Assembly (NCBI GenBank): GCA_029266455.1
Contig: JAQSWV010000018.1
Location: forward strand, 1 to 48,631
DNA from: Nocardioidaceae bacterium
Lineage (GTDB): Bacteria > Actinomycetota > Actinomycetes > Propionibacteriales > Nocardioidaceae
Length of the DNA stretch: 48,631 bases
Reading direction: 5' to 3'
The notes beneath the pieces were generated by a model, which saw nothing but the letters and a program-made list of their open reading frames with translations, did not search any database and was not told the origin of the DNA. This document shows, one piece after another, positions 1 through 48,631 of this stretch (its first letter is position 1; every line of letters begins with the position of its first letter). Position numbers and translations under genes: made by a program.

Positions 1-1
1 C

Positions 2-517
2 AACGTGGAGCACGAGGAGGTGCTCCTGATGCCGCGCTGGGTCGACACCCGACGCGCGACGTTCAAGTACGGGCTCGGCGAGGAGTTCATCGGGGTGCTG
101 AGGACCCTGCACATGCTGGGGCTGGACAGCACCGAGAAGGTCCGTGTCGGCCGGGTCGAGGTGAGCCCGCGTGACGTGGTCGCGGCCTGCCTGCCTGACC
201 CTGCCACGCTCGGCGACAAGATGCGGGGCAAGACGTGCGCCGGGGTGTGGGTCACCGGCACCGGCACGGACGGGCGGCCGCGCTCGACGTACCTGTACCA
301 CGTGGTCGACAACGAGTGGTCGATGCGGGAGTACGGCCACCAGTGCGTGGTCTGGCAGACCGCCGTCAACCCGGTGGTCGCCCTCGAGCTGCTGGCCGCC
401 GGCACCTGGTCGGGCGCCGGCGTGCTCGGCCCCGAGGCCTTCGACGCCGTCCCGTTCCTCGACCTGCTGACTGCGTACGGCTCCCCTTGGGGCCAGCAGG
501 AGCTCACCCCCGCCTGA
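2..517 (+). CDS. Saccharopine dehydrogenase family protein, C-terminal part (cut by window edge)
   Basis: This is the last 172 codons of a gene whose start lies left of the window; the frame is open from base 2. The C-terminal half of actinobacterial saccharopine dehydrogenase (Lys9/LYS1-like) proteins has the same pattern: a substrate-domain strand with VWVTGTG, then TYLYHVVDN, the stretch around EYGHQCVVWQTAVNP, and a closing GAGVLGPEAFDA segment before the stop. The family catalyses NAD(P)-linked oxidation or reduction at the epsilon-amino/2-oxoglutarate adduct of lysine metabolism. The N-terminal Rossmann domain is not visible here. Two class-III aminotransferases lie downstream on the other strand, so a lysine or diamine catabolic locus is plausible, but this is inference. 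The GTG at position 5 is not a credible start because it falls inside the conserved domain. Confidence 0.8.
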   Translation, partial: NVEHEEVLLMPRWVDTRRATFKYGLGEEFIGVLRTLHMLGLDSTEKVRVGRVEVSPRDVVAACLPDPATLGDKMRGKTCAGVWVTGTGTDGRPRSTYLYHVVDNEWSMREYGHQCVVWQTAVNPVVALELLAAGTWSGAGVLGPEAFDAVPFLDLLTAYGSPWGQQELTPA

Positions 518-524
518 CCCGCCC

Positions 525-648
525 GTGCGTCATACAACGCGCCGTCGATATGCCGCGCCCGGAATGACGTTGCCAGGGTGCTGTCGGTGCGTCATACAAC
601 GCGCCGTCGGGTACGCCTCGTCGCGTATGACGTCGGGACGGGCGGGCG
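525..648. repeat. Left array of the ~62-bp repeat family, two copies
   Basis: The 20-mer CGTCATACAACGCGCCGTCG occurs at 528-547 and again at 590-609, exactly 62 bp apart. It is preceded both times by GTG and followed by a less conserved stretch ending in ATGACGT (564-570 and 627-633). The second unit therefore runs from CGTCAT to ATGACG, giving it short inverted ends. The reverse complement of this unit matches the repeats downstream of the next gene, so the two arrays point in opposite directions around the DUF559 gene. The array fills most of the gap between the upstream stop codon and the DUF559 start. Confidence 0.85.
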
Positions 649-717
649 TCTGCTGGTTATCCCGAGACGGTCACTGCGTGCCGCCGATGGGCAGCGGACA
701 CGACCACATTCGTAGGT

Positions 718-1692
718 GTGACGGCCCCAGTACGAAGACCACGACGCCTGCGGGTGCCGGACGACGCCGGCCAGCGACGTGCGCGGCGTACGCGTGTCGC
801 CGAGCTCGCCAACGTCCAGGACGGTGTCATCTCGCGCCGCCAGCTGTACGCCGCCGGCCTCACGCGGTGGCAGATCACGGCTGAGCTGCGGGCCGCGCGC
901 TGGCGTGCCCACGGACGCCAGACGATTGCCGTGCACACCGGCGAGCTGATCGGGCGAGCGCCGTACTGGCGTGCTGCTTTCGAGGCCGGTCCGCGAGCCG
1001 CCATCGACGGCGTCAGCGCACTCTGTCTGGCTGGTCTGCAAGGGTCGGAGACCATCGCCATCCGGGTCTCGGTACCACGTGGCGCCCGTGTCCCGCGGTT
1101 GCGTGATGCGGTGGTACGGCAGACCCGGCGGTTGCGCGCCGACGACGTCGTACCGGTGGGCGTTCCCCGGGTACGCGTCGACGTGGCCGCCATCCGCGCC
1201 GCCCTCTGGGCTACGTCCGACCGCCAGGCGGCCACGTTGCTGGCCATGACCGTGCAGCAACGACTGGCGACTGCGGAGGCCGTGGGAGCAGCGCTGTTGC
1301 AGGTGAGGCGGGACAAGCGGCGGCGTCTTCTTGAGGCCATCGTGCTCGACCTGCTCGGCGGTGCGCACTCGATGGGCGAGATCGACTTCGCTCGCGAATG
1401 TCGTCGCCGCGGGCTGCCAGCTCCGACCAGGCAGGTTGTACGGAAGACCGCGACGGGCAAGGTCTACCTCGATGTCCGCTGGGACGACTTCCGGGTCGTC
1501 GTCGAGGTCGACGGCGCCCAGCATCTGCTCGTCGAACAGCACATCCCGGATGCCCTGCGGCAGAACCGGGTGGCCATCGCAGGCGACACGGTGCTGCGTC
1601 TGCCCGTTCTCGGTCTTCGAGTGGCCCCGGACGAGTTCTTCGCCCAGATCGCGGCTGCGCTGACCGCCGCCGGCTGGTCTGCGGCCGCCTAG
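718..1692 (+). CDS. DUF559 (Vsr-fold nuclease-like) protein with AbiEi-like N-terminal winged helix
   Basis: The protein has 324 residues. Residues ~27-75 (VAELANVQDGVISRRQL onward) look like the winged-helix domain found at the N terminus of AbiEi-type proteins. The C-terminal ~110 residues carry the DUF559 pattern: a conserved Glu in GEIDFARECRRRGLP, then VYLDVRWDDFRVVVEVDG with the acidic Asp and Glu-x-Asp-Gly of the Vsr/PD-(D/E)xK fold, then a basic segment and LRLPVLGLRV. Family knowledge: such proteins are present in many copies in actinobacterial genomes and are often labelled type IV toxin-antitoxin or endonuclease-like; their real function is not established. The GTG at 718 has no clear Shine-Dalgarno site, so a start a few codons downstream is possible. 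Arrays of one repeat family flank the gene in inverted orientation. No cognate toxin gene is next to it. Confidence 0.75.
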   Translation: MTAPVRRPRRLRVPDDAGQRRARRTRVAELANVQDGVISRRQLYAAGLTRWQITAELRAARWRAHGRQTIAVHTGELIGRAPYWRAAFEAGPRAAIDGVSALCLAGLQGSETIAIRVSVPRGARVPRLRDAVVRQTRRLRADDVVPVGVPRVRVDVAAIRAALWATSDRQAATLLAMTVQQRLATAEAVGAALLQVRRDKRRRLLEAIVLDLLGGAHSMGEIDFARECRRRGLPAPTRQVVRKTATGKVYLDVRWDDFRVVVEVDGAQHLLVEQHIPDALRQNRVAIAGDTVLRLPVLGLRVAPDEFFAQIAAALTAAGWSAAA

Positions 1693-1697
1693 CCCCC

Positions 1698-1873
1698 GCC
1701 TCGTGGCGTCATCGGTCAGGTGGCGTACCGACGGCGGGTTGTATGACGTCTGGGCGGGAGCCTCGTGGCGTCATCGGTCAGGTGGCGTACCGACGGCGGG
1801 TTGTATGACGTCCGGGCGGGAGCCTCGTGACGTCATCGGTCAGGTGGCCTACCGACGGCGCGTCGTATGACGC
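1698..1873. repeat. Right array of the 62-bp repeat family, three tandem copies
   Basis: Three head-to-tail units begin at 1698, 1760 and 1822. The first two differ at one base in 62; the third diverges at four positions before its tail breaks down near 1873, nine bases before the aminotransferase stop codon. Each unit contains GTACCGACGGCGGGTTGTAT or a close variant, the reverse complement of the core in the left array. Each is bounded by CGTCAT and ATGACG, a short inverted repeat about 30 bp apart. The array sits between two convergent 3' ends, a usual location for REP-like elements. Confidence 0.9.
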
Positions 1874-1881
1874 AAGGGCCG

Positions 1882-3111
1882 TCACGACAGGACGGCGGTG
1901 AGGGCGGAGGCCAGGGTCCCCACCTCGTCGTCGGTCATCACGAAGGGGGGCGAGACCTGGATGCCGCCGGCGCCGACCGCGCGGGTGGCGATCCCGTGGG
2001 CGCGGAGCCGCTTCGCCACGCCGAGGGCCTCGCCCGGGTCGGCCAGCTGTACGGCGGCGAGCGCCCCGACACCGGCGCGCACCTCGGCCACGGAGTCGAG
2101 CTCGGCCAGCGGGCCGAGCAGGACCGGCAGTGACTTCTCCAGCCGCGCGGCGGCGTCGAGCAGGTGCTCGCGCTCGATGATGTCGAGGTTCGCCATGGCC
2201 GCAACGGCTGCACCCGCGTGTCCGCCATAGGTATAGCCGTGCCGCCACCACACGCCCGCACCGCTACGGAAGAACGGCTCGGCGACGCGCGGCGCGACCA
2301 GGGTGGCGCCCATGGGCACGTACCCGGACGTGAGGCCTTTCGCCGTGGTCACGATGTCGGGCTCCAGACCGAAGCGGGAGGACGCGAACCACGTGCCGCC
2401 GATGCGGCCGAAGCCGGTCACCACCTCGTCGGCCACGAACAGCACGTCGTGGTGGCGGCAGACCGCACGGACCTCGGCCAGGTAGCCGTCCGGTGGCGGC
2501 CACACGCCACCCGCTCCCTCCACCGGCTCGCAGAAGAACGCCGCCACGTTGCCGGCGCCCAGCCGCTCGATGGTCTGGTCCAGGTCGGCCGCGGAGTCCC
2601 AGGCGACGGTCTCAGCGTCGGTGACCAGCTCGCCATAGCCCTCGCGGTTGGGCGGGAGCCCCGACAAGGCAGTGCCGGCGTAGTGCATGCCGTGGTAGGC
2701 CTTCTGGCGGCCGATCACGATCCGCCTGTCCGGCTGCCCCACCTCGTGCCAGTACCGGCGGGCCAGCTTGGCCGCGGTCTCGACGGAGTCAGAGCCACCC
2801 GACCCGAACAGCACCTTGCTGCCGGGCACGGGCGCCATGGCCGACAGCCGCTCGGCCAGCTCCACCGTGACGTCCACGGTGTAGTCGCCGAACCCCGAGT
2901 ACGCCGCCAGTCGGCCCAGCTGCTCGCCCACCCGCTCGGCGATCTCCGTGCGCCCGTGGCCGACGTTGGCGAACCACAGCCCCGCCGTGACGTCGAGATA
3001 GCGGGTGCCGGCCGTGTCCCAGACGTACGCACCCTCCCCGCGGTGCAGGACGAACGCGCCGTCGGCGGCGACGGCGCCCATGTCCGAGAACCCGTGCCAC
3101 AGCGCACCCAC
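1882..3111 (-). CDS. Class-III pyridoxal-phosphate aminotransferase
   Basis: The protein has 409 residues from the GTG at 3111, chosen because GGAGGAG stands five bases upstream on the coding strand and the N terminus VGALWHGFSDMGAV matches the usual beginning of the family. The longer open frame upstream lacks this support. Fold-type I class-III features are clear: GSGGSDSVETAAKLAR (cofactor phosphate region), YHGMHYAGTALSG, FCEPVEGAGGVWPPP, LFVADEVVTGFGRIG with the PLP-pyridine Asp, and TTAKGLTSGYVPMG with the Schiff-base Lys. The family transfers amino groups from omega-amines or beta-alanine-type substrates to pyruvate or 2-oxoglutarate; the substrate cannot be read from sequence. It lies downstream of the gabT-like gene on the same strand, 157 bp apart. 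Confidence 0.88.
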   Translation of the reverse strand: MGALWHGFSDMGAVAADGAFVLHRGEGAYVWDTAGTRYLDVTAGLWFANVGHGRTEIAERVGEQLGRLAAYSGFGDYTVDVTVELAERLSAMAPVPGSKVLFGSGGSDSVETAAKLARRYWHEVGQPDRRIVIGRQKAYHGMHYAGTALSGLPPNREGYGELVTDAETVAWDSAADLDQTIERLGAGNVAAFFCEPVEGAGGVWPPPDGYLAEVRAVCRHHDVLFVADEVVTGFGRIGGTWFASSRFGLEPDIVTTAKGLTSGYVPMGATLVAPRVAEPFFRSGAGVWWRHGYTYGGHAGAAVAAMANLDIIEREHLLDAAARLEKSLPVLLGPLAELDSVAEVRAGVGALAAVQLADPGEALGVAKRLRAHGIATRAVGAGGIQVSPPFVMTDDEVGTLASALTAVLS

Positions 3112-3268
3112 GTTGCTCCTCCCGTCGGTCGACGTCGCCGACGCTACTCCTGGGCGAAGGCCCCGCTCCGGCGGAGGCCGACCCCCGGACCCGCCCGCGT
3201 CGTGGACCAACGCCTGCACCCCGTCCTCGGCGTCGAGCCCGGTCAGCAGACGGACACGTGCGCCTCGA

Positions 3269-4654
3269 CTAGCGGGCGCAGGTGGCGAAAGCCTCCTCCA
3301 GCACGTCGAGCGCGTCGTCCAGCAGATGCTCGGGGATCACCAGCGGCGGCAGGAAGCGCAGCACGTTGCCGTAGGTGCCGCACGTGAGCGTGACGACCCC
3401 GGCGGCGTGGCAGGCGGCACTGACGGCGCCGGTGAGCGCGGCGTCCGGCTCCGTGGTGCCGGGCCGCACCAGCTCGACGGCGATCATCGCGCCTCGGCCG
3501 CGGACATCGCCGATGGCCGGGTACCGGCCGGCGAGCTCCCGCAGCCGAGGGACCATCTGCTGCTCGATCCTCCGGGCGGATTCCGCCAGGTCCAGTTTCT
3601 GCATGGTCTCGATCGACCCCAGCGCGGCGGCACACGCCACCGGGTTGCCGCCGTACGTGCCGCCGAGGCCGCCCGCGTGTGGGGCGTCCATCAGCTCGGC
3701 GCGGCCGGTGACCGCGGCCAGGGGCAGTCCGCCGGCGAGGCCCTTGGCCATGGTCACGAGGTCGGGCACGACGCCCTCGTGCTCGCAGGCGAACCACGCG
3801 CCGGTACGGCAGAAGCCGGTCTGGATCTCGTCGGCGACGAGAACGACGCCTCTGCTGCGGCACCACTCGGCGAGAGTCGGCAGGAAGCCCTCGGCGGGCA
3901 CCACGAACCCTCCCTCGCCCTGGACCGGCTCGATCACCACGCAGGCAACGTTGCCGCCACCGACCTGCTTGTCGATCACGTCGATGGCCCGGGCCGCCGC
4001 CTCGGCACCGGTGATCGGCGACCGCTCCCGGAACGGGTACGACATGGGCGCGCGGTAGACCTCGCCGGCGAACGGGCCGAAGCCCTGCTTGTACGGCATG
4101 GTCTTGGCGGTCATGGCCATGGTGAGGTTCGTGCGCCCGTGGTAGGCGTGGTCGAAAGCGACCACCGCGTCGCGTCCGGTGGCCGATCGCGCGATCTTGA
4201 CGGCGTTCTCGACAGCCTCGGCTCCGGAGTTGAACAGCGCGGACTTCTTGGCGTGGTCACCGGGGGTGACCTCGGCCAGCGCCTCGCACACCTGCACGTA
4301 GCCCTCATAGGGCGCCACCATGAAACAGGTGTGCGTGAAGGCAGCGGCCTGGCGCTGGACTCCGTCGACGACGGCCGGGGCGGCGTTGCCGACGCTGACG
4401 ACCGCGATGCCCGAGGACAGGTCGATCAGCGAGTTGCCGTCGACGTCGACGATGACGCCACCACCCGCCGTCTCCACGTACACGGGCAGCACGCTGCCGA
4501 CCCCGCTGGCGACCGCGGACGCGCGGCGGGCGGCCAGGGCACGCGAGCGCGGCCCCGGGACCTCGGTGACGAGGCGTCGCTCCTGCGGCAGCGTCGGGCC
4601 TCCGACACCTCCCACCGGTGCGATCAGGTGGCTGCGCTCGTCGGTAGCGGTCAT
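3269..4654 (-). CDS. gabT: 4-aminobutyrate--2-oxoglutarate aminotransferase
   Basis: The protein has 461 residues, within the usual size of actinobacterial GabT. It contains the class-III signature in order: LFNSGAEAVENAVKIAR, FDHAYHGRTNLTMAMTAK, VVIEPVQGEGGFVVP, VLVADEIQTGFCRTG, and TMAKGLAGGLPLAAVTGR with the PLP lysine. GabT moves the amino group of GABA to 2-oxoglutarate, giving succinate semialdehyde; related enzymes also take 5-aminovalerate from lysine breakdown. A purine-rich GGGAAGAAGG precedes the ATG. The neighbouring aminotransferase and the saccharopine-dehydrogenase-like gene make omega-amino-acid or lysine catabolism a reasonable role. No succinate semialdehyde dehydrogenase is in the window. 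Confidence 0.9.
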   Translation of the reverse strand: MTATDERSHLIAPVGGVGGPTLPQERRLVTEVPGPRSRALAARRASAVASGVGSVLPVYVETAGGGVIVDVDGNSLIDLSSGIAVVSVGNAAPAVVDGVQRQAAAFTHTCFMVAPYEGYVQVCEALAEVTPGDHAKKSALFNSGAEAVENAVKIARSATGRDAVVAFDHAYHGRTNLTMAMTAKTMPYKQGFGPFAGEVYRAPMSYPFRERSPITGAEAAARAIDVIDKQVGGGNVACVVIEPVQGEGGFVVPAEGFLPTLAEWCRSRGVVLVADEIQTGFCRTGAWFACEHEGVVPDLVTMAKGLAGGLPLAAVTGRAELMDAPHAGGLGGTYGGNPVACAAALGSIETMQKLDLAESARRIEQQMVPRLRELAGRYPAIGDVRGRGAMIAVELVRPGTTEPDAALTGAVSAACHAAGVVTLTCGTYGNVLRFLPPLVIPEHLLDDALDVLEEAFATCAR

Positions 4655-4812
4655 GGTGCCTTCTTCCCTGCGGTATGCGTCGTGCCACAGTGAATCGACC
4701 GGCGGTAACCGACCGTCAACCGGGTCATGGGCGACTGTTTCCGCACCCTACCGCTGACCTCGCGTACCGCCCGGCCGGTTCCTGCCCAGCCCGCTCTTGC
4801 CACACTGGACGG

Positions 4813-5999
4813 GTGCATCGTGACGTCGTTGTCCTCGGGTCGACCGGCTCGGTCGGCACCCAGGCTCTCTCGCGGCAGGCGGGTCCGACCCGCAGCTGCT
4901 GGCACGCCAGGCACTCGAGCACGCGGTCGAGGTCGTGGGTGTGAGCCGGGCCACGGCGGCCCAGGACGTCCAGCTGGCGCTGTACGCGGAGGCCCAGCGC
5001 CGGGGCTGGGCGGAGGGGGAGACCTCGTTGCCCCGGTTGCTGGCCGGACCGCGAGCCGCCGAGCAGGTGGCCGGACTCCAGTGTGACGTGGTGCTCAACG
5101 CCATCACGGGGGCAGCGGGGCTGCGTGCCACCTTGGCCGTCCTCGACTCGGGCCGCACCCTGGCGCTGGCCAACAAGGAGTCGTTGATCGTGGGGGGTGA
5201 CATCGTCCGGGCCAGGGCCCGGCCGGGTCAGATCGTGCCCGTCGACTCCGAGCACTCGGCACTCGCGCAGGCCCTGAGAGGGGAGGATCCGGGCGACGTG
5301 CGCCGGCTGCTGGTCACCGCCAGCGGTGGACCGTTCCGTGGCCGCACCCGCGCCGAGCTGGCCGACGTCACCGTGGACCAGGCGATGGCGCACCCCACGT
5401 GGGACATGGGCCCGGTGATCACGATCAACTCCGCGACCCTGGTCAACAAGGGCCTGGAGGTCATCGAGGCACACCTGCTCTTCGACATCCCGCTCGACCG
5501 GGTCGAGGTGGTCGTGCACCCGCAGTCGATCGTGCACTCGATGGTGGAGTTCGTCGACGGATCCACGATGGCGCAGGCCTCGCCGCCGGACATGCGGCTG
5601 CCGATCGCCCTCGCGCTGTCCTGGCCGCAGCGGGTGCCCGGCGCCGCCGCGTCCTGTGACTGGGCGACACCTGGGCGCTGGGACTTCGAGCCGCTGGACG
5701 ACCACGCCTTTCCCGCCGTCGCGTTGTGCCGCCGTGCGGGGGCGCAGGGCGGCACCGTGCCCGCCGTGCTCAACGCCGCCAACGAGGTCTGCGTCGACGC
5801 GTTCCGCGCGGGCACTCTCCCCTTCCTGGGTATCGTCGACACGGTGGGCCGAGTCGTCGAGGAGCATCTCGACGCCCCGATCACCGGCGGCGACGGCGTA
5901 CTCTCGAAACGGACCCCTCACGGCCTGACCGTCGACGACGTCCTGGCCGCGGACGGCTGGGCCCGGGGGCGGGCGGCCGCGCTGGTCGGCGCCCACTGA
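4813..5999 (+). CDS. dxr: 1-deoxy-D-xylulose 5-phosphate reductoisomerase, interrupted by an apparent deletion/frameshift near 4869
   Basis: DXR makes 2-C-methyl-D-erythritol 4-phosphate in the non-mevalonate isoprenoid pathway. The body is intact from ~4866 to the stop: [14 protein letters not shown] (metal and substrate site), [36 protein letters not shown] and a normal C-terminal domain. The NADPH-binding N terminus [19 protein letters not shown] is coded from a GTG at 4813 in a different frame; that frame then runs to a stop, while [20 protein letters not shown] continues in the frame of the body. About 13 residues normally found between QAL and LAAGG are absent, so the change fits loss of 3n+1 bp (perhaps 40). 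The largest uninterrupted frame starts at a GTG at 4935 and would lack the nucleotide-binding motif. Because ispG downstream is intact and the pathway is normally essential, a sequence error is as likely as a real lesion. Confidence 0.8.
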
Positions 6000-6059
6000 C
6001 ATGAACCGGGTGAACCGGTCGGGTGGCCGGACCGAGCGGGAGAGGCAGCGGACGACGCG

Positions 6060-7379
6060 ATGCACACGCTGATCTACACGCTCGGCGTCGTCGGGTTCTT
6101 CGTCGGCCTGATGGTGTCGATCGGCCTGCACGAGGTCGGCCACATGTGGCCGGCGAAGAAGTTCGGCGTCAAGGTGACCGAGTACTTCGTCGGGTTCGGG
6201 CGCCGCGTCTGGTCGTTCCGTCGCGGGGAGACCGAGTACGGCATCAAGGCGATCCCGCTCGGCGGCTACGTGAAGCTGGTGGGCATGCTGCCGCCGGCCC
6301 CAGCCGCTCAGCCCGCAGGGGGTGGCGACCAGCCGCAGCGGGTGCGCGCCAGCAGTACCGGGATGTTCACCCAGCTGGTCGCCGATGCCCGCGCGGCGGA
6401 GTACGAGCTGGTACGACCCGGCGACGAGGAGCGGCTGTTCTATCGCAAGCCGTGGTGGCAGAAGCTCGTCATCATGGTCGGTGGGCCGGCCGCGAACGTC
6501 CTCATCGCCTTCTTCCTCTTCAGCGTGCTGATCATCGGCATGGGGGTGCCGACGGCCAGCACCACCGTCGATGACGTCTCGGACTGTGTGATCCCGGCCT
6601 CCGAGGCATCCCGGGCCTGCACCGACGCCGACCCGGTGACGCCGGCGGTCGAGGCAGGCCTGCGGCCAGGTGACCAGATCACCTCGTTCAACGGGGTCCC
6701 GATCGAGGAGTGGGACCAGCTCACCGACCTCATCCGGGACAACGCCAACGGGGCAGCCGAGATCGGGATCCAGCGCGACGGCCGGCAGATGACGCTGTAC
6801 ACGGACACCACCGTGTCCGCGCGACCCGACGTCGATGATCCCGACTCCTACGTCCGCGTCGGCTTCCTCGGAGTGTCGCCGACGCTGGAGATCGAGCAGG
6901 GCACGCCCGTTGACGTGGCCGAGCAGATGGGGTCGTTGGTCGAGCTCACCGGTGTCGCCATGCTGGAGCTCCCCGAACGGATGGTGGGTGTCGCCAGGGC
7001 CGCCTTCGGCGCGGAGCGCGCCATCGACAGCCCGATGAGCGTCGTCGGCGCCAGCCGGGTCGCGGGCGACCTGGCCAGCGACGAGGCGTTCAGCTGGCGC
7101 GAGCGCATCTCACAGCTGATCGCCCTGCTTGCCGGGGTCAACCTGTTCATCGCGATGTTCAACTTCATCCCGTTGCTGCCCCTCGACGGCGGGCACATCG
7201 CGGGCGCGCTCTACGAGGCCGTGCGCCGCGCCATCGCTCGGCTTCGCGGCCGCCCGGACCCCGGGTACGTCGACGTCGCCAAGCTGCTCCCCGTGGCGTA
7301 CGCCGTTGCCATGGTGCTGATCGTGATGGGCGTGCTGCTCATCTACACCGACCTCGTCAACCCTGTCCGGCTGCAGTGA
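6060..7379 (+). CDS. rseP: Membrane site-2 zinc metalloprotease (RseP/Rip1 family, M50)
   Basis: The protein has 439 residues. The zinc-binding HEVGH is at residues 24-28 in the first membrane segment, and the second metal-site motif, LDG in [13 protein letters not shown], is at 375-377. A PDZ domain lies between, around [19 protein letters not shown]. Further hydrophobic segments follow the HEVGH helix, near residues 140-160 ([19 protein letters not shown]) and at the C terminus. Such proteases cut anti-sigma factors or other membrane proteins within the bilayer after a first cleavage outside. Its place between dxr and ispG is the standard actinobacterial arrangement. GAGAGGCAG upstream of the ATG can serve as ribosome-binding site. 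It is probably co-transcribed with dxr and ispG, with gaps of 60 and 31 bp. Confidence 0.93.
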
Positions 7380-7410
7380 CCACCACCTCCGACGAAAGCG
7401 AACCGCCGCG

Positions 7411-8571
7411 ATGACCGCGATCGACCTGGGCATGCCCGCGCCGCCACCTCCGGTGCTCGCCGAGCGCCGCCGCTCGCGCCAGATCCGGGTGGGAAAGGTG
7501 CTGGTGGGCGGGGACGCTCCGGTCTCCGTGCAGTCGATGACCACCACGCCCACCACGGACATCAACGCGACGCTCCAGCAGATCGCCGAGCTGACCGCCA
7601 CCGGCTGCGACATCGTGCGGGTCGCCTGCCCGAGCCAGGACGACGCCGAGGCGCTGCCCGCCATCGCGCAGAAGTCGCAGATCCCGGTGATCGCCGACAT
7701 CCACTTCCAGCCCAAGTACGTCTACGCCGCCATCGACGCGGGCTGCGCGGCCGTGCGGGTCAACCCCGGCAACATCCGGGCCTTCGACGACCAGGTCCGC
7801 CAGATCGCCGCTGCCGCCAAGGACGCCGGGGTCTCCATCCGCATCGGCGTCAACGCCGGGAGCCTCGACAAGCGGGTGATGGCCAGGTACGGCAAGGCCA
7901 CGCCGGAGGCCCTGGTCGAGTCGGCGGTGTGGGAGGCGGGTCTGTTCGAGGAGCACGACTTCCACGACTTCAAGATCTCCGTCAAGCACAACGACCCGGT
8001 CGTGATGGTCCGCGCCTACGAGATGCTGGCCGAGCGCGGCGACTGGCCGCTCCACCTGGGCGTGACCGAGGCGGGGCCGGCGTTCCAGGGCACCATCAAG
8101 TCGGCGGTGGCGTTCGGTGCTCTCCTGGGCAAGGGCATCGGCGACACCATCCGGGTCTCCCTCTCGGCGCCGCCGGTGGAGGAAGTCAAGGTCGGCAACC
8201 AGATCCTTCAGTCGCTGAACCTGCGGCCCCGCAAGCTCGAGATCGTCTCGTGCCCGTCGTGCGGTCGGGCCCAGGTCGACGTCTACACCCTGGCAGACGA
8301 GGTGACGGCAGGCCTCGAGGGCATGGAGGTGCCGTTGCGGGTCGCCGTCATGGGATGTGTGGTCAACGGCCCGGGCGAGGCGCGGGAGGCCGACCTCGGC
8401 GTGGCGTCCGGCAACGGCAAGGGCCAGATCTTCGTCAAGGGCGAGGTGATCAAGACGGTGCCCGAGTCGCAGATCGTCGAGACCCTGATCGAGGAGGCGC
8501 TGCGCCTGGCAGCCGAGATGGGCGAGCCGGCCGACGGGGCGGGCGGCGCCCCCACGGTCTCGATCGGGTGA
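7411..8571 (+). CDS. ispG: 4-hydroxy-3-methylbut-2-en-1-yl diphosphate synthase (flavodoxin)
   Basis: The protein has 386 residues and is complete. IspG reduces methylerythritol cyclodiphosphate to HMBPP with a [4Fe-4S] cluster. The cluster ligands are visible as Cys281 and Cys284 in SCPSCGR, Cys316 in [11 protein letters not shown] and the family Glu at 323. The TIM-barrel half begins with [20 protein letters not shown] and includes [15 protein letters not shown] and VRVNPGNI. The start ATG lies 31 bp after rseP and fits the family N terminus closely; the purine-rich GACGAAAGCGAA upstream is only a weak ribosome-binding site. It supplies the same MEP pathway as dxr two genes upstream. Confidence 0.97.
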
Positions 8572-8664
8572 CCTGACAGCCCCGACCGACCGGCTGCTGG
8601 ATCGGCGGGCCGGACTGGCTGGCCGGAGCGGCTGAGGACACTGATGACGGGCGCAGGCGCGACG

Positions 8665-8670
8665 TACGCT
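8665..8670 (+). promoter_or_regulatory. -10 element of a probable leaderless promoter for the GNAT gene
   Basis: TACGCT lies six bases upstream of a GTG at 8677. A -10 hexamer of the TAnnnT type this close to a start codon is the usual actinobacterial leaderless layout and is the reason for choosing the GTG over the ATG at 8644. Confidence 0.5.
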
Positions 8671-8676
8671 GCCCTC

Positions 8677-9531
8677 GTGCTCAGCCCGCAAGCCGGTTCG
8701 GTGCGCGGCGTGCGGGTCCTCGGACCCTCAGACCTCGACCGGACACGCCGACTGCTCGACCGGGACCCGGTGACGCACGTGTTCGTCGCGGATCGGGTCG
8801 AGACCACCCGGCTCGACCCGCGATGGCTGGGCGGACGTGTCTACGGCTTCGTCGAGGACGGTCGTCTCACCGCCGCCTGCCACCACGCCGCCAACCTGGT
8901 GCCTGTCGACGCCCATCCCGACGCCGTTCAGGCGTTCGCCGAGCGTGCGCTCGAGGACGGGCGCAGCTGCGCCTCGCTGTTCGGCCCGCAGGACGAGGTG
9001 CTGGCCATGTGGGAGGTCTTGAGCCCGTCCTGGGGTCCGGCGCGCTCGCTGCGCCCCGACCAGCCGTTCATGGTGGTCACCCAGCCACCGGCGGTGCTGC
9101 ACGACCCGCACGTGCGGCGGGTGCGCATGGACGAGATCGACGTGCTCTACCCCGCCTCGGTGGCCATGTTCCTCGAGGAGGTCGGGGTCTCACCCGAGGA
9201 GAACGGCCCCGAGGTCTACCGAGCGCGCGTGGCGTCGCTGATCGCGCAGGGCCGGGTCTTCGCCCGGATCGAGGACGGCCGGGTGCTGTTCAAGGCCGAG
9301 ATCGGCTCGAGGACCGCGCAGGCGTGCCAGCTGCAGGGCGTCTACGTCGACCGCGAGCACCGCGGCCGCGGACTGGGCACCGCCGGAGTGGCCACCGTGG
9401 TGCACGCCGTGCTGGCCGAGGGCATGCCCGCGATCACGCTGTACGTCAACGCCGACAACGAGCCCGCGCAACGCGCCTACCAACGGGCCGGGTTCCGCCG
9501 GACCCGGCTGTTCGCCTCGGTGCTCCTCTGA
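8677..9531 (+). CDS. GNAT-family N-acetyltransferase with DUF4081-like N-terminal domain
   Basis: From the GTG at 8677 the protein has 284 residues; an ATG 11 codons upstream (8644) is possible but would lie ahead of the -10-like TACGCT. The C-terminal third is a GNAT fold: VYVDREHRGRGLGTAGVATVV is motif A, which binds acetyl-CoA pyrophosphate, and ITLYVNADNEPAQRAYQRAGF is motif B. The first ~110 residues (LGPSDLDRTRRLLDRDPVTHVFVADRVE onward) match the DUF4081 domain that precedes GNAT domains in a conserved actinobacterial family next to ispG. The acceptor substrate is unknown. The adjacency ispG-GNAT-proS is seen widely in this phylum, though here a CapA-like gene lies between. Confidence 0.85.
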   Translation: MLSPQAGSVRGVRVLGPSDLDRTRRLLDRDPVTHVFVADRVETTRLDPRWLGGRVYGFVEDGRLTAACHHAANLVPVDAHPDAVQAFAERALEDGRSCASLFGPQDEVLAMWEVLSPSWGPARSLRPDQPFMVVTQPPAVLHDPHVRRVRMDEIDVLYPASVAMFLEEVGVSPEENGPEVYRARVASLIAQGRVFARIEDGRVLFKAEIGSRTAQACQLQGVYVDREHRGRGLGTAGVATVVHAVLAEGMPAITLYVNADNEPAQRAYQRAGFRRTRLFASVLL

Positions 9532-9601
9532 GGCTGCCGCCTCGGTGCGCTTCTTGAGGCTGCCGCCGGTGCGCTTGGCCGTCGGCGCCCGTCCACCCCG
9601 C

Positions 9602-9607
9602 TAGCCT
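9602..9607 (+). promoter_or_regulatory. -10-like element upstream of the CapA-like gene
   Basis: TAGCCT stands 33 bp ahead of the GTG at 9641. A Shine-Dalgarno sequence GGAAAGGGAG lies between it and the start, so the transcript would have a short leader. No clear -35 element is visible. Confidence 0.4.
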
Positions 9608-9640
9608 CCCCCCGGGACAGGAAGCGGAAAGGGAGTCCGG

Positions 9641-10909
9641 GTGCGACGAGCGAGCAGGTGTGCCGGCTGGGTTGCCGTCGTGGCACTGGTGGCAGCCGGT
9701 TGCAGCGGCGGCGACGACCAGGCGGACGACGGGTCCGGCAACGGGTCCGAGCCGTCGGAGAACACCTCGGAGCCCGCCGCTGACGAGCCGGCCGACGACC
9801 CTGCCGAGGACCCTGAGGACAGTGCCACCGAGGAGACCACGGAGGAGCCCGAGCCGCGGGCCTTCACCGTCGCCATGTCGGGCGACGTCCTGCTGCACAG
9901 CGGCACCTGGGACACCGCGGAGGCCGACGCCGCCCGCGCCGGCCGGGGCGGCCTGGACTTCGGGCCCATGTTCGCGGACATGCGGCCGGCGCTGCGCTCG
10001 GTCGACCTGGCCATCTGCCACCTGGAGACGCCGCTCGCGACACCCCAGGGACCGTTTGCCAGCTATCCCGTCTTCAACGCGCCGCCGCAGGTCGTGACGG
10101 GGCTGCAGAAGGCCGGCTACGACGTCTGCAGCACCGCCTCGAACCACAGCGTCGACCAGGGCGGTGACGGGCTGGTACGCACGCTGAAGACCCTGAACCG
10201 CGTGGACATGGAGCACTTCGGCACGGCACTGTCCCGGAAGGGGAGCCGGCGGATCGACGTGGTGGACGTGGCCGAGGCCCGCGTCGCGCTGCTGAACTAC
10301 ACCTACGGGACCAACGGAATACCGCTCCCTGAGGACATGCCGTGGTCCGTGCCCCTGATCGATCCCGAGCGCATCGTGGCCGACGCCGCGAAGGCCAAGC
10401 GTGGGGGGGCCGAGGTCGTGCTCGTCTCACTGCACTTCGGCACCGAGTACAGCACCGCGCCGGACTCGTACCAGACCTCCGTCGTCAACCGGATCACCCG
10501 GTCGCCCGACATCGACCTGGTGTACGGCCACCCCGCGCACGTGCCGCAGCCGTTCGACAAGGTGAACGGCACCTGGGTGGCCTACGGCCTGGGCAACTTC
10601 ATCGCTCAGCAGCTCACGTCGATGCCCGACACCTACCGCGGCATCACCGCACGCTTCAGCTTCCGCGAGAAGCCGTCGGGGGAGTTCCGAGTCACCGACG
10701 CCGCCTACCTGCCCACACAGATCACGCCGTACGTGTCCGGCGACCCGCGGATGCGCGTCCTGGACGCGGCCGCCGCACTGCGCGACCCCGCGACCCCGGA
10801 CGGGCTCCGTCCGGCCCTGCAGGCGACGGTCGCGGAGGTACGTGCCGCGGCCGAGCTGCTGAACGCCGACAAGCACGGCCTGCACCTGTGGCGGTCCTGG
10901 CGCGACTAG
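9641..10909 (+). CDS. CapA/PgsA-family lipoprotein (capsule-synthesis-type metallophosphatase fold)
   Basis: The protein has 422 residues from a GTG with a good GGAAAGGGAG site. The N terminus has basic residues, a hydrophobic stretch VAVVALVAAG and a lipobox-like VAAGC, suggesting a lipoprotein. A long acidic linker rich in Glu, Asp, Pro and Thr (about residues 25-72) precedes the catalytic domain. The domain shows the CapA series: FTVAMSGDVLLHSG with the metal-binding Asp, AICHLETPLA, VCSTASNHSVDQGGDG, VVLVSLHFGTEY, and VYGHPAHVPQPFD near the end, then AYGLGNFI. In the family, CapA acts in poly-gamma-glutamate or surface-polymer biosynthesis or hydrolysis outside the membrane; no poly-gamma-glutamate synthetase is nearby, so the actual polymer is unknown. 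Confidence 0.85.
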   Translation: MRRASRCAGWVAVVALVAAGCSGGDDQADDGSGNGSEPSENTSEPAADEPADDPAEDPEDSATEETTEEPEPRAFTVAMSGDVLLHSGTWDTAEADAARAGRGGLDFGPMFADMRPALRSVDLAICHLETPLATPQGPFASYPVFNAPPQVVTGLQKAGYDVCSTASNHSVDQGGDGLVRTLKTLNRVDMEHFGTALSRKGSRRIDVVDVAEARVALLNYTYGTNGIPLPEDMPWSVPLIDPERIVADAAKAKRGGAEVVLVSLHFGTEYSTAPDSYQTSVVNRITRSPDIDLVYGHPAHVPQPFDKVNGTWVAYGLGNFIAQQLTSMPDTYRGITARFSFREKPSGEFRVTDAAYLPTQITPYVSGDPRMRVLDAAAALRDPATPDGLRPALQATVAEVRAAAELLNADKHGLHLWRSWRD

Positions 10910-10945
10910 GCCGAAAACCCCGGAAACCCCGGCGGCCGGCCCGGA

Positions 10946-10951
10946 TAGGGT
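10946..10951 (+). promoter_or_regulatory. -10 element of a probable leaderless proS promoter
   Basis: TAGGGT ends six bases before the proS ATG at 10958, and there is no Shine-Dalgarno sequence in between. This fits a leaderless transcript starting at or near the A of the ATG. Confidence 0.5.
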
Positions 10952-10957
10952 CACGCC

Positions 10958-12715
10958 ATGCTGAGGATGTCGACCCTTTTCGTCCGGACGTTGCGCGACG
11001 ACCCGGCCGACGCCGAGCTGCCGAGCCACCGCCTGCTGGTGCGCGCCGGCTACATCCGCCGGGCCGCGCCGGGGATCTACTCGTGGCTGCCGTTGGGCTA
11101 CCGGGTGCTCCGCAAGGTGGAGCAGGTCGTCCGCTCCGAGATGGACGCGATCGGCGCTCAGGAGGTGCACTTCCCTGCCCTGCTGCCACGCGAGCCGTAC
11201 GAGGCGTCGCACCGGTGGACCGAGTACGGCGACGGCATCTTCCGCCTCAAGGACCGCAAGGGCGGCGACTACCTCCTCGGTCCCACGCACGAGGAGATGT
11301 TCACCCTCCTGGTGAAGGACCTCTACTCGTCGTACAAGGACCTGCCGCTGTTCCTCTACCAGATCCAGACGAAGTACCGCGACGAGGCCCGACCCCGGGC
11401 CGGCATCCTGCGCGGACGCGAGTTCGTCATGAAGGACTCCTACTCCTTCGACGTCTCCGACGACGACTTCATGCGCTCGTACCAGGCCCACCGCGACGCC
11501 TACGTCCGGATCTTCGACCGGCTCGGCCTCGACTACGTGATCGTCAAGGCCATGTCGGGAGCCATGGGCGGTTCGGCGAGCGAGGAGTTCCTCGCGGTGG
11601 CCGAGAACGGCGAGGACACCTACGTCCGATCGCCGGGCGGGTACTCCGCCAACGTGGAGGCGGTGCGCGTGCGGGTCCCCGACCCGGTGCCGTACGACGA
11701 CGCGCCGGCCGCGCACGTCGAGGACACCCCGGACACCCCCACGATCGAGACCTTGGTCGCGGTGGCCAACGAGCGGCTGCCCCGCGACGACCGGCCGTGG
11801 GCGGCCGGTGACACGCTGAAGAACGTCGTCGTGATGCTCAAGCATCCGGACGGTCGCCGCGAGCCTCTGGTGGTCGGGGTTCCCGGTGACCGTGACGTGG
11901 ACACGAAGCGGCTGCAGGCACACGTGGAGCCTGCGGAGGTCGAGCCGTTCGCCGAAGAGCACTTCGCGCGCTACCCGGGGCTGGTCAAGGGCTACATCGG
12001 TCCGCAGGCGCTCGGAGAGCGGTCCGCGACCGGCGTCCGCTACCTCGTGGACCCACGGGTCGTCGCTGGCACGCGGTGGGTGACGGGCGCCAACGAACCG
12101 GGGCGCCACGTCTTCGACCTCGTCGCGGGGCGCGACTTCACGCCCGACGGCACGGTCGAGGCGGCCGAGGTCGTCGCCGGCGACCCGGCGCCGGACGGCT
12201 CTGGTCCGCTCGAGCTGGCCCGAGGCATCGAGATGGGCCACATCTTCCAGCTGGGCAGGCGGTTCGCGGACGCGCTGGGCCTCAAGGTGCTGGACGAGAA
12301 CGGCAAGCAGGTCACCGTCACCATGGGTTCGTACGGCGTCGGAGTATCCCGTGCCGTCGCAGCGGTGGTCGAGAACTCGCACGACGAGCTCGGGATCGTG
12401 TGGCCGCGCGAGATCGCACCCGCCGACGTGCACCTGGTGGCGACCGGAAAGGACCCCACCATCCTCGAGACGGCCGGTCGGCTCGCGAGCGGGCTCGAGC
12501 AGGCCGGCGTCGAGGTGCTGTTCGACGACCGCCCGAAGGTGTCACCCGGCGTGAAATTCGCGGACGCCGAGCTGATCGGCGTGCCGACCATCGTGGTGGT
12601 CGGCCGCAACCTGGCCGATGGAGTCGTCGAGATCCGCGACCGCGCGACCGGCAGCCGGGAGGACGTGCCGGTCGGCGAGGCGGTGGCGCACCTCACCGGG
12701 CTGGTCAAGGGCTGA
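10958..12715 (+). CDS. proS: Prolyl-tRNA synthetase (bacterial type with editing insertion)
   Basis: The protein has 585 residues, normal for the bacterial type. Class II motifs are present: [20 protein letters not shown] near motif 1, [21 protein letters not shown] as motif 2, and [16 protein letters not shown] as motif 3. Between motifs 2 and 3 lies the INS (YbaK-like) editing domain, about residues 225-400, which clears Ala-tRNA(Pro). The C-terminal anticodon-binding domain runs from [10 protein letters not shown] to the end, with [21 protein letters not shown]. It charges tRNA(Pro) with proline in the cytosol. The gene appears to have its own leaderless promoter and converges with the LuxR-type gene 21 bp beyond its stop. 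Confidence 0.97.
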
Positions 12716-12740
12716 CCGTCCCGGGCTGGGTCCCGGTCAG
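12712..12740. terminator. Possible bidirectional terminator between proS and the LuxR-type gene
   Basis: The 3' ends of the two convergent genes overlap an imperfect hairpin. CTGACCG plus CGGG can pair with CCCGGTCAG across a short loop, with a three-base bulge. No T-tract follows, as is common for actinobacterial hairpins. Folding is judged by eye only. Confidence 0.35.
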
Positions 12741-15475
12741 GAGGACATCGCCGGAAGGCGGAGGACGAGCTGCGTCCGCGAGTGCACGCCGAGCTTGGAG
12801 TAGACGTTCCCGAGGTGGTACTCCACGGTCTTGGGGCTGAGCATCAGCTCGGCGGCAACCTCTCGGTTGGTCTTGCCCGACGCGACCAGCCTGGCCACGG
12901 ACATCTCCTGCGGGGTGAGAGAGAGCGGGGTCGGGGACCGGCGGGCCGGGGTGAGTCCGCACCCGCGCAGCTCCTGCTCGCACCATCGCAGGAAGGGCTC
13001 GGCGCCAAGGATGCCGAATGCCTCGTCAGCGGCACGCAGATGCCGCGCAGCACTGCGCCGGGATCCGGACCGGCGCTGCACGGCTCCCGCGCCGAGATGG
13101 GCGAGCGCCTCCTCGAACGGCATGCGCGCCGCCGAGAGGTGGGCCGTCGCGGCCTCGAAGGCGGCGTTCGCGGCTCGGGAGTCGTGCCGGGCGGCCTCGA
13201 GCAGACCGCGGGCCCGGGCGGCGCAGCCCATGGCCGACCGTCGGTTGCGCTCGGCGGACCGCTGCTCGAAGGGCGCGAGAGCGGCTTCGGCGTCGTCGAG
13301 CCGTCCGAGCCGCACCAGAGCCTCGACCTGCAGGTCGCGCCAGCCGAAGATCCCGGGCTCGTCGATTCCGTCGCGAGTCGACGCCTGCACCATCGGCTCC
13401 ACCGCGGCCAGCACTCCCGCGAAGTCGCGACGACTGTGCGCCAGGATCGCGGCGGACGTCGCGGCGTACGCGACGCTGGCGGCGTCCTGCAGCAGACGCG
13501 CCGCCTCCAGCGCCGCACGTACGTGGTGGTCGGCCAACTCCCACTGCCCACGTCTGGAGTGGACCGGGCTGGCTACCGCATGGACGCACGCCAGCACGAA
13601 TGTCTGGTCCAGGTCGGCGGCCACGGACGCCGCCCGGCTCCCGTAGTCGACTGCTTCGTCCCAGTTTCCGGTGCGGTACGCGATCTCGGCGAGGTTGCCC
13701 AGGGTGTTGGTGACGAGCAGGAAGTCACCGCTGCTCCGGCTGGCCGCCAGGATCGCCAGGTAGTCGGCACGGGCCTGGTCAGTGTCACCCTCGAAGAGCC
13801 GCAGGTTCGCCCGAACCGCCGCGGCATTCAGCGCATCCGGCGGAAAGTCTGACCCCCGGGGCAGCCACGCCAGTGCCTCCTCGGCCTTCGCCGGCTGGCC
13901 GGCGACGAACGAGCCCATTGCGGCCAGGCCGGTGGAGATGTTGCGATGCCAGGCCTCCGTCGCCGATCGGGCCGCGCGTTCCGCCCAGGCCGCCGCGTCG
14001 AGGCCATGGCCGGACAGCAGCTCGAGGTATGACCGCACCCCGGCCGCACTTCCGCCGAGGTTGTCGTCGGCGTGATTCCAGGCTCTCGCCAGCAGTGTCC
14101 TCGCCTCGTCGAGACGACCACTGGCGAACGCCTCCCACCCGCGGACGTAGTCGAGCCGGCGGCCCGGCAGCAGGTCTGGGTGGTCGGCGAGCAGGGCTAC
14201 CGCGGCGCCCACCTCACCCGCCATCAAGTAGGTCTCCGCGGCGTCCATCACCAGCTCGTCGTGCGTATGTCGCTCCGGCGACAGCTGCGCCGCGGTGACG
14301 TAGGCCGATGCGGCGATGGCCACCGCGCCGCGGACCCGCTGGCGCTGCGCGTATTCGGCCACGCGAGCGGAAAGCGCGCGGTCCTGGCCCGTCGACGCGG
14401 CCACCTCGTGCCGGATCCGGCCGGCTTCGTCGGCTTCGAGCGCTGCCGCTCGTCGGTGCAGTAGGGCCCGGGGTGCCGTCTCTTGAGCGTCGTAGACGGC
14501 GGCTGCGATCAGAGGGTGGGGAAAGCTCACGTCGATCGCCGGAGGTGAACCGTGCCGCTCGAGAAGGTCCGCACGCACCGCCTCGTCCAGTGCCCCGAAC
14601 GGGTCAGTCACGCCGGCGAGCCCCGAGGCCCTACCCAGCGACGCGCGGGCGCCCAGCACCGCGGCAGCGGTCACCAGGTCCCGGGTCTGTGGGGCGCAGC
14701 CGTGCAGGCGCTGCCGCACCGACAGAGCCAGCGCCGCGGGCGGGGGCAGCTCCTTGCCGCTGGCGGCCAGCCGGTCCGCTGGCAGCTCCTGCATCAAGGC
14801 GGTCGCCCACAGCGGGTTGCCGTGCGTGTGCTCCCACAGCCGCCTCAGCTGCAGTACGGACAGGGCATGGCCGGTCGAGGACCGCACCAGCTCACCCATC
14901 TCGGCCAGCGTCAGACCCGTCAGGTCGAGGCGCATACCCCGACCTGCTCCGATCAGCCGATCGACGCCGGCCAGGACGTGGTCATCTCGCTCGGCTCGCT
15001 GCGTCAGGAGGACCAGGACGCGGTCAGCACGCAGCCGGCGAACCGCGAACAGCACAGTCTGCACCGACAGCGGATCCGCCCACTGCGCGTCGTCGACCAC
15101 CAGCACCACCGGCTCGGACCCCTGCAGGTCGCCCAGCAGACCCAGCAAGCGTGATCCGACCTCGGGGAACGTCGCGAGCTTGTCGCCGGACCCGGCCGTG
15201 ATCGGCTCCTCGGGCGGGAGCGGCTGACCGCGGACGAGCTGGTTCACGACGGCGTACGGGGTCTCCGCCTCCGCTTCGTCGCCGAAGCTGCGCAGCACCC
15301 GAACCCCCGTCAGCTCGCGCAGGAACCGGCTCACCAGCCGCGTCTTGCCGATCCCAGCCTCTCCGCAGACCAGTACCAGTCTGGGCTCCCCGCTCAGCGC
15401 CTGGGCAGCCTCGGTGTGCAGCGCCGCAAGCTGCTCGCCGCGACCCACGAAGGCGGAGGTGGCTGGCGTCCCCAC
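12737..15475 (-). CDS. Large LuxR-family regulator with AAA ATPase domain (LAL/MalT type)
   Basis: The protein has 912 residues. The Walker A motif GEAGIGKT is at residues 38-45, inside the N-terminal domain that begins FVGRGEQLAALH, and a Walker B-like VVLVVDDAQWAD follows. A long helical, TPR-like middle region carries many Ala- and Glu-rich repeats. The last 60 residues are a LuxR helix-turn-helix, LTPQEMSVARLVASGKTNRE onward with SPKTVEYHLGNVYSKL as recognition helix. LAL proteins are ATP-dependent transcription activators whose middle part senses a small molecule or protein. No biosynthetic cluster is next to it, so its target is unknown; autoregulation is common in the family. A GTG at 15475 is the most likely start, with a weak ribosome-binding site. 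Confidence 0.93.
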   Translation of the reverse strand: MGTPATSAFVGRGEQLAALHTEAAQALSGEPRLVLVCGEAGIGKTRLVSRFLRELTGVRVLRSFGDEAEAETPYAVVNQLVRGQPLPPEEPITAGSGDKLATFPEVGSRLLGLLGDLQGSEPVVLVVDDAQWADPLSVQTVLFAVRRLRADRVLVLLTQRAERDDHVLAGVDRLIGAGRGMRLDLTGLTLAEMGELVRSSTGHALSVLQLRRLWEHTHGNPLWATALMQELPADRLAASGKELPPPAALALSVRQRLHGCAPQTRDLVTAAAVLGARASLGRASGLAGVTDPFGALDEAVRADLLERHGSPPAIDVSFPHPLIAAAVYDAQETAPRALLHRRAAALEADEAGRIRHEVAASTGQDRALSARVAEYAQRQRVRGAVAIAASAYVTAAQLSPERHTHDELVMDAAETYLMAGEVGAAVALLADHPDLLPGRRLDYVRGWEAFASGRLDEARTLLARAWNHADDNLGGSAAGVRSYLELLSGHGLDAAAWAERAARSATEAWHRNISTGLAAMGSFVAGQPAKAEEALAWLPRGSDFPPDALNAAAVRANLRLFEGDTDQARADYLAILAASRSSGDFLLVTNTLGNLAEIAYRTGNWDEAVDYGSRAASVAADLDQTFVLACVHAVASPVHSRRGQWELADHHVRAALEAARLLQDAASVAYAATSAAILAHSRRDFAGVLAAVEPMVQASTRDGIDEPGIFGWRDLQVEALVRLGRLDDAEAALAPFEQRSAERNRRSAMGCAARARGLLEAARHDSRAANAAFEAATAHLSAARMPFEEALAHLGAGAVQRRSGSRRSAARHLRAADEAFGILGAEPFLRWCEQELRGCGLTPARRSPTPLSLTPQEMSVARLVASGKTNREVAAELMLSPKTVEYHLGNVYSKLGVHSRTQLVLRLPAMSS

Positions 15476-15549
15476 ACCGCCACTGTGCCATTTCTTCAGA
15501 CCCTAGGCATTTACCTGGGGCGAGGTATTTCCCGTCGGCCTAGCGTCTC

Positions 15550-15585
15550 CTCTGTCCACTCGCAGTGCAGCGTAGGAGGACAGAG
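15550..15585. promoter_or_regulatory. Inverted repeat in the gap upstream of the LuxR-type gene
   Basis: CTCTGTCC at 15550-15557 pairs with GGACAGAG at 15578-15585, eight bases each, 20 bp apart. It lies 75 bp upstream of the LuxR-type start. It could be a regulator site or a hairpin in a leader of an opposite transcript. The surrounding 15476-15659 stretch is less GC-rich than its neighbours, contains no convincing gene and probably holds the promoter of the LuxR-type gene. Confidence 0.3.
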
Positions 15586-15659
15586 TCCTTGGGTGGTTGT
15601 CCCGATGCCCGATCGCCCTTCTCCGCGAATATGTCCAGCTCGCCCGGAAAGGTCGCATC

Positions 15660-15899
15660 ATGCCGCAGCCATTTCACTTCTATGTTGCCCTCAGGATGGC
15701 CGATAACCGGGACCGCGGGAATTTCGCGGCAGAAGGAAAGTACCGGCCCGCCGCCGCCAGGCGGCAGGAGCGGTCAGAGGCCGCGGCCGAGGGCCGGGTG
15801 GCGCCTCCCCGGCCGGGCTTCCAGCGGCGACTTGCTCCCTCCTGGTTGGCCTCCGTGCGGGCACTCGCCCCGCGTCGCAGCGCCCGTCCGCTCAGCTGA
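15660..15899 (+). CDS. Possible small hypothetical protein
   Basis: An ATG at 15660 opens a 79-codon frame preceded by GGAAAGG seven bases upstream, a good Shine-Dalgarno spacing. The peptide begins MPQPFHFYVALRMADNRDRG and ends in a basic, Arg- and Ala-rich tail. No family is recognised. Its stop overlaps by eight bases the stop of the convergent DUF4439 gene. Open frames of this length arise often by chance in high-GC DNA, so the main support is the ribosome-binding site. If it is not a gene, the interval 15476-15891 is empty apart from regulatory sequence. Confidence 0.25.
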   Translation: MPQPFHFYVALRMADNRDRGNFAAEGKYRPAAARRQERSEAAAEGRVAPPRPGFQRRLAPSWLASVRALAPRRSARPLS

Positions 15900-16311
15900 G
15901 GCCGACTCCGGGGAGCGCCGTGGCCGGAGCGCCCCAGGCGAGGGACCGGGTCGCTGCGTCGGTCAGCCAGCCGGCGGCTTCGCGTCGCCGCGGTCCGGTG
16001 GTGGCCGCCACCAGGGCGGCATAGAGCACCGCGCACCGATCCTCGATCCGGCGGGCGAGGCGCCGGGCGTCTCCGTCGGTCACGACGGGGCTGGTTAGCG
16101 CATACCCCGGCTCCGCAGGTGCCGGCTCGGCGCCCAGCCTGCGCAGCCGTGCCTCCAGCCGGTCGCGTCGCCGCTGGTGCACTTCGTAGGCGGCGAGCCC
16201 GAGCTGCGCGACCGACCCGGTGGCGTCGGCCACGCCGCCGACGACGCCGTAGCCGTAGACAGCGGCGTGCTCGCCCGCCAGCGCATCCTGCAGACTCTCG
16301 ACCAGGCTCAT
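15892..16311 (-). CDS. DUF4439 ferritin-like domain protein
   Basis: The protein has 139 residues and is all helical in appearance. It starts MSLVESLQDALAGEHAAVYG, where the Glu-His of GEHAAVYGYG is typical of DUF4439 ferritin-like proteins, and contains YEVHQRRRDRLEARL with a second His. The family is restricted mainly to actinobacteria; whether it binds metal is not established. Its ATG overlaps the stop of the upstream lipoprotein gene (ATGA), so the two are translationally coupled and probably work together at the cell surface or on the same substrate. It lies beside the rimP operon, which is also its usual neighbourhood in this phylum. Confidence 0.8.
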   Translation of the reverse strand: MSLVESLQDALAGEHAAVYGYGVVGGVADATGSVAQLGLAAYEVHQRRRDRLEARLRRLGAEPAPAEPGYALTSPVVTDGDARRLARRIEDRCAVLYAALVAATTGPRRREAAGWLTDAATRSLAWGAPATALPGVGLS

Positions 16312-16796
16312 CGCAGCTGCCCGTCGAGCAGCACGAGGTGCTGGGCCTGGCAGGCGACGACCGCGGCGAGCACCCGAGCCAGGTCACCCGACGACGCGTC
16401 CACCACGGCCGCCTGCCGCGACCGGGCGGCCGCGCGCTCGCGGCGACGCAGTGCAGCCAGCGCGGACGTCCGTCCCCGCGGCACCCGGGTTCCGCGGGGG
16501 AGTGGCGGTGGCCCGTCGGGCGCCAGGACGGCCAGGTGCTCGGCGTGATGTTCAGCCAGTGGGCGCAGCAGTGGTCTCAGGTCAGGGTGCCGCCGCGCGG
16601 TCGCGCGGTAGACAGCCAGCAGCTCGCCGGCCGACTGGGCAGCAGCACGCGCCAGCAGGGTGTCGTCGGTGTCGTCGGAGCCAGCAGCGGCACCGGGTCG
16701 CGACGAGGCAGCGCACCCGGGCAGGCCCGCGGCGGCGGCCGCCACCCCGGCCAGAGCGAGCATCTCGCGCCGCGTCGGCGGCCGACGTCGGGGCAC
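16308..16796 (-). CDS. Putative Tat-type lipoprotein, partner of the DUF4439 protein
   Basis: The protein has 162 residues. The N terminus has the twin arginine in PTRREMLALAG, a hydrophobic stretch and the lipobox LPGC, which together suggest a Tat-exported, lipid-anchored protein. The mature part is rich in Ala, Arg and His and is predicted helical (ELLAVYRATARRHPDL, LAEHHAEHLAVL, AVVACQAQHLVLLDGQL), resembling the ferritin-like fold of its partner. It may therefore be a second DUF4439-like protein. The GTG at 16796 follows TAGCGT by seven bases on the coding strand, fitting a leaderless start. It is divergent from rimP and coupled to the next gene by ATGA overlap. Confidence 0.65.
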   Translation of the reverse strand: MPRRRPPTRREMLALAGVAAAAAGLPGCAASSRPGAAAGSDDTDDTLLARAAAQSAGELLAVYRATARRHPDLRPLLRPLAEHHAEHLAVLAPDGPPPLPRGTRVPRGRTSALAALRRRERAAARSRQAAVVDASSGDLARVLAAVVACQAQHLVLLDGQLR

Positions 16797-16803
16797 GATG
16801 GCG

Positions 16804-16809
16804 ACGCTA
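16804..16809 (-). promoter_or_regulatory. -10 element of a leaderless promoter for the lipoprotein gene
   Basis: On the minus strand TAGCGT lies seven bases upstream of the GTG start at 16796. It is only five bases from the oppositely directed rimP -10 element, so both transcripts leave from one compact region. Confidence 0.45.
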
Positions 16810-16814
16810 CCTCG

Positions 16815-16820
16815 TAGAGT
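16815..16820 (+). promoter_or_regulatory. -10 element of the rimP-nusA operon
   Basis: TAGAGT is 47 bp upstream of the rimP ATG. Transcription from here would give a leader of about 40 nt that ends with the strong ribosome-binding site GAGGAGG at 16856-16862. This is probably a main promoter of the translation-factor cluster. Confidence 0.5.
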
Positions 16821-16867
16821 GAGGACCGCTCATGCGGTCACCACAACCACACAGCGAGGAGGCACCG

Positions 16868-17350
16868 ATGTCAGCGGCATCGACCGACCACCTCACCGAG
16901 CAGCTCGGACCCACCGTTCAGTCGCTCGGGCTCGACCTCGATGCTCTCGAGCTGAGCACAGCGGGGCGTCGGCGGGTCTTGCGGGTGGTGGTCGACCGGG
17001 ACGGCGGCGTGAGCCTGGACGACATCGCGACCGTCACTCGGGCGGTCTCGCGGCAGCTGGACTCCGGCGACGCGCTGGGCGACCACCCGTACACCCTCGA
17101 GGTCACCTCGCGAGGGGTCGACCGGCCGCTCAGCACGCCCCGGCACTGGCGGCGCAACGTCGGCCGGTTGGTCACGGTCGCCACGACTGAGGGGGGCCCC
17201 GAGATCACCGGGCGCATCACGGCGGCGGATGACAGCGGTGCCGACCTGGCGGTGGGCTCCGGGCGGCAGGCGTCCGGCACCGAACGGGTGGAGTATGCAC
17301 AGGTCCGGCGTGCCCTCATTCAGGTCGAGTTCGCCCGTAAGGAGGGATGA
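16868..17350 (+). CDS. rimP: Ribosome maturation factor RimP
   Basis: The protein has 160 residues from the ATG at 16868, selected because GAGGAGG stands five bases upstream; longer frames start before the likely promoter leader ends. RimP assists late 30S subunit assembly. The N-terminal domain runs through LGLDLDALELSTAGRRRVLRVVVDRDGGVSLDDIA, and the core contains YTLEVTSRGVDRPLSTPRHW, the family signature. The C-terminal Sm-like domain follows (GRLVTVAT, GRITAADDSGADLAV). It is the first gene of the rimP-nusA-ylxR-infB-ylxP-rbfA-truB string and ends three bases before nusA. Confidence 0.95.
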   Translation: MSAASTDHLTEQLGPTVQSLGLDLDALELSTAGRRRVLRVVVDRDGGVSLDDIATVTRAVSRQLDSGDALGDHPYTLEVTSRGVDRPLSTPRHWRRNVGRLVTVATTEGGPEITGRITAADDSGADLAVGSGRQASGTERVEYAQVRRALIQVEFARKEG

Positions 17351-17353
17351 CAC

Positions 17354-18397
17354 GTGGACGTCGACATGTCGATGCTGCGGGCGATGGTCTCGGAGAAGGA
17401 TCTGCCGTTCGAGGTCGTCGTCTCCGCGATAGAGCAGGCGCTGCTGGTGGCCTACCAGCGCACCGAAGGGGCGCAACAGCATGCCCGCGTCGAGATGCAC
17501 CGCAAGACCGGGCACGTGGTCGTGCACGCGCAGGAGCGCGACGAGCAGGGCGAGCTGGTGCGCGAGTGGGACGACACCCCCAGTGGCTTCGGCCGCATCG
17601 CCGCGACGACTGCCCGGCAGGTCATCCTCCAGCGACTCCGCGACGCCGAGGACGAGCAGAAGTACGGCGAGTTCTCGGGCAAGGAGGGCGACGTCGTCTC
17701 GGGGGTGGTTCAGCAGGCGCGCGACCCTGAGGACGTGCTCGTCGACCTCGGCCGGATCGAGGCGCGGCTGCCGGCGGCCGAGCGGGTGGCCGGTGAGCGG
17801 TACGAGCACGGTGCGCGGATCAAGTTCCTGGTGATCAGCGTCCGCAAGGGGCTGCGCGGACCGCAGATCCTGCTCTCGCGCACCCACCCGGCGCTGGTGA
17901 AGCGGTTGTTCGCCCTGGAGGTTCCCGAGATCGCGGACGGCTCGGTCGAGATCGCGGCCGTGGCCCGCGAGGCCGGACACCGCACGAAGCTGGCGGTGCA
18001 CACCACCGTCAGCGGGCTGAACGCCAAGGGGGCATGCATCGGTCCGATGGGCCAGCGCGTGCGCAACGTGATGCACGAGCTGCACGGCGAGAAGATCGAC
18101 ATCGTGGACTACTCGGACGATCCGGCCGAGTTCGTCGGCCACGCCCTGTCGCCGGCGCGGGTCAGCAGCGTGGAGGTGGTCGACCCCGCCACCCGATCCG
18201 CACGAGTCGTGGTGCCCGACTACCAGCTGTCGCTGGCCATCGGCAAGGAAGGCCAGAACGCCCGGCTCGCCGCCCGTCTGACCGGGTGGCGGATCGACAT
18301 CCGCTCCGATACGGCACCCGCGGCACCCGCGGCGTCCGAGGTCGCCGGACCCGCCGGACAGGGCGCGCTGGGCGACGGAGGCACGAGCACCCGCTAG
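17354..18397 (+). CDS. nusA: Transcription termination/antitermination factor NusA
   Basis: The protein has 347 residues, the short actinobacterial form without the C-terminal acidic repeats of proteobacteria. The N-terminal RNA-polymerase-binding domain begins [20 protein letters not shown]; the S1 domain is around [25 protein letters not shown]1 has [21 protein letters not shown] and KH2 has [19 protein letters not shown] with its GKEG loop. It binds polymerase and nascent RNA and controls pausing. The GTG at 17354 has AAGGAGGG at the right distance, immediately after the rimP stop. The last codons TAG overlap a TAGACT that may be the -10 of ylxR. Confidence 0.95.
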
Positions 18398-18400
18398 ACT
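18395..18400 (+). promoter_or_regulatory. -10-like element before ylxR, overlapping the nusA stop codon
   Basis: TAGACT begins with the nusA stop codon and ends eight bases before the ylxR ATG. The spacing fits a leaderless internal promoter of the operon. Confidence 0.4.
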
Positions 18401-18408
18401 CATGCTCG

Positions 18409-18774
18409 ATGTCTCGTGCGCGTCCGCAGCCCCGGAGGCGCGTCCGGTCCGAACCGGTGCGTACCTGCGTGGGATGCCGGGAGCGTTCGAGCCTGACCGA
18501 CCTGATCCGTATCGTGGCAGTCGGCGACGGCACCGCGACGGTGCTCGTCCCCGATCTCCGGGGTGGAGCACCTGGTCGAGGAGCGCACCTGCATCCGTCG
18601 ACCGCGTGTCTCGACCTCGCCGAACGACGCCGAGCGTTCGTCCGTGCCCTCCGCCTGGAGGCGCCGGCGAGCACCGACCTCGTGCGACGGGTGGTGGAGG
18701 ACGGTCAGCACCGATCCACAGCGCAACCCGGCACCTCGCTGACCAGCACAGCAGCACAGTCGAGAGAGATCTGA
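18409..18774 (+). CDS. ylxR: YlxR family RNA-binding protein (DUF448)
   Basis: The protein has 121 residues from the ATG at 18409. The diagnostic RTCVGCRERSSLTDLIRIV and the later GRGAHLHPSTACLDLA stretch define the YlxR fold, which has a conserved basic surface and sits between nusA and infB in most bacteria. YlxR has been linked to RNase P RNA binding in some species; here only an RNA-binding role can be stated. The N terminus is very Arg-rich. The C-terminal ~25 residues are Ser-, Thr- and Gln-rich and probably disordered. No Shine-Dalgarno site is evident, which agrees with the leaderless promoter just upstream. Confidence 0.88.
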   Translation: MSRARPQPRRRVRSEPVRTCVGCRERSSLTDLIRIVAVGDGTATVLVPDLRGGAPGRGAHLHPSTACLDLAERRRAFVRALRLEAPASTDLVRRVVEDGQHRSTAQPGTSLTSTAAQSREI

Positions 18775-18791
18775 CAAGAGAAGCGGAGCAC

Positions 18792-18840
18792 ATGCTCATG
18801 AGCACTCGATGAAGTCCTCGAGATGATCATGCACATCTGA
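18792..18840 (+). promoter_or_regulatory. Chain of three ATGA-overlapping micro-ORFs in the infB leader
   Basis: Between ylxR and infB three tiny frames follow one another: MLMSTR at 18792-18812 (or MSTR from the inner ATG at 18798), MKSSR at 18809-18826 and MIMHI at 18823-18840. Each stop overlaps the next start as ATGA. GGAG at 18785-18788 is placed nine bases before the inner ATG of the first frame. The last stop is 44 bp ahead of the infB GTG. The arrangement suggests coupled leader-peptide translation that could feed or regulate infB, but this is inference. Confidence 0.5.
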
Positions 18841-18884
18841 CAAGCGGTCCCCGCCCGACCCGGGCTCGGACCAGAGGGAGAGCA

Positions 18885-21863
18885 GTGGCAAAGGTCCGAG
18901 TACACGAGCTCGCGAAGGAGCTCGGGGTCGAGAGCAAGATCGTCCTGGCGACCCTGAAAGACATGGGGGAGTTCGTCAAGTCCGCGTCCTCGACGGTGGA
19001 GGCACCCGTCGAGCGGCGACTGAAAGAGGAGTACGGCGACAAGCTCAAGGCCGCCGCACCCAAGAAGGCGGCGGCGAAGAAGGCCACCCCCAAGCCGCCA
19101 CCGTCCCCGCCGGCCGCAGCGCCGACCGACGAGCCTGCCGCAGCCGCAGGGGCAGCCACTGCAGGTGAGGTGGCCGACGGTGCTGGCCGCACCTCTACGA
19201 CTGGCCCCCCGACGACCGGGGCACCGGCGACCGAGTCGCCGTCAGGAGTCACCGTCGACGGCGAGGGACCGCTCACGGTGTCCCCCACGACGGGCACACA
19301 GACCTCTCCCGGCCACCAGGTCGCGGATGCGCCGGCTGCCGCCGCCGGTCCCACCGGGACGGGCACGGACACCGGCGCCGACACCGGTGTCGGGACCGGC
19401 GCCCGGCCCGACGACGCTGATGGTGCCCCCGATGGTGCCCCCGATGGTGCCGCTGCCGCGGCAGCCCCTCCGGACGCGCCGCGACCCGCACCGTCGCGTC
19501 CGGCCGCGCCGCGTCCCGGTGGCGCTCCGCGCCCCGGAGCCCCCGGCCGCCCGACTGGTCCCCGCCCGGGCAACAACCCGTTCTCCACCCAGCAGGGCAT
19601 GCAGCGCCCCGGCCGGCCCGGCCGCCCCGACCCGCGTCAGGACGTCGCCCGGGAGGGCGGCGCCGCCCCGGGTCGTCCGGCGGCGACCGGTGGAGTCGCC
19701 GGCGTGCCCCGCCCCAACCCGGCGATGATGCCCAAGCAGAGCTCGCCGGCGCTCGGCGGGCGTTCCGCCCCACCCGGTCGGGGCCGGGGTGGGCCCGGTG
19801 CGCCCAGCGGTCCGGGTCGCGGCGCGCCGGCCGGTCGCGGCGGGCCGGGTGGTCCAGGTGGCGCCGGCGGCGGTCGGCCGGGCTTCGGTCCCCCCAGCGG
19901 TGGGCGGCCCGCTCCCGGTCGCGCCGGCCGTGGCGGCACCCAGGGTGCCTTCGGGCGACCCGGGGGACCGTCGCGCCGCGGGCGCAAGTCCAAGCGGGCG
20001 AAGCGCCAGGAGTTCGACAACATGCAGGCGCCGGCGGTCGGCGGTGTGCGCGTCCGCAGGGGCGAGGGCGAGACCGTCCGGATGGCTCGCGGAGCGTCGC
20101 TGACGGACTTCGCGGAGAAGATCGGCGTCGACCCGGCCTCGCTCGTCCAGGTGCTCTTCCACCTGGGTGAGATGGTCACCGCGACGCAGTCGGTCAACGA
20201 CGAGACGCTGCAGGTGCTCGGGACCGAGCTCAACTACGACGTTCAGGTCGTCTCGCCCGAGGACGAGGACCGCGAGCTCCTGGAGTCGTTCGCCCTCGAG
20301 TTCGGCCAGGACGAGGGCGACGAGGCCCTGATGGCGCCTCGTCCCCCCGTGGTGACCGTGATGGGTCACGTCGACCACGGCAAGACCAAGCTCCTGGACG
20401 CCCTGCGCAACGCCGACGTCACCGGGGCCGAGGCGGGTGGGATCACCCAGCACATCGGTGCCTACCAGGTCGCGACCGAGGTCGACGGCGTCGAGCGCAG
20501 GATCACCTTCATCGACACGCCGGGTCACGAGGCCTTCACGGCGATGCGTGCCCGCGGTGCGCAGGCCACCGACATCGCCGTGCTGGTCGTGGCGGCTGAC
20601 GACGGCGTGATGCCCCAGACCATCGAGGCGCTCAACCACGCCCAGGCCGCCGGCGTACCGGTCGTGGTGGCCGTCAACAAGGTCGACAAGCCCGACGCCG
20701 ACCCGACCAAGGCGCGGGGGCAGCTCACCGAGTACGGCCTGGTGCCCGAGGAGTACGGCGGCGAGACCATGTTCGTGAACGTCTCGGCCAAGGCCGGAAC
20801 CGGGCTCGACACGCTGCTCGAGTCGATCGTGCTGACCGCCGACGCGGCGCTCGACCTGCGGGCCAACCCGACGCAACGGGCCCAGGGACTGGCGATCGAG
20901 GCGCACCTCGACCGTGGTCGCGGACCGGTGGCCACGGTGCTGGTGCAGCGCGGCACCCTTCGTGTCGGCGACTCGGTGGTGTCGGGTCCGGCGTACGGCC
21001 GGGTACGCGCGATGCTCGACGAGCACGGCGAGAACGTGCAGGAGGCCACGCCCTCGCGCCCCGTGCTCGTGCTCGGGCTGACGGCGGTCCCCGGCGCCGG
21101 CGACAACCTGATGGTGGTCGACGACGACCGGGTCGCCCGCCAGATCGCCGAGCGGCGGGAGGCTCGGGAGCGCAACGCCCTGCTGGCCCAGCGCACGGGT
21201 CGGCGCACCCTCGAGGACTTCATGTCCTCGATGGAGAAGGGCGAGAGCGACGAGCTGCTGCTGATCCTGAAGGGCGACGTCTCCGGTTCGGTGGAGGCCC
21301 TCGAGGATGCGCTGGCACAGCTCGACGTCGGCGAGAACGTCTCGTTGCGGGTCATCGACCGCGGAGTGGGTGCGATCACCGAGACCAACGTCAACCTGGC
21401 GGCGGCCTCGGACGCGATCATCATCGGCTTCAACGTCCGCCCGCAGGGCAAGGCGACGGAGCTTGCCGACCGCGAAGGCGTGGAGATCCGCTACTACTCG
21501 GTCATCTACAACGCGATCGAGGAGATCGAAGCGGCCCTCAAGGGCATGTTGAAGCCAGAGTTCGCGGAGGCGCGCCTCGGTGCCGCCGAGATCCGCGAGG
21601 TGTTCCGATCCTCGAAGATCGGCAACATCGCGGGCTGCATGGTCACCGAGGGCGTGCTGCGCCGCAACGCCAAGGCGCGGCTGCTCCGCGACGGCGCCGT
21701 CGTCGCGGACAACCTGGAGCTGTCGAGCCTCAAGCGGTTCAAGGACGACGCCACCGAGGTTCGCGAGGGCTTCGAGTGCGGTCTCACCCTGCGCGGCTAC
21801 AACGACATCAAGATCGGCGACGTCGTCGAGTCGTTCGAGATGAGGGAGATTCCCCGCGGCTGA
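18885..21863 (+). CDS. infB: Translation initiation factor IF-2
   Basis: The protein has 992 residues, the long actinobacterial form. An N-terminal helical domain ([20 protein letters not shown]) is followed by a ~300-residue Ala-, Pro-, Gly- and Arg-rich linker. The second IF2-N domain starts near [20 protein letters not shown]. The GTPase domain has G1 GHVDHGKT at 494-501, [10 protein letters not shown] (G3) and NKVDKPDAD (G4). Domains II-IV reach to the end, with [17 protein letters not shown] and [17 protein letters not shown]-2 brings formyl-Met-tRNA to the 30S subunit and promotes subunit joining. The GTG follows GAGGGAGAG. Three micro-ORFs lie directly upstream. Confidence 0.98.
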
Positions 21864-21878
21864 CCGAGACACCCGGCC

Positions 21879-22175
21879 ATGACCGTCTTCGTCGGCGCAC
21901 TGACAGTCGACCTGCTGCTGGGCGAGGTGGCGTCGCTCAAGCGCAAGCGGGGGGTGGTGAGCCCGCTGTTGGCCGGGCTTCGTCGCCTGGAGCTCGTGGT
22001 GGCCGAGACGGGCCACCACGAGCTCCTGCGTCGCGCTGAGATCGGGGTGGCCACGGTCTCCGGCGGACCCGCACAGGTCGACCGGTCCCTCGACGTGGCC
22101 GAGCGGTGGTTGTGGAGCCGGCCGGAGATCGAGGTCGTGTCCGTACGACGCTGGGTCCGTTCGGTCGACGACTGA
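21879..22175 (+). CDS. ylxP: YlxP family protein (DUF503)
   Basis: The protein has 98 residues, the normal DUF503 size. It begins [20 protein letters not shown] and contains [16 protein letters not shown] and [20 protein letters not shown], which are the conserved features of the family. The gene sits between infB and rbfA as in many Gram-positive bacteria. The molecular role is unknown; a function in 30S assembly or stress has been suggested from context only. It starts 15 bp after infB and is very likely co-transcribed. Confidence 0.87.
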
Positions 22176-22222
22176 CTACGCTGACGTGCCCGCCGTTCCA
22201 CTGCCTGCATCAGGAGGAGACC

Positions 22223-22696
22223 ATGGCCTCGCCCCGCGTCCGCAAGATCGCCGATCGCATCCAGGTGATCGTGGCCGAGATGCTGGAGCGGCGGATCAAG
22301 GACCCGCGACTGGGCTTCGTCACGATCACCGACGTCCGGCTCACCGGTGACACTCAGCAGGCGACCGTGTTCTACACGGTGCTGGGGGAGCCCGCCGAGG
22401 TCGACGACTCGGCAGCCGCGCTGCGCAGCGCCACCGGGGTGATCAGGTCAGAGGTGGGCCGGCAGCTGGGCATGCGCCACACCCCGACCCTGGACTTCGT
22501 GCTCGACGCGGTACCCGAGAACGCCCGGCACATCGAGGACCTGCTCGCCCGTGCTCGCGCATCCGACGCCGAGGTCGCCCGCAACGCTGCCGGAGCGCAG
22601 TACGCCGGTGACCCTGATCCCTACCGGCACGACGTCGCCGATGCTGGCGAGCCCGAGGAGACTGACCGGACCGGCGACGCCGCCGAACGCGGGTGA
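22223..22696 (+). CDS. rbfA: 30S ribosome-binding factor A
   Basis: The protein has 157 residues from the ATG at 22223, which is preceded by AGGAGGAG. The KH-like fold is recognised from [20 protein letters not shown], then [18 protein letters not shown], and [20 protein letters not shown]. RbfA binds the 30S subunit near helix 1 of 16S rRNA in late maturation. A C-terminal extension of ~30 residues rich in Asp, Ala and Glu follows the domain. The stop overlaps the truB start (GTGA), so translation of the two is coupled. The DHH phosphoesterase gene often found between rbfA and truB in actinobacteria is absent here. Confidence 0.95.
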
Positions 22697-23577
22697 CCGA
22701 CGGCATCGTGGTGGTGGACAAGCCTGCCGGGCTCACCTCCCACGACGTCGTCGCCCGGATTCGCCGGATGGCGGGCACCCGGCGCGTGGGTCACGCCGGC
22801 ACGCTCGACCCGATGGCCACCGGTGTGCTCGTCGTGGGTGTCGGCCGGGGCACCCGGTTGCTCGGACACCTGGCGGGCACGGACAAGTCGTACGACGCCA
22901 CCATCAGGCTGGGCGCGGCGACGACCACCGACGATGCCGAGGGGGTGGTCACCGGGGGCGCGCCCGCCGGCGGGCTGGACGAGGGTCTGATCCGCTCCGC
23001 CGTCGCGGCTCTGGTCGGTCCGCTCGACCAGGTGCCCGCGTCGGTGTCGGCTCTCAAGGTGGCAGGCGAGCGCGCCCACGCCATCGTGCGGCGCGGCGGC
23101 CGGGTCGACCTGCCGGCGCGCAGGGTGCAGGTGCACGCGTTCGAGGTCGACCGGATCTCCTACAGCGGCGACCACGCCGATCTCGACGTGCGCGTGCACT
23201 GCTCGTCGGGCACCTACGTTCGCGCGCTGGCCCGGGACCTGGGCGCCAGGCTCTCCGTCGGCGGTCATCTGACCCGGCTGCGCCGCACCCGTGTCGGTGC
23301 GTTCCCGCTGGCCACGGCGCGCACGCTGGAGCAGCTTGCCCGGTGCTGGGAGGTGCAGGACCTGACCACGGCCGCGCTCGCCTCGTTTCCCAGTCTCCGG
23401 CTCGGGCCGGAACAGGCCCGGCGGGTGCGCCACGGCGCCCGTCTGGACGCGGTGGCGCTGCCGACGGTGACCGCCCCGGTGGCGGTCCTCGACCCGGACG
23501 GCGCCTTCCTCGCCCTGTACGCCGCTGTCGGGGACGACGCCACCAGCGCCACGGCGGTGGCGGTCTTCGTCGACTGA
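22693..23577 (+). CDS. truB: tRNA pseudouridine(55) synthase
   Basis: The protein has 294 residues. The catalytic motif [12 protein letters not shown] places the nucleophile at Asp39. Other TruB marks are [15 protein letters not shown] at the N terminus, [18 protein letters not shown] and [17 protein letters not shown]. The C-terminal ~70 residues form the PUA-like end, shorter than in proteobacteria and typical of actinobacteria. TruB makes pseudouridine 55 in the T-loop of tRNAs. It starts with GTG overlapping the rbfA stop. ribF, which usually follows truB, is 6.4 kb away in this genome. Confidence 0.95.
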
Positions 23578-23660
23578 CGACGAACGCGTGTCGTCAGGTT
23601 TGGGTGGGGGAGTCGATGGGCACCGCAGGTTGCAGTCCTCGGAAGGAGTCAGGCCATCTC

Positions 23661-24776
23661 ATGAGCGCGGACCTCGACCGCCCCGCGGGCTCCTCACGCG
23701 GAGGAACGACCGGCTCCACCGTCACGGTGCTCGCGCCGCTGGTCAGTCCCGAGGACGGCTCCGACCTCGAACGGCCGGAAGCGGGGACCATCGAGGTGTT
23801 CGACGCCGTCACCCGCGTCGCCGGAGGCACCGGCCACCAGCTGGTACCCGTTCGGCGCCGTGTCCAGCCACAGCCGTACGAGTCGTCGACCCGTCGCCGG
23901 ATCGAGATGCTCGACGCCACGACCCTGGAGGACGTGGCGGCCGCACTCGGGCAGAGCGTGTCCCCGTTGGTGCATGCGATCGGATGGGAGGCGGGCATCG
24001 TCGCGGCCGCCCTGCGCAGCAGCAACGGTGCCGACACCCGGGTCGTGCTGGAGCCGATCGGCCCGCCCGGCTCCCCGGAGTGGACGCTCGCCGACCATGC
24101 CACTGCCATGCTGGTCCAGTCCGAGGCGCACCGTCGCACATCGCTGCGCCACGGCCTGCCGGCGGCGCTGCTGAGGGTCGTGCCGCTGGCCTCACCGGAG
24201 TGCCCCGAGCCGGTGGCCTGGACCGACAGCGGTGACCGGCTGCTCGGCGTGGTGGGGGACGGCGTGGAGGCCGGTCTGCTCGAGACGGTCGAGCTGCTGT
24301 TGCGCGCAGAGCCGGAGCTGCATGTGGTCTTCGCCGGTGCGGCGGCCCGCCTGATCCGGCAGCGCCGGATGGCGGTGGCGGTGCGTGCCTGGCCGCAGTC
24401 GATGGCCTGCCGGGTGCACGCGACGGCCAAGGTGAACTGGCAGCTGCTGGCCCGGGTCGACGCGGTGCTCGACGTGTCGACTCCGGCGGCGAGTCCCCGG
24501 GCGGCAGTGGCAGCGGGGGCCGCGGGTCGCACCGTGGTGGCAGTGGCGCACCAGCCGGCCGCGGACCTGCTGCGCCACGGCGTCACCGGGGTGGTTGTCC
24601 CCGTCGCCGATCCGGCGCGCGTGGCACGAGCCCTGCGCGACCTGCTCGGCTCGGCGACGCGGCTCGCGGAGCTGGGTGCTGGAGCCCGCGAGCGCTGGGC
24701 GTCCACACACTCGCCGACCGCCCGGGCGGACCGGCTCGCCGACATCTACGACACGGTGGCGGCAGCCGCCTCCTAG
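23661..24776 (+). CDS. Glycosyltransferase-like protein (GT-B fold suspected)
   Basis: The protein has 371 residues from the ATG at 23661, with GGAAGGAG 12 bases upstream; an in-frame ATG at 23616 is a weaker alternative. The C-terminal half resembles a GT4-type Rossmann domain: LLGVVGDGVEAGLLETVELL, HVVFAGAAARLIRQRR, then a segment on VDAVLDVSTPAASPRAAVAA (where true GT-B enzymes recognise the sugar nucleotide) and VTGVVVPVADPARVARALRDLL. The N-terminal half includes HAIGWEAGIVAAALRSSNGAD and HATAMLVQSEAHRRTSLRHGL. The E-x7-E motif usual for GT4 is not clear, so activity is uncertain. It stands between truB and an opposite-strand ANTAR gene. Confidence 0.55.
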   Translation: MSADLDRPAGSSRGGTTGSTVTVLAPLVSPEDGSDLERPEAGTIEVFDAVTRVAGGTGHQLVPVRRRVQPQPYESSTRRRIEMLDATTLEDVAAALGQSVSPLVHAIGWEAGIVAAALRSSNGADTRVVLEPIGPPGSPEWTLADHATAMLVQSEAHRRTSLRHGLPAALLRVVPLASPECPEPVAWTDSGDRLLGVVGDGVEAGLLETVELLLRAEPELHVVFAGAAARLIRQRRMAVAVRAWPQSMACRVHATAKVNWQLLARVDAVLDVSTPAASPRAAVAAGAAGRTVVAVAHQPAADLLRHGVTGVVVPVADPARVARALRDLLGSATRLAELGAGARERWASTHSPTARADRLADIYDTVAAAAS

Positions 24777-24800
24777 GGCGGTACGGGCGGGTGGGGCCGG

Positions 24801-25586
24801 CTACGCGCCGAGCCCGGTCGACGGCTCCCCCTGGTCCGGCGCTGCGTCGGACGACCCCTCGGCGGGGGTGCCGACAGCCCCCTCCACGGTCGGTCCGTAG
24901 GCAGCCCTCCTGCCGGGCAGACTCCGGGTCTCCAGCAGCTGCTCGGCAACCACGCGCAGCTTCACGTTGCGTTCCTGCGAGTAACGGCGCAGAACGGAGA
25001 AGGCGCCGTCCTTGTCGAGTGAGAACCGTTCCATCAGGATTCCTTGAGCCATGCCGACGAGGTGCTTGGCGTCGATGGCGAGACTGAGATGCACCTCTCG
25101 CCGGGCTCGTCCCAGGGCCACCGCGGCATGGGCGGCGTAGACCTCCGCGACCATCACGTCCTCGGCGGTGAAGGCGGCCGGAGCCGAGGCGTACAGGTTG
25201 AGCGCTCCGAGGGTGTCGTCCTGGTCGAACAGCTGGATGCCGATGACGCTGCGCAGCCCCAGCTCCCGGGCGATGGGTCCCCACCGGGGCCAGCGGGGGT
25301 CGGCTGCGGTGTCATGGACGAGATAGGTGCTGCCGTCACGCATCGCCTGCAGGCAGGGACCCTCCCCGACCTCCCGCTGCGCGGCGTCGCCACGGCGGAC
25401 CACGTCGTGCGATGCGGCGCCCGTCTCGATCCCCTTGCTGCGGAGGTCGGCGTAGGACACGCCGGCGTACTCGCAGCCGAGCGCGTCAACGGCCAGTGCG
25501 ACGATCCGCTCCAAGGTGTCGTCGACCCCCGGGGCAGCACCCAACGACCGCGCGACCGCGGCGAACGCGGCCGGCGGCGGGTTCTC
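24801..25586 (-). CDS. GAF and ANTAR domain-containing regulator
   Basis: The protein has 261 residues from the ATG at 25586; a TTG 14 codons upstream is possible. Residues ~5-155 form a GAF domain (VDDTLERIVALAVDALGCEY, REVGEGPCLQAMRDGSTY, SVIGIQLFDQDDTLGALNLY). Residues ~165-230 form an ANTAR RNA-binding domain with the signature LVGMAQGILMERFSLDKDGAF and LRRYSQERNVKLRVVAEQLL. ANTAR proteins bind paired hairpins in nascent RNA and act as antiterminators, with the GAF part sensing a ligand or redox state. The last ~35 residues are low in structure. It is divergent from the Asp/Arg-rich exported protein, and the operator-like repeats at 25633-25670 lie between them. No ANTAR target hairpin pair was identified by eye. 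Confidence 0.88.
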   Translation of the reverse strand, partial: ENPPPAAFAAVARSLGAAPGVDDTLERIVALAVDALGCEYAGVSYADLRSKGIETGAASHDVVRRGDAAQREVGEGPCLQAMRDGSTYLVHDTAADPRWPRWGPIARELGLRSVIGIQLFDQDDTLGALNLYASAPAAFTAEDVMVAEVYAAHAAVALGRARREVHLSLAIDAKHLVGMAQGILMERFSLDKDGAFSVLRRYSQERNVKLRVVAEQLLETRSLPGRRAAYGPTVEGAVGTPAEGSSDAAPDQGEPSTGLGA

Positions 25587-25632
25587 CATCACAGCAGGAT
25601 CGCACGCGCTGGAGTTCGCCGTGGCCAACCAG

Positions 25633-25670
25633 ATGAGAAGCCTCTCACCGCTGGCTCACCGGCGCCTCAC
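25633..25670. promoter_or_regulatory. Operator-like site A with 11-bp periodic repeats
   Basis: ATGAGAAGCCTCTCACC at 25633-25649 matches 14 of 17 positions of site B at 29925-29941. CTCAC recurs at 25644, 25655 and 25666, exactly 11 bp apart. OmpR/PhoB-type regulators usually bind direct repeats with 11-bp spacing. The site ends about 50 bp before the start of the exported protein gene at 25724, just upstream of where its promoter should be (CTACCT at 25703-25708 is -10-like), and is also upstream of the divergent GAF-ANTAR gene. Confidence 0.5.
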
Positions 25671-25723
25671 TCGGCCGCGGCATCCTGACGGAGTTCGACA
25701 CCCTACCTCTACGAGGAGCATCC

Positions 25724-26116
25724 ATGACCATCGTCCTCCGCAGTCTCGTCGCGTTGTTCGCCGCGGTCTTCGCCGGTGGCCTCTTTCTCGTCACCACGTC
25801 AGGAGCCACCGCTGCACCGGAAGAGCGCGCCGTGATCACCAAACGGCAGGACGCCGTGTCCGAGCTGGCCACGGTCGACGACGACGATGACGACGCCAAC
25901 CGGGACAAGACCAACACCCGGTCGAAGACCCGCAGCAAGACCGGCAACAGCAGGAGCGCCCGCGACAACACCAACAGCCGGGTCACGAAGGTCAGCCGCG
26001 ACCGGGACCTGTCCCGACGCGACCTGACCAAGGACCGGACCCGTGACGGCGGCGACCGGACCCGCGATAACAGCCGCAACCACACCAACGACGGGTCGCG
26101 ACACGACACGCGCTGA
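25724..26116 (+). CDS. Exported low-complexity protein rich in Asp, Arg, Asn and Thr
   Basis: The protein has 130 residues and no recognisable domain. Residues 1-31 form a signal peptide (VLRSLVALFAAVFAGGLFLV, then SGATAAPEE as cleavage region). An acidic run of six Asp follows at about residue 52-57 (TVDDDDDDANRD). The rest is a mixed-charge tail with reiterated SRSKTR-, SRDRDLSRRDLTKDRTRD- and TRDN-like units up to HDTR at the end. A strong ribosome-binding site, GAGGAG, is seven bases from the ATG. It resembles in composition the membrane-anchored Asp/Arg-rich protein 3.5 kb away, and the two share an operator-like sequence. Function is unknown; ion or polyanion binding or an extracytoplasmic signalling partner are possible. 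Confidence 0.7.
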   Translation: MTIVLRSLVALFAAVFAGGLFLVTTSGATAAPEERAVITKRQDAVSELATVDDDDDDANRDKTNTRSKTRSKTGNSRSARDNTNSRVTKVSRDRDLSRRDLTKDRTRDGGDRTRDNSRNHTNDGSRHDTR

Positions 26117-26228
26117 CCGCAGCACAGCTGTTCCGCGTGGGGGCGGGCTGCGCATCGCCCGTGGCCCGTCCGCACCCCTCAGTCACCCCGCACGCCTCCC
26201 CGCACCGACGACCGAGCCGGAGACACCG

Positions 26229-27125
26229 ATGAGCACCAGCAGCTGGAACCTCGAGCAGGGGGACCCCATCAGCGCCCGGCTGACCACGGTCGAGCTGTTG
26301 GGCGGTGGGTCGGCCTACGAGGCCTATCTGGCCTTCGACCACCTGCTGTACGCGCCCGTCGTGGTCAAGATCGTGCGGCCCGACCAGGTGCACGACGCCT
26401 CCACCCTCGCCGGGCTCGAGCGCGAGACGGACATGGTCGGGGACCTTGCCCACCCGGCGATCGTCCGTGGGTTTCACGCAGTGCTGGACGGGCAGCGTCC
26501 ACACCTGGTGCTCGAGAACCTCGACGGCCCCCGGCTCTCGTCGCTGGTCCGCCGGCACGGACACCTGCCTCCTCAGCAGCTGCTTCCGCTCGGGCTGGAG
26601 CTCGCCTCGGCGCTGCACTATCTGCGTGAGCGGGATGTCGTCCACCTCGACATCAAGCCGGCGAACATCATCATGGGAGCGCCGCCGCGCCTGATCGACC
26701 TGAGCGTCGCCCGGTCGAGCGCTGAGGCGGCCGCCCTGACCACTGTCATCGGCACCGATGCATGGATGGCACCGGAGCAGTGCGACCCGCCGACCAGCGG
26801 GTCGCCGGGCTTCGCCAGCGACGTGTGGGGCCTGGGCGCCAGCCTGTTCTACGCCGCTGCCGGCTACCGGCCGTTTCCCCGCGACGAGGAGCCCGCTGAT
26901 TCCGGCGACGAAGACGAGCCTGCGGTGCAGCATCCGCAGCTGTCGTTGCCGCACGCGCCGCTACCGGAGCGCGTCGACCCATCCCTGCGCAAGGTGATCG
27001 AGTCGTGCCTGACACCGGATCCGGCCCAGCGGCCGCTCCCGGCGGAGATCGCGGGCATGCTCGAGCCGATGCTGGCGGCCCTCCCGCGTCCCCGGCTGGC
27101 CGGCTTCAAGGTGTCGATGCGCTGA
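26229..27125 (+). CDS. Soluble Ser/Thr protein kinase
   Basis: The protein has 298 residues from the ATG at 26229 (GGAG upstream). The kinase fold is complete: glycine loop LGGGSAYEAYLA at ~24-35, Lys47 in VVVKIV, catalytic HLDIKPANI with Asp141 and Asn146, an activation segment after IDLSVAR, GTDAWMAPEQC, and VWGLGASLFYAAAG. The DFG motif is replaced by Asp157-Leu-Ser; the metal-binding Asp is kept, so activity is likely. There is no membrane segment and no sensory domain, unlike most actinobacterial Pkn kinases. Its last 20 bases overlap the convergent response-regulator gene, so the kinase and the two-component system share a tail-to-tail border. Confidence 0.87.
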   Translation: MSTSSWNLEQGDPISARLTTVELLGGGSAYEAYLAFDHLLYAPVVVKIVRPDQVHDASTLAGLERETDMVGDLAHPAIVRGFHAVLDGQRPHLVLENLDGPRLSSLVRRHGHLPPQQLLPLGLELASALHYLRERDVVHLDIKPANIIMGAPPRLIDLSVARSSAEAAALTTVIGTDAWMAPEQCDPPTSGSPGFASDVWGLGASLFYAAAGYRPFPRDEEPADSGDEDEPAVQHPQLSLPHAPLPERVDPSLRKVIESCLTPDPAQRPLPAEIAGMLEPMLAALPRPRLAGFKVSMR

Positions 27126-27774
27126 GCCGGTACCCCATGCCGCGCACGGTCTCGATCAGGTCGGCACCCAGCTTCCTGCGCAGGTAGCCGACGTACACGT
27201 CGACGACGTTGCTGCCCGGGTCGAAGTCGTAGCCCCACACGTGGCTGAGGAGCTGCTCACGGCTCAGCACCTGCCCGGGGTTGCGCCAGAAGATCTCTGC
27301 GAGCGCGAACTCCCGGGCGGAGAGATCGACGGTGCGCCCGTCGACCGACGCCCGCCGGGTGCGCAGGTCCAGCCCGACCGGACCGTGCTGCAGCATCGTG
27401 ACCTCTGGGGTCCGGTCGCTGCGCAGCCGCAGCCGGATGCGCGCCAGCAGCTCGTCGAACTTGAACGGCTTGGGCATGTAGTCGTCGGCGCCCCCTTCCA
27501 GCGCTGCGACCGTGTCGGTCACCGAGTCGCGTGCTGTCAGGATGATCACCGGCAGCTGGCTTCGCGCCTGCCGGAGTCGTCGCAGCACGGTGAAACCGTC
27601 CATGCCGGGGAGCCCGACGTCGAGCACCACCAGATCGAACTCGCCGGACATCGCGTGCCCCAACCCGGAGATGCCGTCGCCCACCACGGTCGGTGTGAAC
27701 CCGTTGGCCCGGAGCCCCTTCTCGACGAAAGCGGCGATGCGAGTCTCGTCCTCGACGATGAGCACGCGGTTCAT
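27106..27774 (-). CDS. OmpR-family response regulator
   Basis: The protein has 222 residues. The receiver domain has the acidic pocket Glu8-Asp9, the phosphoacceptor Asp52 in VVLDVGLPGMDG, Thr in IILTARDS and Lys in MPKPFKFDEL. The C-terminal winged helix is of the OmpR/PhoB type (VDLSAREFALAEIFWRNPGQ, QLLSHVWGYDFDPGSNVVDV, RKLGADLIETVRGMGYRL). It should bind tandem sites spaced 11 bp, and such sites occur before the two Asp/Arg-rich genes nearby. Its ATG overlaps the histidine kinase stop (ATGA), so the pair is co-translated. The 3' end overlaps the convergent Ser/Thr kinase gene by 20 bp. Confidence 0.95.
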   Translation of the reverse strand: MNRVLIVEDETRIAAFVEKGLRANGFTPTVVGDGISGLGHAMSGEFDLVVLDVGLPGMDGFTVLRRLRQARSQLPVIILTARDSVTDTVAALEGGADDYMPKPFKFDELLARIRLRLRSDRTPEVTMLQHGPVGLDLRTRRASVDGRTVDLSAREFALAEIFWRNPGQVLSREQLLSHVWGYDFDPGSNVVDVYVGYLRRKLGADLIETVRGMGYRLSASTP

Positions 27775-29318
27775 GACCGACCATCCTGCACTGGGCCGGC
27801 TCGGGCGTGGCCGGCGTGCCCGTGGCGGGCGTGGTCATGACCGGCATCGATGGAGCTCCGCTGCCCCTCACCGGTCAGGTGACCGCCCGTACGCGGCAGG
27901 GTGAGGATGAAGGTCGCCCCCTGTCCGGCGGCTGACTCGACGTGCGCGCTCCCGCCGTGAGCCTCGGCGATCGCACGCACGATCGACAGTCCGAGCCCGG
28001 ACCCCTCCTCAGCCGTCTGGTCCTCGCCCTGGACGAAGCGCTCGAAGATCTTCTCGCGCTCGGCCTCGGCCACTCCCGGCCCGCCGTCACGCACCCACAG
28101 CCGCAAGAAGCTGTCGTCCAGCCGGGATCCCAAGGCCACCACGTCGCTGTGATCGGTGTGCCGCACCGCATTGGAGGCGAGCTGCAGGAGGGCCTGCGTG
28201 ACCCGTTGCCCATCCAGCCACTGCGTCCCCACTGCGCGCTCGTCGACCTGCCAGGCGCGCTCGGCGGTCGCTCGCGCCTTGTCGACGACCTGATCCAGGA
28301 GGGGTCCGATGTCGGTGGGCGCAGGGTGCACGAAGTCGGGGCGGTCCGCCTTGGCCAGGAGGATCAGGTCGTCCACCATCCGTGACATCCGGTCGATCTC
28401 GTCCAGCAGCAGCTCCCGGGTGACCGTCACATCACGGGCGTCGTAGGGGTCGAGCAGCTCGAGGTGGCCACGTAGCACCGTCACCGGCGTCCGCAGCTCG
28501 TGGCCGGCATCGTCGAGGAAGGTGCGCTGGGTGGCGAAGGCGCGGTCCAGTCGCTCGAGCATCGCGTTGACCGTGCGTACAAGGTCGGAGATGTCGTCGT
28601 CGCCCTCCACCGGGATGCGGCGGGACAGGTCGGTGTCCGTGATCTCCTGTGCGGTGGCGCGAAGCTGACGGACCGGCGAGAGCAGCCGTCCGCTGACCGA
28701 CCACGCGCCGACGGTCACCGCCAGCAGCGCGATGACACAGACCGCGACGTACGTGCGCACCGTCTGGAAGAACTCCTCCCGCTCCTGGCCGGTGAGATAG
28801 GCCACGATGAATGCGCCGTCGCCGGTGTCGTCCTCGATCGGCTGAACGGCGGTCAGTGTCGACCCGAGCACGGTCTCCATCTCGACCGTGCCGCCCCCGT
28901 CGTCGATGAGGCCGCGGACGCGGTCGACGAAGGCGTCATCTGCCAGCAGCTCCTCACCGACCCCGTCGACACTGTTCTGGAACTGCGGTCGGTTGTTGAA
29001 CCACGCGATGAGCACCTCGCGCTCGTCCGGCGCATTGCGCAGCAAGGTCACGAACGTGAGCCGGCGGACGGTACCGAAGGGGCGCCGGGTCTCCGGGTCG
29101 ATGCCGTCCGTACGGAGGGTCTTGAACTCGTCCAGCTCGTCGGTCACCGAGTTCAGGATTCTCCGGTCGGTGCGCCGCTCCTCGACCAGGTACGCGGCGA
29201 GGCCGGCACCGCTCATCGCCAGCGAGGTGAAGACCACGACCGCGAGGGTGATGCGGGCACGGACCGACCGCCACCACGGCAGCCGATGTCCGCGCGCAGC
29301 CGTGTCCGCGTCCGTCAC
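27771..29318 (-). CDS. Membrane sensor histidine kinase
   Basis: The protein has 515 residues. A first membrane helix is at ~22-45 (LAVVVFTSLAMSGAGLAAYLV), an extracytoplasmic sensor of ~140 residues follows, and a second helix (VAVCVIALLAVTVGAWSV) lies near 190-208. Then come a HAMP linker, the DHp domain with the phosphorylated His273 in FLDDAGHELRTPV, and the ATPase domain with N-box LLQLASNAVRHT, G1 DGGPGV and G2 GSGLGLSIV. The last ~30 residues form a His-rich tail (AGHDHARHGHAGHARAG) not usual for the family. It phosphorylates the adjacent OmpR-type regulator. The gene lies 31 bp downstream of the Asp/Arg-rich membrane protein and is probably in its operon. The signal is unknown. Confidence 0.94.
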   Translation of the reverse strand: MTDADTAARGHRLPWWRSVRARITLAVVVFTSLAMSGAGLAAYLVEERRTDRRILNSVTDELDEFKTLRTDGIDPETRRPFGTVRRLTFVTLLRNAPDEREVLIAWFNNRPQFQNSVDGVGEELLADDAFVDRVRGLIDDGGGTVEMETVLGSTLTAVQPIEDDTGDGAFIVAYLTGQEREEFFQTVRTYVAVCVIALLAVTVGAWSVSGRLLSPVRQLRATAQEITDTDLSRRIPVEGDDDISDLVRTVNAMLERLDRAFATQRTFLDDAGHELRTPVTVLRGHLELLDPYDARDVTVTRELLLDEIDRMSRMVDDLILLAKADRPDFVHPAPTDIGPLLDQVVDKARATAERAWQVDERAVGTQWLDGQRVTQALLQLASNAVRHTDHSDVVALGSRLDDSFLRLWVRDGGPGVAEAEREKIFERFVQGEDQTAEEGSGLGLSIVRAIAEAHGGSAHVESAAGQGATFILTLPRTGGHLTGEGQRSSIDAGHDHARHGHAGHARAGPVQDGRS

Positions 29319-29349
29319 CGCCCTCCGGCGTCAGGCATCTCGCCTGGCG

Positions 29350-29880
29350 TCAGTCATCATCGCCCCCGTCGTCTCCGTCATCGTCACCGTCGTCACCATC
29401 GTCGTCCCCGTAGCCGCCCTCGTGGTCATCGTCTCGCACCGGGTCGGGCAACGGAGAAACAGGTGTGACGCGGTTCTCGCGGCGGTCGTCGCTGCGGTCG
29501 TCGATGCGGTCGGCCTGCCGATCGGCCTTGCGGTCGTCGCGCCGGTCGTCGCGCCGGTCATCGCGCCGGTCATCGTTGCGGTCGGCCTGCCGATCGGTCC
29601 TGCGGTCGTCGCGCCGATCGTCGCTGCGGGCGGCCATACGGTCGGCCAAGCGGTCGGCCCGACGCTCGGAGCGGCGCTCGTCGTCGTCTCGCGAACCGGT
29701 GCGCTGGCCAGCGCCGACGCGGCTCGTCTGCGGGTCACCTCGCACCCCGGCATCGGGGGAGATCGTGGCCGCCTCGATCTGGGGCCCGCGGGGTGGTGCG
29801 CCGAGACCCTGCTGCACGAGCCAGCCGCCTGCCACGACCACGGCGGCGGTCACCGCTGCTGCCTTCCATGAGGTCTGCAC
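29350..29880 (-). CDS. Membrane-anchored Asp/Arg-rich low-complexity protein
   Basis: The protein has 176 residues from the GTG at 29880; the longer frame upstream would run through the operator-like repeats. A single hydrophobic segment AAAVTAAVVVAGGWLV near residues 7-22 anchors or exports it. Residues ~64-135 are almost only Asp and Arg with reiterated DDRRDDRR, ADRQADR and similar units, encoded by an internally repetitive stretch at ~29470-29660. The C terminus is a polyacidic tail of Asp and Gly (GDDDGDDGDDDGDDGGDDD). No family is recognised. It is the first gene of an operon with the histidine kinase and response regulator, so it may be a sensed or sensing accessory of the kinase. It resembles the exported protein at 25724 in design. 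Confidence 0.65.
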   Translation of the reverse strand: MQTSWKAAAVTAAVVVAGGWLVQQGLGAPPRGPQIEAATISPDAGVRGDPQTSRVGAGQRTGSRDDDERRSERRADRLADRMAARSDDRRDDRRTDRQADRNDDRRDDRRDDRRDDRKADRQADRIDDRSDDRRENRVTPVSPLPDPVRDDDHEGGYGDDDGDDGDDDGDDGGDDD

Positions 29881-29913
29881 CCCGCTAGCGTGACCGACGA
29901 GGATGCATCGCGG

Positions 29914-29941
29914 ATGAGAACGCCATGAGAACCATCTCATC
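29914..29941. promoter_or_regulatory. Operator-like site B with 11-bp spaced direct repeat
   Basis: ATGAGAAC occurs at 29914-29921 and 29925-29932, 11 bp apart, and the second copy continues as an inverted pair ATGAGA/TCTCAT. This segment is 14/17 identical to site A. It lies 34-60 bp upstream of the Asp/Arg-rich membrane protein start, where an OmpR-type activator would sit, and 92 bp ahead of the divergent ribF. The rest of 29881-30032 shows only a TAGCG -10-like element for the minus-strand gene and the ribF ribosome-binding site. Confidence 0.5.
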
Positions 29942-30032
29942 CGCCCGCGTTCGCCGGCTGCCCCGGCGTGCGGTGGCGCGCGTGGCAGGCTGGGCGCGCC
30001 CGATCCGCCGCCCGTGAGGAGACCAACCCGAC

Positions 30033-30986
30033 GTGACCGTGTGGCGTCAGCTCGAACAGGTGCCGCCCGACCTGGGCCCGACGGTCGTCACCATCGGCAA
30101 CTTCGACGGTGTGCATCGCGGACACCGCCTCGTCCTGGACCGCACGCGCACGGCTGCCGGGAGGGTCGGTCCGGACGTGCCCGTGGTCGTCGTCACCTTC
30201 GAGCCGCACCCGATGGCCGTGCTGGCGCCGGACCGGGCCCCGGTCGCGCTCACGACGATGGCGCAGCGGACCCGACTGCTGGCAGCGACGGGCGATGAGC
30301 ACGTCCTCGTGCTCCCCTTCGACCGCACGATGGCCGCCTGGTCGCCCGAGGAGTTCGTGCGCCGTGTCCTCGTCGACCGCCTGCACGCTGCGGTCGTCGT
30401 GGTCGGGGCGAACTTCCGCTTCGGCCATCGCGCCAGCGGCGACGTCGACACCCTGCGCAGGCTGGGCGAGCGGCTGGGGTTCACCGTCGACGGCCTCGAC
30501 CTGGTGGGCGGCGACCCGCCCTGGTCGTCGACGGTCGTGCGCCAGGCCCTCGACCGGGGCGACGTCGAGACCGCGACCGCTGTCCTGGGTCGCCCGCACT
30601 CGGTGGAGGGCGTCGTGGTGGAGGGCGACCACCGCGGCCGCGCACTCGGCTACCCGACCGCCAACGTCCCCACCTCGGGAATGGTCGCGGTCCCGGCCGA
30701 CGGTGTGTACGCGGGCACGCTCCAGCGGCTGGACGATGATCTGGCTCTCCCTCTGCCGGCAGCCATCAGCGTGGGTACCAACCCGACCTTCGGCGGTGTC
30801 GAACGACGGGTGGAGTCGTACGTCCTCGATCGTGACGACCTCGAGCTGTACGGGGTGCCGGTGCGGGTCGACTTCGTCGTCCGGCTCCGCGGCCAGGTCC
30901 GCTTCTACGGGGTCGACGACCTGGTGCGTCAGATGGCCGAGGACGTGGAGCGGACCCGGATCGCCCTCGGCGTCGCTCCAGCGTGA
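30033..30986 (+). CDS. ribF: Bifunctional riboflavin kinase / FAD synthetase
   Basis: The protein has 317 residues. The N-terminal FMN adenylyltransferase domain shows VVTIGNFDGVHRGHRLVL with the nucleotidyltransferase HxGH-type motif, VVTFEPHPMAVLAPDRAP and VVGANFRFGHRASGD. The C-terminal flavokinase domain shows VVVEGDHRGRALGYPTANVP, DGVYAGTL, ISVGTNPTFGG and ESYVLDRDDLELYG. It makes FMN and then FAD in the cytosol. The GTG start has GAGGAG 13 bases upstream, rather distant. ribF usually follows truB directly; here the two-component and kinase genes lie between them. Confidence 0.96.
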   Translation: MTVWRQLEQVPPDLGPTVVTIGNFDGVHRGHRLVLDRTRTAAGRVGPDVPVVVVTFEPHPMAVLAPDRAPVALTTMAQRTRLLAATGDEHVLVLPFDRTMAAWSPEEFVRRVLVDRLHAAVVVVGANFRFGHRASGDVDTLRRLGERLGFTVDGLDLVGGDPPWSSTVVRQALDRGDVETATAVLGRPHSVEGVVVEGDHRGRALGYPTANVPTSGMVAVPADGVYAGTLQRLDDDLALPLPAAISVGTNPTFGGVERRVESYVLDRDDLELYGVPVRVDFVVRLRGQVRFYGVDDLVRQMAEDVERTRIALGVAPA

Positions 30987-31046
30987 GCGGACCGGGCTGA
31001 CGGCCGTGCCAGGACAGGGCCCGGACCCGTCCCCGGCCGCGGTGGC

Positions 31047-32015
31047 TCACCCGCCCAGCAGTGACGCGGTGAACCGCTGCTCGCGCCGGGTGAGCGCCTC
31101 GGCAGGCCGACGTGCGAGTGCGGCCTTCGCCTGCTGGCGCACCGCGACAGAAGGCGGCCGGCCACGGAGGACCTGGTGGATCGCTTCCGCGCTGGCCTGC
31201 ATGCCCGACACGAAGGGGTGGTAGGCAAGCGCCTCCAGCGCACGGGTACGCCGACCGTTCACCCAGGCCTCCCGGGCGCAGATGTCATGACCGATCGACG
31301 GTCCGTAGGTGTCGACGTAGACGGCCTGCGTGCCGGCCGCCCGGCGCAGCCCCGCGTTGAGGGCTCGCTCGACGCGGTCGAGGTACCGGTTGTCGCGGGC
31401 GTCGAACGGCAACGCGGCACAGGTCCCCCGCTCCGGCACGATGCGGGGGTAGCCCACGACGGCGATGACGGCAGTGGGAGCCCGGGCACGGATCGCTGCC
31501 ACGATCCGGGACACCCGACGGCTGACCCGCTCGAGCGTTCCCGGCAGGTCGGGGGGACGGGCGCCGGCCACCAGCGAGGAGAACAGGTCGGCGTCGTTGC
31601 CACCCACCCCCAGCGTGACCAGGTCGCTGTCAGCCGTGACCGCAGACAGCTGCGCCGGCGCCCTGCGACCGAACCAGGACTGCGACGCCGTGATGTTGCC
31701 GGTGTCGGCACCCGAGCAGCTGACGTCGACCAGGTCGTCGACCTCCAGCCACTGCGCCAGCACGGCGGGGTAGTTGCGGGTCGACCGCAGGCAGGTCGGC
31801 GGATCGCTGCGCATCCACCGGATCAGCGGCCCGGCGGTGTAGGAGTCGCCGAGCGCCACGTACGTGGCCACCGGACCGGGAGGCAGGACCGTGTCGCCCG
31901 TCGCGGCAGGGTTCGGCTGCCTGGCGTCACCCTCCCCACTGCTCTGGACGGCTGCGGTCGCGACCAGCGCAAGCACGACCAGGCCCGTGATCGCCAGGAG
32001 CAGGCGGAGGCGCAC
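31047..32015 (-). CDS. Exported SGNH/GDSL-family hydrolase
   Basis: The protein has 322 residues. An N-terminal hydrophobic segment (LLLAITGLVVLALVATAAV) acts as signal or anchor. The SGNH blocks are visible: GDSYT with the nucleophile at Ser58, a Gly-containing block II (SCSGADTGNI), LGVGGNDADLF for block III, and a His in AYHPFVSGM for block V. The Asp normally three residues before that His is not present (LAYH), as in some esterases with a catalytic dyad. Paired cysteines suggest disulfides. The family hydrolyses esters of lipids or of polysaccharides; the substrate is unknown. AGAGGA precedes the GTG start. It converges with ribF. Confidence 0.88.
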   Translation of the reverse strand: MRLRLLLAITGLVVLALVATAAVQSSGEGDARQPNPAATGDTVLPPGPVATYVALGDSYTAGPLIRWMRSDPPTCLRSTRNYPAVLAQWLEVDDLVDVSCSGADTGNITASQSWFGRRAPAQLSAVTADSDLVTLGVGGNDADLFSSLVAGARPPDLPGTLERVSRRVSRIVAAIRARAPTAVIAVVGYPRIVPERGTCAALPFDARDNRYLDRVERALNAGLRRAAGTQAVYVDTYGPSIGHDICAREAWVNGRRTRALEALAYHPFVSGMQASAEAIHQVLRGRPPSVAVRQQAKAALARRPAEALTRREQRFTASLLGG

Positions 32016-32101
32016 GTACCGTTCCTCTCGAGAGAAGCCTTCACGGGGAGGTTACGTCCGCTTCCTGACGGCACCCGGAGCGTGCGCCGACCGGCTTCCC
32101 G

Positions 32102-32107
32102 TACGCT
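32102..32107 (+). promoter_or_regulatory. -10-like element upstream of the amidohydrolase
   Basis: TACGCT lies 36 bp before the GTG at 32144, and a strong GGAGGGG ribosome-binding site is between them. A -35 element is not evident. Confidence 0.4.
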
Positions 32108-32143
32108 CCGGGCCGACGCACCGACGCACGGAGGGGGATCGGC

Positions 32144-33781
32144 GTGCAGGCTGACCTGCTGCTTCAGGGCGGACCGGTGTGGACCGGTCGCGCGGACGAC
32201 CCGGATGCCGGCGCCGTGGCGCTGCAGGGCGGGCGAGTGGTCGCGTTGGACGCCGAGGCGGCCTCCCTGGCCGGGACCGACACCCGCGTCGTCGATCTGG
32301 CTGGTCGGCTCGCGCTACCGGGATTCATCGATGCCCACGTGCACCCGGTACAGGGCGGCCTCGGACTGCAAGGGTGCACTCTCACCGAGCTGCCCGACGA
32401 CGAAGAGGTCTACCTCCGGGCCTTGGACGCGTACGCCGGCACCCAGCCGGCCGGCGACTGGATGCGTGCCTCCGGGTGGTCGATGTCTGCCTTCCCTGGT
32501 GGCACCCCGACCCGGCAGAGCCTTGATCGGGCGGTTCCCGACCGGCCGGTGTTCTTGCCCAACCGTGACGCTCACAGCGCCTGGGTCAACAGCCGCGCCC
32601 TCGAGCTCGCCGGCATCGACCGCGACACTCCGGACCCGCCCGGTGGCCGGATCGAGCGGGAGCCAGACGGCACGCCCTCCGGCACCCTGCACGAGCGCGC
32701 CATGGAGCTGGTGTCGGTACTGGTCCCGCCCGTGGACGACGAGCAGCGCCTGCAGGGTCTGCTGCGGGCGCAGGAGCACCTGCACGCGCTGGGCATCGTC
32801 GCCTGGCAGGACGCCATCGTTGGCAACTATGCGGTCTGGGGTGATCCGTACCCCGCCTACCTGCGGGCCGTGCGAGACGACCTGCTCACCGCACGTGTGA
32901 CCGGGGCGCTGTGGTGGGACCGGAACCGCGGTCTCGAGCAGGTCGACGACCTCGTGGACCTTCGAGCCGAGGGCACCGTGGGACGGTTCCGCCCACTGGC
33001 GGTCAAAATCATGCAGGACGGCATCGCCGAGTCGTTCACCGCCGGGATGCAGGAGCCCTACCTCGACGGCCACGGGCACCCGACCGGCAACCGCGGGCTG
33101 TCGTACGTCGAACCCGCACTTCTGGCCGAGGCCGTGACCCTCCTCGACCGACGCGGCTTCCAGGTGCACGTGCATGCGATCGGCGACCGGGCCGTGCGCG
33201 AGACGCTGGACGCCTTCGCGGCCGCCCGGGCGGCCAACGGACCGAGTGCGGGGCGCCACCACCTGGCGCACCTGCAGGTGATCCATCCCGACGACGTGCC
33301 GCGGTTCAGCGCGCTCGACCTCACTGCCAACGTGCAGCCGTTGTGGGCGTGCCATGAGCCGCAGATGGACGAGCTGACGCTGCCGTTCCTCGGGGAGCCG
33401 CGGGGCAGCTGGCAGTACCCATTCGGCGATCTGCTCCGCTGCGGCGCGCGGCTCGCGGCCGGGTCCGACTGGCCGGTCAGCTCCGCGGACCCGTTGCACG
33501 GCATCCAGGTGGCGGTGACGCGGTTGCGCAGCGATGGCGACGCCATCGGGTACGAGCCGCTGCTGCCCGACCAGGCGATCGGGCTGTCCGACGCCCTGCG
33601 CGCATACACGGCAGGGTCGGCGTACGTGACGCACGACGACGACGCCGGAGTGCTGCGGCCGGGGTCGAGGGGGGACGTGGTCGTGTTGGACCGGGACATC
33701 TTCAGCCGGCCGGCGGAACAGATCTCGTCGGCTTGTGTCGACCTGACCGTCGTCGACGGCCGGGTCGTGCACGAACGCTGA
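32144..33781 (+). CDS. YtcJ-type metal-dependent amidohydrolase
   Basis: The protein has 545 residues, close to the YtcJ/LAF3-like family size. The metal-binding HxH is at His65 and His67 in FIDAHVHPVQGG. Other family marks are SLDRAVPDRPVFLPNRDAHS, VNSRALELAGI, GTLHERAMELV, a conserved Lys region AVKIMQDGIAESFT, VHVHAIGDRAV with further metal ligands, HLQVIHPDD, LTANVQPLWAC, and LAAGSDWPVSSADPL near the end with the catalytic Asp. Substrates of this group (N-acyl amino acids, formamides or others) are rarely known. It shares no operon with neighbours and ends in a perfect hairpin before a convergent gene. Confidence 0.92.
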   Translation: MQADLLLQGGPVWTGRADDPDAGAVALQGGRVVALDAEAASLAGTDTRVVDLAGRLALPGFIDAHVHPVQGGLGLQGCTLTELPDDEEVYLRALDAYAGTQPAGDWMRASGWSMSAFPGGTPTRQSLDRAVPDRPVFLPNRDAHSAWVNSRALELAGIDRDTPDPPGGRIEREPDGTPSGTLHERAMELVSVLVPPVDDEQRLQGLLRAQEHLHALGIVAWQDAIVGNYAVWGDPYPAYLRAVRDDLLTARVTGALWWDRNRGLEQVDDLVDLRAEGTVGRFRPLAVKIMQDGIAESFTAGMQEPYLDGHGHPTGNRGLSYVEPALLAEAVTLLDRRGFQVHVHAIGDRAVRETLDAFAAARAANGPSAGRHHLAHLQVIHPDDVPRFSALDLTANVQPLWACHEPQMDELTLPFLGEPRGSWQYPFGDLLRCGARLAAGSDWPVSSADPLHGIQVAVTRLRSDGDAIGYEPLLPDQAIGLSDALRAYTAGSAYVTHDDDAGVLRPGSRGDVVVLDRDIFSRPAEQISSACVDLTVVDGRVVHER

Positions 33782-33783
33782 AG

Positions 33784-33808
33784 GCTGCGGCTGCCACGCA
33801 GCCGCAGC
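33784..33808. terminator. Perfect hairpin between convergent amidohydrolase and glycosyltransferase genes
   Basis: GCTGCGGCTGC at 33784-33794 and GCAGCCGCAGC at 33798-33808 form an 11-bp perfect stem with a three-base loop. It begins three bases after the amidohydrolase stop and lies 24 bp from the stop of the opposite gene. No T-run follows on either side, so it is best read as a bidirectional, U-less actinobacterial terminator. Confidence 0.65.
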
Positions 33809-33831
33809 GGCGTGCCTCGGGACGCCGGCCG

Positions 33832-35898
33832 TCAGTCGGTGGTGGAGATGGTCTCCCGCCAGGTCTGCGGAGAGGTCAGCTCAGGCAGAGCGGCCCGGTA
33901 CTCCTCGGCGAGCTCGTTCCAGCGCTGCCACAGCTGAAGGTGCACGCGCACCGATCGCGCCATCAGCTCGCGGAACTTGTCCCGGTCACGCTGGTACCAG
34001 GCCGCGCTGGCACCGTCGGCACCGGACACCAGGGCGCTGTCGACCTTCGCGAGCCGCCACCACTGCAGGAACACGTGGGGCACAGCCATCTCCGGGTTGC
34101 GCCGCGACGTCTCGCGCACCGGCATCAGCTGACGGATCGAGCCCGCCGCCGCCGACTTGAGCAACGCTAGCTTCGACCGCGGCGGTTTGGGGTGGACGCC
34201 GCGGCGCGGTGGCTTGGGGCGTCGGGCAGGCGGGAACTTCTCGAGGTCGTCCTGCGCCTGGGAGTCGACGTACGTGGCGCGGATCGCGCGCAGCTCGGCC
34301 ATGCGCCGGCGGACGTCACGATGCATGCGCTGGGGACCCTCCAACAGGTCCTCGATCGCGAGCAGGCCCAGCTCTGCCGCGGAGTACTGCATCGAGACCA
34401 GGTGCTTGATCTGCGTCTCGAAGCTCTCCAGGACGAGCCGCCCACCCCGCGCGTACGGGGAGTGCAGCAGCGCGGAGGCGATCCGGTTGCGGCGGTGCCA
34501 GTAGGCCTGCCAGTCGATCGTGTCGTCCTTCTCGTGCCAGGGCACGTGCCACACGGCCACGCCCGGAAGCGTGACAGTGGGGTGACCCTGCACGCGGGCA
34601 CGCAGCCCGAACTCGGCGTCGTCCCACTTGATGAACATCGGCAGCGACAGACCCACCTTGCGGATCACGTCGGTAGGGATGAGGCACATCCACCAGCCGT
34701 TGTAGTCGACGTCGATGCGGCGGTGCATCCAGGACGTGCCGCGCAGACCGTTGGCGGCGAAGTCGTGCCCGTGCGGTGTGCCGGGGGCGGGTCCCCAGAA
34801 CCAGCGGTACTCGGCGACGGACTCGCCGTACGCGTGCAGCACGCACCGGTCGTACAGGCTGAGCATCTGGCCGCCGACGATCGTCGGTGTCCGGGCGAGG
34901 TCGGCGAAGGTGGCCGCCCGCAAGATGCCCTCGGGCTCGCACACCACGTCGTCGTCGAGCAGCAGGCAGTAGTCGCTGTCGCCGCGGGTGACCGTCTCGT
35001 CCATGGCGCGGGAGAAGCCGCCCGAACCGCCCAGGTTGGGCTGTTCGACCACCCGAAGCCGTGCTCCCAGCGTCTGCGCGACGTCGGCGAAGCGCGGCTC
35101 CTCGGCCACCTTGTCGCTGCCCTGGTCGACGATCAGCACCTCGTCGACGATCTCCAGGACCTCGGGCTGAGCCGCCAGTGCCACCAGCTGGTCGACACAG
35201 AAGGTCGGCCGGTTGAAGCTCGTGATCCCGATGGTGAGGGTCCCGGGGGCCGTGCCGTCGGTGTGGGCCAGCCACTCGGCGCGGTCGAGCCGCAGGTCGC
35301 CGCCGTCGCCCGCGAGGTCGAACCAGTACCAGCCGCCGTCGATGAAGGTCTTGAGCGGCAGCACGACCTCCATGGTGACCGGCCGTCCGCCATCGACGCG
35401 GCGGGACTCGACCCGGTGCGAGTGGCCCTTGGACGTCGACCGGTAGACGGTCATCGAGCCCGAGCCGCGGACGACGACCCGCAGGACGACCTCGGACAGG
35501 GTCGACCACCGGCGCCAGTAGCCCGCCGGAAACCCGTTGAAGTACGACCCGAAGGACACCACGGTGCCGTCCGGGACGACCGCGCTGCGCCGGCCGCTCA
35601 CCTGCGAGGACCGGAAGCTGTCACCCACGGGCGCGGTGGTCGGAACGGTCTGGCCCGGGTCGCTCTCGACCGCCTCCTCGTCCTCGGCGGTCTTGGTGGT
35701 GCCCGAGGCGTCCACGTAGAGGGGGAGCACGTCGTTGTCCGCGTCCAGCGGGAGGATCACGCGCTGCAGCACACGCTCGACGGACCCGTCCGGGTTCGCG
35801 ACCGGGCTGGTGCCCGGGTCGGTGGCCGGGTCGGTCGCCGGGTCGGTGGCCGGGCTCGTGGTCGGGCTGGTGGCCGGGCTTGTGGCCGGAATTGTCAC
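33832..35898 (-). CDS. GlfT2-like galactofuranosyltransferase
   Basis: The protein has 688 residues from the GTG at 35898, preceded by AAGGAG at ideal spacing. Residues ~3-33 are a Pro-, Thr-, Ser- and Asp-rich linker of repeated SPAT and DPAT units. From LQRVILPLDADNDVLPLYVD it follows the GlfT2 plan: an N-terminal beta-sandwich (VSFGSYFNGFPAGYWRRWST), a GT-A domain starting GTLTIGITSFNRP, the metal-binding Asp315-Asp316-Asp317 in LLLDDDVVCEPEG, and the catalytic WDDAEFGLRARVQGHP. A helical C-terminal domain follows. Mycobacterial GlfT2 polymerises the cell-wall galactan from UDP-galactofuranose. Here the polymer is unknown. It is divergent from three sulfotransferase-like genes. Confidence 0.9.
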   Translation of the reverse strand: MTIPATSPATSPTTSPATDPATDPATDPGTSPVANPDGSVERVLQRVILPLDADNDVLPLYVDASGTTKTAEDEEAVESDPGQTVPTTAPVGDSFRSSQVSGRRSAVVPDGTVVSFGSYFNGFPAGYWRRWSTLSEVVLRVVVRGSGSMTVYRSTSKGHSHRVESRRVDGGRPVTMEVVLPLKTFIDGGWYWFDLAGDGGDLRLDRAEWLAHTDGTAPGTLTIGITSFNRPTFCVDQLVALAAQPEVLEIVDEVLIVDQGSDKVAEEPRFADVAQTLGARLRVVEQPNLGGSGGFSRAMDETVTRGDSDYCLLLDDDVVCEPEGILRAATFADLARTPTIVGGQMLSLYDRCVLHAYGESVAEYRWFWGPAPGTPHGHDFAANGLRGTSWMHRRIDVDYNGWWMCLIPTDVIRKVGLSLPMFIKWDDAEFGLRARVQGHPTVTLPGVAVWHVPWHEKDDTIDWQAYWHRRNRIASALLHSPYARGGRLVLESFETQIKHLVSMQYSAAELGLLAIEDLLEGPQRMHRDVRRRMAELRAIRATYVDSQAQDDLEKFPPARRPKPPRRGVHPKPPRSKLALLKSAAAGSIRQLMPVRETSRRNPEMAVPHVFLQWWRLAKVDSALVSGADGASAAWYQRDRDKFRELMARSVRVHLQLWQRWNELAEEYRAALPELTSPQTWRETISTTD
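35812..35888. repeat. Tandem 12-bp coding repeat in the 5' end of the GlfT2-like gene
   Basis: Units of 12 bp (GCCGGGTCGGTG-like on the plus strand) recur about six times and encode the SPAT/DPAT peptide units. Because 12 is a multiple of three, copy-number changes would keep the frame and only alter linker length. Confidence 0.7.
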
Positions 35899-36043
35899 GC
35901 GGGCTCCTTGGACCATCCTGCTCTGCGGGTGCACCGGGCGGTGCGGCTATCGTCGTCCCGGGCCGGGCGTTCCGGTTCTCTTCCTGGACACGGGAGGGTG
36001 TCGGTTGCCAGTCAAGCATCGTACAAGTGCGCTGCTCAATCGT

Positions 36044-37153
36044 ATGAAAGGCGGCCCCACCGGCGCGTTCATCCACATCGGGCCACCGAAGACCGGCACG
36101 ACGTACTTGCAGGACATCCTGTGGTCCAACGAGAAGCCGCTCCGCCGCCAGGGCGTGCTGTTGCCCGGCAAGGCCAAGCGCGAGCACTTCCGGGCCGCCA
36201 AGGACGTCCGCCGTCTCAACCGGCGCAAGAAGGGCATCGACCTCGGTGGTCCCTGGGGCACGTTGGCGGCGCAGATGCGGTCCTGGCCGGGCAGATCCGT
36301 GGTGTCGTCGGAATGGCTGGCCGTCTGCGGGGAGGCAGCCGTCGCTCACATCGTCACGTCCCTCGGCGAGGTCCCCACGCACGTCGTGATCACCGCGCGC
36401 GACCTCGGTCGAGTGGTGCCGGCGGTGTGGCAGGAGCGCGTCAAGAACGGATCCGGGCGCACCCTGCCCGACTTCGTCGCGGGGCTCGCCGACCCCGAGC
36501 ACAGCGACCTGGGCCGAACCTTCTGGAACGTCCACGACTCGCGAGCGCTGGTGCGTCGGTGGTGCACCGTCCTCCCCCCGGAGCGGGTCCACCTGGTCAT
36601 CGTTCCGACCGCCGGCGCCGCGCCGGACGAGCTGTGGCACCGCTTCGCCGGGATCTTCCTCGAGGACACCACCGCCTACGACACCGCCAGCGTTGCTGCC
36701 AACCCAGGACTGGGCGCCGCCGACGCTGAGTTCCTCCGCCGGGTCAACGTCGAGATGGACGGCCGGCTCGACAAGTCCGTGCATGCCTCCACCGTCAAGA
36801 ACCTGCTGGCCAAGCAGACACTGGCGGGGAGGAACGACGCAGGGGGCCGGATCGAGCTGGACGCCGGAACCCGCTCGTGGCTGAGTGAGCGAGCCGACGA
36901 GACGATCGACGAGTTGCGGTCGTCGGGCTGCCACGTGGTGGGCGACCTCGACGAGCTTCGTGTCCCCGTCGACGGTCCGGCCGACCTGCTGACACCTGAG
37001 GCGACCGACCCTGTGGCGGTGGCCCGGGCCGGCGTCCTCGCTGTCCGCGAGCTGCTGCTCGCCGCCCAGGGCGTCCCGTCGTCCAAGCGAGGGCGCGCGC
37101 CGGCGGGCGACGACCTCGAGGACGAGGACCTCGCCGAATCCGACCACGGATGA
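36044..37153 (+). CDS. Sulfotransferase-like P-loop protein, first of the tandem set
   Basis: The protein has 369 residues. The 5'-phosphosulfate loop is FIHIGPPKTGTTYLQDILW at residues 9-27, with the PKTGTT core. A second block, VVITARDLGRVVPAVWQERVKN, occupies the place of the 3'-phosphate-binding Arg and Ser of PAPS sulfotransferases. Later blocks TFWNVHDSRALVRRW and LPPERVHLVIVP are shared with the two downstream genes. The ATG at 36044 aligns with the starts of the paralogues but has no Shine-Dalgarno site; a TTG at 36005 has GGAGG seven bases upstream and is an alternative. No signal peptide is seen, so it would act in the cytosol on nucleotide- or lipid-linked substrates. Acceptor unknown. 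Confidence 0.75.
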   Translation: MKGGPTGAFIHIGPPKTGTTYLQDILWSNEKPLRRQGVLLPGKAKREHFRAAKDVRRLNRRKKGIDLGGPWGTLAAQMRSWPGRSVVSSEWLAVCGEAAVAHIVTSLGEVPTHVVITARDLGRVVPAVWQERVKNGSGRTLPDFVAGLADPEHSDLGRTFWNVHDSRALVRRWCTVLPPERVHLVIVPTAGAAPDELWHRFAGIFLEDTTAYDTASVAANPGLGAADAEFLRRVNVEMDGRLDKSVHASTVKNLLAKQTLAGRNDAGGRIELDAGTRSWLSERADETIDELRSSGCHVVGDLDELRVPVDGPADLLTPEATDPVAVARAGVLAVRELLLAAQGVPSSKRGRAPAGDDLEDEDLAESDHG

Positions 37154-37160
37154 CCGCCGG

Positions 37161-38393
37161 ATGAGTCCGACGCCGCGCGCCACCGTGCACGTGGGAGCCC
37201 CCAAGACAGGGACGACGTACCTGCAGGCCGTGCTCTGGCGGAACCGGCAGGCGCTCGCCGCGTCGGGGGTGCACTATCCCCTGACCCGCCCGAACGAGCA
37301 CTTCCCTGCCGCGCTCGACCTGCGTGGCATGTCGTGGGGCGGCCGTGCGCAGGGCGCCTGGGAGGGCAGCTGGGACCGGTTGGCGGCCAGGACGCGCGGC
37401 GTCCGCGGCTCGGTCGTGCTGTCCAACGAGCTGCTCGGCGGCGCCACTGCGGAGCAGGCCGCCCGGCTCGTCGACGACTTGTCCGGGAAGGCCCGACGTG
37501 AGGTGCACATCGTGTTCACCGCACGCGATCTGGCCCGCCAGCTGGCCTCGGACTGGCAGGAGCACGTCAAGCACCGGCATACGGTGACCTTCGAGCGCTT
37601 CGTCGACGACCTCGTGCGCCTCGGTCGCGACGCGCCGGCGCCCTTCGGGGAGCTGTTCTGGGGCCTGCACGACGCGGCCGCCGTGCTCGACCGGTGGTCC
37701 GAGGTGGTACCGCCCGAGCGGATTCATGTCGTCACGGTGCCGCCATCAGGTGGGTCCGACCCGGGCCTGCTCTGGCAGCGCTTCGCCCTGGCGTCGGGGC
37801 TGGCCGACGTCGAGGTCGACCTCTCGGTCCGGCCGCGCAACGTCTCCCTGGGCACGGTCGAGGCGGAGCTGGTCCGACGCCTCAACGAGGTGCTGCGCGG
37901 CAGGTTCGCGCACCCCCGCTACGACGAGCTGGTCCGGCAGCTGCTGGCTGAGACAGTGCTCGTGGCACCGCAGCGGGTGAGTCCGGTGTCCCCGCGGCCG
38001 CAGCTGCCACCCGAGCGCGACGGCTGGGTGCAGGAACGCTCGCAGGAGATGATCGCGGCGCTCCGGCGGGGCGGCTTCGACGTCGTCGGAGACCTGAACG
38101 AGCTGCTCCCACCGCCGGCGCCGGATGGGCCGCAGCCGGACACCGTCGACGCCGAGCAGCTGCTGCCCGTAGCCCTGGACGGCATGGCCGGGCTACTGCG
38201 ACAGCTGGCCCGTGCCCGCGACGAGGTGGACTACTGGCGCGACGGCTCGTGGCGGCACCGGCTGGTCCGGTACAGCGACCAGCACCAATGGGTGATGCCG
38301 GTCCGGCGCGCGTACACCGCCGGTGCGGGGCGGTTGCGTCAGCTCCGCCACCGTGATGCCGCCGCTGCCGGCAAGAGCGGCACCGATGACTGA
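37161..38393 (+). CDS. Sulfotransferase-like P-loop protein, second of the tandem set
   Basis: The protein has 410 residues and starts seven bases after the previous stop. VHVGAPKTGTTYLQAVLW at 9-26 is the P-loop. It shares with its neighbours a His-Phe motif and LDLR (EHFPAALDLR), SWDRLAARTRG, VVLSNELLGGAT, HIVFTARDLARQLASDWQEH, ELFWGLHDAAAVLDRW and PPERIHVVTVPPSG. A C-terminal region of ~70 residues with a basic end follows. Family relationships to bacterial PAPS sulfotransferases rest on the loop and the RDLARQ block; catalytic activity is unproved. It overlaps the next gene by eight bases, so all three form one operon. Confidence 0.78.
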   Translation: MSPTPRATVHVGAPKTGTTYLQAVLWRNRQALAASGVHYPLTRPNEHFPAALDLRGMSWGGRAQGAWEGSWDRLAARTRGVRGSVVLSNELLGGATAEQAARLVDDLSGKARREVHIVFTARDLARQLASDWQEHVKHRHTVTFERFVDDLVRLGRDAPAPFGELFWGLHDAAAVLDRWSEVVPPERIHVVTVPPSGGSDPGLLWQRFALASGLADVEVDLSVRPRNVSLGTVEAELVRRLNEVLRGRFAHPRYDELVRQLLAETVLVAPQRVSPVSPRPQLPPERDGWVQERSQEMIAALRRGGFDVVGDLNELLPPPAPDGPQPDTVDAEQLLPVALDGMAGLLRQLARARDEVDYWRDGSWRHRLVRYSDQHQWVMPVRRAYTAGAGRLRQLRHRDAAAAGKSGTDD

Positions 38394-40839
38394 GGCGGCG
38401 TTACGCCGCGTCTACCTGCACGTCGGCGTCCCCAAGACCGGCTCCACGCATCTGCAGGACGTGCTGTGGCGGTCTCGCGGCGGGCTGCTTGCCGCCGGTG
38501 TCAGCTACCCCCTGGAGCGGCGCGAGCAGCACTTCGCCGCGGCGATGGACCTCCGGAAGGCCGCCTGGGCCGGACGTCGCAACCCGGACTGGGACGGCAC
38601 CTGGGCCCGGCTCGCCGCGGCCGCCGGGGCCGCCGGGGTCCCCACTGCCGTGCTGAGCAGCGAGCTGCTCGCCGCCGCGACGCCCGCCCAGGCGGTCGAG
38701 GCGTGCGGCTCCTTCGGCGCTGCCGAGGTGCACGTGGTGCTCACCGTGCGCGACCTCGCCCGGCAGCTGCCCTCTGCGTGGCAGGAGCAGGTCAAGCACC
38801 GACAGACGATGACGCTGGAGCAGTTCGTCTCGGGGTGCCTCGGCGGCGACGGCGGTCCGACCTGGACGGCGGGGATGGGCCGCCGCTTCTGGGAGCTGCA
38901 CGACGTCCCTGCGGTCGCCGACCGATGGGCCCGGGCTGTGGGCGCCGGTCGCGTCCACCTGGTCACCGTGCCCGCCGCCGGGGCCCGCCGGGAGCTGCTG
39001 TGGGAGCGGTTCGCCGCGGTGGTCGGCATCCGGTCCGACATCGACCCGCTCGGGGGGCCCCGGTCGAACACCTCGCTCGGCCCGACGGCCGCCGAGCTGC
39101 TGCGCCGGCTCAACGAGGGCGATGTCGGTCGGCTCCCGCCGCCCCACTACGACCCGGTCGCCCGCGCCGTGCTGGCCGAGAAGGTGCTCACCCGGGTAGG
39201 TCCGGCCGACGAGCCCCGCCTGGTCCTGCCGCCCGAGTTCGCCGACGACGTGGCGGCGCGCGCCGCTGCCGCCGTGCAGCAGCTGACCGAGGCCGGCTAC
39301 CCGGTCGAGGGCGACCTCGGGGAGCTGCTGCCGGGCCCGCCGCGCGTGCCCGCGCCGATCCCGGACGACTCGCGGCTGGCCGAGGTGGCGGTGCGGGGCA
39401 CCGCCGGGCTGATCACCGAGCTGGCCAGGATGGAGCAGCGGCTGCGCGACCGCAGCCCGCTGCGCCGCCAGCCCGGACAGCCGGCTCACCCCCGTCAACC
39501 CGGTCAGGCCGGTCAGCCCGGGCAGCGTGGCGGCGAGCGCTGGTCACCGCCCCGCCGCCCGCGCCGAGCCGTCGCACCGGGGCCGGTGTACATGCACATC
39601 GGCGCCCCGAAGACCGGCACGACGTTCCTGCAGGATGTGCTGTGGCACCACCGCGCGACCCTGGCCGCACAGGGCCTGCTGTTCACCCGGGAGCGGTACG
39701 ACGAGCACTACCGGGCCTCGCTGGACCTGCGGCACACGGCCCGGCAGCCGGCAGGAGCGGCCGGCAGCTGGGACCGGGTCGCCGCTCGAGCCCGACACTG
39801 GCCGGGCACCGCAGTGGTGTCCCACGAGCTCTTCGCGGCGGCCGACGCGGCGGACGCGGCCCGCGCCGTCGATGCGCTCGGCAGGGAACGGGTGCACATC
39901 GTCTACTCCGTGCGCGACCTGTGGGGCCTGCTGGGCGCCGAGTGGCAGGAGAGCACCAAGCACGGCCGTGGGCTCAGCTTCGACGAGTTCCTCGCCGACG
40001 TGCTCGAGCGCGGACCCGACGGTGTCGTCGGCCGCTGGTTCTGGAGCGTGCACGACGCGGTCCGGGTGCTGCAGCGCTGGGGCGCCGGCCTGCCCCCCGA
40101 GCGCGTGCACGTGGTGACGCTGCCGCCGGCCGGGTCCGAGCCGGGCTTGCTCTGGCGACGGTTCGCCGGAGTCCTGGGCATCGACCCCGACAGCGTCGAC
40201 ACGACGGTGGCCCGCCCCAACGCGTCCCTGGGGGCGGCGGAGGTGACCTTCCTGCGTCAGGTCAACGCCGAGCTCGCGGCGGCCCGGGCAGGGGGTCAGC
40301 AGGCGCGACGACACGGCGGGGAAACGCGAGCAGCGGGGGGCCGACGCAGTTCCGGCGGTGACCGACTCGATCGCAGCCAGCGGGGCCGGTACGTCAAGGG
40401 GCTGCTCGCGCAGCAGATCCTCGCGGAACGCACGGGCAAGCAGCGGTTCACCCCTCCGTTGGAGCTCTTCGACGACATACGCGCCAGGGCCGAGTCGGCG
40501 GTCGAGGGCCTGCGGGCCGCGAACTACTCGGTCACCGGCGATCTGGCCGAACTGCTCCCACGGCGGCCGGTGCAGGCAGGTCCGCACCCCGACCACGCCG
40601 CTCCTGCCGAGCTGGTGGCGGTGGGGGCCGACGCGCTCACCGGGCTGGTCGAGCACGGCGTGCGGCTGCGCACGACCTACCTCGACGGTCCGGGCGGAGC
40701 AGAGCCCGCCGGCACGGGTGTCGCGGCTGTGCTGCGGCGGAGGTGGCACCGCGGTCGCGTCCGGCTCGACCGGCGGCTGCGCCCGGTCGCTCGCCGCGTG
40801 CGGGACCGGGTGACGGCGCTGCGCCATGCGCCACGCTGA
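38386..40839 (+). CDS. Two-domain sulfotransferase-like fusion protein
   Basis: The protein has 817 residues from the ATG at 38386, which overlaps the previous gene as ATGACTGA. Two complete copies of the domain are present. Copy 1 starts VYLHVGVPKTGSTHLQDVLW at residue 9, and copy 2 VYMHIGAPKTGTTFLQDVLW near residue 400 with the loop GAPKTGTT at 406-413. Each copy repeats the ARDL/VRDL block, FWELHD or FWSVHD and PPERVHVVTLPP or its equivalent. The linker (~360-395) is rich in Pro, Gln, Gly and Arg with repeated QPGQ units. Copy 2 carries an extra Arg- and Gly-rich insertion near residues 630-665. Such duplication suggests two modification sites on one glycan or an internal dimer; this is inference. 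Confidence 0.78.
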   Translation: MTEAALRRVYLHVGVPKTGSTHLQDVLWRSRGGLLAAGVSYPLERREQHFAAAMDLRKAAWAGRRNPDWDGTWARLAAAAGAAGVPTAVLSSELLAAATPAQAVEACGSFGAAEVHVVLTVRDLARQLPSAWQEQVKHRQTMTLEQFVSGCLGGDGGPTWTAGMGRRFWELHDVPAVADRWARAVGAGRVHLVTVPAAGARRELLWERFAAVVGIRSDIDPLGGPRSNTSLGPTAAELLRRLNEGDVGRLPPPHYDPVARAVLAEKVLTRVGPADEPRLVLPPEFADDVAARAAAAVQQLTEAGYPVEGDLGELLPGPPRVPAPIPDDSRLAEVAVRGTAGLITELARMEQRLRDRSPLRRQPGQPAHPRQPGQAGQPGQRGGERWSPPRRPRRAVAPGPVYMHIGAPKTGTTFLQDVLWHHRATLAAQGLLFTRERYDEHYRASLDLRHTARQPAGAAGSWDRVAARARHWPGTAVVSHELFAAADAADAARAVDALGRERVHIVYSVRDLWGLLGAEWQESTKHGRGLSFDEFLADVLERGPDGVVGRWFWSVHDAVRVLQRWGAGLPPERVHVVTLPPAGSEPGLLWRRFAGVLGIDPDSVDTTVARPNASLGAAEVTFLRQVNAELAAARAGGQQARRHGGETRAAGGRRSSGGDRLDRSQRGRYVKGLLAQQILAERTGKQRFTPPLELFDDIRARAESAVEGLRAANYSVTGDLAELLPRRPVQAGPHPDHAAPAELVAVGADALTGLVEHGVRLRTTYLDGPGGAEPAGTGVAAVLRRRWHRGRVRLDRRLRPVARRVRDRVTALRHAPR

Positions 40840-40897
40840 GCGGCCGGTGTCGGGGCACGGGCAGGCGCGAGATTCGGGCTCTCGTGCGGTGGACTGA

Positions 40898-40903
40898 TAG
40901 CCT
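40898..40903 (+). promoter_or_regulatory. -10 element of the rpsO promoter
   Basis: TAGCCT lies about 90 bp before the rpsO GTG. The transcript would carry a leader of ~80 nt (40911-40992) that contains two small hairpins, GCCGT-ACGGC at 40911-40923 and CCGGG-CCCGG near 40942-40960, and ends in AGAGGAG. S15 commonly represses its own translation through such leaders; the actual structure here was judged by eye only. Confidence 0.45.
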
Positions 40904-40992
40904 GAGCGTTGCCGTGTGACGGCCGCGGATCAAGAGAGCCCGGGTGGACCTGCCCCGGCGCACCGCGCAGCGGGCCCCCGAGAGGAGATCGA

Positions 40993-41262
40993 GTGCCGAC
41001 CGACGTCGCCACGAAGCAGAAGATCATCAGTGAGTACGCCACCACCGAGGGCGACACGGGCTCGCCGGAGGTCCAGGTCGCGCTCCTCACGCACCGTATC
41101 GCGCACCTGACCGAGCACCTGAAGGAGCACAAGCACGACCACCACAGTCGTCGCGGTCTCCTGCTGCTCGTGGGCCAGCGCCGCCGCCTGCTGAACTACC
41201 TGCAAACCACCGACATCGGGCGCTACCGGAGCCTCATCGAGAGGCTCGGGCTGCGCCGCTGA
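40993..41262 (+). CDS. rpsO: 30S ribosomal protein S15
   Basis: The protein has 89 residues, the exact usual length. It is recognised from [20 protein letters not shown], then [23 protein letters not shown] and [21 protein letters not shown]15 is a primary 16S rRNA-binding protein of the 30S platform. The GTG at 40993 has AGAGGAG five bases upstream and gives the correct N terminus; earlier in-frame starts lie in the leader. It precedes pnp as in most bacteria, separated by 247 bp that hold a strong hairpin. Confidence 0.98.
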
Positions 41263-41270
41263 GCGCCAGG

Positions 41271-41300
41271 GAGCGGTTCTCCACCACCGGAGGGCCGCTC
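41271..41300 (+). terminator. Hairpin downstream of rpsO (terminator or processing site)
   Basis: GAGCGG at 41271-41276 pairs with CCGCTC at 41295-41300, and CTCC at 41279-41282 with GGAG at 41289-41292, around a six-base loop. TTCGTGCTGT follows. It starts eight bases after the rpsO stop and could terminate most transcription or be a processing site between rpsO and pnp, where RNase III and PNPase control operate in E. coli. The remainder of 41301-41509 has no gene and likely holds the pnp promoter and leader. Confidence 0.55.
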
Positions 41301-41509
41301 TTCGTGCTGTCTGCCCCACAACTGAAGAAACCGAAACCGCTCGGAGCGAACCAGCCCGGCAGCAGTCCGGCGCTCGGTCCTCGGTAGTGGCCCTCGGGTC
41401 GCCCTTCGGTATGGAGGCGCGCCCCGCGGACCTCGATCGAAGACCGACGCGTCCTCCGCCGCGGCCGCAGCAGTTCTCCTCCGGCATGACACGCGAGAGG
41501 GGACCCTTC

Positions 41510-43759
41510 GTGGAAGGACCCGAACTGACCATCGCCGAGACCGTCCTCGACAACGGACGTCACGGCACCCGTACCGTCCGGTTCGAGACCGGACGGCTGG
41601 CCCGCCAGGCCGGTGGCGCCGTCACGGCCTATCTCGACGGCGACACCACGTTGCTGTCGACGACCACTGCCAGCAAGCGTCCCAAGGAGAATCTCGACTT
41701 CTTCCCGCTCACGGTCGATGTCGAGGAGCGGATGTACGCCGCGGGACGCATCCCCGGATCGTTCTTTCGTCGTGAGGGTCGGCCGAGCGAGGACGCCATT
41801 CTCACCTGCCGGCTGATCGACCGCCCGCTGCGCCCCAGCTTCGTCAAGGGGCTGCGCAACGAGGTGCAGGTCGTCATCACCGTGCTGTCGCTCAACCCGG
41901 ACACGCCCTACGACGTGCTGGCCATCAACGCCGCGTCCGCCTCCACCCAGATCTCCGGTCTTCCGTTCTCGGGGCCGGTCGGCGGGGTCCGGATGGCGCT
42001 CGTGGACGGTGACTGGGTGGCGTTCCCGACACACAGCCAGTCGTTGGACTCCGTGTTCGACATGGTGGTCGCCGGCCGCAAGGTCGGGTCGGGCGCGGAA
42101 GCCGACGTCGCGATCATGATGGTGGAGGCCGAGTCGACCGAGCAGACGTGGGACCTTGTTCGGGGTGGGCGTCGGGCGCCGACCGAGGAGGTCGTCGCCG
42201 AGGGTCTCGACGCGGCCAAGTCGTTCATCGCGCAGCTGTGCGACGCACAGGCGCAGCTGGCGGCCGAGGCCGCCAAGCCGGTGGCCGACTACCCCACCTA
42301 CCCCGACTACACCGACGACGTCTTCGCCGCCGTCGAGTCTGCAGCCAGCGACAGCCTGACGCAGGCGCTGACGATCGCCGACAAGGCCGAGCGCGAGGCG
42401 CGGCAGAGCGAGATCAAGTCGGAGGTGCTCGACAAGCTGGGGGCAGACTTCGTCGGTCGCGAGAAGGAGGTCGGCGCAGCCGTCCGCTCGCTGACCAAGC
42501 AGCTCGTCCGTCAGCGGGTGCTTCGCGACGAGGTGCGCATCGACGGCCGCGGGCTGACCGACATCCGCACCCTGTCCGCGGAGGTCGGGATCCTGCCCCG
42601 GGTGCACGGATCTGCGCTGTTCGAGCGCGGCGAGACCCAGATCATGGGCATCACCACGCTGAACATGCTCGGTCTCGAGCAGCGGCTGGACACGTTGTCG
42701 CCCGAGCGCACCCGGCGCTACATGCACAACTACAACTTCCCGCCGTACTCGACCGGTGAGACCGGCCGGGTCGGGTCGCCGAAGCGCCGCGAGGTCGGCC
42801 ATGGTGCGCTCGCCGGCCGGGCCATCCTCCCGGTGCTCCCGACACGCGAGGAGTTCCCGTACGCCATCCGGCAGGTCTCGGAGGCGTTGGGCTCCAACGG
42901 CTCGACCTCCATGGGTTCGGTCTGTGCGTCCACGATGGGCCTGCTCAACGCCGGTGTGCCGCTGCGCGCACCCGTGGCGGGGATCGCCATGGGGCTCATC
43001 TCGGACGACATCGAGAACGCTGCAGGCGAGACCGAGCGGAGATTCGTCGCGCTGACCGACATCCTCGGTGCGGAGGACGCCTTCGGCGACATGGACTTCA
43101 AGGTCGCCGGCACACGCGAGTTCATCACGGCGCTGCAGCTCGACACCAAGCTCGACGGCATCCCGGCCACCGTGCTGGGGTCGGCACTGCAGCAGGCCCG
43201 CGACGCGCGGATGACGATCCTGGACGTGATGTCCGAGGCGATCGACGAGCCCGACGAGATGAGCCCGTACGCCCCGCGGATCATCACCATCAGGATCCCG
43301 GTGGACAAGATCGGTGAGGTGATCGGTCCCAAGGGCAAGATCATCAACCAGATCCAGGACGAGACCGGTGCCCAGATCTCGATCGAGGACGACGGCACCA
43401 TCTACGTCGGCGCCGAGAACGGGGACGCGGCCGAGGCCGCGCGGGCACAGATCAACGCGATCGCCAACCCGACGATGCCGGAGGTCGGCGAGCGGTACCT
43501 CGGCACCGTGGTGAAGACCACGAACTTCGGCGCCTTCGTGTCGCTGGTGCCCGGTCGGGACGGTCTGCTGCACATCTCGAAGCTGCGGGCCCTGGCCGGC
43601 GGCAAGCGGGTCGAGGCGGTCGAGGACGTCGTCAGCGTCGGACAGAAGGTCCAGGTCGAGATCGCCGAGATCGACGACCGCGGCAAGCTGTCACTCAAGC
43701 CGGTCCTCGAGGAGGACGGCACGGCGGAGCCGGTCGCCGAGGAGGCCGTGGCCCGTTGA
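41510..43759 (+). CDS. pnp: Polyribonucleotide nucleotidyltransferase (PNPase)
   Basis: The protein has 749 residues from the GTG at 41510, supported by GAGAGGGG just upstream; an ATG 24 bases earlier lacks a ribosome-binding site. Two RNase PH domains are evident ([20 protein letters not shown] and [20 protein letters not shown]), with [20 protein letters not shown] and [10 protein letters not shown]-like catalytic stretches in the second. KH has [20 protein letters not shown], and S1 has [20 protein letters not shown]. PNPase degrades RNA 3' to 5' with phosphate and can add tails. The C-terminal tail is short. Its stop overlaps the TTG of the M16 peptidase, as common in actinobacteria. Confidence 0.97.
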
Positions 43760-45102
43760 GGGTCCGGCTGACACCCGATCAGCGTCTTGGCAGCACTCGC
43801 ACGCTGCTCACCCCCGAGGAGGGCGGTCTGGTCCGCCGGACGGTCCTCCCGGGGGGTCTGCGGGTCATCACTGAAGCCATGCCCGGGGTGCGGTCCGCCA
43901 GCATCGGCGTCTGGGTCGGGGTCGGTTCCCGGGACGAGCCCGACGGGTTGGCCGGTTCGTCACACTTCCTCGAGCACCTGTTGTTCAAGGGCACGAAGAC
44001 CAGGTCGCCGATGGACATCTCGGCGCCACTGGAGGCGGTCGGTGGCGAGCTGAACGCCTTCACCGGCAAGGAGTACACCTGCTACCACGCGCGGGTGCTG
44101 GACGACGACCTCCCGCTGGCGATCGACATCCTCGCCGACATGGTCACCTCGTCGGTGATCTCCAGCGCGGACGTCGAGGCCGAGCGCGAGGTCATCCTCG
44201 AAGAGATCTCGATGAACGACGACGACCCGGACGACGTGGTCCACAACCTCATCGCCGGTCGGGTGTGGTCGTTGTCACCGTTGGGGCGACCGGTCGCCGG
44301 CAGCGCCGAGTCCGTGCGTGCGCTGACCCGGACCCAGGTGGCGGGTTACTACCGCCGCCGCTACGTCCCCGACTCGATGGTCGTCGCGGTGGCGGGCAAC
44401 GTGGACCACCGCGCCGTCGTCCGCCGCCTGCGATCGGCCTTCGGTGCTGCGGGGTTCCTGCCCGACCCGACGGTGCGTCCACGCCCCGCCCGGGTCACTG
44501 CTCCGGTCGCCGGCCACGGCACCGGCGCAGGTCTGATCAGTCGTCCGACCGAGCAGGCCAACCTCGTTCTGGGCCTGCCCGGCCTGCGCCGGTCGGACGG
44601 CCGCCGGTTCACCGCGGGCGTGCTCAATGCCGCTCTCGGAGGCGGCATGAGCTCCCGGTTGTTCCAGGAGGTACGGGAGAAGCGCGGCCTGGCGTACGCG
44701 GTCTACTCCTACAGCGCTCACTACGCCGACAGCGGCATGCTCGGCGTCTATGCCGGGTGTGCGCCGGCCAAGGTCGACGAGGTTCTCGCGCTGTGCCGCG
44801 ACGAGATCGCCGATGTCGCCGAGCGCGGGTTGAGCGACGAGGAGTTCATCCGTGGACGCGGCCAGCTGCGCGGGAACCTGGTCCTCGGGCTCGAGGACTC
44901 CAGCGCCCGGATGAGCCGCATCGCCAAGGCGGACCTCGTGCACGGGGAGCTGCTGAGCATGGACGAGATGCTGGCTCGCATCGACGCGGTCACCCTCGAC
45001 GACGTCCGCGAGCTGGCCGCGGAACTGCTCGTCGCACGTCCGGCGCTCGCCGTGGTCGGCCCGTTCGACGACGCCGACCGGTTCGACGCCGCGGTCGCCT
45101 GA
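43756..45102 (+). CDS. M16 family zinc metallopeptidase
   Basis: The protein has 448 residues. The inverted zinc motif HFLEH is at 70-74 and the third ligand Glu150 is 76 residues further in EREVILEEI, exactly the M16 spacing. The C-terminal M16 domain carries the R/Y pair region ([20 protein letters not shown]). The family is related to mitochondrial processing peptidase; in actinobacteria the pnp-linked member is of unknown substrate. The TTG start overlaps the pnp stop (TTGA), giving translational coupling; a start further inside is possible but the overlap favours this one. dapB usually follows it; here two kynurenine-pathway genes intervene. Confidence 0.93.
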
Positions 45103-45137
45103 CTGCCGAGGTGTCGGCCGCAGCACCCCCCGCTCAG

Positions 45138-45143
45138 TAGGCT
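45138..45143 (+). promoter_or_regulatory. -10 element of a probable leaderless kynA promoter
   Basis: TAGGCT is six bases from the kynA GTG at 45150, with no Shine-Dalgarno sequence. It would drive kynA, kynU and, by overlap, dapB. Confidence 0.5.
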
Positions 45144-45149
45144 CCCGGC

Positions 45150-46016
45150 GTGACCCCTGACGACCGCGCCGCGCCGCAGCTGGGCTACCGGCCGCTGGAG
45201 GCCGGTGTCACCACCGACCTCGCCGGTCGCCAGACCTACAGCGGCTACCTTCAGCTCGACACGCTGCTGGCCGCCCAGCAGCCGCTGAGCGACCACCACG
45301 ACGAGATGCTGTTCATCGTCGCCCACCACGTCACCGAGCTGTGGCTGAAGCTGATGGTGCACGAGCTCCGGTCGGCGATCGCGCTGCTGGCCTCCGACGA
45401 CCTGTCCCCGGCGCTCAAACGGCTGGCCCGCATCAAGCACATCGAACGCCAGCTGTTCGAGCAGTGGGGGGTGCTCGAGACGCTGACGCCGGTCGAGTAC
45501 GTGCAGTTCCGGGGTGTCCTGGGTGACGCCTCCGGCTTCCAGTCTCCGCAGTATCGGACCGTGGAGTTCCTGCTCGGGAACAAGACGCCCGCCATGGTCG
45601 CCGTCTTCCGGCACGACCCGGTCGCGCATGCCCAGCTGAAGGCCGACCTGGCCGCGCCGAGCCTGTGGGACGAGTTCCTGCGCCTGCTGGCACGGCGGGG
45701 CCTGCCCGTACCCGCCGACCGGGTCGAGCGCGACTGGACGCAGCCCTACACCCCCCACGCCGGCGTGGTCGAGGTGTTGCGGCAGGTCTACGCCGACACA
45801 ACGCGCTACTGGGACGTCTACGAGACGGCGGAGGAGCTGGTCGACCTGGAGGAGTCCTTCCAGCTCTGGCGGTTCCGGCACCTCAAGACCGTCGAGCGCG
45901 TCATCGGGCACAAGCGGGGGACCGGCGGGTCATCGGGTGTGGGCTTCCTGCGCCGCGCGCTCGACCTCACCTTCTTTCCCGAGCTGATCACGGTGCGGAC
46001 GGAGATCGGCGGATGA
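45150..46016 (+). CDS. kynA: Tryptophan 2,3-dioxygenase
   Basis: The protein has 288 residues, normal for bacterial TDO. It begins with [20 protein letters not shown] and contains the active-site region [20 protein letters not shown], where the His acts on the indole, then [36 protein letters not shown] and, near the C terminus, [20 protein letters not shown], which includes the heme-ligand His. It opens the indole ring of L-tryptophan to N-formylkynurenine with heme iron and dioxygen. The next gene overlaps by four bases. An arylformamidase is not present in the window, so the second step must be supplied elsewhere. Confidence 0.97.
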
Positions 46017-47287
46017 GCACCACCCACGAGCAGGTGCTCGCCCTCGACGCCGCCGACCCGCTGGCGGGATTCCGCGAGCGCTTCGTGATCGGTACGGGAC
46101 CCGGCGACCCTGTCGCCTACCTCGACGGCAACTCGCTCGGCCGGCTACCGAAGGCCACGGCTGAGCGGCTGCGCCACGTGGTGGAGCAGCAGTGGGGCAG
46201 CAGGCTGATCCGCGGCTGGACCGAGACCTGGGTGCCGCTGCCCGAACAGGTCGGCGACCTGGTGGGGCAGACGGTGCTCGGGGCGGCGCCCGGTCAGGTC
46301 GTGGTCGCCGACTCGACCACCGTCAACATCGCCAAGGTCCTGCACGCGGCCGCCGGTCTGCGGTCCGACCGACAGGTGCTGGTCGCTGCTCGGGCAGACT
46401 TCCCGACCGACCGGTACCTGGTCGAGGCGGTGGCGCGGCAACGAGGGATGTCGGTGCGGTGGGTGGAGGCGTCCGCCGGTACTGCCGCCGACGCCCCCGC
46501 CGACCCGCCTGTCGACACAGCTCTCGCGGCCGTGCTCGACCGGGACGTGGCGGCAGTCCTGCTGAGTCACGTCGACTACCGCACCGCACGCATCGCGGAC
46601 ATGCCCGGCCTCACCGGCCGGATCCAGGACGTCGGCGCGCTCGCGGTGTGGGACCTCTCCCACTCCGCGGGCTCGGTCCCCGTTGCACTGGACGCCCACG
46701 GAGTCGACCTCGCGGTCGGCTGCACCTACAAGTACCTCAACGGCGGACCGGGAGCGCCTGCCTTCCTGTACGTCGCGGACCGGCACCATGCTGAGCTGGA
46801 GCAGCCGCTGCCCGGGTGGTTCGGCGCCGCGGACGTGTTCTCGATGGCCGCCGACTACGTGCCGGCACCGGGGATCCGGCGGATGCTGTCGGGCACCCCG
46901 TCGGTGCTCGGCCTCTTCGCCGTCGAGGAGGGAGTGCGGCTGGTGGCCGAGGCCGGCATGGACGCGATCCGCCGCAAGGGCATCGCCCTGACCCGGCTTC
47001 TGATCGGTCTGGTCGACGAACAGCTGGCGGCTCACGGCGTCGAGGTCGCCTCGCCGCGCGACCCGGACCAGCGCGGCGCCCATGTGGTCCTCCGCCACCA
47101 CCAGGCGCGACGCCTCAACGACGAGCTGACCGAGTCCGGCGTGATCGGTGACTTCCGCAACCCCGACCTCTGGCGGCTCGGTCTGTCGCCGCTGACCACG
47201 TCGTACGCGGAGGTCTGGCACGCGGTGCAGGCGGCGCGGGACTGGTTCGAACGAGACCACGAGCACGCCCGTGAGGTGGCATCGTGA
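46013..47287 (+). CDS. kynU: Kynureninase
   Basis: The protein has 424 residues from an ATG that overlaps the kynA stop. The PLP lysine is Lys240 in [19 protein letters not shown]. Other family parts are [73 protein letters not shown] with the cofactor Asp, [13 protein letters not shown] and [20 protein letters not shown]. It splits kynurenine to anthranilate and alanine, so with kynA this gives a tryptophan-to-anthranilate route. It is coupled at its 3' end to dapB by a GTGA overlap. Confidence 0.97.
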
Positions 47288-48033
47288 GCACCCGCGTCGC
47301 GGTGCTGGGGTCGCGGGGGCGCATGGGGACGGCCGCGTGCGCGGCGGTGGAGGGTGCCGACGGGCTGGAGCTCGTGGCACGGGTCGACCTCGGCGACGAC
47401 CTCGCTGCGCTGGCCGAGGCGGGCGCCGAGGTGGCCGTCGACTTCACCCGCCCCGACGCCGTGCTCGACAACCTCGAATGGTGCGTGCGCAACGGGATCC
47501 ACGCGGTGGTCGGCACCAGCGGGTTCACGGACGAGCGGCTGGCGCACGTGCGTCGACTGCTCGACGACTCTCCGGGTGTCGGCGTGCTGGTGGTGCCGAA
47601 CTTCTCGATCGGCGCGGTGCTCGCGATGCGGTTCGCCCGGCAGGCGGCGCCGTTCTTCGAATCCGTCGAGGTGGTCGAGATGCACCACCCCGACAAGGTC
47701 GACGCCCCGTCGGGGACGGCGCGGCGTACGGCGGAGCTGGTCGCCCGGGCGCGCGCCGAGGCGGGGCTCGGCCCGGTACCGGACGCGACCACCGACGACC
47801 CCGAAGGCGCACGCGGCGCAGACATCCAGGGAGTCGCCGTGCACGCCCTGCGGGTGCGCGGCGTGACCGCCAGCCAGGAGGTCGTGCTCGGGGCCCCGGG
47901 AGAGACCCTGAGCGTCCGCCACGACTCGCACGACCGGCAGTCGTTCATGCCGGGCGTGCTCTCGGCCGTCCGCGCGGTGGCGGATCGCCCCGGCCTCACC
48001 GTCGGCCTGGACGCCGTCCTCGGCCTCGACTGA
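47284..48033 (+). CDS. dapB: 4-hydroxy-tetrahydrodipicolinate reductase
   Basis: The protein has 249 residues. The dinucleotide motif VLGSRGRMG is at residues 7-15, the catalytic His pair is His134-His135 in [15 protein letters not shown] with Lys138, and [18 protein letters not shown] and [13 protein letters not shown] are the other family marks. DapB reduces HTPA with NAD(P)H in the lysine/diaminopimelate pathway that feeds cell-wall peptidoglycan. The GTG start overlaps the kynU stop, so its translation appears coupled to a catabolic gene. It converges with the peptidoglycan-binding gene downstream, and short direct repeats fill the gap. Confidence 0.97.
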
Positions 48034-48048
48034 CCCCCCACCCCCGTG

Positions 48049-48135
48049 GACGATCCGCGAGTTCTGCAGGTCCCCACCCGACGATCCGCGAGTTCTGCAG
48101 GCGCCCCACCCCGACGATCCGCGACTTCTGCAGGT
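48049..48135. repeat. Three direct copies of a ~22-bp repeat after dapB
   Basis: CGATCCGCGAGTTCTGCAGG, preceded by GA, starts in units at 48049, 48080 and 48113, spaced 31 and 33 bp. The third copy has one change (GCGACTTC). The spacers are C-rich and unrelated. The array sits between two convergent 3' ends, like the array at 1698-1873, but is a different family. Confidence 0.85.
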
Positions 48136-48180
48136 CGTGCACACCGGGCACGCTGCGCCTGTAAGGGAGAGACAAGGCCG

Positions 48181-48631
48181 TCAGTGGCTGAGACCGAACA
48201 GGGCGGCGTATGTCTCCGGACCGACTATGCCGTCGACGTAGAGGCCGAAGGCATTCTGGAATTCTGAGACAGCTGCTGCGGTCTGCGGTCCGTAGCTGCC
48301 GTCCACAACGACCGGGTACCCGACCGCATTGAGCTGGACCTGCACTGCTCGCACCTCGGGGACATCCAGTCCGTCGAGCTCGGTCGTCAACCAGATGTGT
48401 CCGTCCCGGAAGGCAGATGGACCGTCGGCTGCTGTCGGCGGAGCCGGTGTCGCAGGGGCCGCTGAGGGGGTGTCTCCACCGTCGGAACCATCGGCCGAGC
48501 TGTCGGCGGGCCTGCCCAGGCATTCAGCGTAGGTACGCGAGTAGCGACGATCGGTGGAGATGTCCCCGCGGATGCCAGCGACCCGGTGTCCGGTGACCGC
48601 GTACATCCGATCGCGGTAGATCACCAAGGAG
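48181..48631 (-). CDS. Peptidoglycan-binding-domain protein, 3' part (window edge)
   Basis: About 150 residues are visible and the frame stays open to the right edge, so the start is probably outside the window; the TTG at 48627 is a poor candidate. The C-terminal ~60 residues are a PG_binding_1 domain: VPEVRAVQVQLNAVGYPVVV, then DGSYGPQTAAAVSEFQNAFG and DGIVGPETYAALFG. Before it come a Ser-, Ala-, Pro- and Thr-rich linker and a region with MYAVTGHRVAGIRGD of no recognised family. Such proteins bind cell-wall glycan outside the membrane and often carry a hydrolase domain, which would lie to the right. Confidence 0.75.
   Translation of the reverse strand, partial: SLVIYRDRMYAVTGHRVAGIRGDISTDRRYSRTYAECLGRPADSSADGSDGGDTPSAAPATPAPPTAADGPSAFRDGHIWLTTELDGLDVPEVRAVQVQLNAVGYPVVVDGSYGPQTAAAVSEFQNAFGLYVDGIVGPETYAALFGLSH

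Follow-up and report, generated by a model that had tools for sequence, protein, structure and literature searches.

Within the 48,631-nucleotide stretch of DNA analyzed here (the window), a 324-aa ORF (718-1692, + strand) is surrounded by five copies of one repeat, two upstream and three downstream, and this ORF, a DUF559 gene, is the sole one of note in the resulting cassette. The question raised by this locus is whether the protein and the repeats form one system, comparable to the REP/RAYT pairs to which a preliminary description had likened it, or whether the gene stands among the repeats by chance. The features concerned are listed below, with the stop codons facing the two arrays lying at 517 (+) and 1882 (-).

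5-517, + strand: saccharopine-dehydrogenase-like gene, 3' part (Sacchrp_dh_C); a neighbor outside the system, with the first array at its 3' end
528-569, + strand: 42-bp palindromic element, upstream copy 1 (CGTCATACAAC...ATGACG), starting 10 bp past the stop codon of the upstream gene
590-632, + strand: palindromic element, upstream copy 2, of 43 bp (a rare length variant), with a 20-bp spacer to copy 1
718-1692, + strand: DUF559 gene, 324 aa, with an AbiEi-like N-terminal region and a Vsr/PvuRts1I-like DUF559 nuclease domain
1707-1748, - strand: 42-bp palindromic element, downstream copy 1, 14 bp past the DUF559 stop codon
1769-1810, - strand: 42-bp palindromic element, downstream copy 2, after a spacer of 20 bp
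1831-1872, - strand: 42-bp palindromic element, downstream copy 3, 9 bp past the stop codon of the minus-strand aminotransferase
1882-3219, - strand: class-III aminotransferase; a neighbor outside the system, with the second array at its 3' end

The repeat and the protein of the window locus

The repeat had been described as a unit of ~62 bp. Its copy counts and layout were retained, but the alignment of copies from the whole genome identified the unit as an imperfect palindrome of 42 bp (CGTCATACRACGCGCCG-N19-ATGACG), 62 bp being the start-to-start spacing of tandem copies, that is, one 42-bp element plus a 20-bp spacer. The cores of the two arrays are reverse complements in the window sequence, as had been claimed, and the single gene between them was recognized by the Pfam DUF559 model (21.8 bits against a cut-off of 20.6). 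The arrays do run in opposite directions; however, this is not specific to the DUF559 gene, since copies followed the direction of the preceding gene in 27 of the 31 scorable copies in the window's genome. In the window, the two neighbors point inward and each array sits at the 3' end of one of them, hence the inversion. Their inverted orientation is incidental, and inverted arrays as a functional feature were ruled out by this genome-wide orientation of copies with the preceding gene.

A search of the 3.43-Mb genome with the 20-bp core (up to two mismatches) returned 38 matches against none for the reversed control, and the pattern CGTCAT-N30-ATGACG was found in 44 exact copies against none for its control, so that the repeat family is not due to chance. 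It was observed that the copies nearest to genes lay from a few to ~40 bp past a stop codon. Among the 35 copies examined, for which the gene calls came from a simple ORF picker based on GC3, 14 stood in convergent, 15 in tandem and two in divergent contexts, and four were not scorable. The outer flank consensus of the elements was GA, and the closest named relative carrying the exact repeat pattern was a Nocardioidaceae MAG. The window's genome holds one DUF559 gene and gave no match to the Y1 transposase profile (PF01797), which did match in five control genomes; a RAYT identity was therefore rejected, the flanked gene being DUF559. Elsewhere in the same genome, two identical perfect 42-bp palindromes bracket an alcohol-dehydrogenase-like gene (G000:C38:9652-9693 and 11116-11157; L084 6653-6694 and 8117-8158). 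An Actino-pnp RNA (Rfam RF01688, 58.7 bits) was also found in the window at 41373-41448 (+).

The geometry of the element was constant, with 177 of the 184 elements that had 8-nt perfect ends measuring exactly 42 bp, a length of four helical turns. The spacers between neighboring copies clustered at 10-11, 20-22, 31-33 and 42-43 bp, and their phasing at 10.5 bp gave a Rayleigh R of 0.77 over 62 arrays, with a nominal p of ~1e-16, to be read in the light of the shared ancestry of arrays within a genome. Covariation between the arms reached 0.403, against 0.142 after shuffling and at most 0.15 after sliding, and the mismatches between arms comprised 178 G:T and 145 A:C, a wobble comparison that bears on RNA-level selection. 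Since selection on a hairpin only, as RNA or as a single strand, does not predict the phasing of spacers, recognition of duplex DNA is favored, and the palindrome is probably recognized in that form.

The preliminary description had also assigned to the protein an AbiEi-like DNA-binding domain and a nuclease fold, and both assignments agree with the profile searches. The N-terminal region (residues ~22-193) matched AbiEi models, with DNA binding being predicted, and the C-terminal DUF559 nuclease domain (residues ~220-314) gave profile matches to PDB 3hrl and to PvuRts1I (4oky/4oq2). The residues E221, D252, E263, H269 and R294 were invariant in 41 relatives, which is consistent with an active nuclease of the PD-(D/E)XK/Vsr type; a single-sequence structure model had a pLDDT of 38 and was unusable. 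The C-terminal nuclease domain, with its D...ExD...H residues, is shared with Vsr/PvuRts1I/AbaSI-type enzymes and with DUF559 "Vsr-like" proteins such as Caulobacter VsrA, and a DUF559 Vsr-like protein of Caulobacter was found to be responsible for an SOS response in vivo (PMC12907096). Unlike the Vsr/PvuRts1I-type proteins, however, the window protein combines its nuclease domain with an AbiEi-like region and is linked to repeats. Very-short-patch repair by Vsr involves T:G mismatch nicking and linkage to a cytosine methyltransferase; no methyltransferase, whether for cytosine or otherwise, was found among the genes adjoining the window gene. The match to AbiEi models is in turn shared with the AbiEi antitoxins of type IV toxin-antitoxin systems, from which the protein differs by its fusion to a nuclease domain and by the lack of an AbiEii nucleotidyltransferase toxin gene among the adjoining genes, which are the saccharopine-dehydrogenase-like gene and the aminotransferase.

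Association and cognate pairing of DUF559 genes and palindromes

The pattern CGTCATAC-N(14-44)-GTATGACG was matched in 93 of 246 genomes of the family, nearly always at exactly 42 bp, and the control pattern in none. In four genomes of other genera, repeat pairs ~1 kb apart were found to bracket homologues of the window protein; a chance encounter of one DUF559 gene with an ordinary 3'-end hairpin, considered in view of more than 20 other repeat loci, was dropped once this had been seen. A profile built from five proteins separated subfamily R (at least 233 bits, 79 genomes) from other DUF559 paralogues (at most 192 bits); one match in the paralogue range, that of G277 at 174 bits, has the look of an R gene cut short and carries palindromes on its own flanks. 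The exact repeats numbered a median of 17 per genome with an R gene and of 0 without (Mann-Whitney p=5e-31 over the 246 genomes, indicative since the genomes are related and no phylogeny correction was applied). At least one copy was present in 78 of the 79 subfamily-R genomes, with up to 104 copies per genome, and at least eight copies were carried by 61/79 R genomes against 12/167 others (Fisher p=4e-29, likewise indicative for related genomes).

The same association was observed at the level of single loci. CGTCAT-type palindromes (up to one mismatch) lay within 400 bp on both sides at 60 of 70 R loci, and some of the remaining R loci have other ends (ACGTGTG..., CGTCCTG...). None of 19 DUF559 paralogues had CGTCAT-type elements on both sides, and 14 of these 19 were instead flanked on both sides by palindromes of other sequence in a sequence-free test that asked for the same 7-nt inverted ends on either side of the gene. 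Outside the family, this test detected matched palindromes at 31 of 54 DUF559 loci from many families of the class, leaving ~43% without them, against 11/300 when upstream and downstream flanks were exchanged between class loci and 5/1770 at random positions under a slightly stricter version of the test. Where non-R or class loci had YGT...ACR ends, 19/24 carried palindromes of exactly 42 bp, against 3/600 in the control. The search of this and related genomes thus agrees with the enrichment of repeats beside DUF559 genes that had been suspected from the window. A repeat scattered without such enrichment is contradicted by the 60/70 R genes with elements on both sides, and an absence of flanks from related DUF559 genes by the class loci (31/54 against 11/300 swapped).

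Eighteen family genomes without an R gene had 5-24 repeat copies, e.g., G043 (24), G013 (20), G066 (19) and G164 (17), and such repeats weigh against the pairing unless the gene was lost recently or a different enzyme serves as partner. A DUF559 paralogue of G043 (764499-765383; L182, G043:C1:758499-771383) was found to be bracketed by arrays whose palindrome, GCGGACT...AGTCCGC, measures 39 bp and so represents a family of another length. The R genes of G014, G141, G219, G126, G170, G283 and G288 each show one in-frame stop inside the profile match, with the flanking palindromes kept; some of these genes may be decaying, although a stop close to the 3' end might be where the gene naturally terminates. 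No relative of the DUF559 protein was found in the viral contigs and plasmids searched, so that carriage by plasmids or viruses was dropped and spread, if any, would be chromosomal.

The two partners also varied together. Two bases inside CGTCAT change by lineage (AC, GC, GG, GA, CC, CA and others), the repeat ends required 26 changes on the tree of R proteins against 39.1 when shuffled (0/200), and GG-type ends formed one clade (9/9, SH-aLRT 100). Three genomes (G126, G199 and G238) each harbor two R genes, and in each of them the dispersed copies, with the gene flanks excluded, fell into two families (of 25/15, of 12/6 with one tie, and of 10/4 copies), each family being closer to the flanks of one R gene, mostly by 5-23 mismatches of 42. 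Non-cognate versions of the palindrome read CGTCATGG and CGTCATCAC. Coupling between the DUF559 protein and the palindromic repeat is strongly supported by these results.

Presence and absence of cassettes and the possible role of the protein

The preliminary description had proposed a check for empty sites in sister strains, and such sites were found. At site A, located 3' of a uridine-kinase-like gene and surveyed across 108 genomes belonging to a single genus, 17 species had a neighbor of at least 92% identity, eight of them with the R gene and nine with neither gene nor palindrome. The cassette of G141 fills precisely the gap that separates two convergent stop codons (TGA, then CGTCAT...ATGACG, then TCA), and the empty site of G168 reads TGA GCG TCA. 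A remnant was observed in G623, consisting of a 31-aa gene fragment and one element, and the intergenic flanks of the compared cassette sites diverge, which would mask any target duplication of the kind made by a classical insertion sequence. Ten R genes occupy site C, 47-437 bp 3' of fumarase; their origin as one clade was rejected (AU p=6e-11), and since they do not form one clade, this site was filled more than once. For site A, a single ancient arrival is compatible with the tree (monophyly AU p=0.36), and this site is accordingly not claimed as proof of replacement. Loss was seen and gain of gene-less copies was not, the comparison of G199 with G276 giving no gain of dispersed copies in two comparable loci (one shared, one truncated in the relative). 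The earlier term "mobile" is borne out in part: whole cassettes are present or absent at orthologous sites and occupy site C in unrelated lineages, whereas no dispersed repeat was seen to have newly inserted.

With a probability of about 0.7, we regard the DUF559 protein and the 42-bp palindromes as one system, made up of a cassette (palindromes, gene, palindromes, with one or more elements on each side) and of gene-less cognate copies at gene 3' ends. It was directly observed that these elements are associated with the gene, are specific to their cognate partner, keep a fixed length, lie at gene 3' ends and are helically phased in tandem, and that cassettes are present or absent as a whole; from this we infer binding, cleavage and copying or transposition by the protein. 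The AbiEi-like region would bind the two ends (CGTCAT...) of a cognate duplex palindrome, which share a face of the helix at a distance of four turns, and the nuclease domain would nick or break the DNA at the bound element. Repair or copying could then spread the element or the cassette into the spaces after stop codons, which would be sites of harmless insertion.

Other explanations account for part of these data. The DUF559 protein might be mainly a sequence-specific regulator or nucleoid-type binder, in which case the palindromes would be operators and regulon sites instead of mobile DNA. AbiEi proteins are known to bind to inverted repeats located in their own promoter, and the AbiEi-like N-terminal region, the palindromes adjoining the DUF559 gene itself and the helical phasing of tandem sites, which resembles cooperative binding on duplex DNA, would suit such a role. 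We nevertheless consider it unlikely, given that copies lie 3' of genes (between divergent genes in 2/35) and also downstream of the DUF559 gene, that the nuclease residues are invariant, and that cassettes come and go as units, with unrelated lineages at one site. The gene might also be a homing-type selfish gene, whose nuclease would cut cassette-free 3' ends into which the cassette is copied by recombination, the dispersed palindromes being remnants after gene loss. Vsr-fold homing endonucleases are known (the EDxHD family), presence or absence at cognate empty sites was observed here at orthologous positions as for homing-type elements, site C was occupied repeatedly, and the G623 remnant resembles a cassette that has lost its gene. 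However, up to 104 copies per genome against one or few genes imply that the repeat itself must multiply, as do the tandem arrays and the existence of two cognate dispersed families, and the empty sites retain no palindrome, which makes homing quite improbable.

If the palindromes were ordinary 3'-end hairpins (terminators or mRNA stabilizers) or MITEs of an unrelated transposase, the DUF559 gene would stand among them by chance; their 3'-end placement and arm complementarity do fit RNA hairpins. This is contradicted by a DUF559 association far above controls across a class, by cognate specificity, by a 10.5-bp spacer phasing that has no reason at the RNA level and by the lack of a Y1 transposase in the window's genome, and we attach almost no weight to it.

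Relation to REP/RAYT systems and to short DUF559 genes

The closest parallel to the DUF559-palindrome system is provided by the REP/RAYT "REPtrons", which comprise dispersed short palindromes mostly 3' of genes, one or a few chromosomal enzyme genes with their own flanking palindromes, cognate pairs and mostly vertical inheritance (PMC8266576, PMC3733652). The likening of the locus to such systems gained support from the co-occurrence, the flanking and the class-wide palindromes, and as in REP/RAYT, the DUF559 gene is flanked by cognate dispersed palindromes whose copies lie mostly 3' of genes. In contrast, the enzyme is a DUF559/Vsr-like nuclease and not an HUH Y1 transposase, the GTAG tag at the hairpin foot is absent, the elements beginning with CGTCAT, and the element has a fixed length of 42 bp, paired ends and tandem copies phased at ~10.5 bp. 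The pair probably works in outline like REP/RAYT, although through another enzyme and, in all likelihood, another chemistry acting on duplex DNA; REP/RAYT activity comprises single-stranded cleavage and strand transfer at the palindrome. A full-text search of the open-licence literature returned no paper linking DUF559 to palindromic repeats, and within that scope the results point to a previously undescribed partnership, unrelated to REP/RAYT.

Di Nocera et al. (2013) reported CGTC-tagged REPs without a dedicated transposase, in which an unpaired CGTC tag is followed by an 8-9 bp stem, a 4-5 nt loop and a CCA tail, with no mention of Actinobacteria (PMC3733652). These are also intergenic palindromes with an end reading CGTC(AT); here, however, CGTC is paired with GACG in a unit of constant 42-bp length, which falls outside the definition of a CGTC-REP. 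The common end is suggestive of a possible tie, but the structures are different. A direct tie was discarded for a gonococcal 50-kb stretch, whose CGTC-tagged hairpins (ATTCCCGC stem) differ from the hairpin beside its DUF559 gene.

Short DUF559 genes were also inspected in Proteobacteria, Deinococcus and E. coli (ycjD), the loci L285-L301 coming from plasmid-collection records. By a criterion chosen after the loci had been viewed, a pyrimidine-arm hairpin was found within 320 bp at 16/16 short DUF559 loci (on both sides in five), against 0/213 for paired control windows taken from three records and 4/96 for other windows of these loci. In L285-L301 (Azospirillum, Sinorhizobium, Sphingomonas, Deinococcus, Neisseria and others), a CCCTCTCCCC-type hairpin lay within this distance at every scored locus, under the same post hoc criterion. 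The E. coli gene ycjD is a DUF559 gene with an adjoining CCCTCTCCCC...GGGGCGAGGG hairpin, and in strain MG1655 (L284 1041-1407) a box C-like palindrome, CCCTCTCCCCAGAGGGGCGAGGG, adjoins it. This repeat, which we take to be the intergenic repeat "box C", is found at 19 places per E. coli genome in the median. The likeness to the window lies in a DUF559 gene adjoining a dispersed palindrome, the ycjD link having been tested by proximity; unlike in the window system, the ycjD protein is short and has no AbiEi region, and its hairpins are shorter, with pyrimidine arms. As read from sequence, the association of short DUF559 genes with pyrimidine hairpins may serve as a lead. We give even odds to the broader proposal that the DUF559 superfamily, short genes of Proteobacteria, Deinococcus and E. 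coli included, is a second class of palindrome-partner enzymes across phyla, unrelated to RAYTs.

Short palindromic repeats are abundant in bacteria, and to our knowledge the RAYTs are the sole class of dedicated enzyme known for them. The CGTC-type and other repeat families have been described as orphans (PMC3733652). If the broader proposal is true, orphan families such as E. coli box C gain an enzyme. DUF559, a widespread nuclease family labeled as of unknown function, becomes a concrete second enzyme-repeat pair to test, one that offers a function for the family. In this way, the origin of the repeats and their spread to gene 3' ends become testable, and the helically phased 42-bp geometry leads to specific biochemical predictions.
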